DNA of 41,680 bases, taken from assembly GCA_020049045.1 (NCBI GenBank), contig JAIFLN010000143.1, positions 1-41,680 of the forward strand, written 5' to 3'. Source of the DNA: Spirochaetota bacterium. Its GTDB lineage: Bacteria > Spirochaetota > Spirochaetia > JABEVK01. A program made the position numbers and the translations under genes. Shown piece by piece: positions 1 through 41,680 of this stretch; positions within the stretch are counted from its first letter, which is position 1; the number at the start of each line of letters is the position of its first letter. Below the pieces are notes generated by a model that did not search any database, was not told the DNA's origin, and saw only the letters and a program-made list of their open reading frames with translations.

Positions 1-294
1 CTGTTGGCCTTTGGTCCTGAAGAAGGCAAACTGCCCCCGGTGTCGGCGTGTCTGCGGTGTGGCCGATGTGTTACGGCCTGCCCCATGCTGCTGATTCCCC
101 TTGAGCTCAACCGGGCCGCTTTGCGAAACGATGCCGAAGCCTTGAACAAGTATTCGGTGGCAGCATGCATCGAATGCGGCAGCTGCAGCTTTGTGTGCCC
201 CGCCAAAATCCAGCTGGTACAGGCCATCCGTCTGGGCAAGACCCAGACCAGGATAGCTGCCGCCAAGGCCGCTGCCAAAGGAGCCGCCAAGTGA
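1..294 (+). CDS. rnfC: Electron transport complex subunit RnfC, C-terminal part (truncated by window start)
   Basis: Two 4Fe-4S motifs (CLRCGRCVTACP, CIECGSCSFVCP) and an Ala/Lys-rich tail, immediately followed by rnfD. Confidence 0.9.
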   Translation: MLAFGPEEGKLPPVSACLRCGRCVTACPMLLIPLELNRAALRNDAEALNKYSVAACIECGSCSFVCPAKIQLVQAIRLGKTQTRIAAAKAAAKGAAK

Positions 295-1250
295 GCGCCC
301 CCCTGCTCGTCACCTCGTCACCCCACCTGAGGGCCCCGGATACCTCCCGCTCGATCATGCTCGATGTGCTCATCGCGCTGGTTCCTGCTTTGGGAGCCGG
401 AGTGTGGTTCTTCGGCCTGGCCGCCCTGCTGCCCATCGTGTTCGCCGTTGTCGGCTCGTTGCTCGGGGAATACGCCACCCGCGTCTGGTTCCTTAAGCGG
501 GACAACCGCCTGGGAGATCTTTCCGCCGTCGTCACGGGCGTTCTGCTCGGTATGAACCTTCCCCCGTCCATTCCTCTTCCGCTGGCCTTTATCGGGGGTA
601 TCATCGCCACAGCCCTGATCAAGGAAGTTTTTGGCGGTCTGGGTCAGAACTTTATGAACCCCGCCCTTGCGGCGCGCGTTCTGCTGTTCACCGCCTGGAT
701 GCAGCCCATGACCCACTGGACCCTGCCCGGCGGCGCCTACGATGCCGTGACAGCGGTCACTCCTCTGGGTGCCCTCAAAGGCCTCGAGGGTCCGGTCAAC
801 CTGCCTTCGTACTTTGATATGTTTGTCGGCGGTATCGGCGGCTGTATCGGTGAGACTTCGGCCCTGGCCCTGCTTATCGGAGCAGCCTACTTGGTGTTCC
901 GCCGCGTCATCACCCTCGAAATCCCGGTGGTTTACATCGGTACCACCTTGCTGTTCGTCTGGGTGTTCGGTGCCAAAACCAGCCTCTTCGGCGGCGATGT
1001 GCTCACCCACCTGCTTTCGGGCGGTTTGATGCTCGGTGCCTGGTTTATGGCCACCGATTACTCCACCAGCCCCGTCACCCTCAAGGGCCGCTTGATCTAC
1101 GCGGCGGGAATGGGTCTGCTGACCGGCCTGATCCGCATTTACACCAACTACCCCGAAGGTGTGAGCTTTGCCATTCTGATCATGAACTCGTTTGCACCGC
1201 TGATCGACCGCTACACTGTTCCCAAGAGTTTCGGAGCCAACCATGCGTGA
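291..1250 (+). CDS. rnfD: Electron transport complex subunit RnfD
   Basis: GTG start overlaps the rnfC stop; polytopic; RnfD/NqrB-like MATDYSTSPVT segment; position in the rnf cluster. Confidence 0.93.
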   Translation: MSAPLLVTSSPHLRAPDTSRSIMLDVLIALVPALGAGVWFFGLAALLPIVFAVVGSLLGEYATRVWFLKRDNRLGDLSAVVTGVLLGMNLPPSIPLPLAFIGGIIATALIKEVFGGLGQNFMNPALAARVLLFTAWMQPMTHWTLPGGAYDAVTAVTPLGALKGLEGPVNLPSYFDMFVGGIGGCIGETSALALLIGAAYLVFRRVITLEIPVVYIGTTLLFVWVFGAKTSLFGGDVLTHLLSGGLMLGAWFMATDYSTSPVTLKGRLIYAAGMGLLTGLIRIYTNYPEGVSFAILIMNSFAPLIDRYTVPKSFGANHA

Positions 1251-1839
1251 CCTCATTAAACCCGCCGCAATTCTGTTTCTCGTCAGTGTTGTTGTCGTCG
1301 TGCTTCTGGCGCTGACCGCCGGGGCCACCGCGCCTGTTATTGCCGAGCGGATCAAAGCCGACCTCGACGCGGCAAAAAAATCGGTGCTTCCCGCCGCCGC
1401 TACGTTCGACGAACTCAAACTGCCCGACCTGTCCAAAGCCAGTGACGGTCTTTCCACCGTCAAACAAGCTTGGGTGGCCAGGGATGCCTCCGGTGCCCTG
1501 GTTGGGCTGGTCGTATCGGCCGCCAGCAAGGGGTACGCCGGTCCTGTAGGCTTTACTGTCGGCCTCGATGCCACAGGAAAGGTCAGCGGTATCAAATCTG
1601 GAAGCCACAAAGAAACCCCAGGGCTGGGTGACAAGGTGCTCCTGCCGACCAGCAAGGTTATGAAACAACTTGCCGTTCTGGCACCCACCGGCCCCCTGAA
1701 AGTCGTCAAGGGCAACCCCGGTGCCAATGAGGTCGATGCCATTTCCGGGTCCACCATCACCAGCCGGGCGGCCACCAGGGCCGTCAGCGGGGCCTGGGAA
1801 TTATCAACCCGCCTCACCGCCGAAGGAGCGTGGAAATGA
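1243..1839 (+). CDS. rnfG: Electron transport complex subunit RnfG (FMN-binding)
   Basis: N-terminal TM, FMN-binding domain with SGSTITS covalent-flavin-type motif; overlaps rnfD. Confidence 0.92.
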   Translation: MRDLIKPAAILFLVSVVVVVLLALTAGATAPVIAERIKADLDAAKKSVLPAAATFDELKLPDLSKASDGLSTVKQAWVARDASGALVGLVVSAASKGYAGPVGFTVGLDATGKVSGIKSGSHKETPGLGDKVLLPTSKVMKQLAVLAPTGPLKVVKGNPGANEVDAISGSTITSRAATRAVSGAWELSTRLTAEGAWK

Positions 1840-2495
1840 AAAGTCTCGATATCCTCGGGGCCGGTATCATCAAGGAGAACCCTGTTCTCCGGTTGGTACT
1901 GGGAACCTGCCCCACCCTGGCCGTCACCACCAGTGCCGAAAATGGTCTGGGTATGGGACTGGCCACTTTGGCAGTTCTGGTCGCCTCCAACGTTTTGATT
2001 TCGATGGTCCGCAAGGTCATTCCAGACAAGGTTCGCATTCCCGCGTACGTCGTCATCATCGCGGGCCTGGTCACCATCGTCCAGCTGCTCATCCAAGCTT
2101 ACCTGCCGGCCCTCGACAAAGCCTTGGGCATCTTCATTCCGCTGATCGTCGTCAACTGCATCATTCTAGGGCGGGCCGAAATGTTCGCCGCAAAAAACAC
2201 CGTGGGGGCCTCGGCCCTCGACGGCATCGGAATGGGCATCGGCTTCACCCTGGCCCTGTTCGCCATCGGTTCCATCCGGGAGTTTCTCGGAGCCGGAACC
2301 TGGATGGGAATCAATCTCACTGCTGATCTCTGGCCGGCCGCTGCAGTCATGATTCTGCCCCCGGGCGGCTTTCTCGCCTACGGGGCCATCATTGGCCTGC
2401 TGAACAAGGTAACCAACCAGCGGATCACCGCCACCGGCTGCGCCACCTGCAGCATGGAAGAAGCCTGCGCCCCCGCCAAGGAGGCCTCGAAATGA
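1836..2495 (+). CDS. rnfE: Electron transport complex subunit RnfE
   Basis: RnfE/NqrD-like polytopic protein (NPVLRLVLGTCPTLAVTTSAENGLGMG); AAGGAG 8 nt before ATG at 1836. Confidence 0.93.
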   Translation: MKSLDILGAGIIKENPVLRLVLGTCPTLAVTTSAENGLGMGLATLAVLVASNVLISMVRKVIPDKVRIPAYVVIIAGLVTIVQLLIQAYLPALDKALGIFIPLIVVNCIILGRAEMFAAKNTVGASALDGIGMGIGFTLALFAIGSIREFLGAGTWMGINLTADLWPAAAVMILPPGGFLAYGAIIGLLNKVTNQRITATGCATCSMEEACAPAKEASK

Positions 2496-3070
2496 CCGAA
2501 TACTTCCTGATCATCATGAGCGCCATTCTGGTCGACAACTTCGTTTTGTCGAAGTTTTTGGGCATCTGTCCCTTCCTGGGGGTCTCGAAAAAGCTTGAGA
2601 CCGCTGCGGGCATGGGCGGAGCGGTCATTTTCGTTATGACCCTGGCCAGCTTGGCCACTGCGGCCCTCTACCAATTCATTCTGGCTCCTTTGGGAATGGA
2701 ATACCTTCAGACCCTGGGCTTCATTCTCGTCATTGCAGCCCTTGTTCAGTTCGTCGAAATCGTCCTGAAGAAAATGGTTCCCCCGCTGTACCAGGCGCTG
2801 GGAATCTACCTCCCGCTAATCACTACCAACTGCGCCGTACTGGGGGCGGCCCTGCTGGCGGTGACCAACGAATACGATGTTCTGAAGTCAACGGTCTACG
2901 GCTTTGCCGCCGGGGTGGGCTTCACCCTGGCCCTGGTCCTCTTTTCCGGGGTCCGGGAAAAAATCGAAATGGCTGACGTTCCCGACTCCCTCAAGGGAAT
3001 CCCTGCGGCGCTTTTGGCTGCGGCCTTGGTGTCGGTGAGCTTCTTCGGCTTTCAGGGGTTGTTCGCATGA
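2492..3070 (+). CDS. rnfA: Electron transport complex subunit RnfA
   Basis: RnfA/NqrE-like (LVDNFVLSKFLGICPFLGVSKK); ATGA overlap with rnfE. Confidence 0.95.
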   Translation: MTEYFLIIMSAILVDNFVLSKFLGICPFLGVSKKLETAAGMGGAVIFVMTLASLATAALYQFILAPLGMEYLQTLGFILVIAALVQFVEIVLKKMVPPLYQALGIYLPLITTNCAVLGAALLAVTNEYDVLKSTVYGFAAGVGFTLALVLFSGVREKIEMADVPDSLKGIPAALLAAALVSVSFFGFQGLFA

Positions 3071-3906
3071 ACGAAATACTGTCCTCTATCGGGCTTCCTG
3101 CGGCCGTCTTCGGGGCCATGAGTCTGGTCTTCGGTGTTCTTCTGGCGTACGCCGCCAAGGTCTTTGAAGTCAAAGTTGACCCCAAAATCACCGAGGTCCG
3201 GGCGGCCCTGCCGGGTGCCAACTGCGGTGCTTGCGGGTTTCCTGGCTGTGACGGGCTGGCGGTTTCGATCGCCGCCGGTGAGTCCAAACCCGATGCCTGC
3301 CCGGTGGGCAACGCCGACACGGTGGCCGCCGTCGCCAAGATCATGGGTGTCACCATGACCAATACCGTCAGCTACACCGCACGGGTGGCCTGCGGCGGCT
3401 TAAACGGTTGTACCCGCACCAAATATCAGTACGAAGGAATGAAAAGCTGCACTGCGGCGGCGGCGCTCCACAACGGCCCCAAAGCCTGTGCCTTCGGTTG
3501 CCTCGGGTTTGGTGATTGTGTGGCGGCCTGCCCCTTCGGTGCCATTGCCATCATCGACGGCATCGCCAAAATTGTGGAAGCCAACTGTAAAAGCTGCGAA
3601 AAATGCGTTGCCGCTTGTCCCAAGAAACTGATTTCCATGGTACCCCGCGGCAAAAACTACCTGGTCAGCTGCAAGAGCACTTCACGGGGTCCCGTCGTCA
3701 AGAAAAACTGCGACGTCGGTTGTATCGGTTGCGGCAAGTGCGTGAAAGTCTGTCCCTCGACGGCCATCACCATGGCCAACAACCTGGCCAAAATCGACCC
3801 GTTGCTGTGCACCAACTGCGGCGAGTGCGTAAAAGTGTGCCCCACAAACGCAATTGTCGACGTTACAGCACCGGTAGTCTTGCGGAAAACGGTAATCACA
3901 GCCTAA
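3067..3906 (+). CDS. rnfB: Electron transport complex subunit RnfB with multiple 4Fe-4S clusters
   Basis: N-terminal TM, CGACGFPGCDG motif, then four ferredoxin-type Cys motifs. Confidence 0.95.
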   Translation: MNEILSSIGLPAAVFGAMSLVFGVLLAYAAKVFEVKVDPKITEVRAALPGANCGACGFPGCDGLAVSIAAGESKPDACPVGNADTVAAVAKIMGVTMTNTVSYTARVACGGLNGCTRTKYQYEGMKSCTAAAALHNGPKACAFGCLGFGDCVAACPFGAIAIIDGIAKIVEANCKSCEKCVAACPKKLISMVPRGKNYLVSCKSTSRGPVVKKNCDVGCIGCGKCVKVCPSTAITMANNLAKIDPLLCTNCGECVKVCPTNAIVDVTAPVVLRKTVITA

Positions 3907-3915
3907 CCTTAGGGC

Positions 3916-6132
3916 ATGAGAATATCGATTTCAAAAAAAATCGGGGTCGTCCTCGGCCTCGCTTGTCTGGCTGCGTTGTCGTTCAGTTATGTCGCTGTGA
4001 AAAACAGCCTGGACGACAACCAGCAGCTGGCCCAATTGTCCAAGGTGGATGACGCCCGGTTTCTGTTGGTCGACCTGGAGCTGCAGACCGCCAATATGTG
4101 GCAGTTCATCACCGACGCCGCGTTGACCCAAAATGAGCAGCCCATCACCACCGGAGGAGCCCAAAAAGCCTTTGATCAGGGTATGGCTGACTTAACGGCC
4201 CTGAGGGAGATCCAGGTGCTGGAAAACCAGTCCCTCTTGATGGGCCCTTTGGAGTCCAAACTTCAAGACCTATGGATTTCAGGCCGGACCATGGTGACTG
4301 CCTATAATAAGTCCAAAGCCGAGGGCGACAAGGCCATGTTGGCCTTCGACACAGCAGGGGAAGATTTGCTTCAAGCCTTCCGCGATTTTCGAGAACCATT
4401 GATCGCACAGCGTGAGGCGATTTTGGCCGGGTTTCAAAACAATCTACAGCAGGATCTTTGGTTCTTCGGCCTGACCGGTGGGGCCTCCGTGGCGCTCTTA
4501 CTGGTGTTGTGGTTCTTCTTGTCGCGATCTTTGTCTGCCCCCATCCGTTCTGCTTCGGGGGCTCTGAAAACGCTGGCCGATAGTCAGGGCGACCTGACCG
4601 TCCGCTTGATGCCCAGGGGCAACGATGAAACCGCCGACCTTGTGAAAAGTGTGAATTCCTTTTTGAGTAAAATCCAAGGCATTCTACTGGCCATCGACGA
4701 AACCATCCATAAGAACCAGAATCTGGCCACCAGCCTGAACCAGAGTGCCCGCGACTCAGCCGGCTCGGTTTCCGACCTCGGCCAGAGGGTCACCACCCTG
4801 AAAAAGGGCATTGGCTCTCTTGACCTCGATATTTCGGGAGCTTCTGCCGCCATTGAACAAATTCTAGCCAACATCGCTTCGCTGGCCAAGCAGATTGAAG
4901 GACAAGACCAGCAGGTTTCGCGCACGGGAGCAGCCATCGAAGAAATGATGGCCTCGGTTTCCGGGGTGTCAGAACTCGCCGAAGCGAAAGTCGGCGCCGT
5001 GAAGAACCTTGTCACGCTGACCCGTCAGGGCGGTGAGCGGGTGCAAAAGACGGCCGTTGTCATCAGCAAAGTTGCTCAAAATGCACAAGGGATGCTGGCG
5101 TTGATCGACCTGATCAACGACATTTCCGACCGAACCAACCTTCTGGCTATGAACGCCAGCATTGAGGCCGCCCACGCCGGTGTGGCGGGGCGGGGTTTTG
5201 CGGTCGTCGCCAATGAGATTCGCAAACTCGCCTTCGATACCGGGGCTAACGCCCAGAAGATCGGCCAGTCTCTGAAAGAGACCGGTGACCAGATCCAGCA
5301 GGCACAAATCGACAGCCAAAGCGTGCAGCAGGCCTTTGATCTGCTGGAGCGCGAAGTGGGAGAGTTTGCCCAGGCCATGCAGGAAGTCTCGGCTTCGATG
5401 GGGGCTTTGGGAGAGGCCGGTGGCGAAATTCTCGATGCGACTTCCCACCTGATTCAAAGCAGTCAGCTGATCAGTGCCTCGTCGCAGGAGATGACCTATG
5501 GCGCTCATGAGATTCTGACGGCCGTCCAGCATATTAAAGAAGTTTCAAAAGAGTCCCTGACAGAAGTTGACCGGGTGTCTACGGTGACAACAGAACTGAA
5601 CCGCGTGGCGCTGTGGGTTTCGGCCTTCGGCAATCAGAACAACTATAACAACAGCATTCTGACAGCCGAGGTAGAGCGGTTCCGCCTGGGTGCCGACCCC
5701 ACCAAGCGCTCGGAGGTCGTCACCATGGGCATCGACTGGAACGACATTCTGTCGGTGGGCATTGCGGAAATGGATGAGGAACATAAAGAACTGTTCCGGC
5801 GGATCAACGCCTTGCTGGTGGGGCTTCTGGGACCCGAAGGCGGGGCGAACATCTCAAAACTGGTCACCGCGATTATCGAGTACACGGTTTATCATTTCAA
5901 CGACGAGCAGGACCTGATGCGTCGCGAAAAGTACCCCAGGCTGGAACAGCACATTGTGCTTCACACGGCGTTCCTCAAGGAATTCGGTGAGATACAAACC
6001 CTGTTGGCCGAGGGACATTTCTCGGCCAACCTTTTGATCCGCATTCAAGATAAGGTGGTCAACTGGCTGCTCGAGCACATCGGCAAGGTGGACCGCGACT
6101 ACAGCGAGTTTATCCTTGGAAAGAAAGGTTGA
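3916..6132 (+). CDS. Methyl-accepting chemotaxis protein with C-terminal bacteriohemerythrin domain
   Basis: Two TM segments, HAMP-like region, MCP signalling tip ([35 protein letters not shown]), C-terminal hemerythrin motifs ([34 protein letters not shown]). Confidence 0.93.
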
Positions 6133-6133
6133 T

Positions 6134-6652
6134 ATGGCAACGTTCACCGACCAAGACTGGCAGCAAATTCTGAGTTATCTGACCGAGGTTATTGGAACTG
6201 AGGCCCAAAAGTACGCCGCCAACCCGGCGGCACGACTGATGGCCTGCATTTCGTATCTATCCAACAGCGAAGACCCCGACCGATTTGCGGTATCCAACCT
6301 TCTGACTTTCCACGCGGCCACCAAGGCCCGCAAGCTCTTTGACCACAGACCCTCAGACGATCAGGATCTCTACCGAAGGCTGGCCGCCGTCCATGTGGGC
6401 AACCATTCCGACCCGCATACCGTCGACTACGGAATGACGTTGCTGGCGATGATCAGCCTCAACGACCACGAGCACGACCTGGCCGACGATGTCCGTACAG
6501 GCAAGTACAATCCGCTGGCCCAAGGCGGCTGGGACGCTAAGGCCCTTCGATTGGAGCTAGAGTCAGACCTGGCTAAAAGCCCGTCGCTGAAGCAAACTTA
6601 CAACGCGGCAGTAGGAATGGAAGTCGCATTGCAGGCCTGGTGGGAGGACTGA
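6134..6652 (+). CDS. Conserved hypothetical protein in the rnf/MCP gene string
   Basis: ORF starting 1 nt after the MCP stop and ending 3 nt before the downstream kinase; no recognised domain. Confidence 0.75.
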   Translation: MATFTDQDWQQILSYLTEVIGTEAQKYAANPAARLMACISYLSNSEDPDRFAVSNLLTFHAATKARKLFDHRPSDDQDLYRRLAAVHVGNHSDPHTVDYGMTLLAMISLNDHEHDLADDVRTGKYNPLAQGGWDAKALRLELESDLAKSPSLKQTYNAAVGMEVALQAWWED

Positions 6653-6655
6653 GAA

Positions 6656-7909
6656 ATGACAAAGTTCCAAACTCAGCAGAAGGTCGGAATTCTTTTTGTC
6701 GGCCTTTGCTGGGCCGTAGCCGTGGTGAACCTCATGAGTTTCCTGACACGGCCGGTGCCGGTACCTCTGCTGATGTATCTCACAAATATCGGCGTTTTGT
6801 TCGGTATGGGTGCCTTGGGTCTGTTGATCGTCTTCGTCAATAGACCCGTGGTACAGATCTTCTTGATCTTCCTGTTTCTCCTACCAGCGGGCCCGGCCAT
6901 CGCCTTTTCCGATCTTTCTTTCATCGGTTTGTGGATGATGATCATTGCGGTAACGATGATCATCAAGTTCCAGCCCCATCCTCGGAAGCAGCGGTGGTTT
7001 CTTTTGGCCGCCATCGTGTACTTTCTGCCCTGGCTGGTGTTGCTGGTACTGGGGCAACCGCCCTCTGACCGGCTGACCCTCTTCCGTTTTCTCGACTATC
7101 TCTTTTTCCTCATCGTCGGTGTGCTCACCCTCTACGTTCTATTTGAAGAGGAGATCCGCAAGCTGACGAGAACCAACCATGAGAATGAAGCGGCAATCTC
7201 CGAACGTGACGCCAAAATCCTCAAGTTGGAACCGCTTTCCGAGCTGGGCCAGCGGGTGGCACACGTCACCCACAGTTTTAAAAACAACCTCAGCCAGCTC
7301 CACGCCATTGCCACCATCCTTGAAACCACCCATGACGTGGAAGCCGGCGTGAAGCTTATCCGCGAGGTCAGCAACTCGCTCGATGACCGCATTGAAAACA
7401 TTTTGCTGGTCAGCCAGGCTGGTCAGAACCCCACGATGGAGACCTTCGATGTAGCCCGCGTTCTCGAAGGCATGAAGTTCATCTATTTGTCGGAACATTC
7501 CTTTCAGACAAAAGTCAGGAGCGAGATGAACCTGGAAGGCTCGTTGATGATCACCGCCGTGCGCTGGGACTTTATTCTGATGATTGAAAACCTCGTCAAG
7601 AATGCCTACGAGGCCATTTCGACCCGCAGCGAGCGAGGCAACCTCAAAATCACCCTGCTGGGGGGCCTGCTGACCATTGCCAACGACGGCGGTGCCATGG
7701 AACGGTGCAAGGAATGTACAGGGTACTGCCTCAACTGTCCGCACTACGGTTTTCCCGGAAAAACCTCCAAAAAGCACGGTTCGGGTCTGGGGCTGACCCA
7801 GGTGTTTGACACCTGCCGCAAATACGGCTGGTCGCTGCGTATCCGCACCGATGAACCTTGGACCAGCTTCCAAATCCTTCTCCCTGATCCCCGGGGTCAG
7901 AACTCATGA
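6656..7909 (+). CDS. Membrane histidine kinase with a Cys4 motif in the ATP-lid region
   Basis: About 6 TM helices, phosphoacceptor-like VTHSFKNNL, N box ENLVKNAYEA, G1 IANDGGAM, G2 KHGSGLGL; CKECTGYCLNC between G1 and G2. Confidence 0.87.
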   Translation: MTKFQTQQKVGILFVGLCWAVAVVNLMSFLTRPVPVPLLMYLTNIGVLFGMGALGLLIVFVNRPVVQIFLIFLFLLPAGPAIAFSDLSFIGLWMMIIAVTMIIKFQPHPRKQRWFLLAAIVYFLPWLVLLVLGQPPSDRLTLFRFLDYLFFLIVGVLTLYVLFEEEIRKLTRTNHENEAAISERDAKILKLEPLSELGQRVAHVTHSFKNNLSQLHAIATILETTHDVEAGVKLIREVSNSLDDRIENILLVSQAGQNPTMETFDVARVLEGMKFIYLSEHSFQTKVRSEMNLEGSLMITAVRWDFILMIENLVKNAYEAISTRSERGNLKITLLGGLLTIANDGGAMERCKECTGYCLNCPHYGFPGKTSKKHGSGLGLTQVFDTCRKYGWSLRIRTDEPWTSFQILLPDPRGQNS

Positions 7910-8862
7910 TCGAGGATCCCCGGCATCCCGGCTTGGACCCGAAAGAAACCATCCGGCTGAAACAGATTGCCCTGATCGCCTGGATCGCCATCGGAGCCAA
8001 TGCGGCGCTGGCCGTTTCGAAAATTCTAGGCGGCTGGATTGCCGGCTCCCTGGCGGTGGTGGGTGACGGCATCGACAGTTTTGGCGATATTCTCAGCTCG
8101 TCCCTCACCTTGATCACCGCGCTGATCATCAGCCGCCCGCCCGACCCGAGATTCCCTTGGGGTCGCCAGCGGGCTGATACCGTAGCCACGAAGTTTCTAG
8201 CCTTCGTGGTGTTTTTTTTCGGTGCCCAGCTTTCCTACTCGTCCTTTTTGAGCATTCTGAACCAGGAGCCCAGGGAAATACCCGGCCTGCTGGCCTTTGT
8301 AGTTACCATTATTTCCATTGTGGTGAAGACGGGTCTTTCGTTTTTGCTCCAGTGGAGCGGTGAGCGTTCCAACTCAGGCATGATGATTGCCAATGCCAAA
8401 AACATGCGCAGCGACGTCGTGATTTCTGTAGTCGTGCTTCTTGGCTTGATTTTCAGCCAAGTGCTCAATATCGGCATCATCGACCTGATCTTTGCCTTTT
8501 TGGTGGGCATTTGGATCATGCGCACCGGTGTGGAAATCTTTATGGAAACCAACACCGAGCTGATGGACGGTATGGACGACAAGACCGCCTACTTTCAGGT
8601 CTTCGACGCGGTAGCCGCCGTACCCGGTGCGCACAACCCGCACAGAACCCGTATCCGCAAATTTGCCAACTACTACATCATCGATCTGGACATCGAGGTG
8701 GATTCTTCGCTGACAGTGGCGCAGGCGCATATCATCAGCCAGAAGGTCGAGGAAGCCATCAAACGCCGCCTGGACAATGTCTACGACATCATGGTCCACA
8801 TTGAACCCGAAGGGAACGTCGAGCATGCGGAGAAGTTCGGGCTGAAACGGGAAAGCTTGTAG
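7906..8862 (+). CDS. Cation diffusion facilitator (CDF) family transporter
   Basis: CDF motifs (GSLAVVGDGIDSFGDILSS, TM topology, C-terminal metal-binding-like domain DIMVHIEP). Confidence 0.9.
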   Translation: MIEDPRHPGLDPKETIRLKQIALIAWIAIGANAALAVSKILGGWIAGSLAVVGDGIDSFGDILSSSLTLITALIISRPPDPRFPWGRQRADTVATKFLAFVVFFFGAQLSYSSFLSILNQEPREIPGLLAFVVTIISIVVKTGLSFLLQWSGERSNSGMMIANAKNMRSDVVISVVVLLGLIFSQVLNIGIIDLIFAFLVGIWIMRTGVEIFMETNTELMDGMDDKTAYFQVFDAVAAVPGAHNPHRTRIRKFANYYIIDLDIEVDSSLTVAQAHIISQKVEEAIKRRLDNVYDIMVHIEPEGNVEHAEKFGLKRESL

Positions 8863-8874
8863 GGAGAGGCAGCT

Positions 8875-9075
8875 TTGAGCGATCACAGGTTTCCCGACCG
8901 GGCACCACCTTGCTTGAAGTGCCGACACTTCTACGTGACCTTCAACGCCTCGTTTCCCCGTGCCTGCCGCATGTTCGGTGTACAGACAGCCTCCATGCCC
9001 AGCCAGGAAGTTTTTTTGGCGACGGGTCGGCACTGCCCGGAATACAGCGAAAACCCCAAACTGAAGAAGTCGTGA
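8875..9075 (+). CDS. Small Cys-containing conserved protein
   Basis: 66 aa from TTG start; CLKC plus downstream Cys residues; follows the CDF gene by 12 nt. Confidence 0.6.
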   Translation: MSDHRFPDRAPPCLKCRHFYVTFNASFPRACRMFGVQTASMPSQEVFLATGRHCPEYSENPKLKKS

Positions 9076-9081
9076 ACAGAC

Positions 9082-9840
9082 TCAGATCTTGCCGATGTTG
9101 TTGAGCCTGAAGTCATTCAAAACCCGGCGGCAGAAGGCTTGAGCCTTGTGGACCACGGCCATTTCCTCTTTGGTGATGCTGTCCGTTTTGGTGGCGATGT
9201 CGAGGAGAATTTCGACCCGGTGGAGGAGTTGCGCGCCTAGGAACAAGCACCGGTTCTGAGCGCGGGCAATTTGACTCAACTCGGCATCGCCGTTCAACAG
9301 GGCCCAATAGGCTTCAATATCCTTGGGCCATTTGTCGCCCTGCAAGGTCAAGGCTCCCAAATCGGTGTCAGCAAGGAACAATCCGGGGCTGGGACATTTA
9401 CCCAGAAAGACAGGGTACAGCACGTCCCAGAGTTCCTTGCGGAACCACCTCAGGGTGCCATACAACTTGTCGACATCGGGGCTCTTCTCCGGATGTTCGG
9501 GAAGTCCTAGTGCAGGATAGTGCTTGATCCGCGCCTGCAACTGTTCCACGATCCGGTCGGCGTAGGAAACTACGGCCTTCGGCTTCGGGGCCGGGTTCCC
9601 TGCTGATAAATTTCCCTTGGCCTCAGCGCGTTCGATCAGAGTCCTGACAACCTGAATTTCCGCGCTGAGAAAGGTGGCTAGATCAATCCGGCTCCGTAAA
9701 GCCTCTTCATACCGCTCATCGAATTTCTTCTTGGCATCGGGTGTCCTGAGAAAGTGGACGATGTAATGATCGTACTCAGAACGGATCCTGTTGACGGCCC
9801 GTTCTATCTCCAAATCGGTCAGACGATGAATCTTGGACAA
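9082..9840 (-). CDS. Hypothetical protein
   Basis: Long ORF divergent from the cheY-like gene; helical composition; no recognised domain. Confidence 0.7.
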   Translation of the reverse strand: MSKIHRLTDLEIERAVNRIRSEYDHYIVHFLRTPDAKKKFDERYEEALRSRIDLATFLSAEIQVVRTLIERAEAKGNLSAGNPAPKPKAVVSYADRIVEQLQARIKHYPALGLPEHPEKSPDVDKLYGTLRWFRKELWDVLYPVFLGKCPSPGLFLADTDLGALTLQGDKWPKDIEAYWALLNGDAELSQIARAQNRCLFLGAQLLHRVEILLDIATKTDSITKEEMAVVHKAQAFCRRVLNDFRLNNIGKI

Positions 9841-9863
9841 TTCCCTACCTCATCTCCTATAAT
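9834..9863 (+). promoter_or_regulatory. Candidate sigma70-type promoter for the cheY-like gene; -10 lies only 6 nt before the ATG
   Basis: TGGACA (9834-9839), 18-nt spacer, TATAAT (9858-9863), ATG at 9870. Confidence 0.5.
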
Positions 9864-9869
9864 AGCGTC

Positions 9870-10250
9870 ATGCGTATCCTGATTGTGGACGATTCTCGCA
9901 TCATGCGGAATATAGTTAAAAATACTCTGAAGTCTCTCCGCTATCCAGAGGATGTTTTTCTGGAAGCTCCCGACGGCCAGGTAGCCTGGCAGATTCTTGA
10001 GGCTCAAGAAATCACCCTGTTGCTGGTGGATTGGAACATGCCGACCCTCAACGGTCTCGAGCTGGTCAAGAAACTTCGGGCCAACGCCAAGCACCAGAAA
10101 CTGCCCATCATTATGATCACCTCCGAGGCGGCCAAGTACAACGTGATCGAAGCGGTGAAAGCCGGAGTCAGCGACTACCTGGTGAAACCGGTGACAGAGA
10201 AGGGTCTCGAGGAGAAAATCCGGCGGGTCCTCGACAGGAGGCCGTCATGA
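9870..10250 (+). CDS. CheY-like response regulator receiver protein (module A)
   Basis: ILIVDDS, phosphoacceptor LLVDWNMP, ITSEA, KPV motifs. Confidence 0.93.
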   Translation: MRILIVDDSRIMRNIVKNTLKSLRYPEDVFLEAPDGQVAWQILEAQEITLLLVDWNMPTLNGLELVKKLRANAKHQKLPIIMITSEAAKYNVIEAVKAGVSDYLVKPVTEKGLEEKIRRVLDRRPS

Positions 10251-10720
10251 ACATCCGTTACATCACCCCTTTCATCGAGGCCGTCGAAGGAGCCTTCGAT
10301 CAGATGTTTCAGCTGCAGCCCCAAGCTCTGACACCGTATCTGGTCAAAAAAGAAGAAATACTCGACTGGGACATCAGCGGCATCATCGGTATTGCCGGCG
10401 AAGCCCGAGGCCTGGTTGTGCTGAGCTTCCCTGCCGACCTGGCGCAAGAACTGACCGCAGTGCTGACCGGGCAAGCCAAAGATACCATGGATGAGGATGT
10501 GACCGATACGGTGGGAGAGCTGGTGAACATTATTGCAGGGAACGCCAAAAAAGGTCTTGAGGAGTTCCGGCTGCTGATTTCGCTGCCATCGATTGTTCAG
10601 GGGCACCATCACCAGGTGACCTGGCCGTCGGGACCCGTTCCCATCATCACCATTCCCTTTTCGACCTCACGAGGGCACTTCAGCCTGTCGGTGGGACTCG
10701 AAAACATCATTACCACCTGA
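10247..10720 (+). CDS. CheX-like phosphatase (module A)
   Basis: CheX fold signature GELVNIIAGNAKK (ExxN); ATGA overlap with the CheY-like gene. Confidence 0.85.
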   Translation: MNIRYITPFIEAVEGAFDQMFQLQPQALTPYLVKKEEILDWDISGIIGIAGEARGLVVLSFPADLAQELTAVLTGQAKDTMDEDVTDTVGELVNIIAGNAKKGLEEFRLLISLPSIVQGHHHQVTWPSGPVPIITIPFSTSRGHFSLSVGLENIITT

Positions 10721-10733
10721 TCGGGAGACCTTC

Positions 10734-12608
10734 ATGCGAAAGTTCTTTAAAAACGTTTTGTACTCCGGCATCCAGGACCGATTGGCTCCCGAAGATCAGG
10801 TCAAGCTGCTGTTCATCAATTCGATCATTTTCTTCGGTTTACTCGTGCTCACGTTTTTTGGTGTACGTGACCTGAGCCACGGTGACATGGTTCTCGGTGG
10901 AGTTACCCTCGCCATCTCTTCGGTGGTACTTGCCTTGTTCTTTTTGATTCGGGTCACCAAGACCATTCAGATAGGCGCGTGGTTTCTACCCTTCCTGATG
11001 TTTGGATTCTTCACCTTTCTAACCGCCAGCGGAGGCGCCAACTCAACGGTGGTTTTATGGATACTAGTCTATCCCATTTTTGTCGTCTTTCTCATTGGTT
11101 CTTTTTGGGGCAGTGTGTTTGCCGCTGTCTTTCTTGCCGTACAAGCGCTTTTACTGTTTGTCCCGGGCCTGAGCCCGGCCGCAGCTGTCGAACTGGAATT
11201 CAAGACCCGGCTTATCGGGGTGTATGCCATTGTATTCACCTTTTCGTTGGCCTTTGAGATTATCCGTTTGCAGGCGCAAAAGGAGCTCACCCGCACGGCT
11301 TCTGAACTGGCCGGAGCCAAGGTCCAAACCGATGGCATTCTCAATACGGTGACGGAGGGCATTTTCCTTTTGAACCCCGACCTTACCATCGGTGATCAGC
11401 ATTCGCATTCGCTGAAGGCCATGGTTGGCAAGGACGACCTGACCGGCCGCTCGTTTTTGGAAGAACTACGGGGCCGCATCAGTGAAAAGGATTATGCCGC
11501 AGCGAAAGACTACCTCGATATGTTTTTTCTCCCCGACCCCCCCTGGCATTTGATGGAAGAGATCAATCCCCTTTCTGAGACGACCATCACCGGTCCAGAC
11601 GGTCTGCCGCACCATATGACGTTCTCGTTCCGCAGTGTGGAACTATCCACCGGACGGAGGGTTCTGGGCACGGTGCGTGACGTCACCGAATCGTTTGAGT
11701 TGAACCGAAAACTTAAGGAAGAAGAAGACCGGTCAGCCCGCCAGATGAAACACCTGTTTCAGATCATTCACGTGAAACCAGAGTTGCTGCTGCAATTCCT
11801 CCAAGACGCCGACCAAGAAATCACAGCGGTCAACCGTCATTTGAAAGATCAGAAAACCGACCCATCACAACTGATCGAGGAACTGTTCCAGGCCGTCCAT
11901 GCCGTCAAAGGAAACGCCGCGCTGGTAGGGCTTTCAGCCTTTGCCGCGAGGGTCCACGCTCTCGAAAACATGGTTGCCGCGTTCCGGGAAAAGAAGCCGC
12001 TTTGGCAGGATTTCCTCGAGATGACCGTTCAGCTCTCGCTCATACAAGCCGAACTGACCGAAATCCGCGAGCTGCTGGGCCGCATGTCAGCCTTCCAACG
12101 CGGAATCGAAGCCTCTTCCGCCGACCAAGACTTGCTTCTGCTGGCTCTTGAAAAAGCCATCGATCAGCTGGGAACCGATACCAAGCTGGCTGTGGACCTC
12201 GATATCAGCGAATTTCAACCACATTTGATACCCGAAAAGCATCGAAAACTCATCAAGGATGTTCTGGTTCAACTCGTCCGCAACAGCTATGCCCATGGGC
12301 TGGAGCACCCTTCGGAGCGAAAAACGGCTGGTAAGCCGGGACGGCCCCGCATCCGGGTCGCGACAACACCGGCAGGTCCGCTTCTCAAACTGGCGTACTG
12401 GGACGACGGACGCGGCATTGCTCCGGAAGCACTGAGCCGCGTCTTCGAAGCGGGATTCTCCACGGCCGCTTCGGTAGGGCTTCACGCTGGTCGAGGCGTG
12501 GGACTCAGTCTGGTGAAACAGCGGGTGGAAACAGCGGGTGGGCGCTTGAGTTTGAGATCGGTACAGGGAAAAGGGGTTGCCTTTGACATCACCCTTCCCT
12601 TGTCCTAA
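10734..12608 (+). CDS. Membrane CheA-like histidine kinase (TM-PAS-Hpt-HATPase, no CheW domain)
   Basis: N-terminal TM bundle; PAS-like region; Hpt motif HAVKGNAALVGL; CheA-like HATPase (LVRNSYAHGLEHPSER, DDGRGI, GRGVGLSLV); ends directly after HATPase. Confidence 0.87.
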   Translation: MRKFFKNVLYSGIQDRLAPEDQVKLLFINSIIFFGLLVLTFFGVRDLSHGDMVLGGVTLAISSVVLALFFLIRVTKTIQIGAWFLPFLMFGFFTFLTASGGANSTVVLWILVYPIFVVFLIGSFWGSVFAAVFLAVQALLLFVPGLSPAAAVELEFKTRLIGVYAIVFTFSLAFEIIRLQAQKELTRTASELAGAKVQTDGILNTVTEGIFLLNPDLTIGDQHSHSLKAMVGKDDLTGRSFLEELRGRISEKDYAAAKDYLDMFFLPDPPWHLMEEINPLSETTITGPDGLPHHMTFSFRSVELSTGRRVLGTVRDVTESFELNRKLKEEEDRSARQMKHLFQIIHVKPELLLQFLQDADQEITAVNRHLKDQKTDPSQLIEELFQAVHAVKGNAALVGLSAFAARVHALENMVAAFREKKPLWQDFLEMTVQLSLIQAELTEIRELLGRMSAFQRGIEASSADQDLLLLALEKAIDQLGTDTKLAVDLDISEFQPHLIPEKHRKLIKDVLVQLVRNSYAHGLEHPSERKTAGKPGRPRIRVATTPAGPLLKLAYWDDGRGIAPEALSRVFEAGFSTAASVGLHAGRGVGLSLVKQRVETAGGRLSLRSVQGKGVAFDITLPLS

Positions 12609-12619
12609 GATGGTGGCAA

Positions 12620-14032
12620 ATGCCTGACGACCCGTTTCTCGAAGAACTAACCAAGAAACTTCATGATTATGCGGGTGAGTTGGAACGAACCCACCTGCCG
12701 GCTCTCAAAAACGATTCCGCCAATTTGAAGGTGACGTTCAATGGCTTACTGGGCCTGTTGAAGCGGAAAAACCTGCTGACCGACGACCCCTACCAGTTCA
12801 GCGAGAAAATTTCCGAACTCAAAGCCGTTCCGAATGAGCCGTTCCTCGAAAACCAAAAACAGACCGTTGTCAGTATCCGGATGCACAACTTTGACAGCCA
12901 GCTGGCGTATCTGGCCGACTACTACCAGTTCAGCCTCGACTACCTCACCCTGCCCCGCTTGAAAGCCATGACCCAAATGCTGCGGTATGTGCGTTGGGAA
13001 GCCTTAACCGAAAACCATCAGGAACTGAACACCAAGTATGTTGCCGAGATGCTTGGTCGGGTGAAAAAAGGCGATGATACCATTTCAGCGGGTCTGGCCA
13101 ATGACATGGCCGGTCAGATGAAATCGCATATCGCCAAGATTTTTGAAACACTCAAAAAGGTGACCTTCTACAAACGCGAAGAGTACAAGCTGCTGTTGCG
13201 GACCAGTTTCTGGGAAGGTCTGAATCTTGCGGTGGAAGAAGTCTCCGGCAACCCCGAGAACGTCCAAAAGAAAATCAAAAAAGAATTCGCGAGCCATCTG
13301 AAAGGACAGCCGTTTATCCAGGAACTCATCAATGAACTTCTGGAGGAAGACTTCTCGCACCATTCGGCCTCAGTACGGGAAGAACTGCTCACCAAACTGA
13401 AAGTGACCAAGGCTGTCCAGGAAAAAAGCACCAAGGCTGTGGCCGATCCACGTTTGGAACTCATGGAAGCCGTGCGAACGTTGGCTACCTACAACATCCC
13501 CCTCGACGCCAGCCTTCGGAAGCTTCAAGAAAACGCCACCCTGCTCGATACCAATCAAGACGACCTGGGTGAACGGTTTCAACGCTGGTTGCGGAGTCTG
13601 ATGGGAATTAAGACCAAACCAAGGGTTTTCACGATTGACCTTTTCGACCCCAGTACCGGGGCAACCAAGCACGAGCCGCTCGAGTTCGACCTGTTTTTAA
13701 CAGAAACCACCAGTCGGCTCCGGTTGTTGACTGTGATGACAAACCGGACAGGCTCGCAGTTTCAGGCCCTTCTGCAACGGGGTGAGGAAGAGATCCTCCA
13801 ATGGTTTGAACGTCAGTTCCTCGACGCAGCCAAAATGGTCGAACGCCTCAACGGTCTGGATTTGTATTTCAAGACCGAGGTTCCCAAAGAAAAACGGGCC
13901 ATGGTCAAGGGAATCAAAGCCGAAGTGGCGCAGATACGGACGACGATGGCCAACGCCAACAAACAGCGCCATGAAGCCGTCGCCCGCCGGGAAGAACAGG
14001 AACAATTGAAACGGCTAGGAATGAGAAGCTAG
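12620..14032 (+). CDS. Conserved hypothetical protein
   Basis: 470-aa ORF, 11 nt after the CheA-like gene; helical/charged composition. Confidence 0.75.
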   Translation: MPDDPFLEELTKKLHDYAGELERTHLPALKNDSANLKVTFNGLLGLLKRKNLLTDDPYQFSEKISELKAVPNEPFLENQKQTVVSIRMHNFDSQLAYLADYYQFSLDYLTLPRLKAMTQMLRYVRWEALTENHQELNTKYVAEMLGRVKKGDDTISAGLANDMAGQMKSHIAKIFETLKKVTFYKREEYKLLLRTSFWEGLNLAVEEVSGNPENVQKKIKKEFASHLKGQPFIQELINELLEEDFSHHSASVREELLTKLKVTKAVQEKSTKAVADPRLELMEAVRTLATYNIPLDASLRKLQENATLLDTNQDDLGERFQRWLRSLMGIKTKPRVFTIDLFDPSTGATKHEPLEFDLFLTETTSRLRLLTVMTNRTGSQFQALLQRGEEEILQWFERQFLDAAKMVERLNGLDLYFKTEVPKEKRAMVKGIKAEVAQIRTTMANANKQRHEAVARREEQEQLKRLGMRS

Positions 14033-14036
14033 GCTC

Positions 14037-15377
14037 TCAGGCTTCGTATTCGCCTAAAAGCCGCAGTTCCTTGGCGACCTGACCCAACTCGGCCAGTGTC
14101 GCTTGGAAGGCACCAGACTCGGTGGGAAGCCGGACATCCACGTAGAACATGTAATCCCAGGGACGACCGTGGATGGGCCTGGATTCCAGCTTGGCCATAT
14201 TGACCCCGTGATTTGCAAACACTGCCAGACAACGGCTCAGCGCTCCCGGTTCATCGGCAGTAGCGAAAACCAGCGAGGCTTTGTTGGCCTTTCCAACCCC
14301 AGGCTCTGACCTGCGGGTAATCAGGAAAAACCTCGTGAAATTGCGGTGGTTGGTTTCGACTCCGGGGACCAGAATCTCCATACCGTATACCCGGGCTGCT
14401 TCTGCGCTGGCAATGGCAGCCAAAGTCGCATCACCTTTCTGAGCCACATGTTTGACACTGCCGGCGGTATCGTAAAAAGACACCGCCTCCCACTGAGGAT
14501 GCGCATCGAGAAACTGCTTGCTCTGAGCCAACCCCTGAGGGTGGCTGAGCACCTTGCGCACCGTTTCCAACGTTGTTCCCGGCAGGCCGATCAGGTTGTG
14601 CTCGATGCGCACCTGGGTCTCGCCCACAATGTGCAAGTCGGGAAATTCCAGCAGCAGGTCATAGTTGTCATTGATGGGGCCGGCCAGGGCATTTTCAATC
14701 GGAATCATGGCGAAGTCGACCTCGCCGGCCAGCACGGCCGAGAAAACTTCCCGAAAGGACGGCAGGGGCACGGCTTCGGAGGTGTCCTGTGGAAAAAGGT
14801 TGAACACGGCCATTTCACTGAAAGCCCCATGCTCTCCTTGAAAACCAACCCGAAACGACCCTAGCCCCGAATACCGCCTCGATGGCCCGGAGGAAGGTAC
14901 GCCGGTGCGGGCACTGCCTTCAGCCTTTTTAGGAATTCTGGTCAGTTCCCGGCCCAAAAGACCCGCCAGTGCTTTCAGTTCGGTCACAAGCTCAGCGGCG
15001 GCTCCTGGGTTTGGGCAGCGGACAGCCACCAGCGAAGCCCCGGCAGCAACGGCGGCCATCGCCAAGGGAACCAAATCGGGACCTTCGAGCAGGGGACCCC
15101 AAGGGCGGGTTTGAGTCCGGGCCCAGAGGGGGTAGCGGGCCACCTGATACGCTGTGTCGAGAAACAGACGGCCTTCCGCCAGGGGATCACTTCCGACGGC
15201 AAGTTCGGCCATCGGAACCTCAGGCATCAACAACCCGGAGTACGGGCGTTCTCCGCAGCAGACGCTCACTCCCGCTTCGCGGAGGGTCTCCCAGTCAGAA
15301 GGCGACCAGAGCGCCGCTGAGGCCTCCAAAACGGCTGCCACCGACACCCGGGGGTAACCCAGGGTCACCTCGATCAT
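14037..15377 (-). CDS. pheA: Prephenate dehydratase with ACT domain and a DAHP-synthase-like N-terminal extension
   Basis: PDT motifs (FQGEHGAFSE, IPIENALAGPINDNYDLLLE, TRFFLI), ACT domain (GALSRCL, ESRP); N-terminal ~150 aa resembles a DAHPS C-terminal half. Confidence 0.88.
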   Translation of the reverse strand: MIEVTLGYPRVSVAAVLEASAALWSPSDWETLREAGVSVCCGERPYSGLLMPEVPMAELAVGSDPLAEGRLFLDTAYQVARYPLWARTQTRPWGPLLEGPDLVPLAMAAVAAGASLVAVRCPNPGAAAELVTELKALAGLLGRELTRIPKKAEGSARTGVPSSGPSRRYSGLGSFRVGFQGEHGAFSEMAVFNLFPQDTSEAVPLPSFREVFSAVLAGEVDFAMIPIENALAGPINDNYDLLLEFPDLHIVGETQVRIEHNLIGLPGTTLETVRKVLSHPQGLAQSKQFLDAHPQWEAVSFYDTAGSVKHVAQKGDATLAAIASAEAARVYGMEILVPGVETNHRNFTRFFLITRRSEPGVGKANKASLVFATADEPGALSRCLAVFANHGVNMAKLESRPIHGRPWDYMFYVDVRLPTESGAFQATLAELGQVAKELRLLGEYEA

Positions 15378-15991
15378 CGCAGAGCCAACCTGGTGTCGTG
15401 GCTGAAATAGATCCAGGCGATCGCGTCGCGGTCCATCCGTTCACGGTCGGCCAGAATCCGTTTGATGTAGGCCTGGGTGCTTTTGGGAAGGGCCCTTTCG
15501 GTGAGCAGACCGATACCGGCATTGTAGTAGCCCAGAGCCTTGGCTTCAGAACCGAGCCTGTCATAGGCCATTTTGTAATAGGTCAGACCATGGCGCGCGT
15601 TGGCCTTGGGATCAAAAACGGTTTTCCGGTCAAGTTTTGAGAACGTCCGAGTGTTGAGCTGAAACAACCCGCGGTCAAGACTTCCGGGATTGCGGTTGAC
15701 TGCCTGCGGATTAAAGCGGCTTTCATTCCAAGCCAAGGCAAAACCCAGGGAGGGATCGATGTTGAGATCGTCACAAGTTTCGAGGATGGCCAGTGCCACG
15801 GAGCGGTCCTTGGTCAACTGGGCGTAGTATTCAACCACCAAAGGGCGGATTTGATCGTGGCGGTAAAGGGCCATCAGTGCATCGTCGGTAGCTGGTTTCA
15901 AAGAAGAAGAAGGCAGGAGGCAAGAACTGGTAGAAAGCAGGACAGACAGGGCTGACAGGACGAATAGGACGCGGAATCGAATCGGATTCAC
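15374..15991 (-). CDS. Lytic transglycosylase (SLT domain) lipoprotein
   Basis: Signal peptide with a lipobox-like Cys; SLT signature (ALAWNESRFNPQAVNRNPGSLDRGLFQLN, ALGYYNAG). Confidence 0.87.
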   Translation of the reverse strand: MNPIRFRVLFVLSALSVLLSTSSCLLPSSSLKPATDDALMALYRHDQIRPLVVEYYAQLTKDRSVALAILETCDDLNIDPSLGFALAWNESRFNPQAVNRNPGSLDRGLFQLNTRTFSKLDRKTVFDPKANARHGLTYYKMAYDRLGSEAKALGYYNAGIGLLTERALPKSTQAYIKRILADRERMDRDAIAWIYFSHDTRLALR

Positions 15992-18129
15992 TCCTCGAAG
16001 CGATCCAGGAGCCGACTGACCGAGTCGATCAGATCCCTGGATTGAAAGGGTTTGTGGAGGAAAAACTCTGCTCCCGGCCTAACGCCGTGGCGGAGGATCT
16101 CATCGTCGGTGTACCCTGACATGGATAAGAAAGGGATGTCAATGCCCGAACCCCGAAGCTTTTGGAGCAGTTCAGGACCCGTCATCTGCGGCAAAACAAC
16201 ATCACAAATCACCGCGTTCCAAGAACGATCGACCTTCATCAGAAGTTCCCAGGCACTCTCGGCATCACTGAAAACAGCCACACGGAATCCCTGCCGGATC
16301 AGAATCCTTTCGACATAATCCCGCACGGGCCGATCATCTTCAACCACGACAATTCCTCGAGTGGCAAAGGTCGGCAGCGGGACTGGAACTGCTTTTTCCG
16401 TTGTGAGAGAAGAATTTTGAACCCTCTCGAAAACCAGTGTGAAGGCACTGCCCTTCCCCGGTACGGAAAGGAGCTGAATCTGCCCCCCCGCCTGTTTGAC
16501 AATACCCTGCACCATGGCCAGGCCCAAACCGGTTCCCAGGGGTTTGGTCGTGAAGAACGGCTCGAAAATCCGCTCGCGAACCGAATCCTCCATTCCGATT
16601 CCCGTGTCTGATACCGTCAAACTGGCGTAAGAACCCGGCAGGAGAAAATCCCCTGCTTCATAAACCGAGCTGGTCAGGTCCAAGGGGCGGGTCACCAAAG
16701 TCAAGGTTCCGCCTTCGGGCATGGCATCGCGGGCGTTGAGCACCAGGTTGAGCACCACCTGTTCCATCTGTCCCTTGTCGGCCAAAAAGGGAAGTACCCC
16801 GGGTGAGGGCTCGATGCGCAGGGTAATGCGTTCCGTGATCAGCCGGCGGATCATCGACTCCATGCCGGCCACCACCTGATTCAAATCGATGACTCGAGGG
16901 GTCACCACCTGCTTGCGGGAAAACGCCAGGAGCTGACGGGTGAGTTCAGAGGCCTTGAGACCGGCCTGAAGAATCTCACTCAGTTCGGTGACCTCGGGCC
17001 GGTCTGAGGGCGTCTCGGCCAACAGGAGTTCGGCATAGCCGTTGATGACGGTGAGCAGATTGTTGAAGTCGTGGGCAATCCCTCCGGCAAGCCGCCCCAA
17101 CCCTTCCAGCTTCTGGGCTTCTCTCAGCTGGTTTTCCAAAGCCTTGCGGGGAGTGTTGTCATACAGAAAACCCCGGATCTGCACCAAGCGGCCGTCTTCC
17201 CCCCTGACACCGGACAAATGGGCGATCACCGAAACCTTCCCCCCGTCAGGACGGATCAGCTCGATTTCCTGATCCTCCAAAGCCAGTCTGGGGGCAAACA
17301 GAGCAACGACCCGGCGCCGATCCTGACGAGAAACAAAGAGTTTGCGCAGATCAAAACCAAGGGCATAATCAACAGAAGGAAAGCCGAAAATGCGGGCAAA
17401 GGCCCGGTTGCAGTCGGTAACCCGCCCCCCGGCCCCCATCACGAAGTCACCAGTAATGTCGTCCTCAAAAAACTGCCGGTAACGGAGAGCTTCCTTCTTC
17501 ACCCGGCGAAGAATGGCCTCTTTCTCAAACAGAGAATTCCGAAGATGAACAGCTTCCCAGCGGGCATCACCAGTCTCGACGGAAATGGGGGGCTGGCGCA
17601 GGTAGTCCGTCAAGAACGTAAGGCGGAGAATCAGCTCGGGACCGCCCTTGACCCGAATCCATGCCCGCTCGGGGGTCGGCCCCAGCACAAATTCCAAACG
17701 GGACGAGAAAGTTGGCGCTGGACGCGGCCCCAAGAAATCCTCAAGTTGGACAGCCACCATGCTGAAGTCCCCATCCGAAGGTGGCCGCAGAAAGAACACG
17801 GGCAGATCCTCCACCGTGCCCGCACCCGTCCAGGGCAGGTCGGCCAGGCGAATCTGCGGCAGGATCAGGGCTCCGGACAGACCTTCTTCAACAGCCCAGC
17901 GGGCCCAGCTTGGAAAATCCAGATCCCCAGGGGATGACTCGTCCCAGGGCACCAACACGACAGCGAGCCGTTTCAGACGAACCTGAAGCCAATCGAGATA
18001 CAACTTTGCTTTAACGAAGTCCTCGCGGTCGGGGTCTCCGAACACGATGAAAGCCAGGGATTCCACCCTGTCAGAATACTCCTTGCATCCGTACCGGACA
18101 AGCTTAGAATAGGTAAGGGAGGAATCCAT
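15988..18129 (-). CDS. PAS-containing hybrid sensor histidine kinase/response regulator
   Basis: PAS, HisKA ([21 protein letters not shown]), HATPase (DTGIGM, GTGLGL), C-terminal receiver ([13 protein letters not shown]). Start uncertain: ATG 18129 or GTG 18066, the latter preceded by AAGGAG. Confidence 0.9.
18083..18110 (+). promoter_or_regulatory. Candidate sigma70-type promoter for the receiver/FapA operon
   Basis: TTGCAT (18083-18088), 16-nt spacer, TAGAAT (18105-18110); followed by GGGAGG SD and ATG at 18128. Confidence 0.35.
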
Positions 18130-18484
18130 GGCCACGGTCCTTGCCCTCGGTGGTGACGAACACTCACTGCTTTGTCTTCAAGATATCCTTGAACCGTTTG
18201 GACATGTGGTCATACCCATTTCTGGCCAAGCGCAAGCCTTGCAAACGGCTCAAGAGATCCATTTCGACTTATTTCTCCTCGATCTGCTGCTGGATGGTGT
18301 CGATGCTCCGTCCTTGATTCAAGCGGTTCTTTCGATGAAGCCTCAAGCGAGGATCTTGGCCCTCACGAGTTATCCGAAAGCACCCAAAGCCAAGCAGGCC
18401 CTCGAGGCCGGCGCTTTTTCGTTGATGCGCAAACCCTATGAAATTGGCAGAATTCTCCAATACCTATCGGAGATTCGCCCATGA
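18128..18484 (+). CDS. Stand-alone response regulator receiver protein
   Basis: Receiver fold with LFLLDLLLDG phosphoacceptor and MRKPYE Lys; SD GGGAGG. Confidence 0.85.
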   Translation: MATVLALGGDEHSLLCLQDILEPFGHVVIPISGQAQALQTAQEIHFDLFLLDLLLDGVDAPSLIQAVLSMKPQARILALTSYPKAPKAKQALEAGAFSLMRKPYEIGRILQYLSEIRP

Positions 18485-20025
18485 TGCCGGAAAAAGACCA
18501 GACCATCGCCAAGCTTCTTGAAGACAGCAAGGAGATGATCCACCGTTTTGAGTCCCTGACGGGAACGCGTGTGGAAGAGGTCGCCGACAATACCAAACAA
18601 AATGCCCTGGAAGAATATGAAGAATCGATGGAGCCGGCCGCCGATGCGTTCTTTGATCTGTTTGTCGAAGACGACGCCATGACAGCGACGGCCGAGTACC
18701 GGCCTCCGGCAGGTGAGGGAAAGCCTCTCGAGTTGAACGTGATCGAAGAGGCTCTTTTTCGGCTGAACATCAACCATGGAATTCTTTGGGAGGCTATTCA
18801 CAACGCTTTGCACGAGTGCAATTTGGAGCTCAAGCTTCAGACAGGAGTCATTGTGGCCCGGGGAACGCCCCCGGTACCGTTCATTCCTGAGCACGTTCAA
18901 TTGGTCGAACGATGGATGGACCATGCGGCCAAGGCAGGACCAGAAAAAATTGCCATCGATTTCAAGGAGATCTCTCCGTTTGTCATGGTGCAAAAGGGAG
19001 ATTTGCTGGCCCTGAGAGTCCCTGACGCTCACGGTTCCCACGGTATCGATGTTCTGGGTCGCGAAATCCCCTTTCCAACACAGAAAACAACCGATTGGGT
19101 CCCTGGTCCCAACGTCGTCGATACACCCGTTGGTTATGAGGCCGGGGTGGACGGCCGCCTGATCCTCGAACTGCCGAATTTCAGCGTCAATCCCATCCTC
19201 GAACTGCCAGAAGGAATCGACTATCACACGGGTAACATCCAGTTCCACGGAGAGGTGATCATCCACAAGAAAGTGGCCTCTGGCTTCTCGATCGAAGCCG
19301 GTGGAAGCCTGACTTGCCAGGATACGCTCGACGCCTTTTTGGTGAAGGTGGGCGGAGACCTGACAACTCCCGGGGGAATCATCGGCAACGGTGCCGGGCG
19401 CATTGAGACCGGGGGAATCGTTTCGGCAAAATTCCTCGAACACGTTTATCTGACCGGTCAAAACAACGTGCTGGCCGAAACTTGTGTCCTCAACTGCATT
19501 GTCAAAACCCGTGGAAAGCTGATTTTGGGAGAGAAGGGGATTTTGGCCGGAGGGCAAATTCACGCCCTGCACGGGGTCGATCTCTTTCAGATCGGAACCG
19601 CCACTGGACCACGCACAGAGATTTTTGTCGGGTTGGATTTTCAGGGCATGGAACGCATCCTCTGGATTCGAGAACGAAGCAAGGAATTGCATAGCCAGTT
19701 GAAAAAGGTCGACGCTGCCATCCCCTACGGAGGCAACAGAGTCAAAGACCTGATGGCGGCGGCAAAAAAACTGCGCACCGAAATTGTCCAGCTGACCGAA
19801 AATGCCCGCGTGCAGCTCATGAAGCTGGGGCAAGACGAGGAGGCCTCCGTGATGGTCCGGGGTGCCGCCTACCCTGGTACGCTGATCGAGATCTGCCACG
19901 TGCAGTTTCTGGTCACACAGAAAATGATGGCCGTCCGTTTCTCGCTCGACAAGCGAAAGGGGATCATCGCGGTAGAGTCGCTCAAGGCCGCTACCCCTAG
20001 TGGTACGTCAAAGAAAAAACACTAG
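18481..20025 (+). CDS. FapA family (DUF342) protein
   Basis: DUF342 polar beta-repeat region (GEVIIHKKVASGFSIEAGGSLTCQDTLDAFLVKVGGDLTTPGGIIGN); ATGA overlap with the receiver gene. Confidence 0.8.
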   Translation: MMPEKDQTIAKLLEDSKEMIHRFESLTGTRVEEVADNTKQNALEEYEESMEPAADAFFDLFVEDDAMTATAEYRPPAGEGKPLELNVIEEALFRLNINHGILWEAIHNALHECNLELKLQTGVIVARGTPPVPFIPEHVQLVERWMDHAAKAGPEKIAIDFKEISPFVMVQKGDLLALRVPDAHGSHGIDVLGREIPFPTQKTTDWVPGPNVVDTPVGYEAGVDGRLILELPNFSVNPILELPEGIDYHTGNIQFHGEVIIHKKVASGFSIEAGGSLTCQDTLDAFLVKVGGDLTTPGGIIGNGAGRIETGGIVSAKFLEHVYLTGQNNVLAETCVLNCIVKTRGKLILGEKGILAGGQIHALHGVDLFQIGTATGPRTEIFVGLDFQGMERILWIRERSKELHSQLKKVDAAIPYGGNRVKDLMAAAKKLRTEIVQLTENARVQLMKLGQDEEASVMVRGAAYPGTLIEICHVQFLVTQKMMAVRFSLDKRKGIIAVESLKAATPSGTSKKKH

Positions 20026-20044
20026 GAAAAGGGCCTTCCTCCCC

Positions 20045-20072
20045 TTTACAAACCAACTCGGTCGGCTATATT
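20045..20072 (+). promoter_or_regulatory. Candidate nrdA promoter
   Basis: TTTACA, 16-nt spacer, TATATT, 26 nt upstream of the ATG. Confidence 0.5.
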
Positions 20073-20098
20073 AGACTGAGTTTCACTGGGAGGTGGAC

Positions 20099-22660
20099 AT
20101 GAACTCATCCAAAAACGTGGAGTTGCCTGCGTACAGCGTCAAAAAACGCGACGGCCGCATCGAACCCCTCAGCGCCGACAAGCTAATGGCAACTCTCGAA
20201 CGGGCCGGAGTGGCTTCTGAACCTGTCTCGGTGAAAACCATCCTCAGAGAGACCGCCAAGAATATTTACGACGGTGTTCCGTCCACGGATCTCGAAACAG
20301 CCCTTATTTTGGCAGCTTCGACTTTTATTGAGCGCGATACTGCCTATAGCCGGGTGGCCGCCCGCCTCTTCCGTCAGAAGATTTCCAAAGAAGTCACCAA
20401 GAAGTCGATTTCCGGTGATGACTTTGAACTGGTGCTCCGCCAAGCGTTCATCGACAACATCAAGCTCGGTGTTGCCAAAAAATACCTCGACGAGCGCATG
20501 CTGGGCTTTGACCTCGAAAAACTGGCCGCCCAACTCGTCTTTGACCGCGACCTTCAGCTGGACTACATCGGCATCCAGACCCTGTACGAGCGCTACTTTC
20601 TGCACGACGGACCCCTGGTCCTCGAAACCCCCCAGGCCTTCTGGATGCGGGCTTCCATGGGACTCGCCCTCCTCGAAAAAGACAAAGAGAAGTGGGCCAC
20701 CGAGTTTTACCACCAGTATTCTCAGCTCTTGTTTGTCAGCAGCACCCCCACGCTCTTCCATTCGGGCCTCAGGCACCCCCAGCTTTCCAGCTGCTACCTC
20801 AGCACGGTGGAAGACGACCTGACCAGTATTTTCAAGGTGTACGGCGACAACGCTCAGCTCAGCAAATGGTCGGGCGGCATCGGCAACGACTGGACCAACA
20901 TCCGCGCCACCGGCAGTCCCATCAAGGCCACCCAGGTCGACAGCCAGGGCGTCATTCCCTTTTTGAAGATTGCCAACGACGTCACAGTGGCCATCAACCG
21001 ATCGGGTAAACGCCGGGGAGCCACCTGCGCCTACCTGGAAACCTGGCACCTCGATATTGAGGACTTTCTCGACCTCAAGCGCAACACCGGCGACGAGCGT
21101 CGGCGCACCCACGACATGAACACGTCCAACTGGATTCCCGACCTGTTTATGAAGCGTGTCGAAGCCAACCAGGAGTGGACGTTGTTCAGTCCCAGCGATG
21201 TGCCCGACCTGCACCATCTGTACGGTGCCGCCTTTGACAAACGCTACGCCTTTTACGAACAACAGGTCGCCGAGGGGAAAATCACCCACGTCCGCAAAAT
21301 CGAAGCCTTGAAACTGTGGCGCAAGATGCTCACCCGCCTGTTTGAAACCGGCCATCCGTGGATCACGTTCAAGGACCCCTGCAATATCCGCAGTCCCCAG
21401 GACCACGTCGGCGTCGTCCACAATAGCAACCTCTGCACCGAAATCACCTTGAACAACAGCGCCGACGAGACTGCTGTTTGCAACCTGGGTTCCATCAACC
21501 TGGCCAAGTTCATTGCTCCCGACAAAAACGGCGTCAGCAAACTCGACGAGCCCCGGGTGGCCCACACCCTGAAAATCGGCATGCGCATGCTCGACAACGT
21601 GGTCGACATCAACTTCTACCCCACCGTCGAAGCTTCGAATTCCAACTTCCGCCACCGGCCCGTGGGTCTTGGCTTGATGGGTTTCCAGGATGCTCTGTTC
21701 CAACTGCGGTATCCGTTTGAAAGCAAGGAAGCGATGGAGTTCGCCGACCGCTCGATGGAGCTGATCGCCTACCACACCATTTTGGGCAGCGTGGAGCTGG
21801 CCAAGGAGAAGGGCCCCTACGAAAGCTTCAAGGGCTCCAAATGGGACAGGGGTATTCTCCCCCACGACACCGTCGACATCCTGGAAAAAGAACGCGGTGT
21901 TCCCATTGTTCTGGACCGCAGCACCACCCTCAACTGGGACCACGTGCGGGCCGAGATCAAAAAGCACGGCATGCGCAACAGCAACACCATGGCCATTGCC
22001 CCCACCGCAACCATCAGCAACATCGCCGACAGCTACCCCTGCATCGAAGCCATCTACAAGAACATTTATGTGAAGGCCAACATGTCGGGCGAATTCACCG
22101 TCGTGAACACCTACCTCGTGGAAGACCTCAAGAAGGTCGGGCTGTGGTCCCCCGAGATGCTCGACAAGCTCAAGTACTACGACGGCAACCTCAGCCTGAT
22201 TCCCGAAATTCCCCAGGAACTCAAGGATCTGCACAAAGAAGCTTTCGAGATCGACCCGCTGTACCTGCTCGAAATGACCGCCCGTCGCGGTAAATGGATC
22301 GACCAGAGCCAGAGCCACAACGTGTTTATGAAGGGCACCAGCGGCAAGCAAATGGAACTGATCTACATGCACGCTTGGAAGCTGGGCCTCAAGACCACTT
22401 ACTACCTGCGCACCCTGGCCGCCAGCCAGATCGAAAAGTCCACCCTTGATGCCTCCAAGTACGGGTTCACCCAGAAACGCGTCTACCAGACCGAGGAGCA
22501 GAAGGTCGAAGCCCCCGAACCCGGCACACAGAAAGAACTGCCTTTCAAACCCATCGTGGCCGTCAAGGAGTTCGACACCGACGGCGGTACGGCGGACGTG
22601 AACGCGAACGGGGTGAAGCTGTGCAAGATCGAGGATCCCGAGTGTGAGGCTTGCCAATAA
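20099..22660 (+). CDS. nrdA: Class I ribonucleoside-diphosphate reductase alpha subunit
   Basis: ATP-cone N-terminus; SSCYLS, NLCTEITLNN, PTATISNIAD motifs; C-terminal CEAC pair; SD GGGAGG before ATG 20099. Confidence 0.94.
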   Translation: MNSSKNVELPAYSVKKRDGRIEPLSADKLMATLERAGVASEPVSVKTILRETAKNIYDGVPSTDLETALILAASTFIERDTAYSRVAARLFRQKISKEVTKKSISGDDFELVLRQAFIDNIKLGVAKKYLDERMLGFDLEKLAAQLVFDRDLQLDYIGIQTLYERYFLHDGPLVLETPQAFWMRASMGLALLEKDKEKWATEFYHQYSQLLFVSSTPTLFHSGLRHPQLSSCYLSTVEDDLTSIFKVYGDNAQLSKWSGGIGNDWTNIRATGSPIKATQVDSQGVIPFLKIANDVTVAINRSGKRRGATCAYLETWHLDIEDFLDLKRNTGDERRRTHDMNTSNWIPDLFMKRVEANQEWTLFSPSDVPDLHHLYGAAFDKRYAFYEQQVAEGKITHVRKIEALKLWRKMLTRLFETGHPWITFKDPCNIRSPQDHVGVVHNSNLCTEITLNNSADETAVCNLGSINLAKFIAPDKNGVSKLDEPRVAHTLKIGMRMLDNVVDINFYPTVEASNSNFRHRPVGLGLMGFQDALFQLRYPFESKEAMEFADRSMELIAYHTILGSVELAKEKGPYESFKGSKWDRGILPHDTVDILEKERGVPIVLDRSTTLNWDHVRAEIKKHGMRNSNTMAIAPTATISNIADSYPCIEAIYKNIYVKANMSGEFTVVNTYLVEDLKKVGLWSPEMLDKLKYYDGNLSLIPEIPQELKDLHKEAFEIDPLYLLEMTARRGKWIDQSQSHNVFMKGTSGKQMELIYMHAWKLGLKTTYYLRTLAASQIEKSTLDASKYGFTQKRVYQTEEQKVEAPEPGTQKELPFKPIVAVKEFDTDGGTADVNANGVKLCKIEDPECEACQ

Positions 22661-22683
22661 GGCCAAGGCCTTATTGGCAAGCC
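22648..22683. repeat. 17-bp perfect inverted repeat overlapping the nrdA stop codon (tandem hairpin 1)
   Basis: GGCTTGCCAATAAGGCC-AA-GGCCTTATTGGCAAGCC; TAA stop at 22658-22660 inside the left arm. Confidence 0.9.
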
Positions 22684-22684
22684 C

Positions 22685-22713
22685 GGAGTTTCGGCGCTCC
22701 GCGCCAAAACTCC
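22685..22713. repeat. Second hairpin downstream of nrdA
   Basis: GGAGTTTCGGCG-CTCCG-CGCCAAAACTCC, 12-bp stem with one mismatch. Confidence 0.85.
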
Positions 22714-22783
22714 ACGGCAGCGGCAACGTTGGGTTTCGAAATGGGGACACCCCGCAACGCCCCGGGAGCCCGAGTGGAGACCT

Positions 22784-23206
22784 TTACAGCACCTGCTCCA
22801 GCCGAATCTGCGGGAACACGGCCTGAATGCGCTTGATCAGGCTGAGCGTGGGGTTGGACCGTTTTTCCAACCGCTGGTAGCTGTAGAGACTCTTCATTCC
22901 CAGTCTTTCGGCGGCCTGTTTCTGGGTTAGGTGGCTATCAAGCCGTGCTGCGCGCAAGAGGACACCGAAGGCGATTTCCGGATCCACCTCAATTTTGAGG
23001 TAGTGATCGTTGCTAGACAACTTTGGATTGGGGAGGGGGACGGGCAAGGGGCTTTCAGGGGGTTCTTCCAAGTAGAGGCCAACAGCCTCTCGCAAGTTCT
23101 CTGCCAACTCGTCCCTCGTGTCACCCTGGCTGACACAACCCGGAAGTTCCAGGCATTCCGCCCAATAACCAGTCTCTTCAGCGTGAACTTCAAAATGATA
23201 CTTCAT
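22784..23206 (-). CDS. HicB-family antitoxin-like protein with C-terminal HTH
   Basis: HicB N-terminus (MKYHFEVHAEETGYWAECLELPGCVSQGDTRDELAENLREAVGLYLEE) plus HTH (LTQKQAAERLGMKSLYSYQRLE); GGAAAGAAC before ATG. Confidence 0.82.
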   Translation of the reverse strand: MKYHFEVHAEETGYWAECLELPGCVSQGDTRDELAENLREAVGLYLEEPPESPLPVPLPNPKLSSNDHYLKIEVDPEIAFGVLLRAARLDSHLTQKQAAERLGMKSLYSYQRLEKRSNPTLSLIKRIQAVFPQIRLEQVL

Positions 23207-23322
23207 GTTCTTTCCAGCCAAGGCATGACGAAAGAATACCAAATATAATAGGTAAAGACAAGCTATCGTCCCCTGACCACCTCCTCCTTGACCTGATCCT
23301 GTTCCCCGAGCATCTTGAGATC

Positions 23323-23577
23323 ATGGACCCCGAGCTCAAGCATCGCGACTATACCTGTCCTCTTTGCGGCGAAAAGGCCGTGCTCGGTTCCCATTTCTGT
23401 ACCGGCAGTACCCCTCAAGCGATGCTGGGACCAAGAAAAGCCCGGTCGCTGGGGCCGCTTCTGGTGGTGACCGCCGGTTGCGTTGTGGCAACAGCGGTGC
23501 TGTGGCACTGGCTGGGGGCGGCCAGTCTCTTGGTTTTGGCTGGGGGTCTAGTTCCTTTGCTGTGGAGACGGAAATGA
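23323..23577 (+). CDS. Small zinc-ribbon/TM hypothetical protein
   Basis: CPLCG plus C-terminal hydrophobic helices; stop overlaps the MFS start. Confidence 0.6.
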   Translation: MDPELKHRDYTCPLCGEKAVLGSHFCTGSTPQAMLGPRKARSLGPLLVVTAGCVVATAVLWHWLGAASLLVLAGGLVPLLWRRK

Positions 23578-24800
23578 CGGTTTCCACCACTTCGTGGAAG
23601 CGCCAGACGGCACTCTTCCTTTCCAGCCAGACGCTTTCACTGTTTGGATCGTCGCTGGTCCAATACGCGCTGATGTGGCATGTCACCCTGGCGACCAAGT
23701 CGGGATGGGCCATGACGCTGTTCATCCTGTGTGGTTTCGTGCCGACCTTTTTGATGTCTCCCTTCGCGGGGGTCTGGGCCGACAGGATGAACCGCAAAAA
23801 GCTGATTGTTTTTTCCGACGGCATGATTGCCCTTGCCACCCTGGCTCTGGCGGCAGTCTTCTGGTTGGGGGAAGACGCTCTGTGGCTGGTGCTGCTGACG
23901 GCAGCCATCCGGGCGGTTGGTCAGGCCGTCCAAGGTCCTGCGGTTGGGGCGTTGTTGCCCCAATTCGTCCCGACCGAGGAACTCACCCGGGTCAATGGAA
24001 TTTCGGGGACGATCCAGTCGGCGACGATGTTTCTTTCGCCGGTGCTGGCGGGTGTGCTGATGTCCTTCTGGCCTTTGGAGCTGGTGCTTCTGTTCGACGT
24101 CGGCACAGCGGCCCTCGCCATTGGCATTCTGGCGCTGTTTCTCAAGGTGCCGCCCCACGACAAGGCTTCCCGGCCGCAGGAGGTCACCTACTGGACAGAC
24201 CTGAAACTGGGTTTTCAGTACATTCGCGACCACCGGTTTCTGGTGCCGTACTTCGCTTTTCTCTCGGTGCTGTTGTTCCTCGTCGCACCGGCGGCCTTTC
24301 TGACCCCGTTGCAGGTTGCCCGGACCTTTGGTGGTGAAGTGTGGCGGCTGACGGTCATCGAAATGGCGTTTTCCATCGGCATGATGACCGGCGGTCTGCT
24401 GATCGCCGCCTGGGGCGGCTTCAAGAACCGCATCCACACCATGGTTCTTTCGGTCGCCGTGATGGCCGTCTGCACCATCCTGCTGGGCGTCGTACCAAAC
24501 TTCTGGGTGTACCTGGTTCCTATGGCGATTTTTGGCATGGCGATGCCGTTCTACAACACCCCAAGCGCCGTTTTGCTCCAAGAGCACGTGGAACCGGACT
24601 TCTTGGGCCGCGTGTTCAGTATTTTCACCATGGTGATGACCTCGATGATGCCGTTGGGTATGCTGGTGTTCGGGCCTCTGGCAGAGCTGGTTCCGATGGA
24701 AGGGTTGCTCATCGGCACGGGTGCGGCGATGCTCGGCATTCTGGTATGGGCACTGGGCAACAAAACCCTGGTGGCGGCGGGAGAACAGGTAAAAGTGTAG
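23574..24800 (+). CDS. MFS transporter (permease)
   Basis: About 12 TM segments; GVWADRMNRKKL loop motif; ATGA overlap with the upstream gene. Confidence 0.88.
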   Translation: MTVSTTSWKRQTALFLSSQTLSLFGSSLVQYALMWHVTLATKSGWAMTLFILCGFVPTFLMSPFAGVWADRMNRKKLIVFSDGMIALATLALAAVFWLGEDALWLVLLTAAIRAVGQAVQGPAVGALLPQFVPTEELTRVNGISGTIQSATMFLSPVLAGVLMSFWPLELVLLFDVGTAALAIGILALFLKVPPHDKASRPQEVTYWTDLKLGFQYIRDHRFLVPYFAFLSVLLFLVAPAAFLTPLQVARTFGGEVWRLTVIEMAFSIGMMTGGLLIAAWGGFKNRIHTMVLSVAVMAVCTILLGVVPNFWVYLVPMAIFGMAMPFYNTPSAVLLQEHVEPDFLGRVFSIFTMVMTSMMPLGMLVFGPLAELVPMEGLLIGTGAAMLGILVWALGNKTLVAAGEQVKV

Positions 24801-24802
24801 GC

Positions 24803-25495
24803 CTACCGACCCACGGAGGCTTTCATCACCCATTCGCGCATTTCGGTGGTCACCTTCATATGCTTGGTAAGGCCGAATAATGACCCGGCGAATTCAATTT
24901 CAATGGTCGAGGTGGCCAAGAAACCTCTGGGGTCGAGTACGGCGTCCTGCACAAATCCCGCGGTCTTCACAAACGGCGGGGGCGGATCGATGGTCGATTC
25001 CCGATGAACGGCCGCGGCGGTCTCCACGTCAATCCAGATTTTCCCTTTCAAGCCGGTTCCCCCCGGGGGACGAAAAGTATAAGGGTAAATCTGCACCGAC
25101 CGCCCCTTCCAGGTTCCAACGACAAAAGGCTCGGTCTTGGTCATGGATTTGGCAGCCATTTCCAGGGGATCAGTAGGTCCCTTGGGCCCGTCAGTAGCCT
25201 TCGAGACGGCATCAGGGGTCTGGTTGGCGCCGTTTTTCACAACGCGAAAATTCTGCCGGGCTATTCGTCCCTGCTTGTCGAGACTGTAGCGGGTTTCAGT
25301 AACAATCGTTTCGAGAACAGCACCTTTGTCATTCAGATCGAGAGAAACCGTGGTCGAGAGGGCCGGCATCCAGGCTTTGGAAGCTTCCACCAGACCTGAA
25401 GCTCTGTCCCAAAGAGCGTCGGCACCAAGGGCACCGGGAATCAAGACCACAGCGACCAGAAAAAGACGAAGAATGTTTTGACGCCAAAAAGCCAT
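24803..25495 (-). CDS. Exported hypothetical protein
   Basis: Signal peptide (LFLVAVVLIPGALGADA) and beta-rich periplasmic-like sequence. Confidence 0.7.
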   Translation of the reverse strand: MAFWRQNILRLFLVAVVLIPGALGADALWDRASGLVEASKAWMPALSTTVSLDLNDKGAVLETIVTETRYSLDKQGRIARQNFRVVKNGANQTPDAVSKATDGPKGPTDPLEMAAKSMTKTEPFVVGTWKGRSVQIYPYTFRPPGGTGLKGKIWIDVETAAAVHRESTIDPPPPFVKTAGFVQDAVLDPRGFLATSTIEIEFAGSLFGLTKHMKVTTEMREWVMKASVGR

Positions 25496-25541
25496 TCATG
25501 GATTATGTTAGCAGTGAGGAAAATGCGCAAGAGGAGTCATC

Positions 25542-27770
25542 GTGGACACAGCCAAGGGTTTTCAGTTCGGTCTCAGGGCCAAAACAGTGGTCATTTTTTT
25601 GGTTTTCACCACGTTGATTTCCAAGTCCAAAGTGCGCGCCACGGTTCAACTGGGGGCTGACTCGCTCGATACAAACAGCCTGGCCCACTTGGTCTCTCAG
25701 ATCCACCGCGATTTGGAACCTGAGGTCATTTCAATGCTGGAAGACTCGGAGGACTACCGAGTCCTTTCGGCGCAGCTCAACAAAATCCGCAGCACCGACC
25801 CCCAGGTCATCCGGTTCGCCTACCTCTTTGTGGCAACCGACGATCCCAACAGTGCTTTGTTTGCAGCCGATGCGGACGTTCTCGCCCTCCGGGCAAAAAT
25901 CCTGGCAGGAGAGGACATCGAGGAAACGGAGCTCTCACACCTCGGGTCGCCCTTTGATATCACGGAATTCGCCACCGCCCGGAAAGTGCTGGAAACCAAG
26001 CTCCCGGACATTGATACCGAATTCGTCCACGATGAAGTGTTCAACGTCAACTCGATCAGCGGGTACGCCCCCATTTTTGACCGGCAGGGAGTCCTGTTGG
26101 CTGTGCTGGGAATCGACATGGTTGACATTGACGTACAGCAGGCCCTCAGCCAGGTCACACTGCTTTCCGCACTTATCACGGCATCGGCCCTCCTCCTGTC
26201 TCTGTTGCTGTCCTTCTTGGTGGGTGCCCTGCTGACCCGCAATATCGTTGCCCTGCGGCAGACCGTTGAACGCTTCGGTGAGCAGGATTTCGCGGCGCGG
26301 GCAGAAGTCCGTTCCCGGGATGAGATCGGGGCTCTGGGCCGAAGCTTCAATGCGATGGCGCAGACCATCGTCGATTACCAGGGGAGGATGGCTCAGGCCG
26401 AGCGTGAAAGTGTCCGCAACGCCGAAAACGCCAAGTATCTCAATAATATCTCACAAGGCCTGCTTCTGATGGATCCCGACCGCATCATCAGCGGCCAGTA
26501 TTCGCGCTTTTTAGTTCAGCTGTTCCATCTTGAGGACTCCCCCGAGGGAATGGATTTTCTCGACTTTGTTTACCCGGACGTCGAGGGTTCGGCCCATGAC
26601 AGAGAGGAGCTGTTTGGTTTCCTCACCATTCTGAAAGAAAACATCAACGCCGACCAAGACATGCTTGATACGATCAATCCTTTCAAGGACAAGGAATTAA
26701 CAGTCCGAGACGGGGTGGTTATCGTGGTTGACGCCCACTTTTTGAGGATAGGCGATGCAGACCACGTGGAAAGTATCATGGTCGTGTTCGAAGACAAAAC
26801 TTTCCTGAAGGAAACCGAACAGCAGCGGGAAGCCGAAAGGGAGCGCTACGATGCCGAGCTGGAGTCGGTGGCCGCTATTTTGCGCAACGGACCGCAGATC
26901 TTTGGAGACTTTCTGAACGAAGGATTCACCCTGGTCGGAGAAATCAAAGCAGAAAGCGATACCGCCGCCGACACCCCCCGCATGGCTCATTTCTTGAGAC
27001 AGTTCCACTCCCTCAAGGGCTCGGCCCGGGCTTTTGGCTTGCTGAAGATTGCCGAAGAAGCCCACAGCATCGAAGACCTGCTGGGCAAGAAGGACAAAGC
27101 CTCCTCCCTGCAACTGTCGGTGGAGCTGCTGGAAAACGATCTTCACACGGTACGGGAGACGGTGGAGCGGTTTCAGACCATGGCACAGAACAGTTCAGGC
27201 AACGCCGCTAAAACCGAGCTAACGGTTTTTGTGGATTCTTTGACAACCATGACCAAGGATCTCTCGGCACAGTTGGAAAAGCAGGTGGTTTTTGTCCCCC
27301 AGATTGAGGTGACAGACATTCCGTTCCTCAAGGGATTGAAGAATCCCATCATCCACCTGATCCGCAATGCGCTGGACCACGGAATCGAGGATCAGTACCA
27401 GAGGGTTGCCGCCAGGAAACCCGAGACGGCCCAGGTCCACCTGGAAATCCGCCGCAACGGTTCGGTTCTTTCGGTGGTGGTTCGCGATGATGGGGCGGGT
27501 ATCGACTTTGGCTCGATCAAGCGCTCAGCCATCCGCAAAGGGATTCTTGCGGCAGACGCCAAAGTCTCTTCTGAAGACCTGGTCAAGATCATGTTTCAGG
27601 CTGGTTTCAGCAGCAGGGAAGCCGTTACCGATATTTCAGGCCGCGGCGTAGGGCTCGACACCATTTCAGCCGCGGTCAAGGATTTGCGCGGCAAGGTTCG
27701 TGTCAAAACGGTCAAGGGGAAGGGAACTGCCTTTACGATGACCTTCCCCCTGGGACGAAGTACCGACTGA
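25542..27770 (+). CDS. CheA-like sensor kinase (sensor-HAMP-PAS-Hpt-HATPase, no CheW domain; module B)
   Basis: TM/HAMP (RDEIGALGRSFNAMAQTI); Hpt motif QFHSLKGSARAFGL; CheA-like HATPase (LIRNALDHGIEDQYQR, DDGAGIDF, GRGVGLDTI). Confidence 0.87.
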   Translation: MDTAKGFQFGLRAKTVVIFLVFTTLISKSKVRATVQLGADSLDTNSLAHLVSQIHRDLEPEVISMLEDSEDYRVLSAQLNKIRSTDPQVIRFAYLFVATDDPNSALFAADADVLALRAKILAGEDIEETELSHLGSPFDITEFATARKVLETKLPDIDTEFVHDEVFNVNSISGYAPIFDRQGVLLAVLGIDMVDIDVQQALSQVTLLSALITASALLLSLLLSFLVGALLTRNIVALRQTVERFGEQDFAARAEVRSRDEIGALGRSFNAMAQTIVDYQGRMAQAERESVRNAENAKYLNNISQGLLLMDPDRIISGQYSRFLVQLFHLEDSPEGMDFLDFVYPDVEGSAHDREELFGFLTILKENINADQDMLDTINPFKDKELTVRDGVVIVVDAHFLRIGDADHVESIMVVFEDKTFLKETEQQREAERERYDAELESVAAILRNGPQIFGDFLNEGFTLVGEIKAESDTAADTPRMAHFLRQFHSLKGSARAFGLLKIAEEAHSIEDLLGKKDKASSLQLSVELLENDLHTVRETVERFQTMAQNSSGNAAKTELTVFVDSLTTMTKDLSAQLEKQVVFVPQIEVTDIPFLKGLKNPIIHLIRNALDHGIEDQYQRVAARKPETAQVHLEIRRNGSVLSVVVRDDGAGIDFGSIKRSAIRKGILAADAKVSSEDLVKIMFQAGFSSREAVTDISGRGVGLDTISAAVKDLRGKVRVKTVKGKGTAFTMTFPLGRSTD

Positions 27771-27776
27771 CCCGGT

Positions 27777-28238
27777 CTACACCATGTCCTTCAGCGAAAT
27801 GTTGATGCTGAAAGGGCCGTGCTCTGAGGTGAGCGGAATGCAGACAACGGGTATTCCCTCGGGCCAGCGCATCGTATAGGAACTCCCGGTGATCACACCG
27901 GGAAGGGAAATCTCGATCCGGTAATCGGTCAGATCTTTTTTGGCATTTCCGGCGATGATGTTGACCAGTTCGCCGACCCCGTCGAGCACGTCGTTGCTGA
28001 GCGTCTTGTATTCCTGACCGGCAAAAACCGAAACAATATGAATGGCGGTCTCGCGTGAAAAGCTCAGCACGACGGCACCCTTGGTTTCGCCGGCCAGCCC
28101 GATAATGCCCGACACCTCTTTCAGATCCTGGGGATCTTCGAGGAGGTAGGGTTTGCCGGCCTCGGCGTGCAGTCCCAGGTAGTTGTTGAAGAGGTTCATG
28201 GTGGCTTTGAGGAAGGGATTGATGTACTGGGCGCGCAT
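27777..28238 (-). CDS. CheX-like phosphatase (module B)
   Basis: GELVNIIAGNAKK signature; co-linear with the module A CheX. Confidence 0.85.
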   Translation of the reverse strand: MRAQYINPFLKATMNLFNNYLGLHAEAGKPYLLEDPQDLKEVSGIIGLAGETKGAVVLSFSRETAIHIVSVFAGQEYKTLSNDVLDGVGELVNIIAGNAKKDLTDYRIEISLPGVITGSSYTMRWPEGIPVVCIPLTSEHGPFSINISLKDMV

Positions 28239-28247
28239 TCCTTGTCC

Positions 28248-28619
28248 TTATTTCCTGAGATACTTGCCGATCTTTTCGATCAGTGCTTGGCCTTTGATGG
28301 GTTTGACGACGTAATTGGTGACCCCGGCCTGCACGGCCTCCACCACATTGTAACGGGCCGCTTCGGAGGTGATCATAACAATGGGAGTCGAACGGTAGGT
28401 CTCGGTGGCTCGGAGCTTCTTCACAAAATCAAGGCCATTGAGGTTGGGCATATTCCAATCGACCAGAAACAGACCAATGCTCACTTTCTGCGCAATGTCC
28501 CAAGCAGCCTTGCCGTCTTCGGCCTCGAGAAGTTCCTTTTCAGTAACACCCGCTTCGAGAAGAATGTTTTTGTGGATTCTTCGCATGACGAGCGAATCGT
28601 CGATGATCAAAATGTTCAA
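28248..28619 (-). CDS. CheY-like response regulator (module B)
   Basis: ILIIDDS, LFLVDWNMPNLNGL, ITSEAARYNV, KPI; close paralogue of 9870..10250. Confidence 0.92.
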   Translation of the reverse strand: MNILIIDDSLVMRRIHKNILLEAGVTEKELLEAEDGKAAWDIAQKVSIGLFLVDWNMPNLNGLDFVKKLRATETYRSTPIVMITSEAARYNVVEAVQAGVTNYVVKPIKGQALIEKIGKYLRK

Positions 28620-28685
28620 AGTAATGCACTCCCCGAGGCAACAGAATACCCTGGCCTTGAGGAAATGACAACGAAGATTCGAAAC

Positions 28686-29948
28686 CTATCGAATTCGCCT
28701 TTGCACCGTGACACAGTTGGTGACGGCCGAGCCCCCCACATTGAAGGCCACACCGATCTCGGGCTGCCCCCGCGAGGGTACAGCACCCACGGGTTCACCC
28801 ACCAGTTGCTTGTAAACCAGGGCGTTCATCGAAACGCCGGTCGCACCCACAGGGTGCCCCTTGGCCTTCAATCCGCCAGACAGGTTGACTGCTACCTGGG
28901 GGTCGTTGCGGTCGAAGCGCCCGGCCAGATAGTCGTGGCCAGCCTGGCCGTCCTTGGACAGCCCCAACGCTTCGGTGGTGAGAAGCTGGTTGATGGTGAA
29001 ACAGTCGTGCACCTCGGCGATATCGATGTCCTTGGCCTGGATATGTGCCTCGGCGAAAGCCCGCCGAACGGCCTCCTTACCCGCCAGCAATTCATGCAGG
29101 TTTTGGCGGTGGGATAGGGCCAGACGCTCGTTGCAGTGGGCAATTCCTGCAATCTCAACAGCTTTGTGGCTGCCCTCAGAAACAGCGCTGGTTTTGGTGA
29201 TGACCAGGGCAGCGGCACCATCGGTGATCAGCGAACAGTCATGAAGCCGCAAGGGCTCGGCAATCATGGGGTTTTTGTCAGGGGCCAGCGCGAGTATGGC
29301 CTCAACGGTAGTCAGCCCCAGGCGGTCGGACGGACCACCTTTGCCGAAGTGTGCCAACGGGTTGTCTAAACCGTTGCGGTAGCACAGGGCCGACACGGAA
29401 GCCAGCATACGGGCCAAGAGTTCGGCGTTGTAGCCATACTGCCGGGCATACCCTTTGGCGTACTCGGCGAACAGTCCGGGAAAGGTCGTTCCCAGGCCGC
29501 CTTCATCAGGCCAGTACGAGCAGGTAGCCAGGGCGTGGGTGACGCCCTTGGTGTCGAGAAGGTTCATCTTTTCGGCACCCAGCACCAAGGCCGTTCTCAC
29601 CCGGCCCGACTCCACGGCATAAAGCGCGTCGAACAACGCCACCGACCCCGAAGCGCAGGCATCCTCGCACCGCGTCATGGGTTTGTAGCGCAGACCGATG
29701 GGGTCGATCTCCAGGGCGAAGGCCGCCAGATGCTCCTGGTTGGCAAACAACCCGGGAGCACAAGAACCCACCCAAACCCCGTCGATTTCACCGGCGGTGA
29801 GGCCCGCATCGGCCAGCGCTCCCCTCCCCGCCTCGATCATCAGATCATAGAGAGACCTGAGGTCGGCAACCTCGCCAGTCTCTTTATTCTTCTGGACCAA
29901 ACTTCCAAACTTGGTATTGTAGGCACCGATGATGCTGACTTGGCTCAC
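28686..29948 (-). CDS. Thiolase family / acetyl-CoA acetyltransferase-like protein
   Basis: Thiolase motifs (CEDACASGSVAL, EVHDCFTINQL, GGLKAKGHPVGATGV); GTG start at 29948 preferred over the longer ORF (SD TGGAG). Confidence 0.85.
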   Translation of the reverse strand: MSQVSIIGAYNTKFGSLVQKNKETGEVADLRSLYDLMIEAGRGALADAGLTAGEIDGVWVGSCAPGLFANQEHLAAFALEIDPIGLRYKPMTRCEDACASGSVALFDALYAVESGRVRTALVLGAEKMNLLDTKGVTHALATCSYWPDEGGLGTTFPGLFAEYAKGYARQYGYNAELLARMLASVSALCYRNGLDNPLAHFGKGGPSDRLGLTTVEAILALAPDKNPMIAEPLRLHDCSLITDGAAALVITKTSAVSEGSHKAVEIAGIAHCNERLALSHRQNLHELLAGKEAVRRAFAEAHIQAKDIDIAEVHDCFTINQLLTTEALGLSKDGQAGHDYLAGRFDRNDPQVAVNLSGGLKAKGHPVGATGVSMNALVYKQLVGEPVGAVPSRGQPEIGVAFNVGGSAVTNCVTVQRRIR

Positions 29949-30053
29949 GACTGACTCCAGAACCTTTATCATATCCTGGCCTACAGAAAGAGCCAATATG
30001 CGTGTTCTTTTGCAAATACTTCAGAAAATCCGCTCAAATTTCGAAACAAAACC

Positions 30054-30082
30054 TTGACGGGAGCAGGGTTATGTTTTAGTCT
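30054..30082 (+). promoter_or_regulatory. Candidate promoter for the RRM gene, implying a ~170-nt leader
   Basis: TTGACG (30054-30059), 17-nt spacer, TAGTCT (30077-30082). Confidence 0.35.
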
Positions 30083-30226
30083 CCCTCGAGATGGTTCTTC
30101 CAAAACGAGGAAAATCGAATCTTTTCCCACCGCAAGGCACTGTGTTCTGGAAACGAAAGTTCGCTTCTTGACGTGTTCCGCCCAAAGTACGGAAAAGGGC
30201 TTATCGTCGATAAGCAGAACTGAATC

Positions 30227-30244
30227 CCGAGTCATGAGACTCGG
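30227..30244 (+). promoter_or_regulatory. Hairpin directly upstream of the SD of the RRM gene
   Basis: CCGAGTC-ATGA-GACTCGG, followed by AAGGA SD and ATG at 30261. Confidence 0.5.
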
Positions 30245-30260
30245 ACCAAGGACATGAAAA

Positions 30261-30545
30261 ATGGCCAAGAAAATTTACGTCGGTAACCTGAGCTACCACT
30301 CGACCGAAGACTCCCTGCGCAACGCGTTTGCCCAGTTCGGTGATGTCGTTTCCGCGAACATCGTTATGGACCGCTACACCGGATCCTCCAAGGGCTTCGG
30401 CTTTGTGGAAATGGGCTCGGACCAGGCTGCCAATGCCGCTATCGCCGGCATGAACGGTCAGGAACTCGACGGTCGCCAGTTGCGCGTCAACGAAGCCAAT
30501 GACAAGCCCCGGCGCGAAGGCAACGGCGGCGGCGGGCGCTGGTAG
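30261..30545 (+). CDS. RRM-domain RNA-binding protein
   Basis: RNP2 IYVGNL and RNP1 KGFGFVEM motifs, Gly-rich tail. Confidence 0.96.
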   Translation: MAKKIYVGNLSYHSTEDSLRNAFAQFGDVVSANIVMDRYTGSSKGFGFVEMGSDQAANAAIAGMNGQELDGRQLRVNEANDKPRREGNGGGGRW

Positions 30546-30568
30546 TTCGAGGCTTCGCCTCGAACTAC
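30542..30568. repeat. Hairpin overlapping the RRM stop codon
   Basis: GTAGTTCGAGGC-TTC-GCCTCGAACTAC, 12-bp perfect stem; TAG stop at 30543-30545. Confidence 0.9.
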
Positions 30569-30597
30569 TGGAGAATTTCGCAAGGCGAAATTCTCCA
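30569..30597. repeat. Second hairpin downstream of the RRM gene
   Basis: TGGAGAATTTCGC-AAG-GCGAAATTCTCCA, 13-bp perfect stem. Confidence 0.9.
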
Positions 30598-30626
30598 TGT
30601 ACCTAACAGATTGTTTGAGCGGAGCA

Positions 30627-30655
30627 AAAGCCACCTTTCGGGGTGGTTTTTTTTT
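30627..30655 (+). terminator. Rho-independent terminator of the RRM gene
   Basis: CCACC-TTTCGG-GGTGG followed by a run of nine T. Confidence 0.85.
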
Positions 30656-30657
30656 GC

Positions 30658-31299
30658 TCAGTTCGAGATGAACCAGGTGCTGCGGGTATAGGTTCTGTCA
30701 GCCAAGGTTTTGATGACGAAGTCTGCCACATCGGCACGGCTAATTTGTCCCTTGGGAACCCGGCCCGGAGAAACAACACTCGCCATGGGCCCGGTCCCCA
30801 TCAGTGCGGATCCTGTTTCGGGGCCGTCGGTCAAGCCTGTCGGCCGAACGATGGTCCAATCGAGTTCACTGGCCCGTACCAAGGTTTCCTGAGTTTGTTT
30901 GTCTTCCATGACCTTTTTTAAGAAGAGATCTGCCACCAGCCGGAAGATCCATGGAACATCGTTTCGGCTGTCACCCACACCCAGGCTGGTGACCGCCACT
31001 ACTTTTCGGGCTCCGGCCTTGGCCGCTGCCTGCAACACGAGGTCTGTACCGCGGCTGCAGACGTCCACGGGTCCGCTCTTGACGCTGCCCAGAACGACAA
31101 CAGCAGCCTCACACCCTGTCATGGTGGCCATGACCCGGCCGCCATCAAGCACGTCCCCTTTGATGAATTCCAACCCAAAAGCCGGGGCTATTTTGTCAGG
31201 GTCCCGGGCAAGCACTCGAACTTTGTGACCTGCCGCCAGCGCCTTTGCCACCACCAGACGCCCGGTCCTTCCTGTACCGCCAAAGACTGCTACTGTCAT
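30658..31299 (-). CDS. NAD(P)-binding SDR-like (NmrA/YwnB-type) protein
   Basis: VAVFGGTGRTGRLVVAKAL Rossmann motif; GAGGAGG SD before ATG 31299. Confidence 0.87.
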   Translation of the reverse strand: MTVAVFGGTGRTGRLVVAKALAAGHKVRVLARDPDKIAPAFGLEFIKGDVLDGGRVMATMTGCEAAVVVLGSVKSGPVDVCSRGTDLVLQAAAKAGARKVVAVTSLGVGDSRNDVPWIFRLVADLFLKKVMEDKQTQETLVRASELDWTIVRPTGLTDGPETGSALMGTGPMASVVSPGRVPKGQISRADVADFVIKTLADRTYTRSTWFISN

Positions 31300-31352
31300 G
31301 GAATCCCTCCTCATTCTTTGTTGCGAAAATAGCTCTTTCGTGCAGGGTTGGC

Positions 31353-31358
31353 TATACT
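31353..31358 (+). promoter_or_regulatory. Candidate -10 box (TATACT) 7 nt upstream of the TrmH-like start
   Basis: TATACT then ATG at 31366; no clear SD. Confidence 0.35.
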
Positions 31359-31365
31359 GGTTATC

Positions 31366-32097
31366 ATGACGGCCACAAAAAAAGACCTCGCCCGATGGGC
31401 AGACCTGAAAAACAGGAAAGATCGGGACCAGACGGGGCTCTTTCTGGCTGAGGGCCGCAAATTGCTCTCGGAGATTCAGGCGGCAGGTTGGTCCGTGGAG
31501 GCACTGTTAGCGGCTGAGGGCACCACGGATGCAGAGGGGGGGTATTCCCTGACACGGGAGCAGCTGGAACGGGTCAGCGGTTTCCGGACGGCTCCCGAGG
31601 TCCTTGCAGTGGTGCGCAAGCCGATGACCCTTGAACCAGCGCGATGGAAACCAGGGACGCTGGCGCTGATCCTCGACGGTCTGCAAGACCCAGGAAACGT
31701 GGGAACCCTGATTCGAACTGCCGCCTGGTTTGGGTTCGAAGCGGTTTTTCATACCGGTGATACGGCCGACCCGTACGGTCCCAAGGCGGTGCAGGCTTCC
31801 ATGGGAGCCCTGTTCCGCGTCAAGACAGCGGTGATCGACAGCCACTGGTTCGACTCGCTCCCCCCCGAGACCCCGGTCCTGGGGTCCTTCTTGGAGGGGG
31901 AACCGGTTCTGGGAGCCAAGCTCCCGACCGCCGGTCTGCTGATTTTGGGCAACGAGGGTCATGGTATCAGTGCCGCAATGCAAACCCACATTACCAGAAG
32001 GTTGACCATTCCCCGGTTTGGCCAAACCACAGAATCCCTCAACGTCGCCTCGGCGGCGGCAATTCTGATGGCGGAATTTCGCCGGGGAGGCTGCTGA
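31366..32097 (+). CDS. TrmH/SpoU-family RNA 2'-O-methyltransferase
   Basis: SPOUT motifs (DGLQDPGNVGTLIRTAAWFG, LGNEGHGIS, SLNVASAAAILMAEF). Confidence 0.92.
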   Translation: MTATKKDLARWADLKNRKDRDQTGLFLAEGRKLLSEIQAAGWSVEALLAAEGTTDAEGGYSLTREQLERVSGFRTAPEVLAVVRKPMTLEPARWKPGTLALILDGLQDPGNVGTLIRTAAWFGFEAVFHTGDTADPYGPKAVQASMGALFRVKTAVIDSHWFDSLPPETPVLGSFLEGEPVLGAKLPTAGLLILGNEGHGISAAMQTHITRRLTIPRFGQTTESLNVASAAAILMAEFRRGGC

Positions 32098-33020
32098 TGC
32101 TCCATCTCAACCGTTTGACCCTTTTCCTCCTCTGTCTGTTCGTATTGACCGGCACTGTCGCCGCCCAAAAGGGACTTGAACCGCAAGTTGACTTTGCCAC
32201 CTCGCTCTTATGGGGAACCGCCTACGAACTGGTGTTGCGTGACGGGACGTACACAGACCCCGTCAGCCGTCTGCGGTGGCCTGTGTCAACAGCGTTGGCC
32301 CTGGATATCACAGTGGAGCTCCCCTGGGCGAACTGGACTTCCACCAGGGTCTCATTGAGAAGTGCCTGGCCGCTTGCACCGGGTACCATGATCGACGAGG
32401 ACTGGAGAATCGGCACCCTCAAGTACGGGTACTCGGAACACGAGGCACCCTTGAAAAGTTACCTGGTAGCCACGGCAGAACAACGCTTTTCCTGGGGACC
32501 GTTCAGCCTCTCGGCGGGAGGGTTGTACCGGTGGACCAGCTGGGAAGGCTGGAACGGAACCGGCGTGTATCAGTCCTACAGCGGTACTCAGGACCGCCTC
32601 ACCTTTTCGGGGTTGATGATTGCCTACCGGCAACAGTGGATCATCCCCTACCTCGGGGCTTCCTGGGCTTGGGAAGGCCGTGGATGGACGGCAACCCCGT
32701 CGGTGCGGGTGGGGCCGTACTCCTGGTGTTTTGATATGGACAATCACAATTATGCGGGGCAGACAACGCTGACCTTTCTTGACAACACCCGGGGCGGTCT
32801 CTACGTCCAGGGGGGGCTTGAAGTGGTGTTCCCAGGTGGCCCGGCTTGGAATTGGGGCCTAAGGGGAGCCATGGAACAGTCTTGGGGTGCCATCGGCGAA
32901 ACCATCACCACGTACTCGTACCAGACGGTGACAACCACACCACGCCGGTACATCAGCGACTCTGAGGCAGCTGGCACCTGGTTCCATGAAGGCAGTGTTT
33001 CGCTCTTTTTGAAAAGTTGA
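32097..33020 (+). CDS. Putative omptin-family outer membrane protease
   Basis: Signal peptide; MIDEDW matches OmpT MVDQDW; IAYRQQWIIPYLG matches IGYKQRFKMPYIG; MDNHNY matches the OmpT NDEHY region. Confidence 0.7.
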   Translation: MLHLNRLTLFLLCLFVLTGTVAAQKGLEPQVDFATSLLWGTAYELVLRDGTYTDPVSRLRWPVSTALALDITVELPWANWTSTRVSLRSAWPLAPGTMIDEDWRIGTLKYGYSEHEAPLKSYLVATAEQRFSWGPFSLSAGGLYRWTSWEGWNGTGVYQSYSGTQDRLTFSGLMIAYRQQWIIPYLGASWAWEGRGWTATPSVRVGPYSWCFDMDNHNYAGQTTLTFLDNTRGGLYVQGGLEVVFPGGPAWNWGLRGAMEQSWGAIGETITTYSYQTVTTTPRRYISDSEAAGTWFHEGSVSLFLKS

Positions 33021-33045
33021 ATATACTGGACCTAAACGGAGGGGA

Positions 33046-34017
33046 ATGATGGCAGACTTTCACATTGGATTCGACTTGGGCGGTACCAAGATGCTGGCGG
33101 GGGTCGTTGGTCCCGACTACCAGGTTCTTTCCAAAACGAAGCGTAAAAGCCAGTCTCAGGCTGGACCTGAGGCTGTCTATGAGGACATCGTTGCCACCCT
33201 CAAAGATGCCCTGACACAGGCGGGCAAGACGACAAAGGATATCGGTGCCGTCGGCATGTCCGTACCGGGTATTCTGGACCGTAAAAAAGGAACCGTCGTC
33301 CGCACTCCCAACCTGGGGTTTTATGACTTTCCCCTGGCCGACCGGCTGAAGGCCGAATTCGGCTTTCCCGTTGTCCTCGAAAACGACGTCAACGCAGGAA
33401 CCTGGGGCGAGTTCGTAGCCGGAGCCGCCCGGGGACACGAGCATATTCTTGGCGTTTTTCCGGGAACGGGAATCGGCGGGGGATTGATTCTGAACGGAAG
33501 ACTCTACGCCGGAGTGGGCGGCAACGCGGGTGAAATCGGCCATATGATTTTGCAGGTAGAGGGCCCGCTGTGCGGTTGTGGAAACCGCGGCTGCGTCGAA
33601 GCCCTGGCCAGCCGGACCGCCATGGGGAAGGACGCCATAGGCTTGATCGCCAATGGAACCCTGACGGGGGCGTATGCGGAAAATGGTGCCGACCTCAAGG
33701 CCATCAGCTCGAAGTTTTTCTCACAGGGCCTGAAAGAAGGAAACCCGCACATTATCGCCATTATCGACCGGGCGGCTGACCTGCTGGGTACCCACATTGG
33801 CGGTTGTTTGAACCTTCTCAACCCCGAGCTGGTACTCATCGGCGGCGGTTTGGTCGAAAAGTTGGGAGACTATTACCTCAAACGCGTTGAAAAGGCCATG
33901 CGGGCTTCGGCCTGGGAATTTGTCGCCGCCGACGCGGTGGTCAAGGCAGCCATTCTGGGAGATGACGCCGGTCTGATCGGAGCCGCCGACTTGGCCTGCA
34001 AGGCGGTCGAGGCCTAA
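33046..34017 (+). CDS. ROK-family sugar kinase (glucokinase-like)
   Basis: GFDLGGTKMLAGVV; CGCGNRGCVEALAS Zn motif; GGAGGGG SD. Confidence 0.92.
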   Translation: MMADFHIGFDLGGTKMLAGVVGPDYQVLSKTKRKSQSQAGPEAVYEDIVATLKDALTQAGKTTKDIGAVGMSVPGILDRKKGTVVRTPNLGFYDFPLADRLKAEFGFPVVLENDVNAGTWGEFVAGAARGHEHILGVFPGTGIGGGLILNGRLYAGVGGNAGEIGHMILQVEGPLCGCGNRGCVEALASRTAMGKDAIGLIANGTLTGAYAENGADLKAISSKFFSQGLKEGNPHIIAIIDRAADLLGTHIGGCLNLLNPELVLIGGGLVEKLGDYYLKRVEKAMRASAWEFVAADAVVKAAILGDDAGLIGAADLACKAVEA

Positions 34018-34019
34018 CT

Positions 34020-35549
34020 ATGCCCCCCAAGCTTTTCGCTGTCATCAATGTCGGCTCAACATTCATTCGTCTTGTCATTGCCGAGTTTCCCGAGGGCCGC
34101 GACATGCACGTGGTCGAGCAGGCCGTCAAGTTCATGGGCTTGGGGCGTGAGGTCTACACTTCCGGAATCATCAAGAAGAAGACCATCAGTCAGGCCATAC
34201 AGATCTTTTTGCAGTACAAGGAATTGCTGACCGGGTACGGACTGGCGGCCGAGTCGGTGAGGGTTATCGGTACCGCGGCTCTTCGCGAAGCCCGCAACCG
34301 CGACACCTTTATCGACCGGGTCGAAGTCCGCACCGGGTTCCGCATCCAGGTGCTCGACGGCATCGAAGAAAACCGCCTGTCGTACATGGCCGTGCAATAC
34401 GCCCTCAAGGACCAGTGGAGCAACCTCAGCAAGCACAACTCGATGATTGCCGAAGTCGGCGGTGGCAGCACGGAACTCATCCTGTTGCGGCGAGGCATGA
34501 TCTGCGCTGTCCACTCCTTGAATTTTGGCACCGTGCGCCTGGAAGAGGCCTACCGCGGCAGCCAGCTCGAAGAGATCACCCCGCAAACCCTGCGTCAAAG
34601 CATGAACACGACCAAGGAAATCCTCGACGATGAAATGAAAATGTCGACGGTCAAGTCGTTCATCGCCGTGGGCAACTACGCCCGTCTGGCCGCCGAAATT
34701 GCCGAAGCCGCCGAGGGCGACCGTTATTGGCGCGTGAACAAAACCCAATGGCTGCAGCTGACCCATGTGATTCACCGCCTCACTCCCGAAGAAATCGTGC
34801 GGCGGTACGGTATTCCCGCTTCGGCCGTCGAAGGGTTCGGCAGCGCCCTCTTGGCCTTCTTTTACCTTCTGGAGGACACCGCGGCCGAAGAGGTTTTCAT
34901 TCCCAAAGTCGGCTATTCCGAAGGCCTTCTGGTAGAACTGGGGCCCGGTATCGACGACGACATACAGAACCGGTTTCTGCAGCAGGTGCGCGCCAGCGCT
35001 CTCAGCCTGGGTAAGAAGTACCACTTCGACGTTGATCACGCCAAACATGTGGCCGACCTTAGTTTACAAATCTTCGACCAGATGAAGCGCGACCACAACC
35101 TCGACCCACGCAGCCGTTTGCTGCTTGAAATCGCGGGACTTCTCCATGACATCGGCACCTACATCAAACCTTCGGGCCATCACAAACATGGACAGTACCT
35201 CGTCGAGAACAGTGAGATTTTCGGTCTCAACCCCTCCGACATCGCCATCATCGGCAATGTTGTGCGCTACCACCGCAAATCCGGCCCCGTTCCCTCCCAT
35301 TTGAACTATACCAGCCTCGACCGCGACTCCCGCTTGGCTATCCTCAAGTTGTCGGCCATTCTACGCGTGGCAGACGCGCTCGACAGGGGCCACAGCCAAA
35401 AAATCACCAATCTACGGCTTGAGCGCCAAGAAGAAGAGATGCACATCCGGGGCGACTACACGGCCGACGTTGCTTCGGAACGGTTCAGTCTGAGCGACAA
35501 ATGCGGCATGTTTGAAGACGTGTTCGGCTACAAGGTGATATTGACATGA
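34020..35549 (+). CDS. ppx: Exopolyphosphatase (Ppx/GppA family) with C-terminal HD-like domain
   Basis: NVGSTFIRLVI; EVGGGSTELILL; HD region LLEIAGLLHDIGTYI. Confidence 0.9.
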   Translation: MPPKLFAVINVGSTFIRLVIAEFPEGRDMHVVEQAVKFMGLGREVYTSGIIKKKTISQAIQIFLQYKELLTGYGLAAESVRVIGTAALREARNRDTFIDRVEVRTGFRIQVLDGIEENRLSYMAVQYALKDQWSNLSKHNSMIAEVGGGSTELILLRRGMICAVHSLNFGTVRLEEAYRGSQLEEITPQTLRQSMNTTKEILDDEMKMSTVKSFIAVGNYARLAAEIAEAAEGDRYWRVNKTQWLQLTHVIHRLTPEEIVRRYGIPASAVEGFGSALLAFFYLLEDTAAEEVFIPKVGYSEGLLVELGPGIDDDIQNRFLQQVRASALSLGKKYHFDVDHAKHVADLSLQIFDQMKRDHNLDPRSRLLLEIAGLLHDIGTYIKPSGHHKHGQYLVENSEIFGLNPSDIAIIGNVVRYHRKSGPVPSHLNYTSLDRDSRLAILKLSAILRVADALDRGHSQKITNLRLERQEEEMHIRGDYTADVASERFSLSDKCGMFEDVFGYKVILT

Positions 35550-37639
35550 GCGAAAACTATCCCATATCCAACCGCGAACTCAGCTGGATCGAGTTCAACC
35601 GCCGGGTTCTCGATGAAGCCCGGCAGCCTTCCAATCCCGTGATGGAGCGAATCAAGTTCCTGGCTATTGTCAGTTCGAATTTTGACGAATTCTTTATGGT
35701 GCGTGTGGCCAGCTTACGCCGTTCACCCAACACCAGTGCCGCCGAAACCCTGCGAAAAGTCCACATTCTGTGCCGCCAGACCTATGCTGAGCAGTATGCC
35801 TTGTGGGCACAGCAACTGAGTCAGTTGGCAGATCAAGGGTTGCGGCAGGTGATTCCCGAAGACTACACCCAGGAACACCTTGGTTTTATCCGAGAGTACT
35901 ATCAAAAAGAACTGTTCAATGTTTTGTCTCCCGTCAAAGTCGAAGACAAACGGCCTTTTCCTTTCACCGGCAATCTGAGAATGAACCTGGCTTTTCTGAT
36001 CGAGCCCCTTAAGGCGGTTTCCGGGCCCGAAGGCGAAATGAAAATGATCGTACTCGAGGTGCCGCCCTACCTTTCCCGTATCGTTTGGTTGCCAGAAACC
36101 CGAGGCGGTCGCAGCTTCACTTTCATTGAAGACGTCGTGGCAACCCTGGCCGAGCAACTGGTTCCCGGTTACCGGTTGGTCGACAAGCTGACCTTCCGCA
36201 TGACGCGCGATGCCGATATTCCTGTGGACGAAGAAAAGGAAGAAGACTTCGTCGACGCCATGAACAAAATTCTGCGAAGTCGCCTCCATTCCAAGCCCAT
36301 GCGCCTGGAAGTTCAAGGTGGTGCCGAGGAATTGCGCAGCCGACTCATTGAGGCCCTGGAGGTTGATCCCAGTCTGGTCTACTCCTTCGACGGCCCCCTG
36401 AACTTGAAGGATCTGTTTGCACTCGCGGGGGTCTCGGGGTTTGACAATCTGCGCTCCCCCGTGTGGAACTCCCGGCGGTCGCTCCCCGATGATGAAGATA
36501 TTTTTGACCTTGTGCGACAAGAAGACCGGCTGCTGTTCCACCCCTACGAAAGCTTCACACCCCTGGTACGGCTGCTCACCGAAGCCGCCATCGACCCCAA
36601 CGTGCTGTCCATCCGCATGACCCTATACCGCACTTCGGGTGAAAGCCCCATTGTGCAGGCGCTGGCCAAGGCCGCCTACGAAGGCAAACAGGTCACCGTG
36701 CTGGTGGAGCTCAAAGCCCGTTTCGACGAAGAGCAGAACCTCGGCTGGGCCCAGACCCTGGAACAGGCAGGCGGCATCGTCATCTACGGTGTGGCCGGAC
36801 TGAAGGTGCACGCCAAGGCCACCCTCATCGTACGCCGCGAAAGCGACGGTATCCGCCGGTATGCCCACCTGGGCACCGGCAACTACAACGAAAAAACGGC
36901 GCGGCTGTACAGCGACTTCGGCCTGCTCACCGCCCGCCCTGACTACACCCACGAAGTGGCGCAGTTCTTCAACGCCATCACCGGCTATTCGGCCATCAGC
37001 CGCATGAAACACCTGATCATGGCCCCCCACTACCTCAAGGGAAAACTCCTGAGCCTGATTGACGGACTCACACGCCAGGCCAAAGTCGGAGTTCCATGCC
37101 GCATCTGGGCAAAAATGAACTCGTTGGCCGATGATGACGTGATCAAAGCCCTTTACAGGGCCAGCGAGGCCGGCGTCGACATCTTCCTCAATGTGCGGGG
37201 CATCTGCATGTTGGTACCTGGCCTGGACTGCAGCAAGAATATCCAAGTGATCAGCATTGTTGACCGCTACCTGGAGCACGCCCGCGTGTTCTGCTTCAAG
37301 GCCGGCGAGACCGAAGACATCTACCTTTCGTCGGCCGACTGGATGTTCCGCAACCTGGAACGCCGCGTGGAGCTCATGTTCCCCATCCTGGCCCAAAACC
37401 ACAAGGACAAAATCATTGACGCCATGGCCATCTGGTTCAGTGACAATGTGAAAGCCCATGTGCTGCAAAGCGATGGTACCTGGACCCGGCGACAACCCGG
37501 TCTGACCGACTCGGGTGTTCTCGAGGAAGAACACCGCGCCCAGGAAATCTTTCACCGCCGCATCGAAGCCGACAGAGACCTCGACCGAAAAGCCGTCAAG
37601 CATGACCTGGTGGTGCGCCGAAAGCCGAGGGCGGAGTGA
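35546..37639 (+). CDS. ppk1: Polyphosphate kinase 1
   Basis: PPK1 motifs (NRELSWIEFNRRVLDEA, SILRMTLYRT-like SIRMTLYRTSGESPIVQAL, HLGTGNYNEKTARLYSD); ATGA overlap with ppx. Confidence 0.96.
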   Translation: MSENYPISNRELSWIEFNRRVLDEARQPSNPVMERIKFLAIVSSNFDEFFMVRVASLRRSPNTSAAETLRKVHILCRQTYAEQYALWAQQLSQLADQGLRQVIPEDYTQEHLGFIREYYQKELFNVLSPVKVEDKRPFPFTGNLRMNLAFLIEPLKAVSGPEGEMKMIVLEVPPYLSRIVWLPETRGGRSFTFIEDVVATLAEQLVPGYRLVDKLTFRMTRDADIPVDEEKEEDFVDAMNKILRSRLHSKPMRLEVQGGAEELRSRLIEALEVDPSLVYSFDGPLNLKDLFALAGVSGFDNLRSPVWNSRRSLPDDEDIFDLVRQEDRLLFHPYESFTPLVRLLTEAAIDPNVLSIRMTLYRTSGESPIVQALAKAAYEGKQVTVLVELKARFDEEQNLGWAQTLEQAGGIVIYGVAGLKVHAKATLIVRRESDGIRRYAHLGTGNYNEKTARLYSDFGLLTARPDYTHEVAQFFNAITGYSAISRMKHLIMAPHYLKGKLLSLIDGLTRQAKVGVPCRIWAKMNSLADDDVIKALYRASEAGVDIFLNVRGICMLVPGLDCSKNIQVISIVDRYLEHARVFCFKAGETEDIYLSSADWMFRNLERRVELMFPILAQNHKDKIIDAMAIWFSDNVKAHVLQSDGTWTRRQPGLTDSGVLEEEHRAQEIFHRRIEADRDLDRKAVKHDLVVRRKPRAE

Positions 37640-37641
37640 TT

Positions 37642-37682
37642 ATCCTTGCAAATTGAAAGACTATCTATTAATTTTCAAGGAT
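37642..37682. repeat. AT-rich inverted repeat covering the start codon of the DUF4143 ATPase
   Basis: ATCCTTGCAAATT ... AATTTTCAAGGAT, 12/13 matched, 15-nt loop; right arm ends in the ATG. Confidence 0.7.
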
Positions 37683-38856
37683 GATTGACCGAACTCTCCT
37701 GGAATCACTTCGGCTTGCCGTAGCACAGGTTCCCGTTGTAGCCCTTCTCGGTTCGCGGCAGACAGGCAAAACCACCCTGGCCAAGGAGGTGGCGCTCTCC
37801 CTGGGGCGTGAGCGGACGATCTACCTCGACCTTGAACTCGACTCGGACCGAGCCGCGCTGCGACAGCCTGAGTTGTTCCTCGAGAGACACCGGGGAGAGC
37901 TGGTCGTCATTGACGAAATTCAGCGCCAACCCGATCTCTTCCCGCTGATCCGTGCCCTTGTGGACCGAGACAGGCGGCCTGGCCGCTTTCTTCTACTGGG
38001 CTCAGCCTCGCCGACCTTGATCCGGCATTCTGCTGACAGCCTCGCTGGGAGAGTGCGCTACTATGAAGTCCCACCGTTCACCATCCCCGAAATACCGGGT
38101 GCCGATTGGCAAAAGTTGTGGCTGAGAGGCGGATACCCTGAAAGCTATCTGGCCCAGACCGACGCCGAAAGCTTTCGTTGGAGGCTGGATTTTCTTGCCA
38201 CTTTTCTGGAACGCGACATACCGATGCTGGGAGTCCGCATCCCAGCCGCCCAGCTCAGACGGAGCCTTGTCATGCTCGCGCATTGGCAGGGCCAACTCTG
38301 GAATGCCTCGCAGTTTTCGCTCAACCTGGGCATCACGGCACCCACTGCCAAGCATTACCTCGACCTGATGACCGACACCTACCTGTGCCGCATGGTTGAA
38401 CCCTTTTTCGAAAATGTCGGAAAGCGGTTGGTGAAAAGCCCAAAAGTGTACCTGCGGGACTCTGGGCTGGTACACGCCCTGCTGGGCATTCAAACCTGGG
38501 ACCAACTGATCTCCCACCCCATCGTCGGGCATTCTTGGGAAGGGTTTGCCTGCGAGACGATCATCCGTTCGCTTCCCGTCGGCTGGCAAAACTTTTTCTA
38601 CCGCACCTCGGCCGGTTCCGAAATGGACCTTGTCCTCATCAGCCCGACAGGCGAGCGCCTCGGGGTGGAGATCAAGTTCAGCCAAAACCCCACTGTGACC
38701 AAGGGATTCTACCTTTCGACACAGGACTTGAAGACAACAACCCAGTACATCGTCTACCCCGGAGACCGGGTGATACCGCTGAACGCCACCACAGAAATTG
38801 TGCCACTGGAAGTCCTGGTGAAGCAACTTGCGCTCCAACCCCGTCAGGGGCTATAG
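37681..38856 (+). CDS. AAA-family ATPase with DUF4143 domain
   Basis: Walker A GSRQTGKTTL; Walker B ELVVIDEIQ; C-terminal nuclease-like GSEMDLVL...GVEIKFS; last codons lie in Uma2 repeat copy 1. Confidence 0.9.
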   Translation: MIDRTLLESLRLAVAQVPVVALLGSRQTGKTTLAKEVALSLGRERTIYLDLELDSDRAALRQPELFLERHRGELVVIDEIQRQPDLFPLIRALVDRDRRPGRFLLLGSASPTLIRHSADSLAGRVRYYEVPPFTIPEIPGADWQKLWLRGGYPESYLAQTDAESFRWRLDFLATFLERDIPMLGVRIPAAQLRRSLVMLAHWQGQLWNASQFSLNLGITAPTAKHYLDLMTDTYLCRMVEPFFENVGKRLVKSPKVYLRDSGLVHALLGIQTWDQLISHPIVGHSWEGFACETIIRSLPVGWQNFFYRTSAGSEMDLVLISPTGERLGVEIKFSQNPTVTKGFYLSTQDLKTTTQYIVYPGDRVIPLNATTEIVPLEVLVKQLALQPRQGL

Positions 38857-38929
38857 AATGGAGGCATGAAGAAGATGGGACTACCCGCAAGGAAGTTCGA
38901 GCAGCACTACACTTACCGCGACTACCGCC
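38819..38929 (+). repeat. Uma2 5' module, copy 1 (111 bp)
   Basis: TGAAGCAACTTGC...CCCCGTCAGGGGCTATAGAATGGAGGCATGAAGAAGATGGGACTACCCGC...GACTACCGCC. Confidence 0.95.
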
Positions 38930-39405
38930 GCAGCCCGACGCTCAACCACCAAAAGATTTCGTCAGATCTCCACGGTCAGCTTTGGAACCACCTTCGGGGG
39001 CAGGACTGCGAGGTGGTTGCAGCCCCCTTCGACGTCTTCCTGCCGCCTATCCACCAAATGGATGAAGATGACGTCGACACGGTCGTTCAGCCCGACCTGC
39101 TGGTGGTCTGCGACCCCCAAAAGTTGCGGTCCAACGGCGTCTGGGGTGCCCCCGACCTTGTGGTCGAAATCCTCTCCCCGTCCACCAGCCGCAAGGACCA
39201 GCACGAAAAATACTCCCTCTACGAACGTTCCGGAGTCAAGGAGTACTGGGTGGTCGACCCGACCGGAAAATGGATTCAGCAGTACGTGCTGGGCTCAGAC
39301 GGCAAGTTCGAAGTCGAAGTGACCTTCGAGACCAAGGGAACCCTGGTCTGCCGCACCCTGCCGCGGTTCACCGTCGAAGTGGAAAGCCTCTGGCCGAAGT
39401 TTTGA
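38866..39405 (+). CDS. Uma2 family (DUF820) protein with an 18-aa internal deletion relative to copy 3
   Basis: VVQPDLLVVCDP...DLVVEILSPSTSRKDQHEKYSLYERSGVKEYWVVDP; lacks the QWPDDERWELIDGVAYAM segment. Confidence 0.85.
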   Translation: MKKMGLPARKFEQHYTYRDYRRSPTLNHQKISSDLHGQLWNHLRGQDCEVVAAPFDVFLPPIHQMDEDDVDTVVQPDLLVVCDPQKLRSNGVWGAPDLVVEILSPSTSRKDQHEKYSLYERSGVKEYWVVDPTGKWIQQYVLGSDGKFEVEVTFETKGTLVCRTLPRFTVEVESLWPKF

Positions 39406-39513
39406 AGCAACTTGCCCTCCAGCCCCGTCAGGGGCTATAGAATGGAGGCATGAAGAAGATGGGACTACCCGCAAGGAAGTTCGAGCAGCACTACACTTAC
39501 CGCGACTACCGCC
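39403..39513 (+). repeat. Uma2 5' module, copy 2 (111 bp)
   Basis: Only two differences from copy 1 over 111 bp. Confidence 0.95.
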
Positions 39514-39999
39514 TGTGCTGCCCCGACCACCTACCACCAGACCATTGCCGGTCAATTGGGAAGACAGCTGCTGAACCACCTGGAAGGAAAACCCTGCGTG
39601 GCATTTCCTGTTCCTGTTGATGTGTTCTTTTTCCGGCTGAACGAGCAGGACGAGGACGATGTCGACACCGTGGTCCAGCCTGACGTGGCAGTGGTGTGCG
39701 ACAAAACCAGGATCCGTCCCCGTGGTATATGGGGAGCTCCCGACTTTGTGGTTGAAATCCTCTCACCCTCCACCAGCCGCAAAGACCTCAGTGAAAAATT
39801 CGCACTGTACCAGCGTTTCGGCGTGAAGGAATACTGGGTTATTGATCCTCCAGGTCGCTGGCTACAACAATACTTGCTCGGCGAAGATGGCCTTTATGCG
39901 TCTGAAGTGACCTTCGAGACCAAAGGTACGCTGATCTGCCGCACCCTGCCGGGGTTCACCGTCGAAGTCGAGAGTCTCTGGACCTCACTTCTGTGGTAG
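39450..39999 (+). pseudogene. Uma2 family pseudogene (frameshifted at the same point where copy 1 is deleted)
   Basis: 5' frame runs into a stop after ~58 codons; Uma2 body (AAPTTYHQTIAGQLGRQLLNHLEGKPC...) continues in another frame to 39999. Confidence 0.8.
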
Positions 40000-40003
40000 C
40001 CCT

Positions 40004-40893
40004 CTACCGTGTCAACGTGGTGGAATACAGTAGCTTCCCATCGGCGTCGAACATCCTGACATGCAGGGTGGTGGTGGTGTAGTCAATGGCAGCAAAGCCA
40101 AAGGACCGCCTCCCCCCGATACGACAAGCAGGGGGCGTTTGACGGGCACGGGGAGTTTCAGCACCTGCAGATCATGGTCATGGCCTGCAAAGTAGAGATC
40201 GGCGCGATCGGCTAGGCTTTTTTCAAACAATAACTGGAACGGTGTGTTGTCCACAGCGGCATTTCCATGGGGACCGTTGGAGAGGTAGGGATGGTGACCG
40301 AAGGCGATCTTCCACCCCAAAAAGCCTGCAAACCATCGCGTCACGGAGGCCCCCTGATCGAGGGTGTCAGCAGACCGCATCTTCAGTTCGTTGGTATCGA
40401 GAGCGACAAAGACCGCCGGACCGCGGTCGAAGCGGTAGAAATTGGCAGGCATGTTCCAAGTAGAGGACTGCAGCGAATAGGCGACCTGAATCGGCCCTTT
40501 CCACGCTTCATTGCCCGCTCCGTTGCCGCCATAGTCATGATTTCCCAGCGCTGGGTACACCGGAATTCCCCACAGGCCGTAGATGTCCTCGTAGGTGGTC
40601 TTCCACTGAGGGTCGGTTACCGAGGACACACCGGTCGGGTAGAAGTTGTCTCCCAGGAACAGCAGAAAGTCGGCCCCTTCAGAGTCGATCAAGTCCCTCA
40701 TCGTTTTGGCAACCTTTTTCTGGTCGCTTCCTCCAGTTCCCATGTCACCGATGGCCAGAAACCGGTAGATCCGCTCGGGAGCAATCACCGCCTCAGGCTG
40801 CCATTGGCAAGCTGACAAGAGAAAAACAGCGATCAGCAGGTAAATGGAGGAACCAATCTTCCGGCTTCGTGATCCGCATCTATCCTTGTTCAT
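40004..40893 (-). pseudogene. Calcineurin-like metallophosphoesterase lipoprotein, apparent frameshift near the 3' end
   Basis: Lipobox LLSAC; metallophosphatase motifs (IGDMGTGG, FLGDNFYP, ALGNHDYGG, FAGHDHDLQ); expected C-terminus GFAAIDYTTTTLHVRMFDADGKLLYSTTLTR is in another frame ending at 40004. Confidence 0.75.
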
Positions 40894-40972
40894 TGTTGGT
40901 TTCTGCTTCGTAATCAAAATACTGCCAGTTGACTTGGAATGATAGAGAATCGTCGGAATCTGGCCATACCGC

Positions 40973-41083
40973 TGAAGCAACTTGCCATCCATCCCCGTCA
41001 GGGGCTATAGAATGGAGGCATGAAGAAGATGGGACTACCCGCCAGGAAGCTCGAGCAACACTTTACATATCGTGACTACCGCC
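40973..41083 (+). repeat. Uma2 5' module, copy 3 (111 bp)
   Basis: Same layout as copies 1 and 2 with scattered substitutions. Confidence 0.93.
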
Positions 41084-41613
41084 AGTGGCCCGACGACGAA
41101 CGTTGGGAACTAATCGACGGTGTTGCCTACGCCATGAGCAGTCCGACTCTCAACCATCAGGGGATTTCGAACTTCCTGGCCGGAGAGTTCTACCTACAAT
41201 TGAAAGGAAAGGGGTGCCAGAGTTTTGCCGCTCCCCTCGACGTCTTCCTCCCGCCCATCCATCAGATGGACGAAGACGACGTCGACACGGTGGTTCAGCC
41301 AGACCTACTGGTGGTCTGCGACCCCGAAAAGCTGCGGTCCAACGGCGTCTGGGGTGCCCCCGACCTTGTGGTCGAGATCCTCTCCCCTTCCACCAGCCGC
41401 AAGGACCAGCACGAAAAATACTCCCTCTACGAACGTTCCGGGGTCAAGGAATACTGGGTGGTCGACCCGACCGGAAAGTGGATTCAGCAGTACGTGCTGG
41501 GCTCAGACGGCAAGTTTGAAGTCGAAGTGACCTTTGAGCAGAAAGGCCTTCTCGAATGCTGTGTGCTACCGGGGCTGGTAATCGACGTGGCGGAGGTGTG
41601 GCCCCAATCTTGA
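41020..41613 (+). CDS. Uma2 family (DUF820) protein, apparently intact
   Basis: Full Uma2 domain including WELIDGVAYAMSSPTLNHQ and QPDLLVVCDP...VVEILSPSTSRKD. Confidence 0.9.
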   Translation: MKKMGLPARKLEQHFTYRDYRQWPDDERWELIDGVAYAMSSPTLNHQGISNFLAGEFYLQLKGKGCQSFAAPLDVFLPPIHQMDEDDVDTVVQPDLLVVCDPEKLRSNGVWGAPDLVVEILSPSTSRKDQHEKYSLYERSGVKEYWVVDPTGKWIQQYVLGSDGKFEVEVTFEQKGLLECCVLPGLVIDVAEVWPQS

Positions 41614-41680
41614 AGCAAACTTCCCCTTTTACCTGTCAGGGGTATATAAAAGGAGAATGAAGAAGATGGGACTACCCGCA
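41611..41680 (+). repeat. Uma2 5' module, copy 4 (partial, runs off the window)
   Basis: TGAAGCAAACTTCCCC...CCTGTCAGGGGTATATAAAAGGAGAATGAAGAAGATGGGACTACCCGCA; ATG at 41657. Confidence 0.88.

Follow-up and report, generated by a model that had tools for sequence, protein, structure and literature searches.

A conserved four-cysteine motif in the ATP lid of Spirochaetota histidine kinases, a candidate metal-binding site

Results

The kinase gene and its catalytic boxes

The window, i.e. the whole stretch of 41,680 nucleotides that was analysed, carries a histidine kinase gene at 6656..7909 in what is apparently one unit, with the order rnf, MCP/hemerythrin, cl5, kinase and CDF and with gaps of 1–9 bases or overlaps between the genes. 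The features of this region are as follows.

3916..6132, + strand: MCP with a C-terminal bacteriohemerythrin domain, 9 bases after rnfB and 1 base before cl5
6134..6652, + strand: upstream partner cl5, 172 aa, 3 bases before the kinase ATG
6656..7909, + strand: membrane histidine kinase with a Cys4 ATP lid (P0001, 417 aa), from the ORF, Pfam, a membrane-domain HMM and AF2
7271..7273, + strand: His206, phospho-acceptor (VTHSFKN), which lines up with the H box of every family member
7601..7603, + strand: Asn316, N box (ENLVKNAYEAI), invariant in the family alignments
7682..7696, + strand: degenerate G1 box N343-D-G345-G-A347 (canonical DxGxG), from family comparison
7706..7738, + strand: Cys4 lid module CKECTGYCLNC with C351, C354, C358 and C361, invariant in the family alignments
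7757..7795, + strand: GKTSKKHGSGLGL, the lid Lys372 and the G2 box, conserved as GK[ST][ST]KxxGSGLG
7906..8862, + strand: CDF cation transporter (Cation_efflux and ZT_dimer), with an ATGA overlap with the kinase stop

The kinase consists of an N-terminal multi-helix membrane domain (residues ~1–180), a DHp and a CA domain. The membrane-domain HMM scored 34.7 bits, HATPase_c_5 of Pfam scored 23.7 bits, above its cut-off of 22, and HATPase_c scored 25.6 bits in hmmscan, just under its cut-off of 26.4, and 28.8 bits in the genome search. The DHp-CA fold and the profile match identify the protein as a histidine kinase of the GHKL ATPase type, and its H, N and G2 boxes (H206, N316 and GSGLGL) are all intact.

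An initial annotation of this DNA had placed four cysteines between the G1 and G2 boxes. The translation confirmed this observation, with codons at 7706-7708 (Cys351), 7715-7717 (Cys354), 7727-7729 (Cys358) and 7736-7738 (Cys361). The module is bracketed by IANDGGAM (341-348) and GSGLGL (375-380), with GKTSKK preceding G2, and occupies the ATP-lid position as had been proposed, in the same place as the IFEPYFTTK-type lids of seven ordinary kinases. The ordinary lids share the G1–G2 position and the same TTK and G2 loop, but they have no cysteines and form a lid helix where the knuckle would be. The module takes up about 20 residues before TTK as compared to 13 in ordinary lids. The motif had been described as inserted in the lid; the module in fact takes the place of the lid helix and is longer than it, and so differs from a simple insertion.

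The same annotation had read IANDGGAM as the G1 box and had overlooked that it is degenerate, N343-x-G345-x-A347 instead of DxGxG. The Asp of G1 normally contacts adenine in GHKL proteins. All 22 other Cys4 members have the canonical box, and the window kinase alone among the 23 lacks its Asp and second Gly; its branch in the tree is long (2.73). As the G1 box is degenerate, the protein's own kinase activity is doubtful and it is poorly suited to illustrate a switchable kinase. Its sequence would be compatible with weak binding of ATP, with a role chiefly as a phosphatase or with a pseudokinase.

Conservation of the four cysteines

A scan of genome contigs with the single window protein gave no relatives. 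When 60 relatives were searched with the whole protein, remote homologues over the full length turned up in other families of the class, and the best of these full-length matches, at ~20–30% identity, all carried the four cysteines in the same place, so that the motif is not due to chance. Eight sequences with this level of identity to the window protein, when aligned, showed no variation at the four cysteines, in the N box, in GK..K or at the glycines of G2. Across 395 genomes of the class, a profile search clearly set apart an upper group of scores (about 143 bits and more), with the motif in nearly all members.

The lid motif of the relatives is C-x2-C-x(3-6)-C-x2-C-x2-[F/Y]-xx-GK[ST][ST]K, and the consensus of the family is D-x-G-x-G-[IL]-x-x-C-x2-C-x(3-6)-C-x2-C-x2-[FY]-x-x-G-[KR]-[ST]-[ST]-K-x-x-G-[ST]-G. 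The window kinase has the defining CxxCx(3-6)CxxC between G1 and GKTTK. The search for relatives with cysteines in this position, which the initial annotation had called for, was productive: 23 of the 31 family members compared keep all four, and the taxonomic families of Spirochaetota that they represent number more than ten, with Exilispira among the sources. Relatives devoid of the cysteines had been named as the finding that would speak against the proposal, and these also exist, as the remaining eight members, in two clades. The CxxC pairs are separated by a loop of variable length (3 to 6 residues), and the spacing is C-x4-C-x3-C-x2-C in one clade and C-x3-C-x4-C-x2-C in one member. In clade f26 the position of the second Cys shifts inside a constant stretch of 13 residues (CLTCNSNDQCIDC vs CLEKDCTGDCSRC). 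Judged from these alignments, the four cysteines define a deep kinase family. Its lid sequence can thus mark out a group that the profile libraries used do not separate; none of them names the family.

Distribution and evolution

An exact degenerate DNA motif scan, with all codons degenerate and for the x4 spacing only, was performed over 85,462 species and returned ten stretches, nine of which were Spirochaetota kinases. The tenth (Methylococcaceae, L069) contained in-frame stop codons and was rejected as a chance match. Searching the phylum showed that Exilispira-type genomes, which are outside the class, also carry the Cys4 lid. On the x4 spacing, the family appears to be restricted to Spirochaetota; the other spacings were scanned inside the phylum only. 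A MAG contig labelled Brachyspira murdochii (L067) has an Exilispira-type operon and its kinase groups with Exilispira; the label looks wrong.

The tree, made of 23 Cys4, eight Cys-less and seven ordinary kinases, needs three cysteine changes, namely one gain and two losses when the ordinary kinases serve as outgroup. All four cysteines vanish together in both Cys-less clades. Clade f43 lost the module and kept DxGxG; the paralogues of clade f34 have a broken G1 box as well, and share the cl5 partner with the window. The fold and the ATP pocket can therefore do without the site, since two clades lack it, one of them with an intact DxGxG.

Structure models of the lid

The AlphaFold model suggested by the initial annotation was made with AF2 for residues 185–417 of the window kinase, and showed a normal DHp-CA fold (mean pLDDT 76, pTM 0.74), with Foldseek matches to YycG/WalK, HK853 and SrrB (6paj). 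The cysteines are in the lid, where the model is weak: this is a low-confidence loop with a pLDDT of about 56–67, in which a three-residue helical turn begins at each CxxC. A second AF2 model, of an Exilispira member, was weaker still in the lid (pLDDT 43–47). Searching the PDB with the lid peptide gave no match.

Input domains and gene neighbourhoods

The Cys4 lid is combined with several N-termini: the 6TM type as in the window, other membrane domains, CHASE2 (L073), or none. A 240-aa Cys4 kinase (G041, L034:4666-6498) has neither a membrane domain nor an N-terminal sensor domain and has a GAF-GGDEF gene 37 bases behind it, and a 333-aa Cys4 kinase (G150, L087) has no membrane or recognised sensor domain. 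Two such members fit a lid that senses.

The initial annotation had used the rnf, hemerythrin and CDF genes as an argument for a redox or metal input. This argument was not supported, as the arrangement is not conserved: in three near relatives from the same family, those with readable downstream sequence, no hemerythrin-MCP, cl5, kinase or CDF follows rnfB. We regard the Rnf linkage as a local arrangement, because rnfB occurs in these three without such genes behind it, and it was rejected as functional evidence, the rnf operon ending at rnfB in the relatives checked. Other Cys4 family members also have different neighbours. After the CDF gene, positions 9870-12608 of the window encode a CheY-like receiver, a CheX phosphatase and a further kinase, which might form an unlinked set of partners.

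Metal pumps adjoin the Cys4 kinase in two lineages, as the overlapping CDF gene in the window and as a P1B-ATPase gene that follows the kinase gene of G102 and G068, with the Cu-type motifs CPC, YN and MxxSS. This recurrent adjacency is a weaker link than the neighbourhood argument first made. In the Cu-type P1B-ATPase loci (L081:6661-10831 and L082:6346-10354) a formate-THF ligase-like gene precedes the kinase. GGDEF genes lie beside the Cys4 kinase in four lineages. A fusion of a GNAT acetyltransferase with HATPase_c adjoins the kinase in the f26 clade (L088:4990-6978), and in two f15 genera a protein of ~130 aa with no Pfam match overlaps the 3' end of the kinase gene (L031:2989-3381 and L099:6979-7368).

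The better-conserved neighbour is cl5. Its family (~180 aa, weak likeness to DUF5685) is present in 62 of the 395 genomes of the class, and in most loci examined (L102-L120) the homologues are encoded directly beside membrane sensors, which end in a LuxR DNA-binding domain, HisKA_2, a Cys-less HPK or a Cys4 HPK. Together, cl5 and the membrane sensor look like an undescribed two-gene sensory module.

Discussion

We lean, by a modest measure, towards the explanation that the gene at 6656..7909 encodes a membrane-anchored kinase with a lid rebuilt around a Cys4 knuckle that binds one metal, with Zn(II) as the best guess. The four cysteines would bind a single metal ion, most likely Zn(II), which would staple the lid into a defined shape next to the conserved GKTTK loop and would thereby set how ATP is held. 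In the window protein, input would probably come via the membrane domain and via cl5, the partner whose gene immediately precedes that of the kinase. While the position, spacing pattern, conservation and losses of the cysteines are direct observations, metal binding and the identity of the metal are inferred from the sequence.

The initial annotation had left open a metal site, an Fe-S site or redox disulfides. The motif looks like one metal site, given that the loop is short and variable, the second Cys slides and the four are lost jointly. Zinc is favoured, since the linker is short and variable and the turns are knuckle-like, and is more likely than Fe-S to occupy such a site. Two CxxC thiol-disulfide pairs, acting as a metal-free redox switch, would suit the two CxxC pairs of most members, and a CA-domain disulfide is known from SrrB (PMC8534201, PMC8774646). 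However, the first pair also occurs as C-x4-C and C-x3-C, which makes gating by CxxC disulfides less likely, and a sliding second Cys is expected of metal ligands and not of a CxxC redox pair. The joint loss of all four cysteines in the Cys-less clades, together with the shift of the second Cys in f26, is more in keeping with a single metal site than with two disulfides, and we give the disulfide switch little credence.

The data are accounted for just as well by a Zn site with a purely structural role as by gating. That the motif is indifferent to the attached sensor, and that a clade with an intact ATP site lacks it, supports a static staple; the members without recognised sensor domains, and the metal or redox genes that adjoin some loci, support a switch. 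In its strong form, the switch would make the lid a true sensor, in which a labile Fe-S cluster or an exchangeable metal opens or locks the lid and so gates ATP binding directly. This form could draw on the retention of the motif in the 240-aa and 333-aa kinases, on redox genes beside some members (flavodoxin and an FAD/NAD oxidoreductase in L085, Rnf and hemerythrin in the window), on a spacing like that of ferredoxin-type motifs and on the precedent of redox-sensitive CA-domain cysteines in SrrB (PMC8534201, PMC8774646). Against it, the neighbour genes are unconserved, a variable loop with four ligands within 11–14 residues better suits zinc knuckles, and a single stimulus leaves unexplained the many different sensors that accompany the motif. 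We consider it rather unlikely. In the wider form, that the ATP lid itself is the sensor and is opened or locked according to whether the Cys4 site is occupied or oxidised, even in G041, which has no recognised sensor domain, the proposal is still doubtful, if somewhat less so.

Two further explanations concern partners and decay. The knuckle might be a docking face for a response regulator, a diguanylate cyclase, the cl5 partner or another protein, as the kinase has a GGDEF gene next to it in G041 (37 bases), G263 (10 bases), G217 and the f26 clade despite only 12–49 GGDEF matches in those genomes; but cl5 also accompanies sensors without the Cys4 lid, and the window and most other loci have no GGDEF neighbour, so docking seems improbable. 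The window protein could also be a decaying pseudokinase with the motif as a relic in its genome. Its NxGxA box and long branch, and the broken G1 boxes of the f34 relatives, which lack the cysteines and share its cl5 partner, point in this direction, whereas the intact H, N and G2 boxes and cysteines, and an open frame tightly packed against the genes on either side, make this very improbable. Overall, the interpretation first given to the motif is partly supported.

GHKL lids are mobile loops and lid closure limits catalysis. If real, the Cys4 lid would provide a direct way to test how the order of the lid controls autophosphorylation, and those members that have no other input domain may turn out to carry a sensor as part of the catalytic domain itself. 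Direct control of Cys4 kinases by metal or redox state would then be possible; if this is true, spirochaetes would read such a state inside the catalytic domain.

No description of a Cys4 ATP lid was found in the open-access literature, to which the search was confined (subscription papers were outside its scope). A likeness is offered by the LID of Gram-positive adenylate kinases, where a Zn(Cys)4 site steadies a mobile lid over ATP and Cys-less relatives cope without it; fold and enzyme are unrelated, and this is an analogy only. Among histidine kinases, SrrB of Staphylococcus aureus has a redox disulfide in the CA domain that tunes kinase activity (PMC8534201, PMC8774646). It resembles the Cys4 family in having cysteines in the catalytic ATP-binding domain, a likeness by description, but it has a single disulfide of two cysteines that is not present in all staphylococci, and no Cys4 lid module has been described for it. 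In NreB, AirS and Hik2/CSK a cysteine-bound Fe-S cluster controls the kinase (PMC8774646, PMC13421787). There the cluster is in an N-terminal sensor or GAF domain and not in the ATP lid, and the window kinase, with its cysteines at 351–361 in the CA domain, falls outside this N-terminal cluster type. Zinc binding regulates WalK (PMC8534201) through a site in the PAS domain, whereas the candidate site of the Cys4 family is in the lid.
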